In this document: positions 1-64,000 of the stretch, in pieces
Position numbering within the stretch: position 1 is the first letter of the stretch
Layout: the number at the start of each line of letters is the position of its first letter
Source of the DNA: Trissonchulus latispiculum
Lineage: Eukaryota; Nematoda; Enoplea; Enoplida; Ironidae
Length of the DNA stretch: 64,000 bases
Reading direction: 5' to 3'
Assembly: GCA_030248195.1 (NCBI GenBank)
Contig: JASAND010000509.1
Location: 1 to 64,000, forward strand
Notes under the pieces: generated by a model
What the model was told of the DNA's origin: nothing
What the model saw: only the letters and a program-made list of their open reading frames with translations
Database searches by the model: none
Translations under genes and position numbers: made by a program

Positions 1-737
1 AACGGTAGAGGTTTGCTACCACCAGACTGTATGGGCTGGCGCGACAGCGCCTTCTAAAATGTCACTACAGTTTGGGAACGAATTCAAACTTAATCTTGGT
101 TCGATTGTGTCTGGGTGGCTCAATCGGTAGTTGGCGGGCTAACGACCATTGCCCTTCCATCGGCTAACGGCCGGCCAACGCCAACGGCCAACCAGCTAGT
201 CTCAGGAAAGATTTGTTCTAGTAGGAATATCTATGGAACTCAGCCCACCACCGTGCCCCTTGCAGTTCCGGAACTGTGAGCGGTGGTAGAGGAGGAGGAC
301 GCAAGGGGCAAACGAAATGTTATCTTTAGGATGATCGAAACTGTCGATCACCTCCTTCCGGGCTGAGGGGCACTCTACATATTTAACTTGTAGGAACCTT
401 GAAAATTAGAGTGCCTCCAATTCTGTATTTTGATGGAGATAATAACTCCATCCGATGGTTAACTTATTGTGTATATATAAATTGCATCTGATTTTGTTTA
501 CTTTTACGCCACATTTCATGTGTTTCATATCTTTACGTTAAAATTGTATCGATTATATTTTGGTTGTGCAAATTGGTTTCTTTTTTGATGTTGATACTAC
601 TATTTGGAAAATTGGAAGGAGTGGTCCTCAAGAAGGAAATATGATTTTAAATTTCATTTGTTTACTAGCTGAAGTTAGTAGTTCAAAAGTTCGAAATTTG
701 ATTGAGATTTATTATAAATTTTTGTATTGATTTAAGA
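1..737. other. Upstream region, no gene recognised
   Basis: No coding region can be supported here. Positions about 125-200 hold imperfect repeats of GCTAACGGCC and CCAACGG type. The last 250 bases are AT-rich and presumably include the 5' untranslated region and promoter of the Mediator-like gene starting at 738, but no clear TATA box or initiator can be assigned. Confidence 0.4.
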
Positions 738-3598
738 ATGATGCACGGTGGTGGTAATGTTCCTGGGGCGATTCATCAGATGCCTCCGCAACCGCCTCCA
801 CAGCAATCCATCTGCAGCGTCCCCGCTGAAACTTCCTTACAGAAGCTCAGAGTATTAACTGCTGAACTAAAGACAGCTTTAGCGGTGAGTCGTCACTTGT
901 TGATGTATGAGGAGTATACGTGTGGCAAAAGCACTCAGTGGCCTGCTATTTTATTGAGCAAAATTGCAAATTTGATTTTTCATGTTACATCTTACCTAAA
1001 CCGAAATCATATGAGACATATTTAGCGAAACCTAGACATATACATATTATATACGTAATCTTAACTTGTTATATGTAGGAGAGCGCCAGAGGTGGGGCGT
1101 AAAATTCTCAGCGCGACCCTCAGGGGCGCGTTCGAGCACCGTGCCAGTTAAATACTCAATCTACGTACTCGAATACTAGATAAATTTGGTATCGTTGGAA
1201 TCAGCACGACGAGTACTACAAGTCGCAAAAAAGTTTTGATCACAATTTTTGTTTTCGGACAAGTTAGGTCGTTTGTTTTTATTTTGTGTAAATCACGCTT
1301 GAAAAATTTTGCATGCGGTTGCGCTGCAGTAGAGTGCTACTGAAGTACGTACAGCACGGCCTAACTAGCTACAGATAAGTTGCAATCATTGAAATTTTGC
1401 ATATAACAGAGCATTGGAAATCTAAAACTATATTGCATCCATAGATACTGGATGTTGGATTTTTGTCAAAACGAGAAAATGGATGAATTTGGAACTTTTT
1501 AAGCTTCTTTGTTCTGTACGTTCGGTTAACGATTAATGATTCGCGGAATTTTTAAAGTTTCTTTTATGAAACTAATATTTATACTTAAGGTTTACTGACA
1601 ATCTTAAAAATGAAATCGGACAAGAATAAACATACTCCGATGAAGCGCGAAAAATGCGATTATGGGTTATATACATTAGGTTTTTAGCGAACAGAGGACT
1701 TGGTTTTAAAACGTTAATATGGGAGGGTGGCAGGGTGTAAATGACAAGAGGACAGGCTTAAAAGCGCACTAATGTGGACCAGCTTCGCTGAACACATGCC
1801 GGCACCCGGGGGGGGGGTTCAAGTCAAAGGGTCTAGACCCCCCCTTTTGGGGTGACAGTGACAAAATAGAAAATTTCTGCTATTTTTGTAGCAAAAACGT
1901 TTTTAAAAAATTTTCGCGCCTTTTTGCTACTATTTTTGTAGCATAAACAGCAATTTTTTAAAAAATTTTTCGCCTTCGGCGCGATACTTTAATTTTTGCA
2001 AGAAATAAACCAATGTACGATTTTGGGGCAAAACTGCGAAATTTCGAAAAAAGGTACAGTGTAGTCATTCTATATATTATAATTATATAAGGAATGAAAC
2101 TGATTCTTATTTTAATTTTGGTATTTGTAGAATTTGATGAAGATTTCTGCCGAAACGGTGGTTTCTGAAGATCGCACTGTGGAAAATAAGGAGTAAGATT
2201 TAAACGTTTGCTATAATATCAGGACTGGAGATTTTTCACAAAAGACGAGTAGCAAAGTGCATTGGAAGTTTACGGAACCGTATACTTCAACTAATACCGA
2301 CTTGTCATTTACAGTGCAACTAAAGCGAAGTCCGGTTCAATGTATTTATCAGTTTTAAATTGTGCGAGCTTATCTAGATTAGGACGTGATTGCGTAAACA
2401 GATAGCTTGTAATGGCACCTGCACAGGCCTAGCATAGCTGGACGAATCGCCTATGCAAAATTCGGCCACACACACGAAATTTGGGATCGTTAGGATCCTT
2501 AATGGAACGATACATGTAGTCAGACAGTCATTTGCGCCGGCGCCAGCAGTTGCCGTGTATACGTATATTAATTCAGGGGTGACTTGATTTCTCCCCTTCA
2601 TGTGCAAGGAGCGGCCGCTGTTCCGGTGAGCGCTGCCACAGTACCTTCATTGCGGTGAATAACAGTAATGGACGTACTGTCTGATAACCTTGGAGACTAC
2701 CTCGGATATTTGCATTTGCAATTAATCAGTATCAGTCTTCCCCTCCCCAGAAGGTTGGAAACTGAGCTGACACTACCCATAATCGGAATACCAACTGATG
2801 TGAGGTGGCCGAAAAACACTACACCTCTCGCCTTGGAGAACAAATTGTGATGTAAACTGCCAAGTACATTAGTCTAGCATTTTGCGTAGTCAGAGCTTCG
2901 CAGAAGCGGAAGTGATTCTCAAATTTAGCTGACGCAGCTCCTTCACTACATGATTGCCTCACCAATGTGGATTACTTGAGTCATCCCCCATGTTTTCCTG
3001 TGTCGGCACAATTACAGTTTACCTTTCTACTTTCTAGATCACTGTCTCAGGAAGATGCAAAGTCGGAGGAATTTGTCAAAGCATTTCAGGAATTCGAATC
3101 TCTGTGTGACCAAATCGAATCCACTTTTGTAAGTTTTAATTTCTCGCTATTTTGTGATGCAGTAATCGTGCTAAGGTAGTAGTATAATCCAAATAAGTAT
3201 TGAGAAAACACTGTGAACTCAAATCTACCATTCAAGGTAAAAGTTTGCATAAATGAATAAAAGTATTGCGAAACTGTTTGGCTTGTTAGGTTGCTTACGG
3301 TTTTGGTGGGGCGTTTCGTTGGCCTTGAGACAGTTCTGGCACGAAAGGATTAAGTCAAGTAAAAGTTTTCTTTGCTTAGTTACCATGAAATTGTTATGCT
3401 CCTTATTGTGAGCCTGTATTTTAGCTACTTATCGGTTCGTGTCAGAAGCAGAATTTGGACTTTCAGAAGCTACAGCCAACTATGAAATTAGATAAATTGG
3501 AAGATCTCATTCAACAGTTGCTGCCGTCTGGACGTGGCGCTCATGACGCTCTCTGTGATCTTGTGCGGAGCTTAGACGCAATAAAGCCCAAACAATGA
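738..3598 (+). CDS. MED29: Mediator complex subunit 29-like (intersex), four exons
   Basis: Exons 738-884, 2131-2192, 3038-3128 and 3446-3598 join in phase to a 150-residue protein ending at TGA 3596-3598. All three introns are GT-AG. The start is an ATG pair at 738 and 741. The N terminus is proline- and glutamine-rich, as in MED29. The middle shows the family pattern of a hydrophobic helix (ALANLMKISAE) followed by FVKAFQEFESLCDQIE, close to the MED29 motif F-x-x-C-L-E-E-F-Y-A-L-C-D-Q-L-E. The last exon encodes a helical tail with LEDLIQQLLPSG. MED29 is a small nuclear subunit of the Mediator tail that links regulators to RNA polymerase II; Drosophila intersex is its orthologue. The protein is shorter than the human one (about 200). 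A polyadenylation-type AATAAA lies at 3803. The assignment rests on one well-matching block plus overall layout. Confidence 0.78.
1791..1990. repeat. G-run and short direct repeat inside the MED29 intron
   Basis: This part of the first intron has a ten-base G run near 1808, a C run near 1840, and a direct repeat of about 50 bases (about 1875-1925 and 1926-1980) with the shared core TGCTA-TTTTTGTAGCA followed by A/T tracts and TTTCGC. It looks like decayed repeat DNA. No coding signal is visible. Confidence 0.4.
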
Positions 3599-4912
3599 CA
3601 CTTTCTCAACTATAATGTGGTTATGTATTTGGGTAAAACGAGGTAATAAGGTACAAAACTGTTTCGCATTCCATCATATACGTACTTCACCAAGGTGCAA
3701 CTCTGAATCACTGCGACACTTTCAGTACCCTGCAAAATTTTATGATTTGTGCACAAAACTTGATGTGCTTATTTTGCTCAATCAAGTGCTTTTAAATTAT
3801 GCAATAAAATTGCAAAACATTTATATTTTGTAAAAAAGTGAAGTTTTTAGGGACTTTGAGTCTTGTAAGAAACGGGTATGAATATTAAAGGATTAAAAAT
3901 TTGGGGATAGACTATACGCCCACAAATACCCGTTCCCGTTCATAGCTTTCGCCAAACAATCGAAAACATGTTTAAATCTGAAAACAGAAGTCTTTAAATT
4001 CTTGAAATGACATAATAAATCTTCTTTTAATCTGAAGACGCTAAATAGAAAACAAGTATACAGAGAGCTGGCAAACGTTTTAATGCGAGAAACCATATTG
4101 TCATTTCGGAAAACACAGAAGTCGCCAAAAATAGGAATTTCATTTCTGACTTGACTGCCCCAACTCCCGTGTGCCTGAGCTATTACTATTTATTTCCATG
4201 GTGCCCTTTAATTTCCGAAAATGCTGTTCTTTTGTATTAGCCAAATATGGCAGGTTGCAAGTAGAACCGATAAACTATTCTTTATTGTGATGTTACGACG
4301 TTGCACTTTGCTCGTTCAAACGACATACACTACAACGACAACTTGCACTACAAATCGGAAAAGCGATTGGTACATAGTAGCTCAACTTAATGCTTATGAC
4401 ATTTCAAAAATTGGGACATCCTAAACTTAATCTAAAAAGTTAAAATAATTCCTAATAACATATTCATGTTTATGTTCATGAATTGGTATATATTTATCGT
4501 TTTAAACCTTTCCTCTAACTTGTATGTTTAGGTGTCACAAGAAATAGGACTTTTATTTAATACATTATTCAGAATAATTAGTTATCCTAGGTCAAGGGAC
4601 ACATTAAAAATTCAGAACTTTGTCCTTAGTTACCTCATTTTACCCTAAAAATTGTAAATCGTGGTTTTGTGCATGTACGTAGAATTTTTTCTTATTAAAG
4701 TTGTATGATTTGCATACTTTAACAAGGGATGAATACAACACTGACTACATATACAGAAAATAACTGAGGCCAATAGCCTGATTTATTTTGCTAAGCCATA
4801 ATTTTTGGTTTATCTCTGAACAGTTGTACTAAACGTACAGCTTTATTTAAAATAGTATATAGATTTTGCAGCAACAGAATACAGATGGGTCCTACATTTT
4901 GCATTTGATCTG
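3599..4912. other. Intergenic region between converging genes
   Basis: This stretch separates the 3' ends of the MED29-like gene (plus) and the cyclase-family gene (minus). It is AT-rich and holds an AATAAA at 3803. The short open frames have no family resemblance, no codon bias I can see, and no splice pattern joining them, so I call no gene. Confidence 0.5.
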
Positions 4913-7308
4913 TTAACAGTTAACAACGTTCACGCAGCTTCTGTGGCAGACATCCCCATTTCTGTGTCCATATGCTATCACTCTAGTAGGCGCTCCGCTG
5001 CCTTCTTCAATTAGCATTGGCAGGGCAATTATCGTGGCCCCGCGCGCTGGAAGTAGTTGAATATTTGCGAGATTTTCAAGACCCAAAATATTATGATTGT
5101 TTACAATCCGATGAGTCTCGAAGTGTGTGCTTTTACCAAAGTCTAAACTGGCAGTATCGATTCCAACTGCTTTAATGTTCCTGTTCTCAACGATCCAGCT
5201 GGCTGAGCTGGGATGTATTCCTAAAATGCACGAAAATTTGGCATGTTATATACCTGTTTCCGGAAGCTTGAAAAAAAATTGACCGGTCAAGGAATAAGTG
5301 TCAGTCTTTTCCAGATTCCCCTCCAATGCTAAAATTTCTAAAGCGACAGAACTGAAATTTGGTTTCCTTATGTGTTAGCTGGTCAGCCTAAGCTTTTTAT
5401 AAAGCCTTAGCTGCATTCCAAACCAGCATGCAAAATCGTGTGTAGTGGAGATAATTTTGAGGAATTTTATTTTAACACACTACTGCAGGTTTCTTAACTT
5501 TAGCAAATTAAGATAACACGCTAATGTTTTCTAGCTTTCAATGTTTTGTCTTTCACAATCTACAGATTCCAAACTTAATTGAAATTTGAATATTGCTACA
5601 TCTACGGACATTTTCCTTCTGTCCTATCTGAGCGCTCGACCATTCCCTCCGACTCCTTTCTGCGGCCTATTTCTTTTTTACCCAAGGCTAAACCAAACAG
5701 TTTTCAGCCAACTTCGTCACTGTTGTCAAGCGGGGGGCAGCTGTAGTCGGCAAGCGACTATAGTTGCCTTGGGGGTGACTAAAACAACCGCACGGCAGTC
5801 TTGGCTTAGGGACGTGTTTTCTGTCCATGGTCTTTGCTTCTCCGCCTCTTGCCCGTATTTTAGAAACGGTCTGCGGAGAGCAGCAATTTTCGGTTCTCAG
5901 GAAGAGCCACAATAATGCTGAGCCACTTACAAAAGAACTGAAATTTGGTATGGGTCTGTTTTCGACCCTGCTGAGTTTAAGTATCGCAACATTTTTCGAT
6001 TTCGCGAAATTCGATTTTTTTATTCTTTTTCATTCATGTGAAAGCGCTTCCGTTAAATTTGATAAATAGTAGATACTTATGCTTAACATGAATTATGGGA
6101 TGCAACGTAAGATCATCGACGCCATGCTACTGACTTTGAAAATTGAATTTTAAAGTTTAACTCATTCTTTAGTATCATTTTGCCTGAGCATATTTGTTAT
6201 GTTCCGTATGAGTGAAAGATTTTCGGACTCACCTGGAAAACTAAGCTTTGAAACATTTTTGTCATTAGTTCCCAAATAATCCATGGTATTATTCCACTTT
6301 AAATGCCATCCAGTCCGAACTACAATGATACAGTTTGAGAGAGATCCATGTTCCATCTCCCAGTCGATTAAATCTTTGACCATCATTTGATAATCCCGAT
6401 TTCTGATTGCTTTATTTGTTATATCAACGACACACGCTTCGCCAATCAAATTGTTTAAAGGAATCTAAATAAAATATCTTTTTTCATCTGTTTTGGCAGT
6501 CTTTTTTTATGTCAAATACTAAAAGCAGTTTGATTGCGTTCTATAAAATTACAAATCCAATAAACGTATAAGAAGCTTACTTGATGAGTTTGCTGCTTCC
6601 CTCTAGCAAAATGCGCAGGAGCATCCAAGTGCGTTCCTCCATGTTCAGCTGACTCAAATTCGTTCCCTTCGTACCAATAATTTTTCTCAGTCAACCCTAA
6701 ATGAAGAAAGTTCGGGTGTCCTAAGCTTGGGCTCTTTGTTGCTCAACTCCTCTTAACCTGGTTGTATTTCAATTATATTGATTATTGAATGATAACTTTA
6801 ATTTATCGTCGCCAAATGTTGAATTTTTCGCCGCCGTTCCCGTCGGCAAAAACGCAACCTGAAAATGTTCATATCTATTTTGTTGATCTAAAACTTTGCT
6901 AAAATCCTGGAGGGGTCCGCTCACTCCTCAAAATTCAATTTTTTTGTGCAACATTTAACAGAAACCTTCCTCTTTTCGGCGGACTCACAGCTTCCTTAGG
7001 CCAATAAATGAGTATGCACAGCTTTCTTTTAAACTTAGAGTTATTTAGTAGCTGTTGAAGGGAATTCCAAAATGTAATTTTAATTAGATAGTGTGTGGAC
7101 AACTACTAAACTAGACAAACTTGCCTCGAAATATTTTGGTAAATCGGAATGCTTTTGCGGTTGGCCAGTAAATAGTATCTCTATTAAAAGGATGCGTAAG
7201 ATCGATCAGTTCACAGTCATCTAGTTTAAAACAGACCACTTTTGACAAAGAAATAGTTAACAAAATTAAACTTATTTTTGTTAATTTCACAAGAAATTGT
7301 CCGTTCAT
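4913..7308 (-). CDS. Secreted cyclase / kynurenine formamidase-family hydrolase, four exons
   Basis: Reading from the minus strand, exons 7308-7125, 6696-6581, 6464-6233 and 5220-4913 join in phase to 279 residues with stop TAA at 4913-4915. Residues 1-27 form a signal peptide with a leucine/isoleucine-rich core. The mature part starts with LIDLTHPF near residue 35 and has the metal-binding motif HGGTHLDAPAHF at about 80-91, the hallmark of the Cyclase family (Pfam PF04199: bacterial-type kynurenine formamidase, isatin hydrolase and relatives). The third exon starts IPLNNLIGEACVVDI and the last has VGIDTASLDFG and GATIIALPMLI, both typical positions. The family hydrolyses amide or lactam bonds using Mn or Zn; the actual substrate is unknown. 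The first intron appears to use a GC donor (CGAG|GCAAGT), because only that junction keeps phase. The last exon has a four-cysteine tail, fitting an extracellular protein. Confidence 0.88.
5925..6040 (+). repeat. Single arm of the hairpin element family, in a cyclase-gene intron
   Basis: The stretch with GGTATGGGTCTGTTTTCGACC and TTTTTCGATTTCGCGAAATTCG matches the left arm of the palindromic element at 17210-17806 (there about 17265-17350). Only one arm is seen here, so this is a truncated copy. It lies in the last intron of the minus-strand cyclase-family gene. Confidence 0.6.
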
Positions 7309-7784
7309 AACGCAAAGAATTAAAACAGCTCGAAATAGTTTATGTCAACCGGAAACTTGCGGCATCTGATAAACTAAATAAACTGGTTTGTCAAACAACG
7401 ATCGCGTTTCAAGTTTCAATTTCAAGTTTGACAACAAGAGTACACAACCCAATTCGTACCTATAAAATGTACATAAGATCAAGTGTTTATTTAGTATCTA
7501 TAATCATGTACTCTTGGTATCAGACACTCATTACTATGTCACAGTGTGTCTCATGTTGTTTCCGAAAGTTTGCACTTTAAACCTTATCTCTTCAGACAAA
7601 ATAATAGCTGTTGAGGAGACGCCGGTCGGGTGATGATAATTAAGATCATGCTCTCCCACTTACTTTACATCGTAGCACAATGTGAGAATATTGCTTAATT
7701 TCATTCAAACTTTCAGAAAATACATCGAGTATGATGATAAGCTTCCAGTGAAAACGCCAACTTCATACTAACTTAAATGTAATA
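7309..7784. other. Upstream region of the cyclase-family gene
   Basis: AT-rich sequence between the start codon of the minus-strand cyclase-family gene and the fold-back element at 7785. It probably contains that gene's promoter. I see no further gene or clear regulatory site. Confidence 0.4.
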
Positions 7785-10199
7785 ACGTCGGTGTCACAGG
7801 GAAAATTTGGATCTCTTGAACTTTATGACCACAAGGTGTCAACATGGTCCACTTTAAAGCTAGTTAGTGATTGCTACGATGAACATTATTCGGTAATACT
7901 TATATCATTCGAAAGCTCTAGGCGTGCTCTATTCAACGGTATAAGTAGTTTGTTTTCATCTTGCATTACGGAAAAATTAAGTTAAAAAATGTTTGAAAAA
8001 TTTGAGAATTTACAAATTTTCATCTCCTCTTTAAGCTTAACTTGTTAATGAGATAACATACGACCAAATGTTTCACATCGTCGGTTAGAGCATGTTAAGA
8101 GCTTTCGAATGATATAGATATCAATTAATAATGTTTATCGTAGCAATCAGTAACTAAGTTCAAAGGAGACCGTGTTGAGTCTTTGTGGTCATAAAGTTCA
8201 AGAGATCCGAAAATTTTCCCCCCGTGAATTCTTTCCGCCCGGAAAAATTTCCCTAGGGAAATTTTTCCCCTCGGAAGAATTTCACTAGAGATTTCTTTCA
8301 CCCCGGAAAAATTTCCCTAGTAGTAAATTTTTGTGCTTAATGTATTGCATTTATAGTAATAGTAGTTAAACCTTATAGATATTTTCATGTTACGTATCCA
8401 ATTATTTTAATATTTTATTCGTCGCTATTCTTTCCCAACCTTCAACAATCTACATAAACTAAGAATAATATTAAAATTAACTGCATAAAAGAAACAAAGT
8501 ATTTATTAAATGGCTTAATGCTTAATCAGGATAAATTAAAAGAATTGGATGACGTTTATATTTAATTTTAAATCTATTTTAGTACATTTTTAATGTGGAA
8601 TTAAAGTGTTAATGAAATGATCTTTTATTAAAGTCACTTTGGATTAAATTCTATTTAATTCGTCGCTCTACTTTAATCCACCAACTTTAGTAGCCGTTTT
8701 AAAAGTAATTTTAATCTTTTTAATCCGCGTAAGTAACTAAAATATGCGTTTCAATCTTACACCCGCATATTAGCCAATCCTACCCACAGAATTAATTTGC
8801 CATATTAGTTGACCCAAATTTCGATGCCGTTCTCTCAACTTGATGTTGGAGGGCAAATCACAGTGACTTTCAAGTTTTGCATTTTCGTCGCACACAGAAG
8901 GTTGCCACTGGAAATGGCGATCCAAGAAAACAGGGCTTTCAGAGTATCTTTCTAAAAAACGTTCCTCAGCTACGTTTGATAATAGGTATCGAACACAACC
9001 GATGTCCCGCGAGAAACTTTGCTAAAGGGAGGGTCCATTTTTTGTCATTTTTTCGACTTTCTTCGATCGCACCGATTTTAAAATATTTTATTGTCCAAAC
9101 GGTATGTTTTAACGAGTTTTTAAAAGTAAAGTCGTAAGTCTTACGGTTGTCGAGTAATTTCACCTCAAAGTTGAGGATTCATGTGTTAAACATAGGCAGT
9201 GAAAAAAGTTGTCATTTTTCGTGTGCGCCAAAAAATCTCATGACAAAAATTGATGAATATGGGCGAATTTTACATTTAAAAACGCTGATATGTTAAACTG
9301 CGGTATCTTGGAATTAGAATTTTTATTTAGGCCTTTAAAATTTTTTAATTTTTGATGGATTAAAATTTAACATGATGCTAAAATAGTGAAATGGCCCAAA
9401 AATGGATCCCCCCTTAAGTCTGCAAAATATTTGAAAACTTGCATTTCTCTTACAATTGGGAAAGGAACTTCTACAAAATTAAAATTATCGTTCTATTAAT
9501 AAGAGAAAGCATTAAACTACAGACCACAGGTTACAAGTTACATTAGTTAATATATGTACGCCGATTCATAGTTGAAAATATAAGTGGCCAAAGTAGGCAT
9601 GGTATGGTTCCAATTTTCATGACTCCAAAATTTAATCAAGGCGAGTTTTAGTTAGCTTAGTTTTAGCTTTAGATTTTGACCTTTCTAATCTTTAACAATA
9701 TAGGACTTAAGATTCAAAATTATATTGAAAATTATGTTGAAAACTCAGCATTCGGATTCAAAAGATTTAAATTAATTTTTAAAGAAAAAGCCTTTAAACT
9801 GCGAAACATTTAATAATAAAATATGACTAGCTCCTGTTTCTTGAATACAAATTTATTTTAATTAGATGCTTAATTTAGGTAAATTAAATTTAACAATATC
9901 AAAGGGTGGAAAGGAAGAATGAATAAATACCAAAATATACCAAAATAATTGGAAATGTAACATAAAAATTAGGAGTAAAATCTGCAAAGTTTGGTTAAAG
10001 TTCCTACATTTAATACTATCCAGCAAAATATTTACGACGTCAGGGAAATTTTTCCGGGGGGAAAGAATTCCCTAGTGAAATTTTTCCGGGGGGAAAGGTT
10101 TTCCTAGGGAAAATATTCCGGGGGGAAAATTTCCCTAGTGAACATTTTCTGGGGGGAAAGATTTCACGGGGAAACATTTTCTCTGTGACATCGGCACGT
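7785..10199. mobile_element. Non-autonomous fold-back DNA element with TTTCCC/GGGAAA arrays
   Basis: The two ends are inverted copies: left ACGTCGGTGTCACAGGGAAA at 7785, right ACGTGCCGATGTCACAGAGA read from 10199 on the minus strand. Inside the left end is a palindrome with arms about 7800-7945 and 8085-8222. Next to each end is an array of short units built from GGGAAA, TTTTTCC and CTAGTGAAAT (8220-8325 and 10040-10180), in opposite orientation. The middle is AT-rich and has no transposase. A segment at about 9030-9220 recurs near 32085-32250. No target duplication is clear. Terminal inversion and lack of coding suggest a transposase-dependent or fold-back element. Confidence 0.6.
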
Positions 10200-10832
10200 A
10201 AGGGTTTAATTTCATTTTCATAATGATTTTTAAAAATTGATATTAGTTTAAACAGCTGTTATTACATTTTAATAAACCGATAGCAATCTCCTAAGAAGTA
10301 CTAATTTTTGATAATAAACTACATTTTCGTAAATTTTTATTCCGTTTCACTCAAGGCTGTTGCTGCATGCTTTAGAGCCTACTGCTTTCAGCTCCAACGA
10401 GGTTGGAATTGGAAATGATTGGTTCAAAAACTTAAACTTTCTTGCTCTCAGTTTAGTACCAGCACACGTATATCTTGTTTCAGGGATAAAGTACACACTC
10501 AAATATCTACATATTGTCACACAACTATGGTTCATGTGTTGGAGGCCAATTTTGAGGGAGGATATTGCTTGTAGCCGTGATGTAAAAATTCAGAATTGTT
10601 CTCAGTTTCTCGCCAAATGTTGTCCCAAAACCAAAACCGGAAAACTAGGAGCATTATGTTTAAAGTTGTGCTCTGGTAGTGGACTCAACCTCATCAAGAC
10701 AAAACTTAATTGCCAAGCACCGTGCAATGTACAGTACAGAGGTTAAGTGCATGCTAATGCTTTTGCAGGAACATTTGACTGAACTCTGAAGTGAATGCAT
10801 CAGCATATGCATCGCCAGCATCACGTTTAAAT
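10200..10832. other. Region upstream of the receptor-like gene
   Basis: An open frame covers 10360-10746 (plus) but shows no recognised domain, and I cannot link it in phase to the receptor exon. Splice-acceptor-like TTTTGCAG ends at 10768, but the frame of the receptor has a stop at 10776-10778, so this acceptor would not join that frame. A short upstream exon with a signal peptide could still be missed here. Confidence 0.3.
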
Positions 10833-12095
10833 ATGATCAAAGAGCTTAGAATTACTGCAGAAATTGAAGCACCCTTTGTTGAGCGGTGTGTGCTAGAACC
10901 TTCCTTACTTCCCTACTGTGAGTATAGTGGAGTGGATTTTGAAATCATTCGAGCATCTCTCGTTTATCTCGGCATTCCGTATCTGTTGCTGGAAGCGCCT
11001 TATTCCTACTCCGGCTATCAGGACGAAAATGGAACCTGGCACGGACTACTGGGCGAATTGACGGGAAATAGAACTGATCTGTTACTGAATCTGGTATCCA
11101 TCAGTCCGCCACGTTTAACAGCTGCTGATTTCAGCGCCCCGCTTACCACTACGGCTTCCGGATTTTTAATGAATAAAGCCGGCACAATTACTGAGAGTGA
11201 TCTTCGACTGTCGGCAAAACTTGTTTTGCAGAGAGTGCCTGCAATATTTTTCCTGGCAATTTTGGCAATTTATCTGTGGTTCAATATTTGCTTGCGAGTT
11301 ACTGTTGAAGATAAAAATTTCTTTTCACTGTGGAGACTACTGGGGAAGAACCTTTTCCTGCTACAGTCATTTTTACGTCAAACCAAGCACTTTTCTTCCC
11401 ACAATAAGGTTACTTTTATGCTGTGCGTAGCCGTATGGGAGGGGTTTGCTGCACTGTGCTGTGCCATTTTTTCAGCAAGAATGTGCTCAGAAATATTAAT
11501 TCAAGTATCAAACAAGGTGCCGTTTGACGGTTTTGTAAACTTTATTGACTTCTTGGAAAGAAAGCAGTATACTTTGATCACCAATCTGACTCCTGATCTG
11601 TTGCTTAAATCAAAGGGAAATCTGGATGATAGGACATGGAACAGATTTGTTGACTCAATCAGGACTAATCCTCCCATTTATTCGCCCTCGTTTGCCGATG
11701 TAATCACAGAGGTTGAATTGAATCATAGTCTTGTCTGGTACGGTCCCTATTATCAGGCCTTGCTGGCATCCAATGCCAGATGTGACCTAATTTCTTATGA
11801 AGACACGGAACGAATGAACAGCTGGTTGGCCTTTGCCACCAGAAAAGGATCAAAATTAGCACCATTGTTGACTTCAGTATTCTATCCTTCTGGAAAGACG
11901 ATAACGGACTACCTGAACAGACTGTATCGAAAATATACCAGAAGTAATTTGTGTTCGACTGATCTAGAATTTTGGTCGCCAGCATCTGCCTTGGGAATGC
12001 GACAGTTAAAAATAGCATTTTGGATTTATTTGTGCGGGATGGTGACATCTTTTGTATGGTTGGCATTAGAAATTAGTTACAGGCAAATTCATTAA
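10833..12095 (+). CDS. Ionotropic receptor-like / divergent iGluR subunit
   Basis: A 420-residue frame from ATG 10833 to TAA 12093-12095; it is open upstream to 10779, so the true start or an upstream exon is uncertain. The order fits the ligand-gated channel core of ionotropic receptors: half-site S1 (LRITAEIEAPFV, then NGTWHGLLGEL and a TDLLLNLVSISPPRLTAADF-like stretch), a first membrane segment (about residues 131-154, FFLAILAIYLWFNICL), a pore region, a third segment (about 203-225), S2, and a last segment near 395-415. The N-terminal amino-acid-binding domain of classical glutamate receptors is absent. The usual SYTANLAAF signature at the end of M3 is not recognisable; FSARMCSEILI stands there. 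It would act at the plasma membrane, probably in chemosensation. Ligand unknown. Confidence 0.72.
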   Translation: MIKELRITAEIEAPFVERCVLEPSLLPYCEYSGVDFEIIRASLVYLGIPYLLLEAPYSYSGYQDENGTWHGLLGELTGNRTDLLLNLVSISPPRLTAADFSAPLTTTASGFLMNKAGTITESDLRLSAKLVLQRVPAIFFLAILAIYLWFNICLRVTVEDKNFFSLWRLLGKNLFLLQSFLRQTKHFSSHNKVTFMLCVAVWEGFAALCCAIFSARMCSEILIQVSNKVPFDGFVNFIDFLERKQYTLITNLTPDLLLKSKGNLDDRTWNRFVDSIRTNPPIYSPSFADVITEVELNHSLVWYGPYYQALLASNARCDLISYEDTERMNSWLAFATRKGSKLAPLLTSVFYPSGKTITDYLNRLYRKYTRSNLCSTDLEFWSPASALGMRQLKIAFWIYLCGMVTSFVWLALEISYRQIH

Positions 12096-12323
12096 AATGC
12101 GTTATTTTTAACGTTGGAGAAGAATTTATAAATTTGTCAGATGCACAAACGAGCAACGTCGATGCTGAAATCATACTATACTTAGGGTTATTAATTTGCA
12201 TGTGCAAAGTAATTATTTACTCCTGTTTGTAACAGTGTGAAAAATGAAGTGTTAAAAGTGTAAAAATTTAGCAAAAATGTTTCGATGCCAAATTCATTTC
12301 CTCAGAACCACAGTTATGGTCAG

Positions 12324-12479
12324 ACATGTGCAGGAGGGGATGTTTTGGGGGAAACCAAATTTTTCCGGTGTTTTGCCCAAAAACAGGAAAAATCCGGATT
12401 CTGGGGGGGGGAGGTCCAGGTTTGTTTGGGCGGAAGGGGGGGGGGGGGTGAAAACCCCAAGCTGCCCCTATGCACATGT
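12324..12479. repeat. Small inverted-end repeat with G-rich core
   Basis: Left end ACATGTGCAGGAGGGG and right end CCCCTATGCACATGT are imperfect inverted copies about 155 bases apart. The core has G runs of 8-10. ATGGT is found both left (12316-12320) and right (12480-12484), which could be a 5-bp target duplication, but the match to the element edge is not exact on the left. Confidence 0.4.
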
Positions 12480-12837
12480 ATGGTAACGATTGGCGCGTAA
12501 TTCAACTGTCAGATAGGATGAGTTTAAGCATTCACTGCATGCCACAGCAGAATTGGGTGCGGTGGCGGGTGCCCGCGGGTATCCGGGTATCCGGTCGCGG
12601 CGGTGGTCAGATTTTCTTGACCGCAATGACTGCAAATTGCTATGAATTCGTGGTAATTTAGGCCAATAAGTAGTAAAAAATTTTCCCTTCGTTTGCAATA
12701 GATAGTCACCTCATTGGCCGATTTATCTGCTACACATTTGCTGTCTATCTTGGTAAAATATTTTTTGATGCTCGGACATGCAGCGTATCACCTATTAGTA
12801 CTTACTGCTTTAAGTTTTGAGCTTTAAATTTTTTAAT

Positions 12838-12866
12838 TGTTTAACTAATTAATTAATTAATTAATT
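12838..12866. repeat. TTAA tandem repeat
   Basis: About seven copies of AATT/TTAA in a row. It is a simple microsatellite with no other signal. Confidence 0.8.
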
Positions 12867-13539
12867 TAACGCTTTTTGTCTAATTTCTTTTGTAAATTTT
12901 ATGAGGTTCTGTTCATTTCGATAGCTAACAGCAAAATACAAAAGATTTAAAATGTTCAAGTCTATTCACTTTGTGACCACTATCCATTTTTTCTGAAACC
13001 TTTTTGTTCAAGTAATAGTTGACATGAACTCAAATCAGTAGACTCTTCGTGATAATCAAAAAGCAGGAATTTCAACATATGGATTCAAATTTTTGCTTGT
13101 TAAGTAGCACGAAAATAAATTATTTTGAAAGTTTCAGGTAATGCCATCTAAAATTAGATCAGTATTTAACTTTAAAAGTACTCGAAGAGAGGGAACCAAC
13201 ACTTTAAGCAGCATAGTATGTTGCCATTTGGAATCGGTTGGTTAGCCTCACCCTAAGGTAAAAAGTACACCCTGCACTGAACACAGAATTCCTCGATCGA
13301 ACAATCCACATGTACCGCTAAAAATCCGAAATCTCAAGGCGATCCACCCTAAAATTTGCAAAAATTGCAGAGTGTTTTTACGTTTTTGATAAAAAATTTG
13401 AGAAAAATGCAATGCTTGGCGATTTTAAGAAATGTTGTGAAAAATTCGCTGGAATTTGCTGAAACATGTTAAAGTTTTGGTTAATATATATCGCTGAGGG
13501 GTTTACCCTTTTTCCTTTCCTGGACGAGAGGGTCTACTC

Positions 13540-14060
13540 ATTTTCCTTCTCGCTGAGGGGGTCTACCCGTTTTTGTCGGTCTGGGGGTAGCTTTGTTCAC
13601 CGGCCAAATTTTTGGTGGATCGGTCGGCGGCGGCCAGCTCAGCTCGCAACGCCAGCCGGTCGGTCTGTACCGGTCAGCCCGGTGCAGGAACGTCCGGCTG
13701 GCCGGTGCCACTTGTCGCCGGCGTGAAGGTAACTGTTTCTTCCCGGGGAATTTTTAAGTTTTTCGCGGAGTGGGGGATTTCACCAGTAGAATTCCTCCGG
13801 GAGGGGTTTTCGAGGGGGAAAGTTTCCAGTGCTACCTAAAAATCTAAAATTGACTTAAAATTAAAAACCATGACATCTAAAGTTACAACTAAAATACAAG
13901 ATATTTGATAGATTTCAAGGCAAATTTTAGCAAGTCTAGGACGATAAGCCGCAGCAACTGTTACTGGTCGGTTGGACGCCCCGTATTTGACCGGTCGGTA
14001 TGGCACCGCCCGGTCAGCCGGAGGACAGCGCCGGTGCACACCACTACTGGCAGGAGCTCC
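13540..14060. repeat. GGTCGG/CCGGTC-rich inverted blocks
   Basis: Blocks rich in CGGTCGG, CCAGCCGG and CCGGTCAGCC at 13565-13725 are mirrored on the other strand at about 13960-14050 (TGACCGGGCGG, ACCGACCGGTC). Between them are AT-rich sequence and GGGGATTTCACC-type units like those of the 7785-10199 element. Probably a decayed small inverted-repeat element; exact ends not found. Confidence 0.4.
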
Positions 14061-14455
14061 TAGTGGGGAAACTCCCCAATTCCCCCAAGCACATGTATGG
14101 TCTGCACCCCCCTACATGTAATCCTATGGGTCTGCGGTAAAAATACTTTTAAGCTCTAAAACTATTCAATTTTTCATTTAATAAAAAACAAGTATAGCCA
14201 AGCATTTGTATATAATTTCGTTAGTTAGACAGATTATTAAATCCTCCTTCAATTACCTCAACAGAAGCTAGCATTTACGTTATATCCCAGTTTTAACACC
14301 TTTCTCTTGAACAGTCATTTTCAAATAAACACAATATCACAGTTTATTAACAAATTCATCACTTTGAAATGTAGCCTATTCTAGCACTTTAGAATGGAAC
14401 GTCTACACATAACAAAGAAGCATTAAGCGAAAGACGGAATACAATCAGCAATGAT

Positions 14456-17400
14456 CTAGTTGGTTTTTTCTACAGCCTTTTTAACTTCTTCAACTGTATG
14501 CTTCTGAAACAGAATAATGACAATATTGATTCAACAGTAATCATTTAAGGCAGTCTTAGTCAGCACCAAAATTTGCAAAATGATTGCAAACAAATCGGTA
14601 AAGTACTATAACGAAAATGTCACGCTTTTTGTTGTCAGCTCACTTAATTAAATTTGTTTGCACCGCAATTAAACTTCCTGGACGCAAAAGTCTGCTCCAA
14701 AGCCCTGCCTACCATATAAAACTATAAACTCAGCAGGAGGAGTAGAACGGCTTGTTCATTCAATCTTGGTCTTGATCGCGACCTCGCCATACTCTTTATA
14801 AACTTCTTCTTGGCACTGTGCACTAAGCTTGTGCAAAAAATAGTTTTGGTTCAGCCAGTCTTCTTGGCACTGTGCAGCTAAATAGAGTAAAATACCTGGA
14901 ACAGTTTCGGGTTCCAAGACGGGAAGAATTTTGTGAACTCTGGTGGCTCATTCCCTTCATCAATTTTTATGATTGAAGTATCCTTTGGTCTAGGCATCGT
15001 ATCCGTTGACAGAAACGTCTAAATGAACAACTAGACCAGCTGATGAAAACTACTGAACGTTTATGTTCATATGCATATTATGAAGTCCAATTCATAATTT
15101 TGAAAGAAACAGCACCTGCGTCGTTACAACTATAAATTTATAATATATTGGGAATGAGTCTGAATTTTCGTATGAAAAATAAGACAATAAAGAAGTCCAC
15201 TTGTAGATGAATAAAAGAAGATTTAGGCGCTCTCCCGGCTCCTGACGCTGGGCAGTTTTTTATGCATATATCCTAAATTTCAACAGGGGCCCAGTGTTAT
15301 AAAGATTGGGTTGAGTTCAACCCGGGTTCATATGCTTGATACATCGGCCCCAGAAGATGCCTTGCCGAGCCTCTCACTCATCTGCTTGTCTACAGTAGGA
15401 GCACCTTAGCCTTTTCATTAGCATATTTCTTTTCCGTTTCACTAGCTTCTTTTCCAACCCATACAAAGATCTTGGAACCAACGTCGAGCAGCATGACATC
15501 GTCACCATCCAGATCCTACAAGAAAAGATGTTTAATTTTTCCATTTTAAAAGTAGCTAAATTAAATTCAATGGAATTATACAAATTCGGAAACAAATTAT
15601 CTCAATAATATAAGATATAGCAAAATGAGCACAAAACTCAGTTAGTGCCTAATTGCCTACCATTTCTTTAGTATTTAGGCGTCTAATTCTTCACTTAATT
15701 TTTAAATTTTGAAAAGTTTAGTTCCAGCAGTGTAAGTCACTATGATACAGTATTGGCATTGAAACAGTCGTAACTTGCCTCTTGATCGAAGCCACTTATT
15801 TCCTCAGCAGCTAAGGTTCCACTTTCCTCAGAACATTGATACAGATGAGGCAAAAATGATTCCTAAGGAGATAACATATTATGACTACATTGCATGAAAT
15901 AAATTAACCTTCGTGTGAAAAGTAAAAACGTGATAAATAAATAAAAGAAAAACCAAGATAAAATAAAAGAACCACATTAATAAGAGTCAAAATCGAACAC
16001 TGTCAAGAACGTCTGTGTTAAGTTACATTTACCGATATGGCTTTTGTGTACTGTGTGGGGACCACGATATATATTTGACCTTTTCACGGCCCATTGCACT
16101 CAATTAAGACAAGTCCAATTTGAGTTTCTTTAAACTGCCTTGCAGAAAAGGTCAATCTTAGGTCAAACAAATGCACTTCTATTTTGGTCCCCACAGAATT
16201 CCAAACGCTACTGTAACACGTGCAAATGTCCGACTTATTTTGACAATTAAGAAATGACTGAGCTTTAATATCCAGTTGCAATTCGTTGAAATACCATAGC
16301 TTAGGCTCATGAAAAGAGTGTTGAATTGAATGTCCGTCCATAATCGGCTTTTAAGCTTTCAAACAACTTAAGTTGATGCACGAAACTGCTTCAATCCACC
16401 CTCGGACAAATGTGATTCGACTTCACGAAGACTTCTGAGAAATGCCATTCTCAACTGCACTGATTTGCAAAATAAACTTGACTTTATATAGTTAGAAATT
16501 GGAGCCTTTCAAGCATTGCAAGTAAGATTGGCGTACAAAGCTATATTTAATATAAGTAATTTCTTAATTCTTAAAGTAAGTCGGACATTTGCACGTGTTA
16601 CGGTAGCGTTTGGAATTCTGTGGGGACCAAAACATAAGTACATTAATTTGACCTTAAGGATTGACCTTTTCTGTAAGGCAGTCCAAAGAAACTCAAATCT
16701 GACTTGTCTTAATTGAGTGCAATGGGCTGTGAAAAGGTAAAATTTATATCGTGGTCCCCACACCGTACACAAAAGCCGCTGATATCTTACTTTGTTTTTA
16801 GGAGGCTGCTTAAACCACTGATTAAAGATAGCTGGTTCAGCGCTTTCTAATATCCGAATGACTTGAGTAAAGGGGGGCCTTCCAGCCTTTTTCAGATATT
16901 CCTAAACAAGTTAAACGTCTGTTATCTAGCAAATGAAAACAGTGGATGAGTAGGTTCATTATTCATTGGTACACATCAAGTGTGGTCCACACAACTGATT
17001 GGTTTTACGGAAACAATGAAAATTAATTGTTTGTTTTGGCTATACCCAGGCTTGACTCAATTACTGAACGATTATTTTATTTCTACGTGGGTGAATGGTA
17101 ATTATCCTGATTCTATGTGGGGTTTCTATGGACTCGAGCAGCGCACCACGACGTGGCACTCCAGATTCAACAAACTCGTTGCTGCCAGACACCAACCCTT
17201 TTTGAGATGGGGTCTTATTTCGATTACCCCCCACCACTCAAAATCCTTAAACTTGACCAAATGAACTAAAATTTGGTGTGGGTATGTTTTCGACCACGCT
17301 GAGTTCAAATATCGCAAAATTTTTCGATTTCGCGAAATTCAATTTTTTTTCAATTTCTAAGAGGGGACCAAGGGAAACCGAAAAATTTTTTGTCTTCGAT

Positions 17401-20400
17401 TTTGCTGAAAAGATGTTTATAGGGGTTTTCGGGGTCGTAGAACACGAATCTGAAGTCCGTTTTCCGATTCAACTTTTTGTTAGCTTAGTATAAGCTAACG
17501 ATTTAAGCTTAAGATGTAAGCTTATACTGAGCTAACGAAAAGCTGAATCGAAAAACGGACTTCTGATTCGTGTTCTACGATCCGGAAAACCCCTATATAC
17601 ACCTTTTCAGCAAAATCGAAAACAAAAAATTTTTCTGTTTTCCTTGGTTCCCCATTAGAAATCGAAAAAAACCTCGAATTTCGCGAAATCAAAAAATTTT
17701 GCGATATTTGAACTCAGCGGGTCGAAAACATACCCACACCAAATTTTAGCTCATTTGGTCAAGTTTTAAGGATTTTGAGTGGTGGGGGGTAATCGAGATA
17801 AGACCCGCAAGATGTTGCTTGTAATTCAATAATTTATGCTGGAAATTTTTAATGGAACAAGTAATGTCTATTTTAAGTGGGGTTGATTTGTAATTCGAAT
17901 ATAAAGTAGGCGGAGCTTGTAGTAGGCGGAGCAATGTCATTGGCTGGAAGTATCGGTTAATCCAGCCAATCAGCGCGTGTGGACCAAACCAATGTGGGCA
18001 CCAACTATGAATAAGTCGTTGGGACTTTAGTAGGCGAACGTTAGATTGCAGTAGTAAAACATAAGAGAGGCAATTTGTTGTAATCATTTCACATCTGCTT
18101 TGCTTTGACAGAAACATTTGCAACATCTTACGGTAGCCCAGATGACAGCCTTTTTTCTTTCGTCCATAGTACAATGTTTACCAACCCAAACAAAGATATT
18201 GGCTAGTCCAGTGTCTAAAATGAAAGCGTCCTGAAATAAAAAGGTCACGACAGCAAAATAAACGACAAGGTTCCTTATCATCACGACAACAACTCAACGC
18301 ATTTGCAATGGTTTATGGAAGGAAAAAATAGGTAAGGATATAGCGACGGTTAAAAATAAGTAGCTAACCTCTAGCAAGATGTGTAATATATGTAAATAAT
18401 GTAATACTTTTCAAGTGAGTGATTAACCAAATGTCGAGTCTCTAGCGCTTTCCCCCAACCATAGCTTTTGATTTTTTGACCAATAACGTTGTAATTTTGT
18501 ATGGGTGCATCCTGGAGGGTTATGAATTCAAAAATTTGAAAATTTTTTAAAAATTTTAATTAAATTGTATTTAAATTTAAATTTAAGTTTAAAAATTTAA
18601 ATTGTAAATTTCGGTTTGTGAGAAAGGGAACCGAATTTTTTTAAAAATTTTGCTGAAAACCTGCATACAGGGGTTTTTAGGGACGCTGAGCACGAATCTG
18701 ATAGCTTTTGTTAGCTCAGTATAAGCTTGCATTAAGCTTACAACTATATAGCTTATACTCAACTAACGAAAACCTGATTCAAAACAAGAATTGCAGATTC
18801 GTGCTCAGCGCCTCTGAAAACCCCTGTATGCAAGTTTTCAGCAAAATTTTTGTCAAAAGTTTTCGGTTCTCTTTGCCTTACCTTACCTTACAATTTACCA
18901 AAATAAAAATTTAAGAAATTTTTAAGAATTTTAAAAAATTTTAAAAGTTTTGAATTCATAAGCCTCCAGCATGCACCGCACCCATACAAAATTTCAAAGT
19001 TATTGGTCAAAAAAGCAAAAGTTCTGGATGGGGGAAAGCGCAGGAGACCCTAGAAGTCTGTGTTGAGGTTTATTTTAAGAAACAATCTTTTAATGTCAGG
19101 CCAGGCATGAAACATTTTAGTGAATAATCATCGAATTCCAGTACAAACAAGATAACATTTTAGCAATAAACTTACATTGCTTTTCAGCATGTCACTATAG
19201 AGATCTTTTTCAGCAATCAAGTCTATTTCAACCTCGCCTGACGAATCGCAGACTCTAAAAATTCGCTTTTAATGAAAAATTTGTTTTGCTAAAGGTATTA
19301 TTAACCAAAATATGTAGTAATTTGGTAAATAAATTGCATAAAAGTAAAAGATTAAAGCAGTGATTACTTAAAAAATTTATTGTTGAAATCAAAGCGTCTT
19401 TAGTTGTTGATCGGTGGATTCAGTCAACCCATTCTGAAATTTTTCTGGTATGTTTCACAGTCAGCGACGAAATAGTGATTTTACCTCCACAATGATAAGT
19501 TTGGTTTCTGAGGTCGTAAGAGTTCTTCATCGGCCCCGCCCGCTTCCTTGTTCTTTATTTTAGGAAGCCTCCCTCCGATTTTGTTGTAGAAGGAATCATG
19601 GGCATTCCAATCTTGGTCTAAAAGATTCAATGTGGGAGTGCAATAAATTATATAACAAACGGGATTTTTATCGACATTTCTTATTATTTATGAAAATTGA
19701 ACATAGAATCGAGAAGAGGGGTCATGAATTTTACATGATCGGATGTTGTCATCTTTGCGCGTTCAAACAAGGAAATAAAGCCGGTTTACAAATATCATTT
19801 AACCAAGATGTTTTGGTTCAAATTACTGCAAAGTGTAAACCAAACTTTTCTAAAACTTTTGGGCAAGCAAACAGCAAGCAGTGATATGACTGTTTGAATT
19901 AGACAGGACACATTAAAATGTTTTTCTGGGGTACGAACTGGTTTGATATTTTGTTATTGAGTCCGTTGTTGCAGTCATTATTATTGTTCAACTTTTACTT
20001 CCATCATACAGACAAGTGTTGCGAATACGGGGCAGGCACTGTTTTTGAGGATCGAGGCATGCTATTCTGTACATATTTCTGTGTTTTTAGCTGTACTTTT
20101 CGACTTTTTTATCGTTTCGACTAGATTTGTAAACCTGTAGGTTAAATATTTTTTATGTAACAACTAAGGCAGTGGAATATTGTAGTAACGTCCTTTCTCT
20201 ATCTAAAGCGATATAAGTAAAGACTGCGGAACACTTTGAATCAAGCTAAATTAGTTGTAGACTGTTGTTTTGGAGTTAAATATCAGTTAGCTAAAACTAA
20301 TTGGGAAGGGAATTTCAGATTTTTTGATGTCGTATGATAGAAGCGATCAAACTTTCAGGTTTAAACAGTTTACGTCAAGAAAATGAAGTAAATGCGGGCT

Positions 20401-23400
20401 AGCAGGCGGATCCACGAAGGATACAAGCATTTTTTCGTCCTCTTTTCAGGCGTTTTTCATTATTTCTTTAGGTTTAAACAGCTTAAGATATTACTATCTG
20501 TGTAGCGCTAACCGAGGACAAGCCCGAACGGGAGGCGTCAGACACCCTCGTACCAACGAAGCCACGAACTATAGGAGAGATAGAAGGGAAGAGGGAGGTT
20601 CAGCTTTTTATTCAAAGTCCCAACCGGGGTTCGAACCACGGCCCTTTTGATCCCGGGACAGACGTGCTAACCCACTACACCACAGGGCCATCATCATTCA
20701 GTTGGACTCCCATATCAGGTTTATCAATCTGTCCCATGCCTGCTTCCCATACATCCCCCAGCATAATGTCTTGCCCGCTGACTGACATAGCTGACTTTTT
20801 TTGTTTCGTTTTGTAGGCCGAAGTTACGGATCATGGCAGCAAGTTTTAGCTTTGTGGATTTTATATTTCTGGGAGTTACACTTGCCGTTTCTATGGCTAT
20901 TGGCATATTTTTTGCCATAAAGAATCGGCATCAGACTAATCAAATGCAGTTTTTCTTTGGAGGTAGAAAACTGCCAATTTTGCCAACTGCCCTGTCACTG
21001 TTGACCAGTTTCATTTCGGGTAAGTTTACCAGAGATAAGAAAATGGATTTGCAAAAACATCGCAATTTTTTAGCTTTTGCTTTTAACTTTGAACATCTTC
21101 CAAATCTGGGTTCAACCCAGATTAAGTTTCAGTGTGTATTATAAGTCAAATTAATGAAGCCAAATTTGCTTGAGATGTATGGATTTGCCCTTATCAATAT
21201 TATTGGTAATCTTTATTATGAGGTCACTTGGTGATCTTGCGTACTAAAATAATCTATTTATCTCTGTTTAGGGATTGCAATTCTTTCATACCCTGCGGAA
21301 ATGTATACAATGGGTACCGTTTTTGCCTGGACGACCCTCGGAGCCACTCTAGCCGTCCTGTTCACAGCTTTCTTTGTAATTCCCGTTTTCTACTGTATCC
21401 AATCAGTGAACCTATATCAATACTTGGAGGACAGGTTTAACAGTAGGCTGCTGCGACGTTTTGGTTCATTCTTCTTCACAGCCAATACGCTGATCTACAT
21501 GGGAGTTGCCTTGTTTGCCCCTTCCATCGCCCTGGCGGGGGCCACCGGTGTCCCGACCTGGGTCTACATTGTGACAGTTGGGGTGATATGTAGTTTCTAT
21601 ACAACTATTGGAGGCATCAGTGCTGTCATTTGGACAGACACGTTTCAAGTGAGCAAATTCTGACTACTTTGTCTTTGCTTTGTTATATTGCTAGCCGTTT
21701 GCCAATACTCACGACTGTTTGAGTTGGAATGGGAATCTGCTAGTGTTTCGCATCGCAATTGCCAAGAGTTCATTTTAGGGTCACACTCTATTATGTTCAG
21801 CATCAGTGGGAGTAAATTCACCTAGAACCGGAAGAAAAAAACAAGAAAGGAGTTAGCAAGAAGAAATTGCTTTCAATATTGTCAAAGTTAATTGAATTCT
21901 GGCATTTTAGGCAATCCTTATGTATGCAGGCATCTTCACAATTCTAATCAGAGGGACCGCGCGAGTGGGAGGAATTGAAGAAGTGATGCGAATTGCCAAA
22001 AATCATGGTCGATTGGATAACTTCTTCAACTTTGATCCAGATCCATTTCAATATAATACTTTTTGGACGGCGACGTTTGGAGGGATGTTCTATTGGGCCA
22101 GTGGATTTTGCTCTAGTCAAATTGCTCTACAGAGATATTGCAGTCTATCTTCTCTTGGTCGGGGAAGAATTGTTGCCCTCCTCAATGTGCCCTGTCTCTG
22201 TCTGGTTTTTATTTTGGTATTTCTCAACGGTATCGTCATGTACTCCTACTATGCCGGTTGTGATCCAATAAAATCCGAAGGAGTCAGTCGAGATCAGTTG
22301 ATGATTTTATTCATGCTGGAACTGTTGGGGGATATCAAGGGCATGCCTGGGCTTTTTCTGGCCTGCGTGTTCAGTGGCACTCTGAGTACCGTTTCCAGTG
22401 GCATCAATTCTGTGGCAGCGGTGCTCTGGTCGGAGTTCACGAGTGGCTCTGAAACGTCCAAAAAGTCCTGGATCACCAAAATTCTCAGTCTAATTTTGGG
22501 AGCTCTAACCATTGGCATTGCCTTTGCAGCAGAGCCCTTAGGCGGGGTTCTTAAGGCAGTCTTAGGCGGGATTGGTTGCCTTTCTGGACCAGCCTTGGGA
22601 TTAATTCTTTTGGGAGTGTTGGTACCATGGGCCAACTGGGTTGGCGCTACAGTTGGAGTGGTTTTGGCAACACTACTGAATGTGGGCCTTTTTGTTGGAC
22701 GTGCACTAACAAGGCCGGATGTTGCCTACACTCTGCCAACAAGTACCGACTGTTGCACGAGTACCGGAAATGTAACCCTTAAACTGTCAGCAGAATACTG
22801 TAATGTTACACAGTCCGTATTTAGTAGCCCAGTCTTGCATCGTACCGGTGCGGTTAAGTTGTTCTCTTTATCAACTCTAATGATGCCCCTATTTGGAGCG
22901 ATTGTAGTTCTCCTTGTCGGATCCACCCTAAGTGCAATCATCAAGGTCAAATCCGAAAAACATCGACCAGAGTTGGTTTATTGGACTGCTAGAAATTTGC
23001 AGACCATTCCTAACCCGGATGAAATGGAAATGCACAAATCCTAAAATTTAATCGAATGACACATTTGACTGAGCTTATTATACTGATTGTCATGTGGAAG
23101 TAATTCATTTGTTTGGCCAATATATGTACAACAAAGAATGTAAGAATGCTAAGCTAGTGTGCATTAAACTTGTGAAAATCGTCAAAACTCACCCAACACG
23201 TGGACTTTGCCTCTACCCGCTCGTTCGCTATCTCTGATATTGCGACCGACATTGATTCCCTGAAAATAGAACCTTCACGACTTACGTGGTTCTTAAGTAA
23301 TGAAAACTTGTTCAGACAATAGAGTAAAATGCGGTTACTGATCTACCGTGTCAAAAGGTCTGCTGATAAACATATTCTTGCTTTGAACAAAACTAATATC

Positions 23401-25755
23401 AAGATGGACCGCTGTAAACAGAACAGACAGAATTTATGGAGTTTATGATAGGAAGAGTGAGACACTAAGCGTTTCCCAGTGTATTAAGCTTGCAATATGC
23501 TGGAAACATTAGGGACAAAATCTCAGAGGGGCTTCTGCTCAACGTGCACTTGCTCTTGATTTAAGTGACCTTTGCCAATCTGAACAAGCGATTTCAAGTT
23601 AGTTCATATGGCAGGTACTGACTTTTATTCTTTCGAGTCGACCACTTTCAGGAGGCATCCATACATAGATATCATATCCAGCATCCAATACGAATACATC
23701 TCCTCGGTTCAAGGAATTGCTGCTCGCTTCAACCTAAAAATATTTTAAACTTATTTGCTACATCTTATTATAAATTAATTAATTAGAATTTAATTCCCAG
23801 ACAAGAAGGATAAGCGTCACTTCATCACATAAGACATGACTGCTGACTACATTCTTATATAAATACGACGATTCTGATACGTATTATCCGATGTCGAGTC
23901 AAGGAAGGTCCACTCCAAAAATTTTATGTTTAGTCCTTAGGCTATCATGTTTGCTACCAAGAATGCTAACATTGAAGATTTTCAAAACCTTAATGTATGA
24001 CAGAGACAGCGTCTCTTTTCATGATTCTTCGATAGTACCTCTATCAAAACATTCAGTATTTTCAACTTGGCTCGCACCATGATAGTGACTGTGTACAACT
24101 GCAAGATATAGCTAGGCATTTGACTAGGAAGCCTTTTTTGCTAATTTGGTTAAAGGTGGGTAGCAAATCTGAAAGATATACTAAATTCGTTGGCATTCTT
24201 TCTATGTTCGTACTTCCCAACATCGAACGTTTCTTTTCCCTTTGCACTGGTACAACTGTATCTCATAGGATGGTCGTTCAACGTGATGAAAACCACTGGC
24301 AAAGCCTCCTTTCAAGTACCTAAATCAGTAAAAACATCAATCTACCTTTCCAATTCCGTACTCACATTGTAACACAGTATATAATATAACAGTTACCAGA
24401 ACTAGGGCAAATGACAGATTGTGATCGAAGAAATAAGAATTTAGCCTTAGCAGACAGGTTAGGAAAGAAAGTATTTACTTGATTCCGTTTTTAAAGTGAG
24501 ACAGGAACAAAGAGGTTTCGTGGGCCTGAATTTCTCTGTATTGGACAGGGATTCCACCAAATTTATCATCCAATTCCACTGCTTTTATGGCAGCTGTTCC
24601 ATATTCATCCTGTAAACAAGGGGATAAAAGATAATACTACCATTTATTAGTGAGCTTTGGATTTCTGATATTTGCTCTCGTAAAAAGTATTTTAATAGGA
24701 AGAAAAAACATGAGTGATAAAGGTAAAAAATAGGATAGAATAATCGACCTGAGTGGACTTGTTGCCAATCCAAAAATGAATGTCCCATTCTTCAAACTTT
24801 TTAGTCTGAAAACAAGCAGCGTTGAATATTAATAATGAAAAAGTGCATTATTAAGCTTTAATTTTGATCATAGTAGAATACAAACAAAATAAAATATGTG
24901 ATTGTGAGTAGTGTTGTTGGCCGGCCGAGGAAAACCCGGCCGGCCCACTATGCCGACAATCCGGCCGGCCGGCTGCCGGCTAACACCCGGCCGGCCGCCG
25001 GCCAACACCCGGCCGGCCGGCCGGTCGGGTCAGATGCAGCCGGCCGGCCGGTCTTCAGAAAAAGGATACTACTTGATTTTATCTGTTATACATAACCAGG
25101 AGTAACTGTATGCATCAATTAATGCTAAATATTTTGCAAAATACATGAAAAATAGGGCAAAACTGGTACCGGCCGGCTTTTTTTGACCGGCCGGCCTGTT
25201 TGACCCGGCCGGCCGGCCGGCCGGTTTGCATCACCCGGTCGGCCGGCCGGTTCCGGCCGGCCGGCCGAGTCAAAAAACCGGCCGGGCAACAACACTAATT
25301 GTGAGTGTCTCAAGCATTTATGATTGTTATCTCCGCACTTTAGTGAACCACAGGCCACAGCTCATTTCACAAAGTTACTTCTAACCTTTTTCCTAACTAT
25401 AGACTCAGCTGTGTCTTTAACGTTTATACAAACTTACATACAACAACAAATAGCAATCTCCTTCGTAGAAATTCCCGTAGAACTGTTTTGGGACTGGCAC
25501 TGCTTTGAACTTCTGCAAAATAAAATGTTTCACACGTACATATATTCATGTCAGAAGTTTCTTTTGTATTGTATTATTGTCGCTCTTGTATAGCAGTTAC
25601 ATAATCAAGCAGCAAGATTTTTAATTTTACAACTTCTACAATTTTAGAACAATTTTTGTAATCTCCAAAATTCTTCTAACCTCAATTCTCCATATTTCAA
25701 TGCCTTCCTTTAGACCACAACCCTCAAATTCTGGATCATCAACGGACCGGAACAT
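14456..25755 (-). CDS. gsnl-1: Four-domain gelsolin-like actin-binding protein, 15 exons
   Basis: Minus-strand exons 25755-25681, 25512-25438, 24805-24749, 24609-24479, 24319-24214, 23733-23623, 23259-23193, 19617-19485, 19254-19176, 18230-18132, 16901-16791, 15862-15779, 15515-15405, 15018-14896 and 14503-14456 join in phase to 469 residues, ATG to TAG. Domain 1: [42 protein letters not shown]. Domain 2: [32 protein letters not shown]. Domain 3: [27 protein letters not shown]. Domain 4: [40 protein letters not shown], which is most like domain 6 of gelsolin. Such proteins cap or sever actin filaments under calcium control. Four domains and about 470 residues match nematode GSNL-1 better than six-domain gelsolin. 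One intron (donor GC at 15777-15778) is GC-AG; the donor after 15405 is a weak GTGCTC. A short open stretch at about 14748-14830 ending KTKIE-stop could be an alternative end. Confidence 0.92.
16034..16786. mobile_element. MITE with long terminal inverted repeats in a gelsolin intron
   Basis: Arms of about 230 bases (about 16034-16262 and 16554-16786) are inverted copies, starting near the ends with CTTTTGTGTAC and GTGGGGACCACGATAT. The unique middle is about 290 bases and has no coding. TTAC flanks both ends (16028-16031 and 16787-16790) and may be the target duplication. The right end lies only four bases from the splice donor of the exon 16901-16791. No transposase, so a non-autonomous DNA element. 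Confidence 0.75.
17210..17806. mobile_element. Palindromic hairpin element, copy 1
   Basis: An almost perfect palindrome of about 597 bases: outer arms GGGTCTTATTTCGATTACCC and its mirror, then CTCAAAATCCTTAAACTTGACC, TTTTCGACC-CGCTGAGTTC, and TTTTCGATTTCGCGAAATTC, each mirrored on the right. The centre (about 17480-17560) has GTTAGCTTAGTATAAGC and TTAAGCTTAAG. It sits in the gelsolin intron between exons 18230-18132 and 16901-16791. There is no open frame. Related copies are at 18438-19048 and 33954-34398. Confidence 0.75.
18438..19048. mobile_element. Palindromic hairpin element, copy 2
   Basis: Arms of about 300 bases: left GTCTCTAGCGCTTTCCCCC and TTTGACCAATAACGTTG, right mirrored as CAATAACTTTGAAAT-type and GGGGGAAAGCGCAGGAGAC. 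The centre (about 18660-18830) has TTTTGTTAGCTCAGTATAAGC, like the centre of the 17210 copy, but the outer arms differ. The middle of each arm is TTTAAA-rich. It is in the gelsolin intron between exons 19254-19176 and 18230-18132. No coding. Confidence 0.72.
20500..20692 (-). mobile_element. tRNA-derived SINE, copy 1 (minus strand)
   Basis: Read on the minus strand from 20692, the element starts GGCCCTGTGGTGTAGTGGG, an internal A-box-like start, and has GGTTCGAACCCC about 55 bases later, a canonical RNA polymerase III B box. The body (AAAAGCTGAACC, TCTCTCCTATAGTTCGTGG, GTGTCTGACGCCTC) matches the copy at 29021-29275. It lies inside the 3.6-kb gelsolin intron, just upstream of the nested SLC5 gene. 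No functional tRNA cloverleaf is expected; the anticodon arm is degenerate. Confidence 0.75.
20833..23044 (+). CDS. Sodium/solute symporter, SLC5 family (monocarboxylate or vitamin transporter-like), three exons
   Basis: Exons 20833-21019, 21272-21648 and 21911-23044 join in phase to 565 residues, a normal SLC5 length. The first exon gives TM1 ([19 protein letters not shown]), then [21 protein letters not shown], the typical SSS start (E/QFLFGGRKM-PVALSL-ASF). The second has YPAEMYTMG and [13 protein letters not shown], completed by AILMYAG in exon 3. Exon 3 supplies [30 protein letters not shown], the [18 protein letters not shown] segment after VFSGTLS, and later helices. These features match SLC5A5/6/8/12 (iodide, multivitamin, monocarboxylate) rather than glucose carriers. 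It would move a small anion with sodium across the plasma membrane. Extracellular Asn-Val-Thr sites lie between TM12 and TM13. The gene is wholly inside an intron of the opposite-strand gelsolin-like gene. Confidence 0.94.
24909..25297. mobile_element. hAT-type MITE built of GGCCGGCC palindromes
   Basis: The ends TAGTGTTGTTG and CAACAACACTA are inverted copies. The 8-bp sequence ATTGTGAG is repeated directly outside both ends (24901-24908 and 25298-25305), the size of a hAT target duplication. Inner arms are dense in CCGGCCGG units, so the whole element folds on itself around a 90-base AT-rich centre. It has no coding capacity. It lies in a gelsolin intron, between exons 25512-25438 and 24805-24749. 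Confidence 0.85.
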
Positions 25756-27521
25756 TGTAGTAAATTACGGTACAGACTGAAAAACTGTAATAAAACATTT
25801 TAAGTATTGTCTTGCAAAGCTGACATTTATTGAATTTGGTCAGGCCTGAAGAGAAGTAGTTGAACAGTTAGAGATTACTGTTTTACTTGCAGAAATTTCA
25901 GAAACAACTGTAGTACCCGCATCCCGCGACACACTCTCCCATCTGACATTCACCATACTGGTTTCAGTTAAATTGGAGCATTTATTGCAAACAAAAAGAA
26001 TTAAAATGAAGGAATGAATGAATAAAATAGATGAAAAATGAATAAAATGTTAATAAAATATAGTACGTTTTCGTTCACTCCAATGAAAACTTTCACAATG
26101 CACTGGTTGCGACCTTCAGGCTGGGTTATGCCTCCTTCGAGCGGCTCGACGCGGTTCGACAAGTTTTGAAACGAAACTCTACCTACTGAAAAATCAGCAT
26201 TTTCTAAGGAATATGTACATAGCGCAGAAGAATCGCATTGTTTATTTTTCGTTTTATTTCCTAGACCAATGGTTTTATCCAAAAAACTACTCCTTCCTAA
26301 ACACTAATCCTTGCCAACTTAACTCTATACCAAATATCAGCTAAAGATATCGCGACACGCGGTTTAGGCCATAAACGTATTTCAAACTGAAGTGGAATCT
26401 AGGACGGTGGAAAAAGCAACAATATAATTTGTAGGGCTATTGAGAGAATTTTCGGCATAAAGGAGTGTACAAGAAAAGCTTTTTTGTTCCACTGGAGCTT
26501 GTTTGAGGCAAATGTTTGCAGCATCATCTGGTGGCGTTAGCAGATGCCAAACAAAAAGGGAGAGTTTTTGTAAAAAACAAATATAATAGGACGATCTTTG
26601 TTAAAGTTTGTCACCATTCCCGTGCTGAAGATGACAGCGTGCTTAGGCAACTGCTTGAAGTTGGAATTGGGTGGCACATCTATTCTAAAAAGTCTCAACT
26701 GCGAAAAGGTTGTGCGAAAAGAGGGCTTTTAGCACAGGTGCCGAATGTATAGGCTGTAGTCAGTCATGATAACCTTTCAACTTCGGTGTATTCGGAAGGT
26801 GAAATGGATAAATGTGGAAAAAGATTTCTTTAAATGAAAAAAACATCTGGAAGCAAAGAACAAACCAAATCCTTGTGATGGAGGATAAAAATTTAGCTAT
26901 GATTTATTAAAGTCATCAAAATTTACAGGGTGGTTGTTTCAATCTTATCTGGTGTTAATGTTGTAGCTGCCAACGGAGAAATCAATTATGAGGGCCGTTG
27001 CCGTGTTTAACAGTGGTTGACCATTGATTACAACATTTAGCTGCAGCAAAGGATTACAGGCGGATTAGCAAATTGTGACAGAAAAAACTGCGAACGGGGA
27101 GTTCACAAAACTAACAGAATCTATAAGTCTGCCCTGTATAAAACATTTCCACGCTTTTATCTTTTTAATCCTTCAATTTTAGTACACTACTAGGGACTTT
27201 AGGACACGCCCAGTTCTTCAACGTCTCTTACCTCTCGCGTCCTGAAGGTCTCGAACCTCTGACCTTGCAAATCTCATGACTTCATTGTTAAATTTGCTTC
27301 ACTTAATATTAATTTCTTTCTAGACCTCATGTTTGATGGCTTATTTCTTATAGAAGTCTAATATAGTCTAATTGCTTTCAACCTTTAATACTATTCTAAT
27401 CTAGCACATGACTAGGTCTCATACTACAGAGGATATGATTTAGTTCAGCAAAGAATCACAAACAAAAAACATCATATGACAGTTTTAGCGCTCACAAAAA
27501 ATGTTCAAACGAACAAAATGT
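25756..27521. other. Region between the gelsolin-like and globin-like genes
   Basis: It contains the presumed promoter side of the gelsolin-like gene (first ATG ends at 25755) and the 3' side of the minus-strand globin gene (stop at 27522). The short frames present (for example 26001-26282 minus, 26516-26752 plus) show no family match. I see no RNA gene or repeat of note. Confidence 0.4.
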
Positions 27522-28292
27522 TCAAATGGAGGCTGGATGCAGTAACAGGGAATCTGAACTGGTATATTTTAAGATCATGGCTTCTGTTGTTACGACTGCC
27601 AGTCCAGATTCTATGTCACTACAGGAACTGGGACGATTGTTTTCCGATCTGGCAGCAGGCTTAGGAGATCGTCCCTCAAGTAGGATGTTGTAGTTGAAGG
27701 AGTCTTTGATTTCGGCCACTACAAAGGAGAGCAGTCGGTGCCAGCTGTGTGAGGTCTTGTCTTTAGCAGAAAAGAAGGCTCTACAGCCCGAGGGATTTAT
27801 CGTTTTCAAAAAGGCCAACTTAAAGGGGAGCCAGTTTTCGGCGTCAAACGTGACCCCCGGCATTCCGCAGTGAGCTCGACCCGTAGAACGAAGCAATTTG
27901 ATGACCTTTCCTTCGTCGCGAATGTTAGTGATCAGGTAGTTGAAAAATTGTGCATACTTTTCGGCAATATGGCGAAGTCTATCGGCGACGACTTCTGGCT
28001 CCGCGTCCTGAGAGATACGATAGATGCGACACAAGTCCGGCTTGCAGGCCATGGTTTTTGTGAGAACGCTTTCGAAGAACTTCACCTTGTCTGGCACATT
28101 TCGCCAGGAAATGAAGATTCGCTGAACATCTTCGTCTGTGAAATCGATGCTTTTTCCGCTCTCCGGACTGGATATCTTCCGCATGGGGACGGGAGAGCGT
28201 CGACGCATGATTCCAGACGTGGACGTCATGATGCGAGCGATTCGGGCCGACGACGTGCGTTGAATAACGCTGTGGTCACAGTTAAGTTCCAT
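27522..28292 (-). CDS. Globin-like protein, nematode type with extensions
   Basis: A 256-residue frame from ATG 28292-28290 to stop 27522-27524. A splice acceptor (GTGTGTTTTAG) ends one base before that ATG, so a 5' untranslated or short coding exon probably lies upstream. Residues 1-50 are basic and low in order. Residues about 50-210 fit a globin fold: FTDEDVQRIFISW (helix A), an aromatic-rich helix E region (HIAEKYAQFFNYLITNI), GRAHCGMPGV with the probable proximal histidine, WLPFKLAFLKTI (helix G start), and SWHRLLSFVVAEIKDSF (helix H, W-x-x-L pattern). The C-terminal tail of about 45 residues is serine-rich. Nematodes have many such divergent globins, some with redox or sensory roles. 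Identification is by pattern only; oxygen binding is not shown. Confidence 0.72.
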   Translation of the reverse strand: MELNCDHSVIQRTSSARIARIMTSTSGIMRRRSPVPMRKISSPESGKSIDFTDEDVQRIFISWRNVPDKVKFFESVLTKTMACKPDLCRIYRISQDAEPEVVADRLRHIAEKYAQFFNYLITNIRDEGKVIKLLRSTGRAHCGMPGVTFDAENWLPFKLAFLKTINPSGCRAFFSAKDKTSHSWHRLLSFVVAEIKDSFNYNILLEGRSPKPAARSENNRPSSCSDIESGLAVVTTEAMILKYTSSDSLLLHPASI

Positions 28293-29020
28293 CCTAAAAC
28301 ACACACCTTGTATTAGCAAGATTATAAAAGAACATTAATCTGAGAAACATGAATAGATTGTCACAAAAGATTTATGAGAGGATTGTATCCCAAATTAAGT
28401 TATAAATAAATAATACATAATTTAACAATAAATCACCAATTTTTAAAAACTTTCAACAAAAACTTAATTTTCAGGTCAACAAAATTGGTTTTGGTCAATT
28501 TTATGAACAATCATAAAATCACCAGCGATGTCGGAAACTTTTATAAACATGGTATAACAGCCTATTTTTAGCCATTTTTGCTTTCCCTTGCCTAATTTTT
28601 CCTAGCCCATTGCCCTTGACGGTAGGGCTTGTACCTGTTCCGGGCTGGGGAGGTGCTTGGAAATCCGCGTAGCCCCGTGTAAACTGATGATTACGCTTAG
28701 CAAATCAAAATTTACTTTGAAATGATAGCTTCAACATAATTTGACGTGATTATCAAAAAACTTTAATAAGGAATTTAATTAAACTTTGTTGTTATATGAC
28801 GGCTAAGATTTAAGAACTTTGGCAGTGTTCCAAACTTAGATTAACTCAGCTTTAATGACTGACTAACAACAACATAAGAACGTATCATTGCGTCTTAATA
28901 TTTTAAATATTTTACACAAAATCACTACAGCCAGTGTTGCAATAGTTGCCAAGATCCTGCCCTTCTGTAAGGGAAGCAGGCATAGGAAAGATTGATAAGC
29001 CTGACATGGGAGTTCAGCTG
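28293..29020. other. Upstream region of the globin-like gene
   Basis: AT-rich sequence. It must hold the upstream exon or promoter of the globin-like gene, but I cannot fix either. No other feature is seen up to the SINE. Confidence 0.35.
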
Positions 29021-29275
29021 ATGGCCCTCTGGTGTAGTGGGTTAGCATGTCTGTCTCGGGATCAGAAGGGCCGTGGCTCGAACTCCGGCTGGGCCAATTT
29101 TTACTTTCAATAGTGAGTGAAAAGCTGAACCGCCCTCTACCTTCTCTCTTCTAGGTCCTGGTTTCGTGGGTACACGGATGTCTGACGCCTCTAGTTCAGG
29201 CTTGCTTTTGGTTTCTTCTTGATCCTCCAGTCCTGGTAGAGGCGCTACACTTCCATCTGACGAGGTTCTATCTAT
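29021..29275 (+). mobile_element. tRNA-derived SINE, copy 2 (plus strand)
   Basis: Starts GGCCCTCTGGTGTAGTGGG, with GGCTCGAACTCCGG as a slightly changed B box. The body (AAAAGCTGAACCGCCCTC, TCTTCTAGGTCCTGGTTTCG, GATGTCTGACGCCTC, GCGCTACAC) follows the copy at 20692-20500 in the same order. This copy has about 50 bases (near 29210-29255) that copy 1 lacks. It is therefore a family of short retroposons mobilised by an unknown LINE. Confidence 0.75.
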
Positions 29276-31101
29276 CACAGTTATCCCACATAATTTATTT
29301 CCAGTTCATGTACACTAGCGCACTAGCCCACACACACTGTCTTCTTTCGTCTTCAACTACTCACTCACATTTGGAAGCTTTCCTAGCATGAAATCGGATG
29401 AAATTTAGACAGCAGACTTGCGGTTTAAATGTTAGACAGGGAAAATGTCCTGCGAATGGATGTAAACAAAGACCCAGCTAATCAGTAACTGTTGCTGATG
29501 TAGCTTGCTGATTGTGTAACCAATAAATACTAAGGCTACAGCTGACGACCTTTATGATAATATAGACTGTCACACAGGTGGGTTTTATAGGAATATGTGG
29601 GTTGTAATTTAGTAATGGAAAGTTACAGGGTTGGGACAATGAGTATGCCTATAAAGAGTACGATGCTAATCACTTCAATCTTATGATAATGTCAGGGCTG
29701 AATGAGGCTCACCTTTCTGAAGAGTTAGAGATTATCTCCTTTTTCAATGATCGTAATTTCATGTAAGACCTCGGGCATAAGGCGACTTACTTAGTGGCTG
29801 AAACAAGAATCGACAAGTTACTGTGTATTAAAGAAAGAAAATTATGTTCATCACTATAATATGCTTCCTAACATGATTCCTTCAATTAATGCGCAGTTTC
29901 CATTAAGCATTATGGCATGCATCATATTCGGCTTGCTTAATCAAAATTACATTAGAAATCAACGTATACGGCTATGTAAAACCGGAACAGAAGCCAACGT
30001 TTAGGAATCTTGATGATTTGACTTGGACGAAAGATTTGACTATTTAACTCGACTGTGCACCAAACTTTTCACACGCCGAAGCAAAGCACTTCGATTGTTC
30101 AGAATTTTTTGAGGGTCGGCCGCCGGTGTCACGGTGAAATTTTCCCCTAGACAGTTTTCCTTCCATAAAAATTTAACCGGTGAAATCCCCACGGAAACAT
30201 GTCACCGGTAAAATAATATCCCCCCCTTAAAAAACAATCACCAGCGAAATTTTTCGGGAAGGGGGAGATTTCACCGTTAAGCTGTTATGAAAATTTAAAA
30301 GCAGTTTAGATAATATTCTGAAAAAGAAATTTGGTGGAAAATTGAAAGCAATCAATTGAATCAAATTTTAATCGTTGCCTGACGTACCTAATTAACAAAA
30401 TTTTTATAAAATTATCATCTGCAAAGGTCGTCACAAGCAGGAATCTGTGTTTGTTTGCTTGTTTGTTTTCCAATAAAAAGCCGGTTGGCGGAAACTTAAA
30501 TGCTGAAAACGGAACTTGTAGTAAAAGCGAGATAGCTCACAGCTTAGAAAACGAATAGTTTATAGTAGTGTATTCATGTACTAAATATAGTGATATACGA
30601 TAGAATAGACCCATGGTGTGGCTGGGTTGGGCTAAATCTTTGTCGAAAATGAAAGAAGGAAAAAGTCATTTAACAAACACCAAAGGTCCGACCAATTCGA
30701 GCCCATGGGACTCAAGCCCACGAACCCATTTCGCAAACTAGCCAAAAGCAACAATAAGGAATATTTGTTACGACGTTTTTGCCTATTTAGCATTCAAAAT
30801 CTACTTTGCAAAACTTCGTAATTTGATTGGTTGAAAGAATATGTAGAAGCCAAGGAAAGGATTATAAAATGCCTAAACGAGCAAATTGAAGCATATTCAG
30901 AAGTCTGAGTCGACAGAACTGATTGACTGGTTCATTGACGGAGCGACTGCTGATAACGCAACGTTCCTCTCCAAAAGGGTCCTTTGAGGAAATAAGCTGG
31001 AACTACCGTAAGCCCCGGTTATACACGTAAATATTCTGATTGTTATGTACACATGTAAAGAAGACGTGAACAAGACCTCTTTCTTTTTCTTATTTTTTCT
31101 A

Positions 31102-31102
<1 letters not shown>
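29276..31102. other. Gene-poor region
   Basis: No gene is supported. At about 30120-30290 there is a block of GGTGAAATTTTCCCC, ACCGGTGAAATC and GATTTCACCG units that resembles the end arrays of the 7785-10199 element, including GGTGTCAC. The rest is AT-rich and without recognisable structure. Confidence 0.4.
30120..30290. repeat. GGTGAAAT/TTTCCCC unit block
   Basis: Short units GGTGTCACGGTGAAATTTTC, CCGGTGAAATCCCC and GGGGGAGATTTCACCG alternate in both orientations. They resemble the arrays inside the ends of the fold-back element at 7785-10199 and may be a small relative. Confidence 0.45.

Positions 31103-31149
<47 letters not shown>
31102..31149. repeat. TAA/ATT trinucleotide microsatellite
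   Basis: About 15 uninterrupted copies of AAT. The leucine run seen in one minus-strand frame is only a product of this repeat. Confidence 0.95.
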
Positions 31150-31150
<1 letters not shown>

Positions 31151-31272
31151 AGTTGCTGTCGTGGAATGAGGAGTCAGGAAAGTAGAAACTCCAGGGGCCA
31201 GTTTCATAAAACTTTGTCGAGTCGTCAAGTCAAGCAGCTGCTCTGCGCTGGAAATATCTGTGACTTGTGCTC

Positions 31273-31630
31273 TAGAGATGAGCATTTCGGCCCGTCGGCC
31301 GGGCCGACCTCCACTGGTTAGCGGGCCGGGCCGGGCCGGGTCGAGAAATTTTTTAGCAGCGGGCCGAAACGGGCCGATTCGACTCTAAGAAATGTTGTCA
31401 AATCATTAAAATTAGCATTACGTTTACTCATTCAGGTTGTTTTACATCAAATTTTAACATGTCGTAGCATAATTTAGCGTTTTCAGCATTCAGTAAAGCC
31501 TTTGAAATAATACTGTTAGTTAAATTTTCGAAATTTTCGTTTGGCGGGCCGGGCCGGTCCGGGCCGAGCAAGATTTTGGAGCGGGCCGGGCCGGGCCGGG
31601 CCGAAGAAATCCGGCCCGTGCTCATCTCTA
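31273..31630. mobile_element. hAT-type MITE with GGGCC-repeat arms
   Basis: Ends TAGAGATGAGCA and TGCTCATCTCTA are inverted copies, and TTGTGCTC is repeated directly on both sides (31265-31272 and 31631-31638), an exact 8-bp target duplication. Inner arms consist of GGGCCGGGCC units facing each other across an AT-rich centre of about 160 bases. The 358-base length and lack of coding make it a non-autonomous hAT element. It differs in end sequence from the 24909 element but shares its layout. Confidence 0.87.
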
Positions 31631-32084
31631 TTGTGCTCCTGAAACGCGAGTACCGATGAAAAATATCTGCTAGTTATCGAGTCGAGTTCTCTAGTTAAAT
31701 TTTACTCGAGAATTTTTCAATGTAATAATTTTACTCGACAAATTTTTAAAAAAATTAAAAGCTTAATATTTCGACCGTATAACTATTTTATATTGTCTTT
31801 ACAAATTGCACCGACCCGAAATTAAACCTCGATGACTACTGTTTGGTTTTTAATACCAAAGACATAACATACTGCAAGCAAACGGCTGGCTACTCGACTA
31901 CTCGCAGACTCGACAACTTTTATTGAACTGGCCCCAGTTGAACCAATTTAGTGATGTGCTGCCTATACCAATGCACCCATCTGAAGCTTGATTCTGACCT
32001 GTAACTGTAAATTTTGGTTTTTTCGATTTCGAATTTCGATTTTCAGGAAATTTTATCCAGGCCCGTACTTTCTTAGGGGAACCA

Positions 32085-32740
32085 TTTTGCGTCATTATTT
32101 CGACTTTCTCTGATCTCGCTAATTTTTACGTATTTTATTGTCCAAATGGTATATTTTAACGAATTTTTAAAATTAAAGTTAATTAAATCTTACGGTTGTC
32201 GAGTAATTTCACCTCAAATTTGAAATCTCATGTGTTAAACATAGGAAACTAGAAAAGTTGTCACTTTTTTGCGTGCGCCAAAAACCTCCAGACAAACGTT
32301 TATAAATCTGGACAAAGTTTATATATTAAATATTAATTATTAATTCTATATTAAAATAACACTAAAATAATAAACTGCGGAACCTTGGGATTAAAATTTT
32401 AATTTAGGCATTTAAAATAATTTTTCGAAGATTTCAAATTTGGCCTAAAGGAAAATCGTGTTATATTTTAAATTTTGAAAACGTTTTCATTCCACATTTT
32501 CAATTCCACATTCGTTCCACATTTTAGCGTCTCTATAATGTGAAATTTGTCCAGATTCATAGACGTTTGTGGGGAGATCTTTCGGCACACGCGACAAATT
32601 ACAGCTTTTCTCACTGCTTAGTTTTAACACACGGGTCCTAACTTTGAAGTGAAATTAGTCGACAACCGTAAAAACTTACGACTTTAATGATTAAACTCAT
32701 TAAAAGATACCGCCTGGACGAATACGTAAGAATCAACAAG
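32085..32740. repeat. Palindromic repeat related to the 9030-9400 region
   Basis: The left arm (about 32085-32290: TCGACTTTCTCTGATC, TTATTGTCCAAATGG, CTTACGGTTGTCGAGTAATT, CATGTGTTAAACATAGG) is mirrored at about 32570-32700 (TTAACACACGG, GTGAAATTAGTCGACAACCG). The same left arm is found at 9040-9225. No coding. Probably a copy of a fold-back element whose other copy lies inside 7785-10199. Confidence 0.6.
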
Positions 32741-33953
32741 TTTTTGGAAAAGTAACAGTTACTGTACAGTACACTTGGTATAGTAACAACAAGCAACTTT
32801 ATGAGCTAAACTAAAGCTAAATTTGCTAGCTTTTCACAAAGTATATAAAATTTTTTATATCTAACCTGTCATTGTTCCCATACAATTTCGAAGGAAGGGG
32901 GAATGCAAACAATGAATGAATTCCTATTCGAGATATTCTACAAGACTATTTGGATTCAGAACGTCTATTAATTCCACCATAGTGGAGGTTTTGTGGTAGT
33001 TACATCTGACAGGTGGCTACTTACTGACACTTTCGTTAAGTTGCCTAAGGGGATGGCATGGCAATCAGAAAGAAGGGCCTACAGTTTATTCTTGCAGACC
33101 CCAGAGTCTAGAATTCACATGATCCGTCACTTGTGGCGAGTGGAAACACCACTAACTGATTTGAGGTTCATATTTTATTTTAAGGCTATAAAAGGGAAGA
33201 CGGCTCGGATTCCTTTCTGATTACATCGCTAAATTGGACTTATAATAACGAATATTACACGTATACAATTCTTAGCAGTCAAAGTTTGAAACTTACAAAG
33301 CACAGCTCGATTCACCTCGGACACACAATATTATTCAAGCCGATTCAATATAGCAAAATTGAGGAGACTCAGGAGACAAACAGACTGCTCTTTGCCAAGG
33401 AATTTTCTCTGATCGTCGTAAATGAGTTCACAATAGCGAGTATAATACGATTGCTTTAGGGTAGGTTAATTTTTCCCCAGCATGACGAGAAAAACAGCTC
33501 TATTGAGCCAACTTAGCGTTAATAGGCCCAGATAGGATTACGGTAGATGGAATAATATTGTCATTATTAGAAAAATTAAGCCTGGGTACTTATCAGCTGA
33601 TACGAAAAATATTTTGACAAATTTGCTCCACAATTCTAAGTCAAATTAGTTTTCAATGTTTTTTCCGGTGAACGTCAGATACCAAAATAGCAACAAGCTT
33701 CTTACAGTAGTAGTCGAACTCGAACACAGTGGCACAATAACAAAAATTTTATTTTAGACAAATACGAATGATGGACTTCAGCATGTAAATTGTTGAAAGG
33801 GTCTGCTTACGAAATTAGTGGATCTCTACAAAATTCCTAATCGAAAGAAGCGCCTTCTTTCGTCTAATCAGAACGGTCGTATGTTCGCTAAAAGAATTAT
33901 GTTAGCTGGAGTTTCAGCCAGCCCGGCCGTCAGTCAGTCTGTCACAATAAAGA
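32741..33953. other. No gene seen
   Basis: AT-rich sequence with only short, unconvincing open frames (for example 32993-33220 plus). No repeat edge, RNA gene or splice-linked exons found. Confidence 0.35.
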
Positions 33954-34398
33954 GGGGTAGGGTTTCGGACCTGCTGATTTCACATATGTAAAAATTTTAA
34001 AATTTTAGTTTGGTAAGGGTTTGGTTTGGTAAATTTTTTGTCTTCGATTTTGCTGAAAAGATGTATATAGGGGTTGTCGGGGTCGTATAGAATACGGATC
34101 CGAAATCCGTTTTTCGATCCAGCTTTTCGTTAGCTTCATATAAGCTAAAGTTTTAAGCGTAAGGTATAAGCTTAGCCTGAGCTAACGTAAAGGTGGATCG
34201 AATAACGGATTTTTGATTCGTGATCAGCGCCCCAGAAAACCCCTGTAAGCAAGTTTTCAGGAAAATTTTTCCAAAAATTTTTCAGTTTTCCTTGGTCCCC
34301 CTCATCAAACTAAAATTTTAAAATTGGTAAAAATTTTAAAAATTTTTAAATTTTGCATTTTTGAAATCAGCAGGTCCGAAAACCTATACCCCTACCAA
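33954..34398. mobile_element. Palindromic hairpin element, copy 3
   Basis: Outer arms GGGTTTCGGACCTGCTGATTT and AAATCAGCAGGTCCGAAAACC are inverted copies. Inner part has TTGCTGAAAAGATGTATATA and a centre GCTTTTCGTTAGCTTCATAT with its mirror GAGCTAACGTAAAGG, the same centre as copies 1 and 2. It is shorter (about 445 bases). No coding. Confidence 0.7.
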
Positions 34399-37300
34399 AT
34401 TTCAACTCAATCAGTCAAATTGTGCTTTTTCGGTACTTCTTCGGAGCTGTGGGGGGGATAATGGGAAAGACCCCTGCCGAAAAATCGCATAAACCCCTTA
34501 GTACACATATTGTAAAGGGTACGGCACGGAGTTCCAACTTGGGATAGACCACACAACTTTACGGGTTTGTCTCTCTGCGCTGGGGGTGTTGAAAGATGCT
34601 GTGCCCCTCTGCCTTTCATATGAGTAGTTAATGGATGTCTCACTATCGGAAGAGAAACGCCAAGATGGTGCCAGCTCCGGCATACCACATTGGGACGGGA
34701 CAGCATTCAGGTGACGTAGCGATAGTCATGCTACCTATGGAAGGAAAGTGACAAAAACTAACCCACTCATAGTTGACCGGCAATAGTAACAACCAATAGT
34801 GGAAATCTGAAACTTGTAGATTCGGATCTAATTCAGATTAGAACTTTTCGGGCGCTAAATGGACAATTTTTTAGGTATATTACCTACATAGAGGCAAAAA
34901 ACCACTCACTACAGTAGGATCAGTCGAGTTATGGGGATACGAAGAAGAAGAAGAAATAAAAATACACGATTCGGTCACTACAGTTCCATTTAATAGGTTA
35001 GCTGTTCTGTTGTGTAACTATGGGGGGAGGGTGCACGCACAGAATCTAGCGGCAAAAAAAGGAAAAACCATTCAGTGGTACGGGTGAACAACCCACTAAA
35101 AATTTTTTGGTTTTTTAATTAGCAGTCAAAACGTTTGTAAAACTAAAATGATTTATATAAGTACTGTGGATTGCAACGAACAAATTAAGGATTAACTGCG
35201 GATTAGCTATGTAAAGGACGAGAACTTACTAAAGTAGCATTTCAGGATGGGGGGAACCAAATTTTAGTCCTCTAAAAGCTAGGCTTATGGGAGGGGCAAG
35301 GATGGGGTCAGTGCCTACTTTAAGCTACAAGTTAAATAAATCAGAAATACAAGGTAAACGTTCTTACCCGATATGACTGTTTAGGGCCGTTGCTGCTTCC
35401 ACTGCAGCAATACGTCAGCCCAGCTATAATAGTCTGAGCTGTCAGCTTGGTCGCTGTCCAAACATTGGCAAAATAAAGCTTTCAATGGGATAAGAGAGAC
35501 AACAAGCTTCAACTTTATACAATATCCTGAAAAATACAGCGAACGTTTGCGTGACGTAAATAGAAAGCTGATTTCAATGAGAGAAGTCTGCCGCTAACTG
35601 TTTTCTGAGGTCGTCTTCAGTGCCTTGCGAACAACCATAAACTTGTTTACATGTGCCCTCGCGTCAATACTGTCCCAGTGACGCGCGACATGTGCGACAG
35701 TACCCTAAACTCACCGGAAAAATATGTACGTGATAATAATACATAACTATACTGCCTTGTTATTGTACATGTAAATGTAAATGTATTGTAATGTTACTGT
35801 GTAATGTGGGTAATAGCATCCCCGCTATCACCCCCTTTCCAAGTCCCTTTCAATCTCTAACTTTCATAGTTTTCCCTAAAAATCCCCTAAAATCCCCAAA
35901 AACCCCCCAAATCTCCTTTAAATATTATGTTTTTATAATTGCTGGGAAGCCCTATGATTATGTATTATTTTGTATGTAAAATCCCCTTTTAAATATCGTG
36001 CAGTGCTAACTTTATGCTCCTCTTTCGAAAATTATCTAAAATCATCTATTTCTGAGCGTAAACTTAACATTGCATGTAATTTGAATTCTTGTTGGCTTAG
36101 CAAAGATAGACCCTCCCGTTCCCAACGCATAACAAAATTCTCCTTTAATGATTTCGTCATCCTTTAGTCAGTTGGGAGTTTTTCAAGTTCACGTACGGTC
36201 GGTCCTAAGAATTGGGGGCCCCACCCATTGCACACCTAAACGTAAGTGTTTTTGTTTCGCTTTTTCTTTTGAAAATTAACTTAAACTTATCTTTCCTAAC
36301 CCTTTTGTCTGCCCCTAACCCTTTTCAGCTCAATTTTTGTCTAACTCTTAACTCCTCTCCCTTCCCCTTTCCCAACTTGCGGGGTTGCCCCCGTTGTTCC
36401 CCCGTGTCTGTTTTTACTAGCCAATTCCTTCCCCAGTTTGTGTTGTTTTGCTCCCCTTTTCCCCTATTGTTGCTGGTTCCCTCCCGTCTGTATTTGTATT
36501 CCCTTTTGTGCCCTTCTTTGTCTGTTTTGCGGGTAGCTCGCTAATTTGCCTGTCCTATCTGGGTAGCTTGGAAGGATTTCCCTGTTGTAATTGCCCTGTG
36601 TTCGTCCCATTAAATCAGCCAGTTTGTCTTTTGCCTATTTAATTTAATTTTTATTTATTAACTTTAACTAGATTTTGACCTCTTTTTATAGCTAGGTAGA
36701 GCTCTGGGAATAGCCCGGAGCTAATTTATAACTGAGTTTAATTTCTGCGCGTATCCCCCATCTTGTCTGGCGCCCCGTCCGGCGTCCCCCAAAATTCCTG
36801 TCTGTTCCCCCTTGGCGAGGCAAGTCGGTGGAAAAGAGCAGCCTGGACTAAATATCTCCACCCGCAGTCGCTGGTCAGCGTTCGTTGCGCACAGTTCCCT
36901 TCTAAAATTTGGAGTGTGAGCTCAGTGGTTAAATTCACTACCTCCCCCATATTTTACAACTGTAAATGAATACTCAATTGAAAGAGGAATAAACAGAGTA
37001 TCGACTAAGAAAATTAAAGAACTGGATAAAAATAGTGTTTGAGGCCGGCCGCCTGCCGGACGATCACCTGCCGACCCGACCAAACCCATAAATATGAAAA
37101 TGAAAAAGTTAAGTTGAAAAGCTTGTAGCAGAAAGTTTTTCGCTGTATGCAAATTGCAAGATATACATCGCTACAACTTTGCATTGCACTCATGTTTAGA
37201 ACATACCATAAAGTTCAAGTAACCTTTCTGGTACAATTCTGTTACTTGACTGTCGGATTTTGGGCGATTTTTTAAAGTCAGAAAAGGGGAAAATGATACT

Positions 37301-38537
37301 TTTCGAACTTTCTGTAACGAGCTCTAAAAACATGCCACAAAAACTGCGAATTTTGTCAAAATAGCCATTTTTCGTATTTTAAAAATTATTTTTTTTATTT
37401 TAAGAATTTTTCTCTTGTTAGAATTCTATTAGAAAGCTACCAAATTTGGTGAACGCAGGGCCTCTATGCCTGCCGAAAAGGGGAGTAAAACGAAATGTTT
37501 CAAGGTTAAACTTTTCTGTCCTGTCGGGGTCGGCTCGGCTATCGATCCTGACCCAAAGAGACCCCCCCTTAATATAAATAAAACGAAAGCGGGAAGCGTT
37601 CTCTATAAAACGCAATAAACGACATAAGTCAATTTGCGTATGGCACCAGCCAAAAAACTTGTTTGTTCACAGCTAGACCTAGGTTAATGAATGTGGGATA
37701 TTACTTACTACTAAAATACTTACAGTCATAAGTTAACGCGGGATGGTCGGGAGGTCGAAGCCCCCAACCCGAACAAGGAACGAGCCCACCGCAATTGGGA
37801 ACAAGAGGTAACGAAAAAATAGCCAAGGGCAGGAATAGCAGGAAAAATTTAGCTTTTCACTAAAATTTTCCGACTTCGAGCTAGAATTTATAATTTGTTG
37901 TAAAAATCGGGCAAAATTTTGAGTTTTTTCTGAAAATTGAAGATTTTGATTGAAGACTGAAGATTGAAGACACGCCCACGATCCAACCCTATGTTAATGT
38001 ATGTTTACATTTACTACTGAAATTTTGATATAAACGTGCATATTTTACTAATACTGGATTATATGAAAATAGTGTGGAACTATCAAAATTTTGCCAAATG
38101 GTTAAACTCTCTAATTCCTATTTTACTATCGGCGATATGGTATTCCGTCAAAAAATCGGACCCATGGGTACAGGTTGTGGTCCGTTTATTTCTAATTTGA
38201 TACTATTTATGGTGTGAAGTAGAGTATATAAAGTCCAAAATCAATAAAAGGATTTCGGTATATATCACTAAATCTAAAAGGTTTTCAGTTACATTGATGT
38301 CATTATATACTGTTATCAATGATAATGAAGTATTTTTAAAGATTTTTAAAGATAATCTAACCATCTGACATAGAATTAAACTTGGTAAATTCAAACCCTA
38401 TCCCTGCTGATGTATTAGACATAGAAATTGAAGTGTCAGATAAAAATTTGTAACTTTACTTAACGACAAACACAAATTATTTCCTTTCACTGCTATATGT
38501 TTGCCGGATATCACTAGCAATTTCTCACATAAAAGTT
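34399..38537. other. Gene-poor region with pyrimidine-rich block
   Basis: Nothing with family resemblance is found. From about 35815 to 36640 the plus strand is strongly C/T-rich (TTTTCCC, CCCCTTTT and AAATCCCC units), so the 110-residue frame at 36212-36544 is a composition effect and not called. GGCCGGCCGCCTGCCGG near 37040 is a short GC palindrome. Around 37740-37800 a GGTCGGGAGGTCGAAGCC stretch is GC-rich, but I cannot place it in a family. Confidence 0.4.
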
Positions 38538-38605
38538 GTTATATATGTCACGTTACAGGAGCAAGTTCGTGCAAACCTCTAGTTTGAACGTTCAGACGGC
38601 GCATT

Positions 38606-39295
38606 CTGGGTTGTCCTACATCTGGATTGTCCTACACTAGCTGATTGGCTCTCTGTACATGCACGTGTTAATTGCGCCCGCCTACTAGTGTTAGTAAAAC
38701 TATAATGCGACGGCTCCCGTATTCAATCTTAATAGCTGTATAAATCTTTAAATCTTACACTGTAAAGCGTACGAATGTAATTAAATTTTAAAAATGAAGT
38801 ATATATTGTCAATTTTTAATCCGGTAGTTTATAACACTGTGAAACTTTTTAACTTCGAATTAGAGAATTTGCTTGAAAATTATATATTGTTTAGGGAACG
38901 GTCTCATTTAGGTGCCTTGGCAAGCAATGTTTAGTAATTGTTTTCAAAACAGTTAATAGTACCTTAACCTTCTAAAATTAAACTGTTTGGAATTGGCAGC
39001 AACAGAAGAATTTGCTTCGCCTTGGCAATGGAAATTAAAGTCTCAAATTTTAGTAACCACAACATTCTATTTGATTTTAACTTTTTCATAAAGTGAAAAT
39101 AACAAAACATCATTTTTCCCGCAAAGACATAGAAATTTCCCTTAAATTCATTTACAAAAGAACTTTCTCTATAAACGGAGCGAATTACCATTTTAACACT
39201 TTACAGTGACAATTGTCTTGATGTGTATTCTTATTTGCTATTACATCAGCCAATCAAATTGCGTAGGACAATCCAGATGTAGGAGGACAACCCAG
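38606..39295. mobile_element. Inner inverted-repeat element 1
   Basis: The ends CTGGGTTGTCCTACATCTGG and CCAGATGTAGGAGGACAACCCAG (as two short pieces) are inverted copies of about 45 bases that include CTAGCTGATTGGCT and AGCCAATCA. The interior is AT-rich with no coding. It is nested in the larger fold-back unit at 38538-40524. Confidence 0.62.
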
Positions 39296-39315
39296 AACAA
39301 ACCGTTCTGACCACG

Positions 39316-40470
39316 AGCTCTTGGTTTGAACGTTACATGAGAGAGCCCATTTTTTCCTTTAAAGCATATTGGGCATTACACTGCGCTCTCCTTAAATATG
39401 TGTTGAACCAGCGAAATGACACTTGACCTTTCGAGTGGTTTGTTATTTCCTTTGTATAAGACGATTGTGCGTCTTTTATTCAACGTATATAATAGCACAT
39501 GCCGACAAAATTTTAAAGGTACAATATTACGTCATACTCTGTTAACTTTGTCTTTCTGTTATATATAGTAGGCAGCTTGCTCATCCCTGGCTTTTGATAG
39601 ATTGCAGCGAGCCACTGAATAAATGTCGTTAAGCCCGTAATCTCTAGGCGTTCGAGATTCATCCCCAATAGTTTGAAAACTGTAATCTAAATGATTCCCT
39701 ATCATTTTGTTCGTAAATTTCACTGAATTAGGAAACGTAGTCAAGATTGCAAGAATTCTAGTCTGGGAAAACACTGATTTAACGATGAATTTTCAATGTT
39801 ATAGACAGTTAAGCTATGCTTAAAGTCATATACAAATCGCAACCACACAGTTTGTAATTTAATCAATTCAGTTACTCAATCAGTAATTTAGAACTCAACT
39901 GAGATTTGTTTTAAAAACTTATATATTCTTGATTTATTTTTGATTTTAGTTTTGTGGTCCAAAACGGGCTTTAAGAAGGGTTAACGCACAAGTTTCAGGT
40001 ACCTCTGCAATACTAATGAAATCAAATTTTTATTTTCTAAAATATGTCCGAACTTCATATGTATGTTATGTACAGTTTCTAATTATGTACAATTTCAAAT
40101 TGTACAAGAAATTTTGTACAATTTGAAATTGTACGTACAGTTTTAAATTATACAAATTTCAAATTGTACAGACATTTTTGTACAATTTCAAATTGTACAA
40201 GGTATGTTTGCACATTTTATGAAAAATTTCAAGTTTAATTGACGTTTGCTAATGTCTAAGTTTATGTTGTCGGCATGTGCTATATAGGTTGAATAAAAGA
40301 GGCACAATCGTCGTACACAATAGACATAACAAACCACTTGAAAGGTTAAGTGTCATTTCGCTATTAATGGTTTAACATATTTACGGAGCACAGTGTATGC
40401 CCTTATGTTTTAAAGAAAAGAATTGACTCTCTCATGTAACGTTCAAACCAGGAGCTCTTGGTTTGAACGT
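39316..40470. mobile_element. Inner inverted-repeat element 2
   Basis: Arms about 39316-39510 and 40255-40470 are inverted: GAGCTCTTGGTTTGAACG, TAACATGAGAG, AAATGACACTTGACC, and GCACATGCCGACA each have a mirrored partner. Arms are about 200 bases at roughly 85 to 90 per cent likeness by eye. No coding is seen. Confidence 0.65.
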
Positions 40471-40584
40471 TCTAACTATGTAGAGGTTTGCACGAACTTG
40501 TTCCTGTAACGCGACATATATAACGTATTTTCAAACGAAACTATGAGAATTTCCAATATTTGCTGCTATGATATAAATTTCAGT

Positions 40585-40840
40585 AGTTGTACCTCCGTCA
40601 GCGCAGTGGTTTCGTACTGCTGCGCTATAAAGTGGAGGATCATGTCAAGTCTAGAGCTTGGTTAAAATAAGTTCTAGCATCCAATTTCTGCTATCCCCCC
40701 GCTGGCAATTCACCGAGATTCCAAGGGGTGGCCGCCTTAGGGTGGAGCTGCCGCGGTGGGCTTATTGCATAAGCAGCAATAGGCACATCGCCGGCCTTGT
40801 CAAACGCCTCGGTTAATTGCGAAGGCAATTAGTCGGTGTC
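40585..40840 (+). mobile_element. Possible tRNA-derived SINE fragment
   Basis: TCAGCGCAGTGGTTTCGTACTGCTGCGC resembles a tRNA A-box arm, followed by GTGGAGGATCATG-TCAAGTC where a B box would be expected but is degenerate. A GC-rich body with CCGCCTTAGGGTGG and GGTTAATTGCGAAGGCAATT follows. Its edges are not clear and only one copy is visible in this window. Confidence 0.35.
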
Positions 40841-41163
40841 AGTTCCCCTCCCCAGTCAAAAATCAAATTCGTGCAGTACTGACACCACTCCTAACCGGCG
40901 TGAGCTAACTGGAGTGAGGCGAACTAAAATAAATTTCAGTAACTGTTGCTCTACTTTAATTAAAAATTTGACGGAAAAGGGCGAAGAGCACATTTTTATG
41001 GAGTCTGGCAATGAAAGGTTCAATCCATGTTTAAATTGCACCAATAAACGCTAAATATTAGCTATATTTACTCATTCCTTAATATTTTATGTTTTATGGT
41101 TTATATTTTTATGTCTTGTCTTGTCTTGAGGTGACCACCCACGAAAGCTCCTTTTGTGTTTTT

Positions 41164-41182
41164 ATACCGCCGGCGGTATAGT
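41164..41182. repeat. Short perfect palindrome, ATACCGCCGGCGGTAT
   Basis: A 16-base perfect palindrome preceded by a T run and followed by AGTTGTAATGGGTTG. A second one with similar flanks is at 41518-41537. Confidence 0.7.
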
Positions 41183-41517
41183 TGTAATGGGTTGCCCATC
41201 TGAATTCCTATGTTTTGCATGTAAATTGCTTGGCGTGGAGGATTTGCGCCCTATCTTCAACACATGTCCCTAGTGCGCAGGTTTTTTGCCCAGCAGTTTC
41301 TCTATGATTTTGCAATTCTTTTGCATTGTTGCAGTCGATTTACTTCAATTTCTTCGCTCTGCAAGTTGTTTTGCAAATGATCGCGGTCTGATTTTATTCA
41401 TATTACCGAATATCGGGCGTTATTTGCCTGCCATTTGATTGGCTGGGGCTTAACAGTTCGATAAATAGCTAAAACTGCAATTACCATTTTTGTGTGAAAG
41501 AAAAGATTTTTTATTTA

Positions 41518-41537
41518 TCTCGCCTAGAGGCGAGATA
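41518..41537. repeat. Short perfect palindrome, ATCTCGCCTAGAGGCGAGAT
   Basis: A 20-base perfect palindrome preceded by TTTTATTT and followed by ACTTGTAATCGGTTG, like the one at 41164-41182. Confidence 0.7.
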
Positions 41538-42659
41538 CTTGTAATCGGTTGAGTCTCTTTTTGAACGTCTTCAACAAATGATTAAAATACTCCCTGTGCT
41601 CACTGCAGGGCTCGCTAGCTGGCTGGTTTTTCAGGAGGTGGCTTTGGTTGAAATACTTTTGATATTAACTAATTATTTGGTTTGCCACTGTATGTCGATG
41701 CTGTTGCATAACTTTATACTGACAGGAACCCCATTTTCACTTTTTTATGGAAAAAATACAATTAAAAATTGATGATTTTAGAGTGGAATCTTTCATACAA
41801 GGCCCCCCTTGGTTGCAAATTTGAAATCAAAAAGTATCGAATTTTGTTCCAATATGCGAATTAGTTTCCACACATACATTTGTTACTGGTGGAGTTCAGT
41901 GGCTAAGAAAAGCGGCGTTGTCTCGTTAACGCGCGAAAACCCATTAGTGCGCTTTGACATTAGATCGGCAAATCTTTATTATATTTATTTACTAAACTAA
42001 ATTGAATCCTGCTTCGCCAAACCGTGGCTATATTTAACGAGTTTCTTAATTTTAGTTCTTAATTTAAGTACCTTTCTTGTTGATTTTATTGCGGAGCAAT
42101 TGTTGCCATGTTCATAATTGCAGTTGTAGTGTGCATAATTGCACTATATACAAGAAGAGGAGTAAGTCACTAGAGTAGAGTTGTGCCGAGGCCTTTTAAA
42201 CGGTCATTGGGCTGCGGGCCGGTCAATGTCACGGCCCTGGGCCGCCGGGCCTCTTTTTATGATAGTGCTAATTATATTATTTTATTTTGTCTCTGTGTTT
42301 GGAAGTGTTGCATTTGCTATGGTCTTTGCGTATGTAATGTTTTCTAAGAATGTTTAGTGATATAGACAATAAGAAATGAGACATTTCATAAACTAATTTT
42401 GCCTGGACTTGATTTTGTTCTGACAAGTGTTAACAATATTAACAAATTCGGCAATGAACTGCAGAGAAAGGCAGATTTAGGCATTGAACAGGTATAGTCG
42501 ATCGATTGGGTCTGATTAATAATATAAATGTAATTGGCCAGTTAGCATTTTTAGAGCTGATTCTTTTTCTATAGGGCTTTCCAAAGGGGGGAAATATGTA
42601 TAGAAATGTGTAAAGTGGTGGTTTTCAACTAATAGAAGTAAATATTAGGAAGGAGAAAT

Positions 42660-42975
42660 AAGGGGTAAGGGTAGGGGGGGAGAGGGGGGGGGGAGATTTG
42701 GGGTTTGAGAGGGGGGAAAAAAAGGTGGGGGGAGGAGGAATAAAAAAAAAAAAAGGAGGAGGGATAGTTAGTATGTGTTGTTTGGTTTGGGGGTGGGTTG
42801 TGTGGGGGTGGGGGGGGGTTGGTTGGGTGGGGGGGGGTGGGGTGTGTGGGGTTGGGGGGGGGGGGGGGGTGGGGGGTGGGTGTGTGTTGGTGGTGGGGGG
42901 GGGGGGGGGGGGGGGGGGTGGGGGGGGGGTGGGGGGGGGTTTTTTGGGGGGGTTGGGTGGGGGTGGGGCTATTTT
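42660..42975 (+). repeat. Extreme G-rich low-complexity block
   Basis: Over 300 bases that are almost only G and T on the plus strand, with G runs of up to about 20 and units GGGGGT, GGTTGG and GTGTGG. Glycine/valine-rich frames here are not genes. Many G-quadruplexes could form, and such a tract is also a common site of sequencing or assembly error. Confidence 0.9.
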
Positions 42976-43004
42976 TGCCGGTTTAGGGCCTGTTCCGGTA
43001 GATC

Positions 43005-43390
43005 AGAGCAAAGCCATTAGGATGTGATGGTCTGTTCATAGACGAAGCGATCGTCTCTCAATGTATGTATGCAAGTGCATCAACGGCCCATATCCAAGCA
43101 TAAGCTTCTTTCTCAGCAGCAGAAAACTGTCTTTTTTTCATTCAAGGTACAGGATGCAAACTCGATCACTTTTTCTGTTCCATTCTGCAATTAAGTTAAT
43201 GTTGCCCCAATCCTTAGGCTGAGGCATCAGTTGTGATGGTCGTTGGTGCTTTTGTTGGACAAACATACCCAAGGGTTATACATTTTTTCATCGCGTTTTT
43301 AGACTGAGCAAATGCTGATTCTTCGGTTTGTGCCCAAACAAATGTCAGGTTATTTTCTGGTGACGCGTATCACAGAAGAGAAGAGCACGA
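43005..43390 (-). pseudogene. Decayed Ty3/gypsy RNase H fragment
   Basis: Read on the minus strand, TWAQTEESAFAQSKNAMKK leads into ITTDAS (RNase H start) and later FSAAEKEAYAWIWAVD, the common pattern YS-x-x-EKEAL-A-V-x-WAV of Ty3/gypsy RNase H. Stops and shifts separate the parts. No LTR is identified nearby. The G-rich tract lies immediately downstream. Confidence 0.6.
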
Positions 43391-43997
43391 TAAGAGAACA
43401 GGGATTTCGGTATCACTGTAAAAAGGAGAGACCACGCGCTAGACTGAGTCAAATCATATCCACCATTTGGGAGACAGATTAATGAAGCGATAGTCTAGAA
43501 CGGACTACGTTCTAGATGGGCCTATGGATCAATTGATGAAAAAACAAGATGGGTTGTGGAATAATTTTATAAAATTTAAAATTGTGAAGCATTTCCGAAA
43601 TTTTAAAATATCGCTTTATCTGGGATTTTGTCCTGAACATGCAGGTAAAAATTTTTCAGCAAAATTTTCCCGTCTGAAAAACACAGAATGACTCAAGAAC
43701 AAAAAATCGGTTAAGATTTCCTGTTTTTATTGGAGTGTTTTGATTTTCAAAATTATTTGAGCTTTGCCACTTTTTAGCTTTGACAAGCCACTGTTCGTAC
43801 AGTACTCAATAGAACAATTTTTCGTTTTAATTTTCGGGACTGTTTAGGTTTCAACTTTAACACAGTAAGTTGTTTTTCAAAATTCGATTCATTTATCAAA
43901 AATTGACCCACAATTTCAATGTAATAGTGCCGATAAAATTAAGCATATGCAGCCATTATGCTGTGTCTTTAATTCAGGAAGTATAGACAGAACGAAA

Positions 43998-44565
43998 TTA
44001 CTTCCATCTGCTGATGTTAACTGGCGACGTTTGTATGATTGAGGTTCCTCCATTGGATGCAGAACGGGGCAGCCGCCTTGGCACAGGCGAACTGGAAAAA
44101 TATTTTAGTTGCTGTATTTCCATACCAGTCTGCTCGGTGACAACTTTATCGGCAATATCTTGATGGATGGACAGTCGCGCATATCTTTCGGGATCAATGC
44201 TCTGCACGAAGTTGCTGATTGTTGCTTCAATGCAAGGCAAAGGTTCTCCACCCTCTTCTGAATACAGCGTGATCAAACTATCAGAGGCGAAGATACGGCC
44301 ACTAAAAGGAGCTTAGTTTGGCTTTCCATGAAGGATTCAGGGCAGCAGTGGATGCACAACGACTGCTGGGGGATATTGCTGTGGCTGAATCGGGCAATAT
44401 AGTGGCTGATGGCATACCCTTTAAAGGGTTCCAGTAGACCAAGAATGCTGCTGGATAGAAGACATTATCATGATCGTAGTGAAATCCTCTATCGAGAAAT
44501 GTAAAAGGGTTTACACCCAAAATCCTGATATGTCCTCCAGGGTTTACACTGGCATTCGGATTCAT
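43998..44565 (-). CDS. Unrecognised coding region, probably two exons
   Basis: Two minus-strand frames, 44565-44302 and about 44312-43998, have balanced amino-acid use unlike the surrounding noise. The first has GGHIRILGVNPFTFLDRGFH and YPAAFLVYWNPLKG. The second has DSLITLYSEEGGEPLPC, SNFVQSIDPERYARLS and QDIADKVVTEQTGMEIQ and ends at a stop at 43998. A donor-like GTATGCC follows NPLKG and an acceptor-like CTCCTTTTAG stands before GRIFASDS, but the phases do not fit by one base, so the exact intron is uncertain. I do not recognise a family. It may be the end of a gene starting at higher coordinates. Confidence 0.4.
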
Positions 44566-44789
44566 TGGACTTGAAATCTTTTACTTCTTTGACTTTACAG
44601 CCAGTTTCATTTCATTTCACTCCATTGCTTGTAACCATCTCCGTTGGTTTGCCATTGAAACTACCATATCTATTAGCATATATTAGCCATTCCATCCTTC
44701 CTCAGTTTTCGGACTGTACGGAACTTTGGAATCTCATTCAGCCATTTTTTCGTGAAGCCAATGAACCATCCAAAGAAGCAGCTTTGTGA

Positions 44790-45243
44790 AGATCATTCCA
44801 TAATTTTTGTGAGCTTTAATTTGTTTTGTATTTTTTGTGTATTTGTTAATGTGTTTGATAGATGAAATAGTAGGGCAGTTAGAACTACCGTTTTGCTTGG
44901 TTATCCCCTTTTGCTATTATTATACTTTGCTTAGTGCGTAGGTACTACATTTGACAAGTCGAATTCTTTGTGTTTTACTAATAGTTTTGTGTGTTTAGTT
45001 TGCTCGAGTCATATATGACCACGAACTGTGTATAACTCTGTTTTTGTGTTAGTATTGCTAGTTATTTTTCTACTTGTGTTTTTATGCTTTAACCCGTGTC
45101 TTTAATAGAGTAAATCTGTCTTTGTGCTCATGTCATTGCCCGTTTCGGGTAAGTGTGAGGTTACCACATTACAGTCTAGAATTTAGGTTTACTGCCTTAT
45201 TCTACTTATACCAGTGCTATATTGTCCAGTGATGTATATGTTT
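44790..45243. other. No gene seen
   Basis: T-rich sequence without supported coding, RNA or repeat features. Confidence 0.35.
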
Positions 45244-45909
45244 GCAAAACGTGTCAGTTCATGAACTGATCAAACATTTTTGTCAGATTGCAATCTGACA
45301 TGTGAGATCTGTTAAACTTGCAGGGTTTCGTTTACGTGACATGTCAGATGGCGAACTGATCAATGCTAACCTGTCAGATTGCAATCTGCTAAATTAACTT
45401 TGATAGATTGTAAAATTGTTCAGCTTCAACCAAATCTAATTTCTCAGTTTATTCAGAATTTGAGTCTGCTAGTATTGGCTACGGTAGTACTCATCAAATT
45501 CATTATGAAATGTCAGTGATTCAGCCATTCGGGTAATCTGGGAGTTAGTCGGCATTAGTTTATCTAGTTTCGAACAAATTGATTAGTTGCTAATAGCTTG
45601 CAGAAGATTGTAAAAGATGAGTAGTCGGTATGGTTCGACTTAAAAAAACTTATATAGCTTAGCTATGTAGCTGATTAAAATTGTAAACAAATTTTAAACA
45701 ATTCAGAAATTGATTTGTCTAAACTAAATTTTACAATCTGCCAAGTTAAATTTGGCAGATTGCTATCTGACAGATTGGAATTGGTTAGTTCGCGATCTGA
45801 CATGTCACGCACGCGTAACTCTGCAAGTTTAACAGTGTTCTGCTATCTAACATGACAGATTGCAATCAAACAAAAATGTTTGGTCAGTTTACGAACTGAC
45901 ACGTTTTGC
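45244..45909. mobile_element. Fold-back element full of TGTCAGATTGCAATCTGACA-type palindromes
   Basis: Outer ends GCAAAACGTGTCAGTT and AACTGACACGTTTTGC are inverted copies. Each arm carries repeated sub-palindromes: TCAGTTCATGAACTGA, TGTCAGATTGCAATCTGACA, GACATGTCAGAT. Arms run about 45244-45450 and 45735-45909; the centre is AT-rich. No coding. Confidence 0.72.
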
Positions 45910-48692
45910 TATTTGACAACTACACATTATTATGCTAGTATTTCCATATTCTTCGGGTAATGTTAATGGTAAGTGAGACTCAGCTCTAATGCTTTACAGC
46001 TTCGTATGTACATGTAATTGATGTTATATTTCTAACCATTCCTGTAGGTTCGTGTACTTACTTGACTTGTACTATTTAAAATATCTAATTAAGAGTAAAC
46101 TAAATACGTATGGGAAGGCATTTATTTTTGGTAATTTTTCCCATTAGGACAGGTCGCTAACGGTTATAGTGGTTTTAAAATTACTATATTTTTCTTTCTT
46201 TCTTGCAATTTTTGCTTCCCCCATTTTGTCGTGTACCAGTGGAAAGGAAAGGATGCTCCCACCAATTCTAGTATACTCCAAATTACTTTTTGGTATGCTT
46301 ACCATACCACTTCAGGAAAATTACTTTACCACTACCGTCTGACTTATCGTCCCAAAGGAGATAACTTACTTCTCTCTTTCCCTTGAGTTTAACGTTTTAT
46401 ATTTATGTGCTTACTTACTCTTTCCTTTTCTCCTTTTTCTATGTTTCTACTTACCTTTTAATGTTACCATCATCTAATTTGAATTGTTACCGATTTGCAG
46501 ATTAGTATATGCGTTAATTACCTTGTATTTGTTGTTTTGAATATTTATTTTGTGAAAGGAGTGAACTTCAAGGCGGTGGCTCAGTTGGTTGAGCAGATTC
46601 ATAAACTGATTTTGCGATATTTGCAGGAACACCTTGGCAAAAATTTGGTCCTGTCGTTCCCTTTTCTAATTCGTAAACCTGATATTCTTCAGTGATACAT
46701 ATGTGGTTGCTTTCTTTCTTGATTATCGACTTTTTGCTTATATTTCACCTTGTTTTCGTTTTGACACGCTCCCTCCTCAACACTGAGTGTGTCCCTTATA
46801 GCAGTTTCATCAGAACGTGATCGGATCTGGGATGTACAAATACGGTGTCATGATTCAAGATTGAAGTTAGTACTGTTACGGTAGTTCTTTCAGGCAGTGA
46901 TAAAACGTGAGTCTTACTACAGGATAGTAGGAGGATATTAATTAATTATGAATAAAACGCTTCTGAATTTATGAGTCGATAGAACCGTTTTGTGAATAAA
47001 ACTTTTGTCCGGATGACTAGACTGCCACTTGCAGTATACTCAGGCACAGTATTAAAAATAAAATTCATGTATTAAAGAAAAACGAAACGTTATAAAATCT
47101 AAACATTATAACAATGCAATTCATATGAGTTATTATTTTGAATCAAATCATGAATTTTAGAAATGATATAACTGAAAATAAAACATTAACCTTATGCGAC
47201 AACTCAATTTCAAGATTTATGAATCTATCATCTAACCATCTATCACAATAAATTTGAGTGGTAATTGGTAAAAAGCTTCAATGTTTAAAGCTGAAATCAA
47301 CAAAATTTGAGATCAGTTGCATAATTCCAGAAAATAGGTAAAAGAAAGGTAAAGTAAGAGTTGAAGGGAACAACCTTAAACAATATGTAGACCTATGGAT
47401 TTAATAAAGGGGTTAAATAACATATAGAGCATGACGCAAGTAATTATGCAATGACGCCAACGCTGTAATACAGAAGTTTAGCTTAAAGCCAATATTTCCC
47501 ATTAACGTTCGGGTTTGACGTCTTTGGCTTTCGGTGTGCACTTTAATTAAGGTATAGACCTACATTCAAGTCCACGTTGTTTTATGGATATAGGTTTCGA
47601 TGATAACCTTGCTATGTATTGATTGTTTTGAATATTCCAAGGTTCGATGTTTTGGTACGTAAACAAGTTTGTTGTTGACGCAGATTAGTTTTATTTTAAG
47701 GAAGAGGATTATATATGCATGCTATGTGATAAAAGGGATGTCTCCAGATTATTCTAAGACAGGCTCATGTTATATCTAAATTCAAATGAAATTTGCCTTC
47801 GGATGCAAATTCTAAATCAGATGTCATTTAATTATTACTTGCGTTAGCAGTATAATGACGCTTGTCTACGCAGACCGTTGCCGTCAATGCGCTGTTGCCT
47901 CTTAGACAGACACGAAGGGAAGATATTAAGACTCCGGGTTTACCTTTCGGCACAACAGGGACCCGAGAGGCGAAAACCGAAGGAGAAAGATCAGGGTTCA
48001 TTCCTGGTTCCCCTTGGATTTATAAACCATGAGAATTGTACCTGTGCAAATTCAACCTTCAACGGAATTTTGAGCGACCTGTGAGAGGAGATACCTATAG
48101 TAGCTACAAGATGTAATGCTAATCCGCAATCAAACTGAAATAATTGTCCTATTTCGCATGTGAGCACCCAGTTCCAGATATTTTTGTGATATAGAGAGGT
48201 TCCCTTGCGTTGTTTAATACAATGGAATAAGTCGTAGCAGGTTGTAGGTGTTGCAGCTTCTGGGTTTTATCTTCTCTGATTCAGATTAAAGATATAATCC
48301 CAGACGAGATGGCTCCTGTTGGTACGTAACTTGACTGAAGCGACAGTCAAGACAGTCACGGATAATGCTGCTACAGTATACTCTCACTTCATTCTACACA
48401 TTTAGAGAATGAAGCACGTGTTTACCGAGGCATAAGACTGTAGACGAGTGAAATAAAAATATGCAGGGGAACGCATCATGAGACATTAATGGATGTAGCG
48501 GTGTAGTAATCAAGGTTTTTTGGATTCGGATTTGCGTCAATTCTGCGTCCAGCTAAATTTAAGTTGCGTCCCATTAAGAATTTTTGCATCCAGGCAGAAT
48601 TTTTGTTTTTGCGTGTTTTCGTGCAAAAATTGCTTTGTTTGTGAAACTTTCGATAATTGCTTTAGTGTACCATAGTTTAATGGTATGAAAGA
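45910..48692. other. Gene-poor region
   Basis: No supported gene. GGCGGTGGCTCAGTTGGTTGAGC at about 46572 (two short pieces of it) resembles a tRNA A-box arm, but no B box follows, so I do not call a tRNA. The short frame at 47878-48084 has no match. The sequence from 46080 to 46490 is pyrimidine-rich. Confidence 0.35.
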
Positions 48693-49806
48693 TGTAATGG
48701 GGTCGGGTCTTCCAACTCCAATGTGTGCCAATGACCGATAGATATGTGAACGCTTATCGACTTGGTAAATCAAACACCGTCGCTTTATTCTTGAGCTTCC
48801 GCCACATACAATGCACTAACTACTCGTAACACCACCGCACGTACTCGCACATATCTCACAACAATCTTAATCGATATGTTTTTCATACAGTCACCAACTC
48901 GTTTTACATTTCTTTCCCCTTGCTGACAGGAAAGCGTACTAACAATACATACATAAACAAACGGTAAATGTTTAACATAAGAAATGTATAAGCATACAAA
49001 ATAACACAAATGACAAATATTATAGCAGTTTACTCAAAGCATAAATCATAAGCAATAGTAAGAATTAACATAACAGCAAAAAACGCCGCCCGAGAATGCA
49101 CAACCAAAGGAGACGTAAGAAACATTCATGTAAAGGACTAATACTATACCGACGAATCACGTTTCACCACAGAGTTAGCTTAGAAGGGCGCCCCCTCAGC
49201 GTTGGTGGAGAAACGCAATTCTATGTATTGACGCAGCAATTTCTGTAAATATTGAGCTCCGGCGCAGTATAAATGCAGACCATCCGGCATAAAAAATTCA
49301 CTATGCTTAAAGTCCCCACTACATTTAAGTATATCCACGTTTTGACAATTACCGAATAGGCGACTCAAGCCACCATTCACGGCATTCACATTTCGCTGCA
49401 TAAGGGAAAACCCACCGTCGGGTTGGTCCAAATGACGGGGTAAAATTTCACAGACCAGCAAATGAGGTTTCTCCCGTGCCAGGGGCAACAGCCTTGCAAA
49501 CTGCGTTAACACATCTTTAGGCTTGGCAGGAGCGTGCTGCCCACTCCAGCTTAAGGAATCCTTATAGCAATAGTGGCAGCATCCATTACATAACTGGGGG
49601 CTCCAAATGTAATGGGGTCGGGTCTTCCAACTCCAATGTGTGCCAATGACCGATAGATATGTAAACGCTTATCGACTTGGTAAATCAAACACCGTCGCTT
49701 TATTCTTGAGCTTCCGCCACATACAATGCACTAACTACTCGTAACACCACCACACGTACTCGCACATATCTCATAACAATCAATTCAGTCACCAACTCGT
49801 TTTACA
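48693..49806 (-). mobile_element. Small LTR retroelement carrying a partial SGNH hydrolase
   Basis: Direct repeats 48693-48908 and 49618-49806 are about 90 per cent alike apart from one 27-base gap; both start TGTAATGGGGTCGGG and end GTTTTACA, so they have TG...CA edges. AAAGA flanks both sides (48688-48692 and 49807-49811), a 5-bp target duplication. On the minus strand the inner side of the 5' LTR is followed by TTTGGAGCCCCCAG, suited to a tRNA primer site (TGG plus acceptor stem), and the 3' LTR is preceded by AAGGGGAAAGAAA, a polypurine tract. The inside is only about 710 bases and holds the hydrolase-like frame. There is no gag or pol, so movement would depend on another element. Confidence 0.87.
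49180..49512 (-). CDS. SGNH/GDSL hydrolase C-terminal half inside the LTR element
   Basis: The frame from 49512 to stop 49180-49182 gives 110 residues and stays open upstream toward the 5' LTR (with CNGCCHYCYK near its start). HLLVCEILPRHL, a run with NVNAVNGGLSRLFGNCQNV, and then FFMPDGLHLYCAGAQYLQK match the second half of SGNH hydrolases, where the last block (D-G-L/I-H-L-x-x-x-G) supplies the catalytic Asp and His. The N-terminal GDS block with the catalytic serine is not visible, so an active enzyme is unlikely from this frame alone. SGNH-type domains occur beside gag and pol in several retroelement groups; here it may be what remains of such an element. Confidence 0.65.
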   Translation of the reverse strand: MLTQFARLLPLAREKPHLLVCEILPRHLDQPDGGFSLMQRNVNAVNGGLSRLFGNCQNVDILKCSGDFKHSEFFMPDGLHLYCAGAQYLQKLLRQYIELRFSTNAEGAPF

Positions 49807-49979
49807 AAAGACTATTTCGAAAGCTGATGCTGCTTAAAAAGTGTACGATCACATCACAAGACACCTATAGAAGTATAGATGTGTCCAAATATATACGGCG
49901 GGGGTTCTGGGGGGTGGGGGCGGCGGAGGCCCCCAGAAGTTGAAGAAGTTTTGTAAATAACAGAAGAATCCGTAATGGA

Positions 49980-50040
49980 AACGTTTAAAAGAAGATTTTA
50001 ATTAATTAATTAATTAATTATCTGTTGCGTTTAACGCATA
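49980..50040. repeat. TTAA tandem repeat
   Basis: Six copies of AATT in a row near 49999-50022; a simple microsatellite. Confidence 0.75.
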
Positions 50041-50498
50041 TCGTGAGTAATAATAAGTAAGGAATATTCCGATGTTTTATTGTTATAGTTAAACTCATTA
50101 AATTAATGAAATTGTTATTAATTAATATCATTGAGAAGAAATATAGTAAATATTAAAACATAAAGCCTGCTTCGAAAACTCCGAGAATTACTGATTCATG
50201 AAAAGTTTATTGCACATGAGCATATGGAGGTCTGGAGTGTGCGGACCCACCTAAGAAGTAAGAATTAGATGATTGGTCTTTTCTTGCTGCGGAACCTGTT
50301 AAATTTTTGGAAGCGACGTTTCGCCCATCTTTACCTGTGGGCGCCTTCAGGCTGGTAGCCCTTAAGATGGCAGTTGGGATAATGCTCGGTCGGGGATTTG
50401 ATCCAGGGTGTGTCACATTACCTGTGTCACATTACCTGTGTCACATTACCACTATACTACCCAGGGGACAATTTTACTTACTTGGAACTTATACTCAT

Positions 50499-51879
50499 TG
50501 TTGTATGTTCAGAGACGACTGTACTCAACGATGTTTACTGCAAGACTGAATATGAATCTGAGTACATTTCAAACTACCTAACTACACATCAGCATATAGT
50601 AACGATTCCTAGCTTAGAACATAACATGCAATCACTAGCATGCGATCATATCACTATACAACATTTCCCTTTTACACAAAAAGAGTAGAGACCCCAAGGT
50701 TTCACATAGTTTTGGTTGGTTTACCAAAGTTTACAAAATAACAAATTTATCTTCATTATCTTCACTGACGTCTGCTTCGGCTGTGATGGTGTGGATGTTT
50801 TTCCCACTCCGCTTTCTTCCCGACCGGCACACGTTAGCGAAATGACCCTTTCTCCCACACGAAAAACAGGTTTGGCCGTTAGCTCTGCAGTGCTTGCTCC
50901 GCGATGCATGATTGCCGGATCCACAGGCGCTACACTTTTGACAATCTTCTGAGGACTCAGATTCTTCACTTGGCGCAGACTTACGTGGAGGAGACTCATG
51001 ACGGTCATGGAATCCATGGCGTCGTGTGAACGCTTACTGTTGGCGGATGTGGCTCACGGTGGCGGACTTCTCCTGAGTTTCGTTTGTTCTTTCATTTGTC
51101 CTGAGCTAGCTCGTTTGCTTCTGAGATTTCTGCTTTCTCGATCTGCGTAGCTATTTGAGCGGCCCTTGCAACGGTTAGATTTGACTCCATGAGCAATCTT
51201 TCTGGAATTCTTGGTTGATTTATGCCTTCAACGATCTGGTCTCGGAGCATGTCATCTTGGGTAACCAGCGCACGTAGATCGCTGTAGAATAATGTGAAAG
51301 ACTCATCAGGGTTCAGTCTTCTTTGCCGGAACGTGTGTCGAGCAGCGACAGGATTCTGCTTCGAAGAAAACTGGGCTTCTAGCTGTCGTTGCACTTCTTC
51401 ATAAGTCACATCGTTGGCTTCAAACTGCAGAGTGTGGTAAATGCGCTGTGGTACCTAAATAGTGAATCAGCAAGGCAATCTTTCGCTTGTCAGGCACTTC
51501 GTCTAGTCGCGGTGTCCCGATGCGGTCAGAAACATGTGGAAGGACCTTTTCCACTGTCGCCATGGGATTGGCGGGTCTCCAGGAGTTTCCAAAAAGGAAG
51601 GTGGTTGCCGCAGGGAACTCATAGTGATGCCGTAGGATCAGACCAGCTCGTCGCCAATGTTGTATATATCAGAGACGACTGTACTCAACGTTGTATACTG
51701 CAAGACTGAATATGAATCTGAGTACATTTCAAACTACCTAACTACACATCAGCATATATTCGGTTGTACATGACATTCGGTGGTACATGACTTTCTTCTT
51801 CTTTCTCATTCATAGTAACGATTCCTAGCTTAGAACATAACATGGAATCACTAGCATGCGATCATATCACTATACAACA
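50499..51879 (-). mobile_element. Gag-only LTR retroelement
   Basis: Direct repeats 50499-50663 and 51658-51879 start TGTTGTAT and end TATACAACA; the second has an extra stretch of about 55 bases. Flanks CTCAT and CTTAT form a 5-bp duplication with one change. On the minus strand the 5' LTR is followed by TTGGCGACGAGCTGG, a common Ty3-type primer site, and the 3' LTR is preceded by AAAAGGGAAA. The inside encodes only Gag with zinc knuckles; protease, reverse transcriptase and integrase are missing. Confidence 0.85.
50740..51640 (-). pseudogene. Gag-like protein with zinc knuckles, broken
   Basis: On the minus strand a start at about 51622 gives SSLRQPPSFLETPGDPP and WRQWKRSFHMF, a stop follows, and coding resumes in another frame with DKRKIALLIHYLG and then VTYEEVQRQLEAQFSS, RQRRLNPDESFTLFYSDLRALV (51409-51092). 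Downstream, another frame has two zinc-knuckle-like units, KCSACGSGNHASRSKHC and CFSCGRKGHFANVC. The layout is that of Gag from Ty3-type elements. At least one stop and two shifts make it a pseudogene. Near its end SEDNKFVIL runs into the LTR side without a protease. Confidence 0.7.
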
Positions 51880-51959
51880 CTTATTGTATTCCCCCAGTTA
51901 CAATTGCACTTAGTGTGAACACTGCTACAATGTACTTGTATTGTGTACCCTGTTATGGA

Positions 51960-52065
51960 GTGGTTTATGGTTTATTATGGTTTATACAGACCAGCGGACT
52001 TGCCATGCGATTCCCGCTATCGCATGCACTGTGCAACCTCTACATGGAGAATTTCGAACCATTTA
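51960..52065 (+). pseudogene. Penelope-like reverse transcriptase motif, isolated
   Basis: TSGLAMRFPLSHALCNLYME follows the Penelope-type pattern T-x-G-x-A-M-G-S-P-L-S-x-x-x-A-x-L-Y-M-E, followed by NFE. GSPLS has changed to RFPLS, so a key part of the active region is damaged. It is cut off directly by inverted N-terminal sequence of the same element type. The mirrored copy of this junction is at about 54060-54170. Confidence 0.65.
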
Positions 52066-52490
52066 CCATAGCCTCAGCAGCACTTTCGCTGGAGCCAGTG
52101 CGAAGTTTAGTCCTTTTCTGAGGACCTCAATTTCCTCTGTAAGGAGTGGCGTATCGCTTCTGTTGATGACGTTGCCATCACTGACTTTAGACCGCTGAGA
52201 GTGGCAGGGAATCAACTTTTCGAGTTTCTTGACCTGAATTTTCTTAATTCGCTTTATTACATTTTCGTGGCTACTCTCACAAGCCTTTCTTATTCTAAAA
52301 GGCGGTCTTCAGGTGTGACGTGTCTTGCCAGTTCTCGGAACATCTTGACGATGCTATCTTCTAGCCGGCTTTTCTGAGCTCGGTGATAACCTATTCTTTC
52401 CCTCAGAAGGGCTATGCTAGCTCTATCGGCTATTTGTTCTACTCTCCGGCTACTGAATGGGATTCTATCCTTGAGGCGAAGAGGTATGAT
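52060..52490 (-). pseudogene. Penelope-like N-terminal coding, minus strand
   Basis: On the minus strand: LRLKDRIPFSSRRVEQIADRAS (read as two adjacent short runs), LLRERIGYHRAQKSRLEDSI, FRELARHVTPEDRL, then, after stops, NVINRSDTPLLTEEIEVLRK and GLNFALAPAKVLLRLW. The E-x-x-V-L-x-K-G-L-N-F-A stretch is the conserved start of Penelope-like reverse transcriptases. A second copy of the last part is on the plus strand at 53930-54110. Confidence 0.62.
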
Positions 52491-52779
52491 GTTGAAATCT
52501 CGACAGCGGCAGAGAAAGGTTAGGTGGTGATATTAAAAACTGATGGATGCGGGCGAACCTGTCTGGGAACTATCAGGTCAAAATCATCAACCCACTCCAG
52601 GATAACATCGCCTCGAAGGTTTGGAGAACTACAGACCTGATTCAGAAAGTTAAGGATGTGAACGTGTCTAGGAACTATCATCTGGCAACTTCGATGTAGA
52701 GAGCCTGTTCACAAGCGTACCACCAGCACCAGCCCAGGACATATTGAAGACAAAACTGGAGAGCGACATCAGCCTCAGC

Positions 52780-53800
52780 ATCTAAGAAACCTGGCCTGTG
52801 GTTGCGCTATGTAGACGATATCCTCAGTGTGTGTAAACATGGTCTGGAAGTACTGGGAAATTTCAAAGATCATCTAAACAGGCAAGATCTAGCAACCAAG
52901 CTAACAACTGAACCAAAATAACAACATGTTGGCGTTCTTGGATGTTGAAATAACAAGACTAATGGAGGTATCCAGACATCAGTGTATAGGAAAAAGACAC
53001 ACAAACAGATATATTACACTACGAATCAAACCATCCGTATTCCGTACTATGTGAAAAGTGGAATAATAAGATGCATCCACAATAGAGCTACAGCCGTATG
53101 CCAAGAACGGCAGTTGAAAAGAAAAAAGAGATCATCCTGAGGAAAACATTCCAACAAAGCGGCTATCCTGCTAAAATAATAATGGAAGCAATGTCTGCTC
53201 GAAGTACCGGACCAAGCTGGAGGAGAAAGCAGAGAAACTAACGGCTGTCCCTTACACAGATAGAGACACGGACAAACTAAAGAGAATATGCAGCTCCTGT
53301 GGTGTAAAACTAGTGTTAAGTAGTCGGGACACACTGAGATCACCATTATCCAAGCAGAGACCAAACGGATTCCAGGTCAAAAATTGTGTGTACGATGCCT
53401 TCCAATGATTGTGACAAAGTCACATTGGCCAGACAAGCAGATCTCTGAGTGGAAGACTGAAGAACACAAGAAAGCATGTGAAAAAGGTGAAGTATACAAA
53501 AGTGGAATAGCAGAACATTGCTGGCAAATGACTACGGACCAAACTGGGCAGAAGTTAAAGTTTTGGCTAAGGAACAAAACCTAAGAAAGACAGAACTTAA
53601 AGTGACGATTGAAATGAAATGGGGTGAACACGGGCTTAAAGTCAACCAAGCTGTGATGTGGCATCTGGCAATCAGAAATTGGAATCTGAAGACGGCGACA
53701 TCAAAGGAAAGTTTAGTACACAGCCTTAGTGTAATAACTGGGTACACAATACTAGTACATTGTAACAATGATCACACTAAGTGCAATTAAAACTGGGGGA
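52780..53800 (+). pseudogene. Penelope-like reverse transcriptase end and GIY-YIG endonuclease, broken
   Basis: In several frames: LRYVDDILSVCKHGLEVLGN (the YVDD active-site motif) near 52805, KEKRDHPEENIP, KLEEKAEKLTAVPYTDRDTD, then FQVKNCVYDAF, HIGQTSRSLSGRLK and TEEHKKACEKGEVYKSGIAE followed by HCW. That last series is the GIY-YIG-type nuclease domain that Penelope-like elements carry at their C terminus. Frames change at least four times and stops are frequent, so no protein can be made. Confidence 0.75.
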
Positions 53801-53829
53801 ATACAATAAATATAAGGTTCCAAGAAGTC

Positions 53830-54115
53830 AGGGTAGGAAAGGCGTGTGAGAGTAGCCATGAAAAGGCGTCAAGCGGATAAAGGAAAGGCTGGTCAAGAAA
53901 CTTTGATGATGATGAACAAAATGTTGATCCCCTGCCACTCTCAACGGACTAAAGTCAGTGATAGCAACGTCATCAACAGAAGCGATAGGTCACTCCTGAC
54001 AGACGAAATTGAGGTCCTCAAAAAAGGACTAAACTTCGCACTGGCTCTAGCGAAAGTGCTGCTGAGGCTATGGCAAACGGTTCGAAATTCTTATGTAGAG
54101 GTTACGCAGTGCAGG
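53830..54115 (+). pseudogene. Penelope-like N-terminal coding, plus strand copy
   Basis: LIPCHSQRTKVSDSNVINRS, DRSLLTDEIEVLKKGLNFAL and AKVLLRLW repeat, in opposite orientation, what is seen at 52210-52065 on the minus strand. It lies behind the endonuclease piece, so it represents the start of a following or inverted copy. Confidence 0.65.
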
Positions 54116-54659
54116 CGATAGCGGGGATCCCATGACAAGTCCGCTAGTCTGTAGAAACCATAACAAAGCATAAACCATATTCCATAGTAAAAAAGCGGGG
54201 AACATCGGCTTACCGTCAACCAAGCATTGAGATAAGTGACACTCTGGCTATCTAAACTTGGATTCTAACAGAGGCGGCAACATTAAAGGAAAGTATAATA
54301 CACAGCCTTAGTGTAATAACTGGGTACACAATACTAGTACATTGTAACAATGATCACACTAAGTGCAATTGAAACTGGGGGAATACAATACGTATAACTT
54401 CCAAGGAAGTAAAATTGTCTCCTGGGTAGTTTAGTGCTAATGTTGCACAGGCGTGGCGCGGACAACCCTGGATCAAATCCCCGACCGCCCCTTATCCCAA
54501 CTGCCATCTTAAGGGCTACCAGCGCCCATAGGTAAAGATGGGCGAAACGTCGCAACCAATTTAACAGCTCCCGTGGCAGGTCTGGCAATTGTTGTGTTGT
54601 TAAATTTAATTTGTAACATGGCTCAGTGTAATCGAACCATGCTACAACCGCCTGCATAC

Positions 54660-54716
54660 AATTGAATTCCACGCTGTAGCGTGCAGTACAATTGTACTGT
54701 ACAATTGTACTGCACG
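54660..54716. repeat. GTACAATTGTAC short palindromes
   Basis: Two overlapping copies of GTACAATTGTAC near 54689-54713. Short self-complementary sequence with no further context. Confidence 0.6.
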
Positions 54717-54937
54717 GTAAGCCTTCGATGCTCTCCTGTCGGAGTATGCAGCGAGGCTTGACAGCTAGCAGAACTGACTGCAATGATAAAGAATTTCTCC
54801 CCCTTATATACTTTCTGCCGAAAGAAAATACGCAAATTAGGTTGAATAGTATATAAACGACTGAAATTTGAAGCCAAATGTTAGTCTTTAAAGACATGAC
54901 ATATAGAAGACGAAATGTCTTCTATTTTTTTGAGCCA

Positions 54938-55092
54938 TATTACAAGCCAGTTGTAGCACTGCTTGCTGTGCTCGCAGAAATTTGTTAGCTCACTTGCAGG
55001 CGAAGCCCTCGTGAAGGGCCCTTCACTGGGAGCTTCGCCTGCTAGTGTGCATACAAATCTCTGAGAGCACTGCTGGCAGTGCTACAACTTAC
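54938..55092. repeat. Hairpin-forming inverted repeat
   Basis: The left part (GTAGCACTGCTTGCTGTGCTC, AGGCGAAGC) is mirrored on the right (GCTTCGCCT, GAGAGCACTGCTGGCAGTGC). The arms are about 65 bases with a GGGCCC centre at about 55017. No coding is present. Confidence 0.6.
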
Positions 55093-55642
55093 ACTTGTAC
55101 CAAGCAGTCGTCATACTGAATTGGAGATGACAAAGAAGTTCACCGCGTCTGTCTTTCAAAGAAAACTAAAATGTACTCAAAACCTCATAAGAGCACTTTA
55201 CTCGAGAACAGTGCTTGTTTAGTTTTTCTACATCTTTCATAGTGCTGCAGGCAAGCCAATTTAGTTTTGCTTTGTACTTTTTACAGCACTACATCACATG
55301 CGTATTTCAAAGCCTAGTCTTGAGCCAGCTACAAAAAGTACATTATCGAAAAGCGTAGATGCTTTATGAAAACGGTAAAAATTATACTGTTGTAGTATAT
55401 TGAATACGATTGAACGGTTGGATTTGGACGAGGTTCCTACTAATGCATTTTTCTGTAAATTGCGTCTATCTGTCAGTTCTTGAATTTTGGATAGTATGCG
55501 TAATGCAGCATTATTCAAAGGCAAAAGGTATTAAGCATTTGTAAATACCATTAACGCTGGTTACGATTCATTAAAGCTAAATTCATAGTAAATTGTTGGT
55601 AGACAGACAAGCGTCTGTAGTTGAAAATGGTAGTTTCGCATT
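55093..55642. other. No gene seen
   Basis: A 76-residue minus-strand frame (55524-55294) exists but has no recognisable family or splice context. No other feature before the SINE. Confidence 0.35.
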
Positions 55643-56020
55643 GTGCCGCAATGGCCGAGTGGTAAGGTATTCGACTAAAGATCTTACGGTCCTAGGTTCG
55701 ATCCCCCGCTGCCACTAGGCTTTCACAAATCCCTTTGAGCAAGGGACTAAGCACATATCGGTTCGCCGTTGGCTCCAGCCAACCCAGCTGTCCATCCTTA
55801 AGGTCGGTAAATGGGTACCACTGCGGTGGGAAGGTAACAGGAGTCTGTGTTCTGGCGTAATGCCTGATGAAGGGATGCCCCCCCTTCCACAGATGTAGTC
55901 AACATTAGAGTTGTCGCTCCTGGCTTCGGGCTGTGAATCCGGAGATAAGCACCGGCACCCTATAACCTTCTGTAAGTTGGAGTTCTCTCCAGGGGTCACT
56001 TTACCTTTACCTTTTACCTT
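55643..56020 (+). mobile_element. tRNA-derived SINE with 12-bp target duplication
   Basis: The head GTGCCGCAATGGCCGAGTGG (A box) and GGTCCTAGGTTCGATCCCCC (B box, GGTTCGATCCC) resemble a tRNA of the Ser/Leu type, ending in GCTGCCACT. A body of about 280 bases follows, and the tail is a short CTTTACC/TTTTACC repeat. TAGTTTCGCATT is found directly before (55631-55642) and after (56021-56032) the element, an exact duplication. It differs from the SINE family at 20500 and 29021. Confidence 0.87.
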
Positions 56021-56032
56021 TAGTTTCGCATT

Positions 56033-56796
56033 ATTTCAAATTGCCATTTTGCGAAAAACCTTTTTCAGAAGAACTAAAAAATTTGGAAATTCTGCTACAG
56101 TTACAAATTCAATGTGTGAGGTATATACAAATTTAAACTGAGACGTGACCTTGCACCTTGGCACTATACCAGAACCTCGTTACATAAACGGTTGAACAGT
56201 CTAATAGTTGCCAGTCGAAAGGTAAAATTCGTTGCATAATACTAACAGTGTTCAACTACTGTTAGACTGTTTGTTGACACTGTTTGAACGGTGTCCAGTG
56301 CTCTAACTCAGGTGTTGCATGTAGCGAACATAAACTAAAAATTTTAATTATTTACGCCCATAATTGGGCGACATCAATCAACTACGTATTAATTCTTTTC
56401 TTCTGTTCTGTAACAAAAGGGCGTTTTGTTTCACGGCCCAATTCACCCATATCCGGGTTAAATTACTAAAGTTCTCCTTTTCAAAATTATTCAAGTGTTT
56501 CAACCTAGTTTTTGGAACCTACGCCTTTTTTACATTTTTAAACTCCCTTTTCAACAATCTTAGTCTGAAAACGGCCATCTTGAGAATCGCACGATGTTTC
56601 AGTCTTCGCTCTAACTATGCTACAATTGCATTTCTTCGTATCTACCCTCACTTTGTGAGGCATTCTTTATTATCTTTTATACTTGCATATATACCTTATA
56701 ATATCCTCTAAATTCGAAGTCGTGATTGCACTAAATAAATATAATTATTCATTTTATCACAACTGACTAATTTTCCAGTTGCCCACTCGCTGCATA
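56033..56796. other. Possible 5' LTR and leader of the Ty3/gypsy element
   Basis: Directly upstream of the primer site at 56797 should stand the 5' LTR, ending with CA at 56793-56794 (CTCGCTGCA). I could not find a matching copy after integrase within this window, so the LTR start is not fixed. The 115-residue frame at 56364-56711 (plus) has no known domain. Confidence 0.4.
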
Positions 56797-56814
56797 TGGT
56801 GGCAGCCGTGGGAT
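56797..56814 (+). promoter_or_regulatory. Probable reverse-transcription primer binding site
   Basis: TGGTGGCAGCCGTGGGAT starts with TGG, the complement of a tRNA CCA end, and stands right before the gag start. Which tRNA primes is not known. Confidence 0.55.
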
Positions 56815-58356
56815 GCACGTTCACCGCTGTATGAGTGAATCTGCACCTCCGACTACACGGAGACAAGCTGCCAACCAAGCGGCTGAAGGAGATTCTAGTA
56901 GTCGACGCCGATCCCGACCCCGTTCGAAGACTCCCCATCGAAGCTCGTCCTTGGAGAATTTGCAACGACACCTGTCTAACCAACAACAGCAAATTGAACA
57001 GGATCGACTTCAACTGCGAAGCTTTAGCCAAGCTCTCACAAAGTTTGAGACTCAACTATCAGGAATAAAGGCTGGTTTTACTGATCACCTTGAAGGTGTG
57101 TCCCGAGACTTACACCAACTTCAAACTAGTTTTCAAACCTACGATCCTAATTTTCTCTCAGCTCTTCAGCGAGAGCCCTTAATCAGCTGCAGCACCTCCA
57201 GGCTTCAATTGGACATATTCAGCATCAGAACCTACAACCACTGCCAATCATGCCAGGACCAACCGGAATTTCCCTCCCTAAGGACGCGGTAACGCTGTTT
57301 TCAGGCAAGCCGGGGGAGAAAATCAAGGAATGGTTTGTTTCCTTCGAATTCATGGCCGATACCAAGGGCTATGACGATGACCAGAAGGCCAAAATGGTAC
57401 CAGTGTTTCTCCAGGAACAAGCCCGGAAGAAATATCTCGACCTTGATCCTGCCATCAAACTTGACTATGGTCAACTCAAAGCCCAACTTCTCACCCTCTT
57501 GGAAGATAAAGAGGCAGAAATGATGGCGGGGTTTGGACTGGCTGCCCATCAACAGCGACCTAATGAGTCCACCGCAGACTTTGCGTGGCAATTGCAAAAA
57601 CTAGCCGATGATGGTTTCCCGGCGCTTGATGCTGCCGGAAAGGAAAGTTTTCTGCATAAATACTTTTTGTTAAATTTGAATCCTTATTATCAGCGAACCC
57701 TCCAGGATGCTGTCAGAAAAGCGCAGCAGCTTGAGGCTCTTGAAGCTATCAGAACGCAGACACTTCCGGTAGGCCTCGCTGCAGTCTCCTCTATGCCTGT
57801 AAATGCCGTTGCTGCTGCTCCTATGCCCTCAGTCCCGGCTTCTCCACCAGGTGGTTATTCAAGTAATGCTGCACAGAATGCTCAGACCCAGCAACTGCAG
57901 CAGTCAATGGAGCAGCTACAGGAACAAGTGAAAGCGCTGGGAAGACAACTGGCGCTCAGTCAGAATCAAACAAGATATGAGCCTCCTCCACGCTATGGTG
58001 GTAGCAGTAGGACCCCAAATAATGGGGATAGGGCTCCAAGGAGACAGTTTACTACTGATAGTCGTCTGGTTTGTAATTTTTGTGGTAGACCAGGACATTA
58101 CGCGTCCGCCTGTCGACAGCGGCAGGCTAGGTACTCGGCTCCCTCAAGGACTTATGCGCCTGCGCAGCTGCGAAATCCCATGTTATCGGGAGGAAGTCGT
58201 CCCCAGAGTGGTCCATCGTCGTTTGGAAGTGGTGGCAACAGACCGCAGATGTCGCCGCTCATAAACCAGCAAGAATCAAGCAGAAGTGAAACTGTTACTG
58301 ATCCTTTGGACAGCCGGAACTATGAACTTCAACAAGACTTGGCAAGAGAGCGGTAA
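56813..58356 (+). pseudogene. Gag of the Ty3/gypsy element, one frameshift
   Basis: ATG at 56813 opens a basic, serine/arginine-rich N terminus (RRRSRPRSKTPHRSSSLENL) and a glutamine-rich coiled coil. Near 57178 the frame changes; in the new frame capsid-like sequence follows (LFSGKPGEKIKEWFVSFEFM, PVFLQEQARKKYLDL, LNPYYQRTLQDAVRKAQQLE), then an alanine/proline linker, a second glutamine-rich helix and one CCHC zinc knuckle, CNFCGRPGHYASAC, at about 58072-58113. This is a standard Gag layout: assembly of particles and binding of element RNA in the cytoplasm. TAA at 58354-58356 ends the frame, but the same frame continues into the next segment. Whether the shift is mutation or programmed cannot be told; its position within the matrix/capsid border makes mutation more likely. 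Confidence 0.88.
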
Positions 58357-59541
58357 ACGAATCAGTTGTTGATGGAACAAAATCAACGACTGTCTGCTCA
58401 ACTCAGTTAACAACAATCTGCGGCACGCAGTGTGTCCACTGTCACTAGTGGTAAACCGTCCAATTGGGTCATGAGAGTTAGTACAACAAACCGACGGCGT
58501 CCGTAGAATTACAATCGGAATAATGTCAATCGTGCCAGCACACCAATTCAACGCTCCAGCTGGACATTTCACTGGACTACACTCCTGTTCTTGGTATTCT
58601 CTTCATTGATTCTTGGGATTAACGCCGATAACGCTCTGGTTGCCCCAGAACATCCCATGCTCTGCATATCGGACGAAGGGAAGTCATTCTGGCGGTTGCC
58701 TGAATCTTTGCAATGCGGCATGACCTATACTGAATCTGACGCGCAACCATTTGCAACCGATGTCCTGCTCTATAAGCGCAATTACGTTCAATATAAGTCT
58801 GTTGCTTATAAGTGCGCCATGGTGAAGCAAACAAAAGAAGTTTTCACCTATTTCTTTGCTACCTACCATTTGGACGAAGACAAGAAAACCAACGTTCGCG
58901 TTGACGCCGATGAATGCTATAGTATGAAGGAATGGCATAAGTGTGCCCAAGGACCACTGAAAAAGGTTGGTGAACTATATGAAATGGAACTGAAACTGGA
59001 GTGGTGGTATTCAGGTGGGGGTATTGATTGTTGCAAATGGCGTACGTTCGAAGTCACTAATTGTTACCTGCACAAGGCTGTAGTGTATAAGCGCCATCAC
59101 TCAGATCAGATGGAAAGCTCAGCCGGTGATGTAAGTCATTGTGACTATTCCACTGGTAGCTGTCAGCTCAAAGATGGTACCCACTTGTTGTGGGATGTTA
59201 ATAAAGATGAAAAGTGCGAATACCTCCCTTGGAAACCGATGCCTGGACTTCAGTGGGATACTAATTGGCTATCCGAAGATGACAACTTGGCTCTTACCTT
59301 CACTTACGGATGGATGTCCAAGGACTGCGACGGGAAGAAAATCCGAATCAGCGATCAGGGGATCCCTTTTCGCATCTTGTCGCAACGTTTGTACTGGCTA
59401 CAACGCGGACATCACTCCCGTTCTAAACGGCAAACGGCCCCTTCCACGAACACGGACAGTGAGGGAGCTCCTCAGGAAGTGTTAAATGAAGCTACTCTAC
59501 AGAAAGTAATGGATCGAAACAATGCTGGTGAAGTTCATTGA
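58357..59541 (+). CDS. Envelope-like cysteine-rich glycoprotein segment, in the gag frame
   Basis: After two further stops (58408 TAA, 58504 TAG) the gag frame stays open to TGA 59539-59541. A hydrophobic stretch, WTTLLFLVFSSLILGI (about 58576-58623), could be a signal peptide or membrane anchor. About 310 residues follow with 12 cysteines (for example PMLCIS, LQCGMTY, IDCCKWRTFEV, HCDYSTGSC, KCEYLPW) and a furin-type RSKR at 59419-59430, after which only about 36 residues remain. No fusion peptide or C-terminal anchor is seen. These features resemble the surface part of an envelope glycoprotein, but I do not recognise the family; viral glycoproteins captured by retroelements are a possible source. 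It has no good ATG start: the open part begins after the stop at 58504. Position between gag and protease is unusual, since envelope genes normally follow integrase. Confidence 0.6.
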
Positions 59542-59621
59542 GTGAAGAGTTCATTGATTGAGTTCATTCATTCAGTGAAACTGCGGTTTCCAGCAGTGGT
59601 GATGATGGTGAAGGCCCTGGA

Positions 59622-60475
59622 TTGGTTTCCTATTTGGCCATTGGGTCAATGGATGATGTCCCAGCAGCAGCCCTCTCATATATCGAGGTCCCTGTTAACG
59701 GTCGACCAATCCGATCCTTGCTCGACACAGGGAGTCATATTACGTTGATTTGGCGAGATCAGTTGAAGTTATTACCGCTTTCAGTAATGGATACTTTTCG
59801 ACCCGAGACGAAATCAGCCGCGTCTGTCACAGGAGAAAGTGTACCACTGTTGGGCTCAGTTACATTAGATTTACAACTCGGGGACGAAACCTAATTACAA
59901 AAGATGTGTCCACAGTGATGATAACACAACCTCTAATACTAGGACTTGACTTTTTGGACAAGTACGACGACGTTCATCTCTCCTTCCGTAAGAAACGGTT
60001 GCAAATTGGTAAACACCAACTTACGCTTACCCGAGACATCAAAGTAGCACGATTGGTAGCCATAAATAATGTGGTGGTACCACCTCGTTGCGAAATGGTG
60101 ATTCCTTGTCGGTATGACAGGGCAGGCTTAATGGGAGATATAATCTTTACTCCCCATGAAGCCAACATGATCAAACTGGGACTGCAGGCGGCTCGTGCCG
60201 TCTTACCGCCGGTGGCCGATGGATCCTTGCTTCCTGTTAAGTTATTGAATCCATCGGAAAAGGAAGTGACGGTCTATGCCAACATGGTTATGGGATGTGT
60301 GGAATCCGCCGGAAACATCAAGTGTGTTGGCCAGATTAACGCTATCAGTGTTTCTGGGCCAGTCACAAGTAATGAAATTCCGTACCCAGACATTGCCACT
60401 GCAGTCGAGAGGGCATTGCCAAAGAAGGCAGACCTGTCGCTAACAGATGGTAACGCCAGAGAGGCGAAACAATAG
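59622..60475 (+). pseudogene. Aspartic protease region of the Ty3/gypsy element
   Basis: The first frame has VPVNGRPIRSLLDTGSHITL, where LLDTGS is the catalytic aspartate motif of retroviral-type proteases. The frame breaks near 59890. In the next frame PLILGLDFLDKYDDVHLSF is the usual flap-to-end block (I-L-G-x-D-F-L). A linker of about 170 residues follows to the TAG at 60473-60475. The reverse transcriptase continues in that same frame, so this stop is probably a mutation. The enzyme would cut the Gag-Pol polyprotein. Confidence 0.85.
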
Positions 60476-61540
60476 ACCCTCAAGCAGTTGGATCTGTCCA
60501 AATCTAAGCTGACTGACACTCAAAAATTCCATCTTCGGCGATTGTTATTACAGTATGCCGATCGTTTTGTTGCTCCTGATGGAGAATTAGGCCGCACTGA
60601 CCTAATTAAGCACACCATTAATACGGGTGATGCCATGCCTTTAAAGCAGCATCCCTATCGGATCCCTGTCGCTCAACGAGCCGTTGTGAAGGAGCATATC
60701 GACAAAATGCTGGAATCAGGAGTCATCCGACCTAGCAAGAGTCCCTGGGCCAGTCTCATCGTACTGGTCACTAAAAAGGATGGAACCCTGCGCTTCTGCG
60801 TGGATTATCGGAAACTAAATGCTCTAACGAAGAAGGATGTGTTCCCATTGAAGCGAATAGATGAGATCTTGGATGCACTGGGTAACGCTCATTACTTCAG
60901 TACGTTGGATATGGCTAGTGGGTACTGGCAAATCCAGATGGCAGAAGAAGACGCCGAGAAAACGGCGTTTTCGAGTCTCTGGGGATTGCACGAATTCACT
61001 GTAATGCCTTTTGGCCTGTGCAATGCCCGTGCCACGTTCCAGCGTCTTGTTTGACGTAGTACTCTCAGGATTGCAATGGCAGTCTTGTTTGTCTTACATT
61101 GACGATATCGTCATCTTCTCCGCAACCTTTGAACAGCATTTAGTAGATCTTGCGTCCAGTTTATATCGACTTCGAGAAGCCAACTTAAAGTTGAAGCTAT
61201 CCAAGTGTACGCTGTGCACTGACAAAGTCCTTTACCTTGGACATTTCATTTCTGGGAAAGGCCTGGAGCCAGATCCAGTAAAAATAACAGCAGTCAAGGA
61301 TTGCCCTCGCCCTCAAACCGTATCCGAGTTACGAAGTTATTTGGGCATGTGCTCCTACTATAGGAGATTTGTTCCTGGATTTGCATCTTTGGTTCACCCA
61401 TTAAATCAGCTACTGAAGAAAAATGCTAAGTTCTACTGGTCGAAACAATGCGAAGACGCTTTCACTGCGTTGCAAGATTGCTTGGTAAAAAGCCCTGTTT
61501 TGGCGTTCCCTGACTTTCAGAAACCATTCAGTCACTGTAG
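60476..61540 (+). pseudogene. Reverse transcriptase of the Ty3/gypsy element, one frameshift
   Basis: The first part has HPYRIPVAQRAVVKEHIDKM, SPWASLIVLVTKKDGTLRFC, DYRKLNALTKKDVFPLKRID and YFSTLDMASGYWQIQM, the usual motifs 1 to 3, then MPFGLCNARATFQRL. Near 61040 the frame changes by one base and goes on with LSYIDDIVIFS (active site YIDD, where YVDD is usual) and LGHFISGKGLEPDPVKITAV, LRSYLGMCSYYRRFVPGFA (thumb). The protein would copy element RNA into DNA in the particle. A single lost or gained base in the palm makes this copy inactive. Confidence 0.93.
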
Positions 61541-63424
61541 ATGCCAGCGGAGTCGGCATAGGCGCTGTACTATCTGAGCTCCACGAGGATGGAGAGCACC
61601 CAATTGCCTACGCTTCCCGAGCACTTAATGATGCAGAACGCAACTCCACTGTCACCGAGCAGGAATGTCTAGCAGCAGTGTATGGTGTGAAGACTTTCCG
61701 CCATTACTTGGTGGGTCACCACTTCACCTTAGTCACTGATCATGCTGCTCTTCGCTGGCTGCTAACCACCAAGACACCTTCCGGGCGAATAGCTAGATGG
61801 GCAATTTGGCTCCAAGAATATGACTATGATGTCGTGCATCGACCGGGAAAGTCCAATATTGTAGCTGATGCCTTGTCACGACTTAACTTCAATGCTGTAA
61901 GAGAGCAACAGCCTTCTCTTAAGGTACAGGCAATCTTTGATAACCATCTGGATGATGAGTGGGACGATTCTAAATTTTATGAATCGGATGCTGCTACAAT
62001 GGCGAAGGAACAAGCGAGAGATCCAGACTTTGCTCTCATCTATGCATATTGCCAATCTGGTGAGTTACCAGATGATCCAAACAAGGCAGCCGAAATTCTA
62101 TTCTCCTCGCCTCGTTACGATATTTCCAACGGTGTGCTAATCCATCTTTGGCCACACGTGAAACCACCTAAAACAGTTTACGAACAAATAGCTGTGCCAA
62201 GCAATGTTCGGAATGACCTGCTTAAATCCTATCATGAAGAACCGTTGGGCGCTCATCTAGGAGCGAAGCGAATGTACCATCATCTTCTGGAGAAATATTA
62301 CTGGCCCACCATGCGGAAGGATGTGTACCATTATTGTCAGAGCTGCCATGCGTGTCAAGCTCGCAAAAATCCTCCACGAGCTAATCGAGCTCCACTCCAG
62401 TCTATTTCCGTTTCGGAGCCTTTTGAATGCGTCAGGATTGACATACTCGGTCCCTTTCCTCTCTCACTGTCGGGAATGAAATACATTGTTGTTTTCATGG
62501 ATTACTTCACCAAATATCCAGAATGTGCCGCCATTCCCGATCAAACTGCACAGACGGTGGCAAAATGCTTTGTTGCCGACATCCTCTGTCGCCATGGAGC
62601 ACCTAGGCGACTTCTGTCAGATCGAGGGTCCAACTTCATGTCGAAGTTGCTAGCTGATGTGCTGGACCTCTGTGGGACCTCTAAAGTATCCACAACGCCT
62701 TATCATCCACAGTGCGATGGATTGGTCGAGAGGTTCAAACGTACTCTTTTGGGTATGCTGACATCATACGTCAACACTGGGAATACGGACTGGGATGTCT
62801 ATTTACCCCTAGTCCTGTTTGCCTATCGAAGTACGTTACAGGAAAGTACAGGGATCAGTCCTTTCCGGATGATTTATGGCCGTTCTCCGGCTCTTCCTCA
62901 GCGTGAGTACATCGATGAACCGAGTTTCGCCTTGGAACTCGCGTTCGAACTGCAAACTGTCTGGAGTATTGCCAAGGACAATCTTGAACTGGCCCAGCAG
63001 CGACAAGCCCGATGTTACAATCGAAAACTGAACTATCCCAGTTTCCAGGAGGGCGATCTTGTCATGTGGTATGTTCCCAAAGATGGCGTTGAAGTGGACA
63101 GGACCCTATGTAATTACTCAAATCCGAGGCACTAGTGCCACCATCAAACCTTTGTACGACCGACGATCGACGTCCTCGAAGGTAGTGCATACTAATAATT
63201 TAAAGCTGTACGATTTACCATATCTCCAACCGTTATCGGTGTCCTATCAGGAGGAAACGATAGAAGAGTTGGTCTCTGATGACAATTACGGCGAAATCGA
63301 CCAATCTGATCAAAATCCCGTTAATAACAATAATTGGTGTGGTCCGGTTAAAACTGATACCTTAGTGGCTGCACGCCCTCGTCGCATTCGACGTCGCCCT
63401 GACTACTTTCAAGCTTCCTTTTAA
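61530..63424 (+). pseudogene. RNase H and integrase of the Ty3/gypsy element
   Basis: After a shift near 61530 RNase H runs TVDASGVGIGAVL, AYASRALNDAERNSTVTEQE, YLVGHHFTLVTDHAALRWLL. Integrase follows without a break: zinc-binding H-H-C-C (HEEPLGAHLGAKRMYHH, CQSCHACQ), the catalytic DDE core (VRIDILGPF, LLSDRGSNFMS, HPQCDGLVERFKRTLLGML), and after one more shift near 63100 a GPY/F-like tail, KWTGPYVITQIRGTSATIKPL in two short pieces. It ends with an acidic/Asn-rich tail and a basic PRRIRRRPD motif, stop at 63422-63424. Integrase would insert the DNA copy into the genome. Confidence 0.93.
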
Positions 63425-63763
63425 AACTTTCTTTTGCTTGTATATTTAGTTAATGTGTATTAATGATGTAAGCAAATGCATATTAGAATGCTAGAACTCC
63501 TTTTGTTTGCAAACCCACGTTTTCCCATTTTACTGTAATTTGTACAAAATATACAAAATATTCTAGTTCATTCCACAGCACTAAGTGTGTACTTTCGTTA
63601 CAATTTCAATAACCCCAATCTCACTAACCAAACTTCTCTTACAATTAATATAACCCAGCTAATCATAAACTTTCTGTTCTCTCGTTTAGTTTCAGTTTTC
63701 CAATATCGTTCTTGCAAGATTGCGTTGGTTAAATTCTAAGTCTGCATTTGTTAAACTCTTGCT
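63425..63763. other. Region after integrase
   Basis: AT-rich sequence with no visible copy of the region before the primer site, so no 3' LTR can be named here. TACAAAATATACAAAATA near 63543 is a short direct repeat. Confidence 0.35.
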
Positions 63764-64000
63764 ATGCCCCGTATTACAGTACGGTGTTCTGACTGTGGAA
63801 ATAAACATTCCGTATCAGTAACGGCTGACGTTACTTGTTTCAGTGGAGAGGGTGACCTATGCCAAAACTGTGGAACCTCATTACAATATCAATACGAACG
63901 TTCCTCCGGCATGGAGACTCCTGTCCTTCAATCAACAATTACCTATTTTCCGGTTTACCCACCTTCGTTTGTTACCCCGGGGCCCCGTTTTCCGTTGGGA
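63764..64000 (+). CDS. Partial zinc-ribbon-like reading frame at the window edge
   Basis: From ATG 63764 a frame stays open for 79 codons to the end of the window. It starts PRITVRCSDCGNKHSVSV, followed after about 30 residues by GDLCQNCGTSLQYQYERS and a proline/tyrosine/phenylalanine-rich part. Two C-x-x-C pairs spaced like this suggest a zinc ribbon. It may be an extra gene of the Ty3/gypsy element before a 3' LTR outside the window, or the first exon of another gene. No family is recognised. Confidence 0.45.
   Translation, partial: MPRITVRCSDCGNKHSVSVTADVTCFSGEGDLCQNCGTSLQYQYERSSGMETPVLQSTITYFPVYPPSFVTPGPRFPLG

What the first reader, a model, noticed from the sequence alone, without database searches (positions are those of the whole stretch)
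56813..59600. Envelope-like segment between gag and protease, in the gag frame
In Ty3/gypsy elements with an envelope gene, it follows integrase. Here a cysteine-rich, furin-site-bearing segment with a hydrophobic leader follows gag directly in the same frame and precedes the protease. If intact copies keep this order, the element would make a Gag-membrane fusion or use readthrough to attach a surface domain to Gag, which I do not know from any described Ty3 lineage.
Basis: partly seen in the sequence, partly recalled or inferred. Interest (0 to 1): 0.88.

Follow-up and report, generated by a model that had tools for sequence, protein, structure and literature searches.

The report
Envelope inside a retroelement's Gag-Pol polyprotein
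In this animal genome a large family of virus-like jumping elements carries its membrane-fusion envelope protein in the middle of one long protein frame, between the capsid and the enzymes, instead of at the end where retroviruses keep it.

Summary
The window copy is a dead, partly deleted Ty3-type element; its 344-aa segment (58507-59541) is the N-terminal half of an envelope whose second half and membrane anchor (about 1.3 kb) are missing here. The genome search scored 124 matches to the segment. In 24 copies one 2512-2716-aa frame holds env and RT, in the order Gag-signal-Env-TM-PR-RT-RNase H-IN; 67 of 73 env-RT pairs are 2.0-2.3 kb apart. Two of three copies tried gave LTR pairs (100%, 99.4%; the third runs off its contig). 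The Env is a class III fusogen (PF24664 over cut-off in 12 of 14 pieces; 14 cysteines aligned in 13 of 13) under purifying selection (dN/dS 0.02-0.06, three pairs). A second RT clade has an unrelated, class I-looking Env in the same slot. Best reading: one membrane-threading Gag-Env-Pol polyprotein. The layout is not unprecedented: planarian Burro elements have env in frame between gag and pol (PMC6431247). New here are the class III Env, the compact form and two Env classes in one slot. No RNA, protein or fold evidence.

The parts
56797..56814 (+). primer-binding-site-like TGGTGGCAGCCGTGGGAT, two bases after the presumed end of the 5' LTR (56794)
   Evidence: read; the open copy C15787 has a near-identical site two bases after its LTR end; tRNA match not tested; the window's own LTR pair was not found
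56831..57292 (+). N-terminal Gag (MSESAPP..., coiled-coil-like by eye), in another frame than the rest of gag in this copy
57151..58356 (+). Gag frame: capsid-like region and CCHC zinc knuckle (58069-58119)
   Evidence: zf-CCHC E 0.0021, below cut-off; capsid assignment by eye
58576..58626 (+). internal signal-peptide-like hydrophobic stretch at the start of Env
   Evidence: hydropathy in open copies
58627..59538 (+). N-terminal half of the Env ectodomain (first subunit, plus about 36 aa after the furin-type site)
59419..59430 (+). furin-type site RSKR; a site of this type lies at this place in 9 of 9 A-group copies aligned
59534..59583 (+). deletion scar: fusion subunit, TM anchor and cytoplasmic tail missing in this copy
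   Evidence: env-to-RT distance 938 against 2.0-2.3 kb in 67 of 73 pairs
59562..59894 (+). aspartic protease
   Evidence: Peptidase_A2B E 1.3e-5, over cut-off
60476..61577 (+). reverse transcriptase in two overlapping frames (60476-61054, 61005-61577)
   Evidence: RVT_1 1.1e-12 and 8.5e-10; closest solved relative Ty3 RT 1e-37
61489..63135 (+). RNase H and integrase (H2C2, rve)
   Evidence: integrase closest to Ty3, 6.2e-50
63032..63424 (+). C-terminal end of Pol
   Evidence: resembles the frame end of C15787; no Pfam match
63764..64000 (+). start of a second ORF (Cys-rich, zinc-ribbon-like by eye) downstream of pol, with counterparts in C15787 and C4910
   Evidence: the counterparts have no Pfam match over cut-off

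Best explanation
This is a decayed copy of a Ty3-group LTR retroelement family whose first ORF is a single Gag-Env-Protease-RT-RNase H-Integrase polyprotein of about 2600 aa. The ribosome makes Gag in the cytosol. An internal signal peptide then threads the class III Env ectodomain into the ER, a TM anchor stops transfer, and PR-RT-IN are made on the cytosolic side again. Signal peptidase would free Env's N-terminus and leave Gag on the membrane by the old signal peptide. Furin would cut Env in the A groups. The element's own protease would release the enzymes. Gag, Env and Pol are thus made together at one membrane, as in flavivirus polyproteins, and the product should be an enveloped, possibly infectious particle. 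Shown: the order, the continuous frame, recent insertion of two copies, the Env family, selection on Env. Inferred: translation as one chain, topology, each cleavage, particle formation, infectivity.
For: Order and frame: (24 copies whose env row and RT row lie in frames of the same length, 2512-2716 aa; 67 of 73 env-RT pairs spaced 2.0-2.3 kb). 20 of the 78 RT rows without an env row were looked at: Env is upstream of RT in 17, behind a CCHC motif in 16 of these; an 18th has the end of Env in place. Env family: PF24664 in 14 of 14 class III pieces at E <= 8.1e-6, over cut-off in 12. Cysteines: 14 aligned in 13 of 13 Envs, 16-96% identical to L010. Selection: in three pairs of open copies dN/dS 0.03-0.05 (first half) and 0.02-0.06 (fusion half) against 0.16-0.26 in the Gag end. 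Recent: LTR pairs 498/498 and 520/523 identical, TG..CA, flanked by 4-bp repeats CATA and TAAC (flanks printed). Charge: net positive before the signal in 14 of 15 and after the TM in 15 of 15 class III loci. No splice donor or acceptor shared across lineages. A published precedent for env in frame between gag and pol.
Against: N-glycosylation sequons are not denser in the ectodomain: 0.88 against 1.31 per 100 aa in the Gag end, pooled over 19 loci (four class I-like; the Gag slice of L070 was cut wrongly); from the same rows the 15 class III loci alone give 82 in 8129 against 48 in 3225. Three sequon columns are kept in 9 of 9 A-group Envs. Net charge before the signal is -5 in L041, and in the four class I-like loci it is zero or negative after the TM. 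The PR motif was found by pattern in only 7 of the 17 loci. No RNA or protein data; no usable fold. Gag's capsid has no Pfam or PDB match. Silent sites are near saturation in two of the three dN/dS pairs. Close copies do share some weak splice-like sites, and the scan can miss weak ones. One chain fixes Gag:Env:Pol at 1:1:1.
Confidence: 0.72

Rival explanations
1. Env is inside the ORF but is handled as RNA: splicing removes it to give Gag-Pol, or an alternative transcript makes Env(-Pol) alone, with the intact frame kept so that both forms can be read.
For: Retroviral env is made from a spliced mRNA (introduction of PMC10309623, passage read). Donor- and acceptor-like matches occur and are shared between close copies (L030/L033, L044/L045; acceptors in L040/L051), with one full 9/9 donor in L051.
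Against: None is shared across lineages among the 15 loci scanned, and L040, very like L051, has no donor at 7 or more of 9. Splicing Env out does not require one open frame across Gag, Env and PR, yet that frame is kept in diverged lineages.
Confidence: 0.18
2. The long frames are real but Env is no longer an entry protein: a membrane anchor or sorting domain for Gag-Pol used inside the cell.
For: No entry function is shown. Furin sites are absent in the 4 B-E lineages aligned.
Against: Fusion-region profile match, 14 aligned cysteines and very low dN/dS over the ectodomain. Class III fusogens need not be furin-cleaved (recalled).
Confidence: 0.08
3. A one-off insertion of a viral gene into one gag, or an assembly artefact.
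For: The window copy alone, with stops, a deletion and a frameshift, could look so.
Against: 124 scored matches, 24 long open frames on separate contigs, constant spacing, RT identities from 55 to 98%.
Confidence: 0.02

Closest known systems
Burro (GYPSM1), giant gypsy-like elements of planarians (PMC6431247, section 7 read whole)
   Same: Env in frame between Gag and Pol in one huge ORF1. The review calls it the first case of this and supposes integrated proviruses. Its env region hits mononegavirus fusion glycoproteins.
   Different: Burro is about 30 kb with a 4873-5140-aa ORF1 full of extra domains (BIR, ankyrin, BCL2-like, dUTPase), one host family, and its Env is likened to gypsy Env (baculovirus/retrovirus/paramyxovirus type). 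Here: 11.5-12 kb, about 2600 aa, LTRs of about 500 bp, class III Env, no dUTPase match between PR and RT in the pieces scanned. No sequence comparison with Burro could be made here.
Errantiviruses and other env-carrying Ty3/gypsy elements (Metaviridae)
   Same: Ty3-group RT and integrase, LTRs, 4-bp target repeat, an Env. Gypsy elements with type III fusion glycoproteins are known (PMC13172572, passages).
   Different: GAG, POL and ENV in tandem (PMC13172572, passages); env as a separate ORF in gypsy-like elements other than Burro (PMC6431247). Chary & Hayashi 2025 (eLife 108449), a wide survey, could not be read.
Anakin: Pao elements with a chuvirus glycoprotein (PMC7642597, abstract and passages)
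   Same: An LTR element with a chuvirus-type glycoprotein.
   Different: Pao polymerase; earlier Pao/BEL cases have the envelope-like protein downstream of the polyprotein (same passages). I saw no statement of a place between GAG and PR. Here RT is nearest Ty3.
Flavivirus polyprotein (capsid - signal - envelope proteins - enzymes)
   Same: Logic only: cytosolic capsid, internal signal peptide, lumenal glycoprotein, cytosolic enzymes in one chain (recalled).
   Different: No homology claimed; a retroelement with its own protease.
Foamy viruses
   Same: The cytosolic leader of Env works with Gag in assembly (recalled; PMC7828637 seen in search listings only). Here Gag itself would be the leader.
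   Different: Foamy Env is a separate, downstream gene (recalled).
Cer1 of C. elegans (PMC10309623, passages)
   Same: Ty3-group element (group recalled) with an extra protein numbered within one polyprotein; an earlier report took it for an Env.
   Different: CERV is a nuclear RNA-export protein at the 3' end, not a glycoprotein between Gag and PR.

Membership tests
Ty3/gypsy (Metaviridae) | RT and integrase nearest Ty3 | tested here: met
   among solved structures RT 1e-37 and IN 6.2e-50, both best to Ty3
Ty3/gypsy (Metaviridae) | order PR-RT-RNase H-IN | tested here: met
   window
Ty3/gypsy (Metaviridae) | LTRs with TG..CA and short target duplication | tested here: met
   2 of 3 copies tried: C15787 498 bp 100%, CATA; C4910 523 bp 99.4%, TAAC; C12725 ends at its contig end
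Ty3/gypsy (Metaviridae) | Gag with capsid and CCHC | tested here: inconclusive
   CCHC weak, below cut-off; no capsid match
Burro | env in frame between gag and pol | tested here: met
   definition from PMC6431247
Burro | giant size: ORF1 of 4873-5140 aa, about 30 kb | tested here: not met
   2512-2716 aa and 11.5-12 kb for the class III family; class I-like frames up to 3814 aa
Burro | dUTPase between PR and RT | tested here: not met
   no match in window 59562-60472 or L067:4431-6101; other copies not scanned
Burro | sequence kinship of RT or Env with Burro | not tested
   no Burro sequence on hand
Errantivirus | env as a separate ORF downstream of pol | tested here: not met
   Env in one frame between Gag and Pol; a different ORF follows pol
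Class III (Monjiviricetes-type) fusion glycoprotein | match to PF24664 over its cut-off | tested here: met
   12 of 14 pieces over cut-off; L034 and L068 at 24.5 and 24.7 bits against 27. The window half itself does not match; the match lies in the half it lacks
Class III (Monjiviricetes-type) fusion glycoprotein | class III fold | not testable with these tools
   whole-genome loci are not on the list of sequences the structure tool takes; the window half alone gave pLDDT 34
Class III (Monjiviricetes-type) fusion glycoprotein | signal peptide, ectodomain, one TM | tested here: met
   hydropathy only
Troyka | CG..CG termini and 3-bp TSD | tested here: not met
   TG..CA and 4 bp (definition from PMC12440569 abstract)

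The most novel reading that the evidence does not exclude
The slot between Gag and protease is a stable, swappable envelope cassette used well beyond Burro. One deep group of Ty3-like elements in this animal carries a class III Env there and another RT clade an unrelated class I-type Env. Both make a membrane-threading Gag-Env-Pol chain in which Gag serves as Env's cytosolic leader, a general second way for reverse-transcribing elements to express an envelope besides a separate downstream env.
Probability: 0.45. Interest if true: 0.86.

Novelty: new variant of a known kind. Interest (0 to 1): 0.66.

Why it matters
Retroviruses and env-carrying retrotransposons are usually described as gag-pol-env. 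One review passage reports env inside the polyprotein, for giant planarian elements. A compact, diverse, recently mobile family with a class III Env in that slot, and a second clade in the same genome with a different Env class there, would turn that oddity into a general expression strategy like that of RNA viruses with membrane-threading polyproteins. It gives a test system for how Gag, Env and Pol ratios and cleavages are managed without frameshift, readthrough or splicing.

Tried and rejected
Database protein search (search for homologous proteins) was switched off, so no named relatives outside this genome could be collected. A viral-contig scan with the Env alignment gave 37 pattern matches and no relative. 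PDB sequence searches with the window half of Env, the Env alignment and the class I-like Env gave nothing significant. Single-sequence AlphaFold of the window half was worthless (pLDDT 34), so no fold search was run. A splice-site scan gave no site shared across lineages. Literature: ten searches. On checking I read passages of five listed papers, and one, PMC6431247, listed and not opened before, describes it for Burro; I lowered interest from 0.87 to 0.66 and the odds of the novel case from 0.50 to 0.45 for that reason. Of the 20 papers listed, passages of five were read (PMC10309623); the rest were judged by title and start of abstract. The 740-nt RVT_1 rows were set aside as LINEs after L069 showed an endonuclease; only that one was checked. 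Species: a nuclear COX1 copy has AAA and ATA where I recall invariant Lys and Met, which speaks against a flatworm code; judged by eye, phylum not resolved. A genome count with PF24664 did not complete, nor one with dUTPase. In one search the row of L067 was in the wrong frame and is meaningless; its correct frame is. In one search the Gag slice of L070 was cut wrongly. The first LTR test used too short a 3' flank and was repeated with more.

Full report
What the window holds. From 56797 to the window end lies one Ty3-type element on the + strand. [quoted passage not shown] This copy is dead: the gag frame has stops at 58354, 58408 and 58504, other frames shift, and about 1.3 kb after the furin-type site is missing compared with an open copy. 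No LTR pair was found within the window.

Copies in the same genome. The genome (733.8 Mb, 21,732 contigs) was searched with the segment: 124 matches were scored of 700 candidates, at 45-100% identity. With the window RT, 150 matches were scored of 4476 candidates. Both lists are capped. Matching them, 72 of 150 RT rows have an env row upstream on the same strand. Of the 73 env-RT pairs, 67 are 2.0-2.3 kb apart; the window copy is the short outlier at 938 and five others are 2.7-6.6 kb apart. In 35 copies the frame holding env and the frame holding RT have the same length, 1638-2716 aa; in 24 it is at least 2500 aa. That they are one frame is inferred from the equal length. Nine of the 30 loci cut around env are open over their whole 3.9 kb, from Gag into the PR region. 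Of the 78 RT rows without an env row, 20 were fetched. A profile of Env finds it upstream of RT in 17, behind a CCHC motif in 16 of these, with a PR motif found by pattern in 7. These include lineages whose Env is only 16-21% identical to L010. One more (L050) has the end of Env in place, L055 is cut off in the Env tail, and L058 could not be resolved because the Env there lies on the other strand. No copy with Gag directly next to PR was seen among those examined; 58 of the 78 rows were not looked at.

The element. C15787 has LTRs of 498 bp that are identical, and C4910 LTRs of 523 bp with 3 differences. Both run TG..CA and are flanked by 4-bp repeats (CATA, TAAC; flanks printed). A third copy tried, C12725, ends at its contig end. 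The two elements are 11.5 and 12 kb. A second ORF with Cys pairs and a Pro-rich linker follows pol and matches no Pfam family over cut-off. Among solved structures RT and integrase are nearest Ty3.

The Env. It has a hydrophobic signal-like start, about 500-560 residues of ectodomain, one TM stretch and a tail. Pfam's Monjiviricetes_fusion matches 14 of 14 class III pieces at E <= 8.1e-6, over its cut-off in 12. Matches below cut-off are to Borna virus G, herpesvirus gB, in two pieces the rhabdovirus fusion domain and in two a NUP210 Ig-like domain. The window half has no match over cut-off. Fourteen cysteines align in 13 of 13 Envs. A furin-type site lies at the same place in 9 of 9 A-group Envs and in 0 of 4 B-E Envs. 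Three sequon columns are kept in 9 of 9 A-group Envs. In three pairs of open copies dN/dS is 0.03-0.05 in the first half and 0.02-0.06 in the fusion half, below the Gag end at 0.16-0.26; silent change is high (dS about 0.8-1.5) in two of the pairs. Of the other seven pairs five were saturated at silent sites in nearly every part, and two are so alike that their ratios (mostly 0.12-0.62, and 1.28 in one tail) say little. Sequon density is not raised in the ectodomain, which is a point against a simple reading of glycosylation.

How it would be made. Net charge is positive before the signal in 14 of 15 class III loci and after the TM in 15 of 15; in the four class I-like loci it is zero or negative after the TM. 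The class III pattern fits Gag in the cytosol, Env in the lumen and enzymes back in the cytosol. A scan of 15 loci found no splice donor or acceptor shared across lineages around Env, though close copies share some. The simplest mechanism is one membrane-threading chain, cut by signal peptidase, furin (A groups) and the element's own protease. All cleavages are inferred.

A second Env in the same slot. RT rows in still longer frames led to L067, where Gag (about 830 aa) is followed by a signal, about 600 aa with an RxKR site and a Gly/Ala-rich stretch behind it, a TM and PR. Its own-genome search gave 70 matches (69 of 1037 candidates scored), 17 rows from 16 copies in frames over 3300 aa. For seven of these copies the RT row names the same frame length. 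It matches no Pfam family over cut-off; 'class I' is my reading of the layout. In an RT tree of 24 rows, nine rows of this kind (Env looked at in seven) split from fifteen others (Env of the class III kind seen in eleven) with full support. The tree has no outside reference and 14 rows cover only about 100-115 residues, so it cannot say whether the slot was inherited or invented twice.

Literature. The layout has a precedent: PMC6431247 (section 7 read whole) reports env in frame between gag and pol in the giant planarian element Burro and calls it the first case, other gypsy-like elements having env as a separate ORF. Burro differs in size (about 30 kb, 4873-5140-aa ORF1), in its many extra domains and in an Env likened to gypsy Env. 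Env-carrying gypsy elements, including ones with type III fusion glycoproteins, are known in insects with GAG, POL and ENV in tandem (PMC13172572, passages). Chuvirus-type glycoproteins are known in Pao elements (PMC7642597, abstract and passages). Troyka has no Env (PMC12440569, passages). Cer1's extra protein is a nuclear export factor (PMC10309623, passages). In bdelloids env-like ORFs are ORF3s (PMC5408684, passages). Passages of PMC8556966, PMC6238403 and PMC2577118 held nothing on env position. Chary & Hayashi 2025 was not held and may bear on all of this. In what I could search and read I met no report of a class III Env in this slot or of two Env classes sharing it.

Verdict. A real, repeated, recently mobile and selected gene order, confirmed at DNA level and unproven at RNA and protein level: a new, compact, class III variant of a layout known from Burro.

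Noticed in passing
L067 (G000:C18275:24000-30100), L070-L074: Another RT clade carries an unrelated, class I-looking Env (RxKR followed by a Gly/Ala-rich hydrophobic stretch, TM) in the slot before PR/RT, in single frames of up to 3814 aa; no Pfam family over cut-off. Possibly closer to Burro; not compared.
   Followed up: partly
window 63764-64000; L060:520-1701, L065:3-920, L062/L066: A second ORF downstream of pol with CxxC pairs, a Pro-rich linker and a second Cys-rich patch, where env usually sits; no Pfam family over cut-off and no PHROGs match in the pieces scanned.
   Followed up: partly
window 42788-42968: A strongly G-rich tandem array on the + strand (period 25-49, GC skew 0.92 at 42750-42999), G-quadruplex-like by eye.
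   Followed up: no
G000:C17523:28493-29676 (L098): A broken COX1 copy, mitochondrial in kind; by eye its codons fit an invertebrate mitochondrial code better than a flatworm one.
   Followed up: partly
window 50351-55089: Several direct and inverted repeat pairs of 58-173 nt, 84-98% alike, up to about 4 kb apart, upstream of the element.
   Followed up: no
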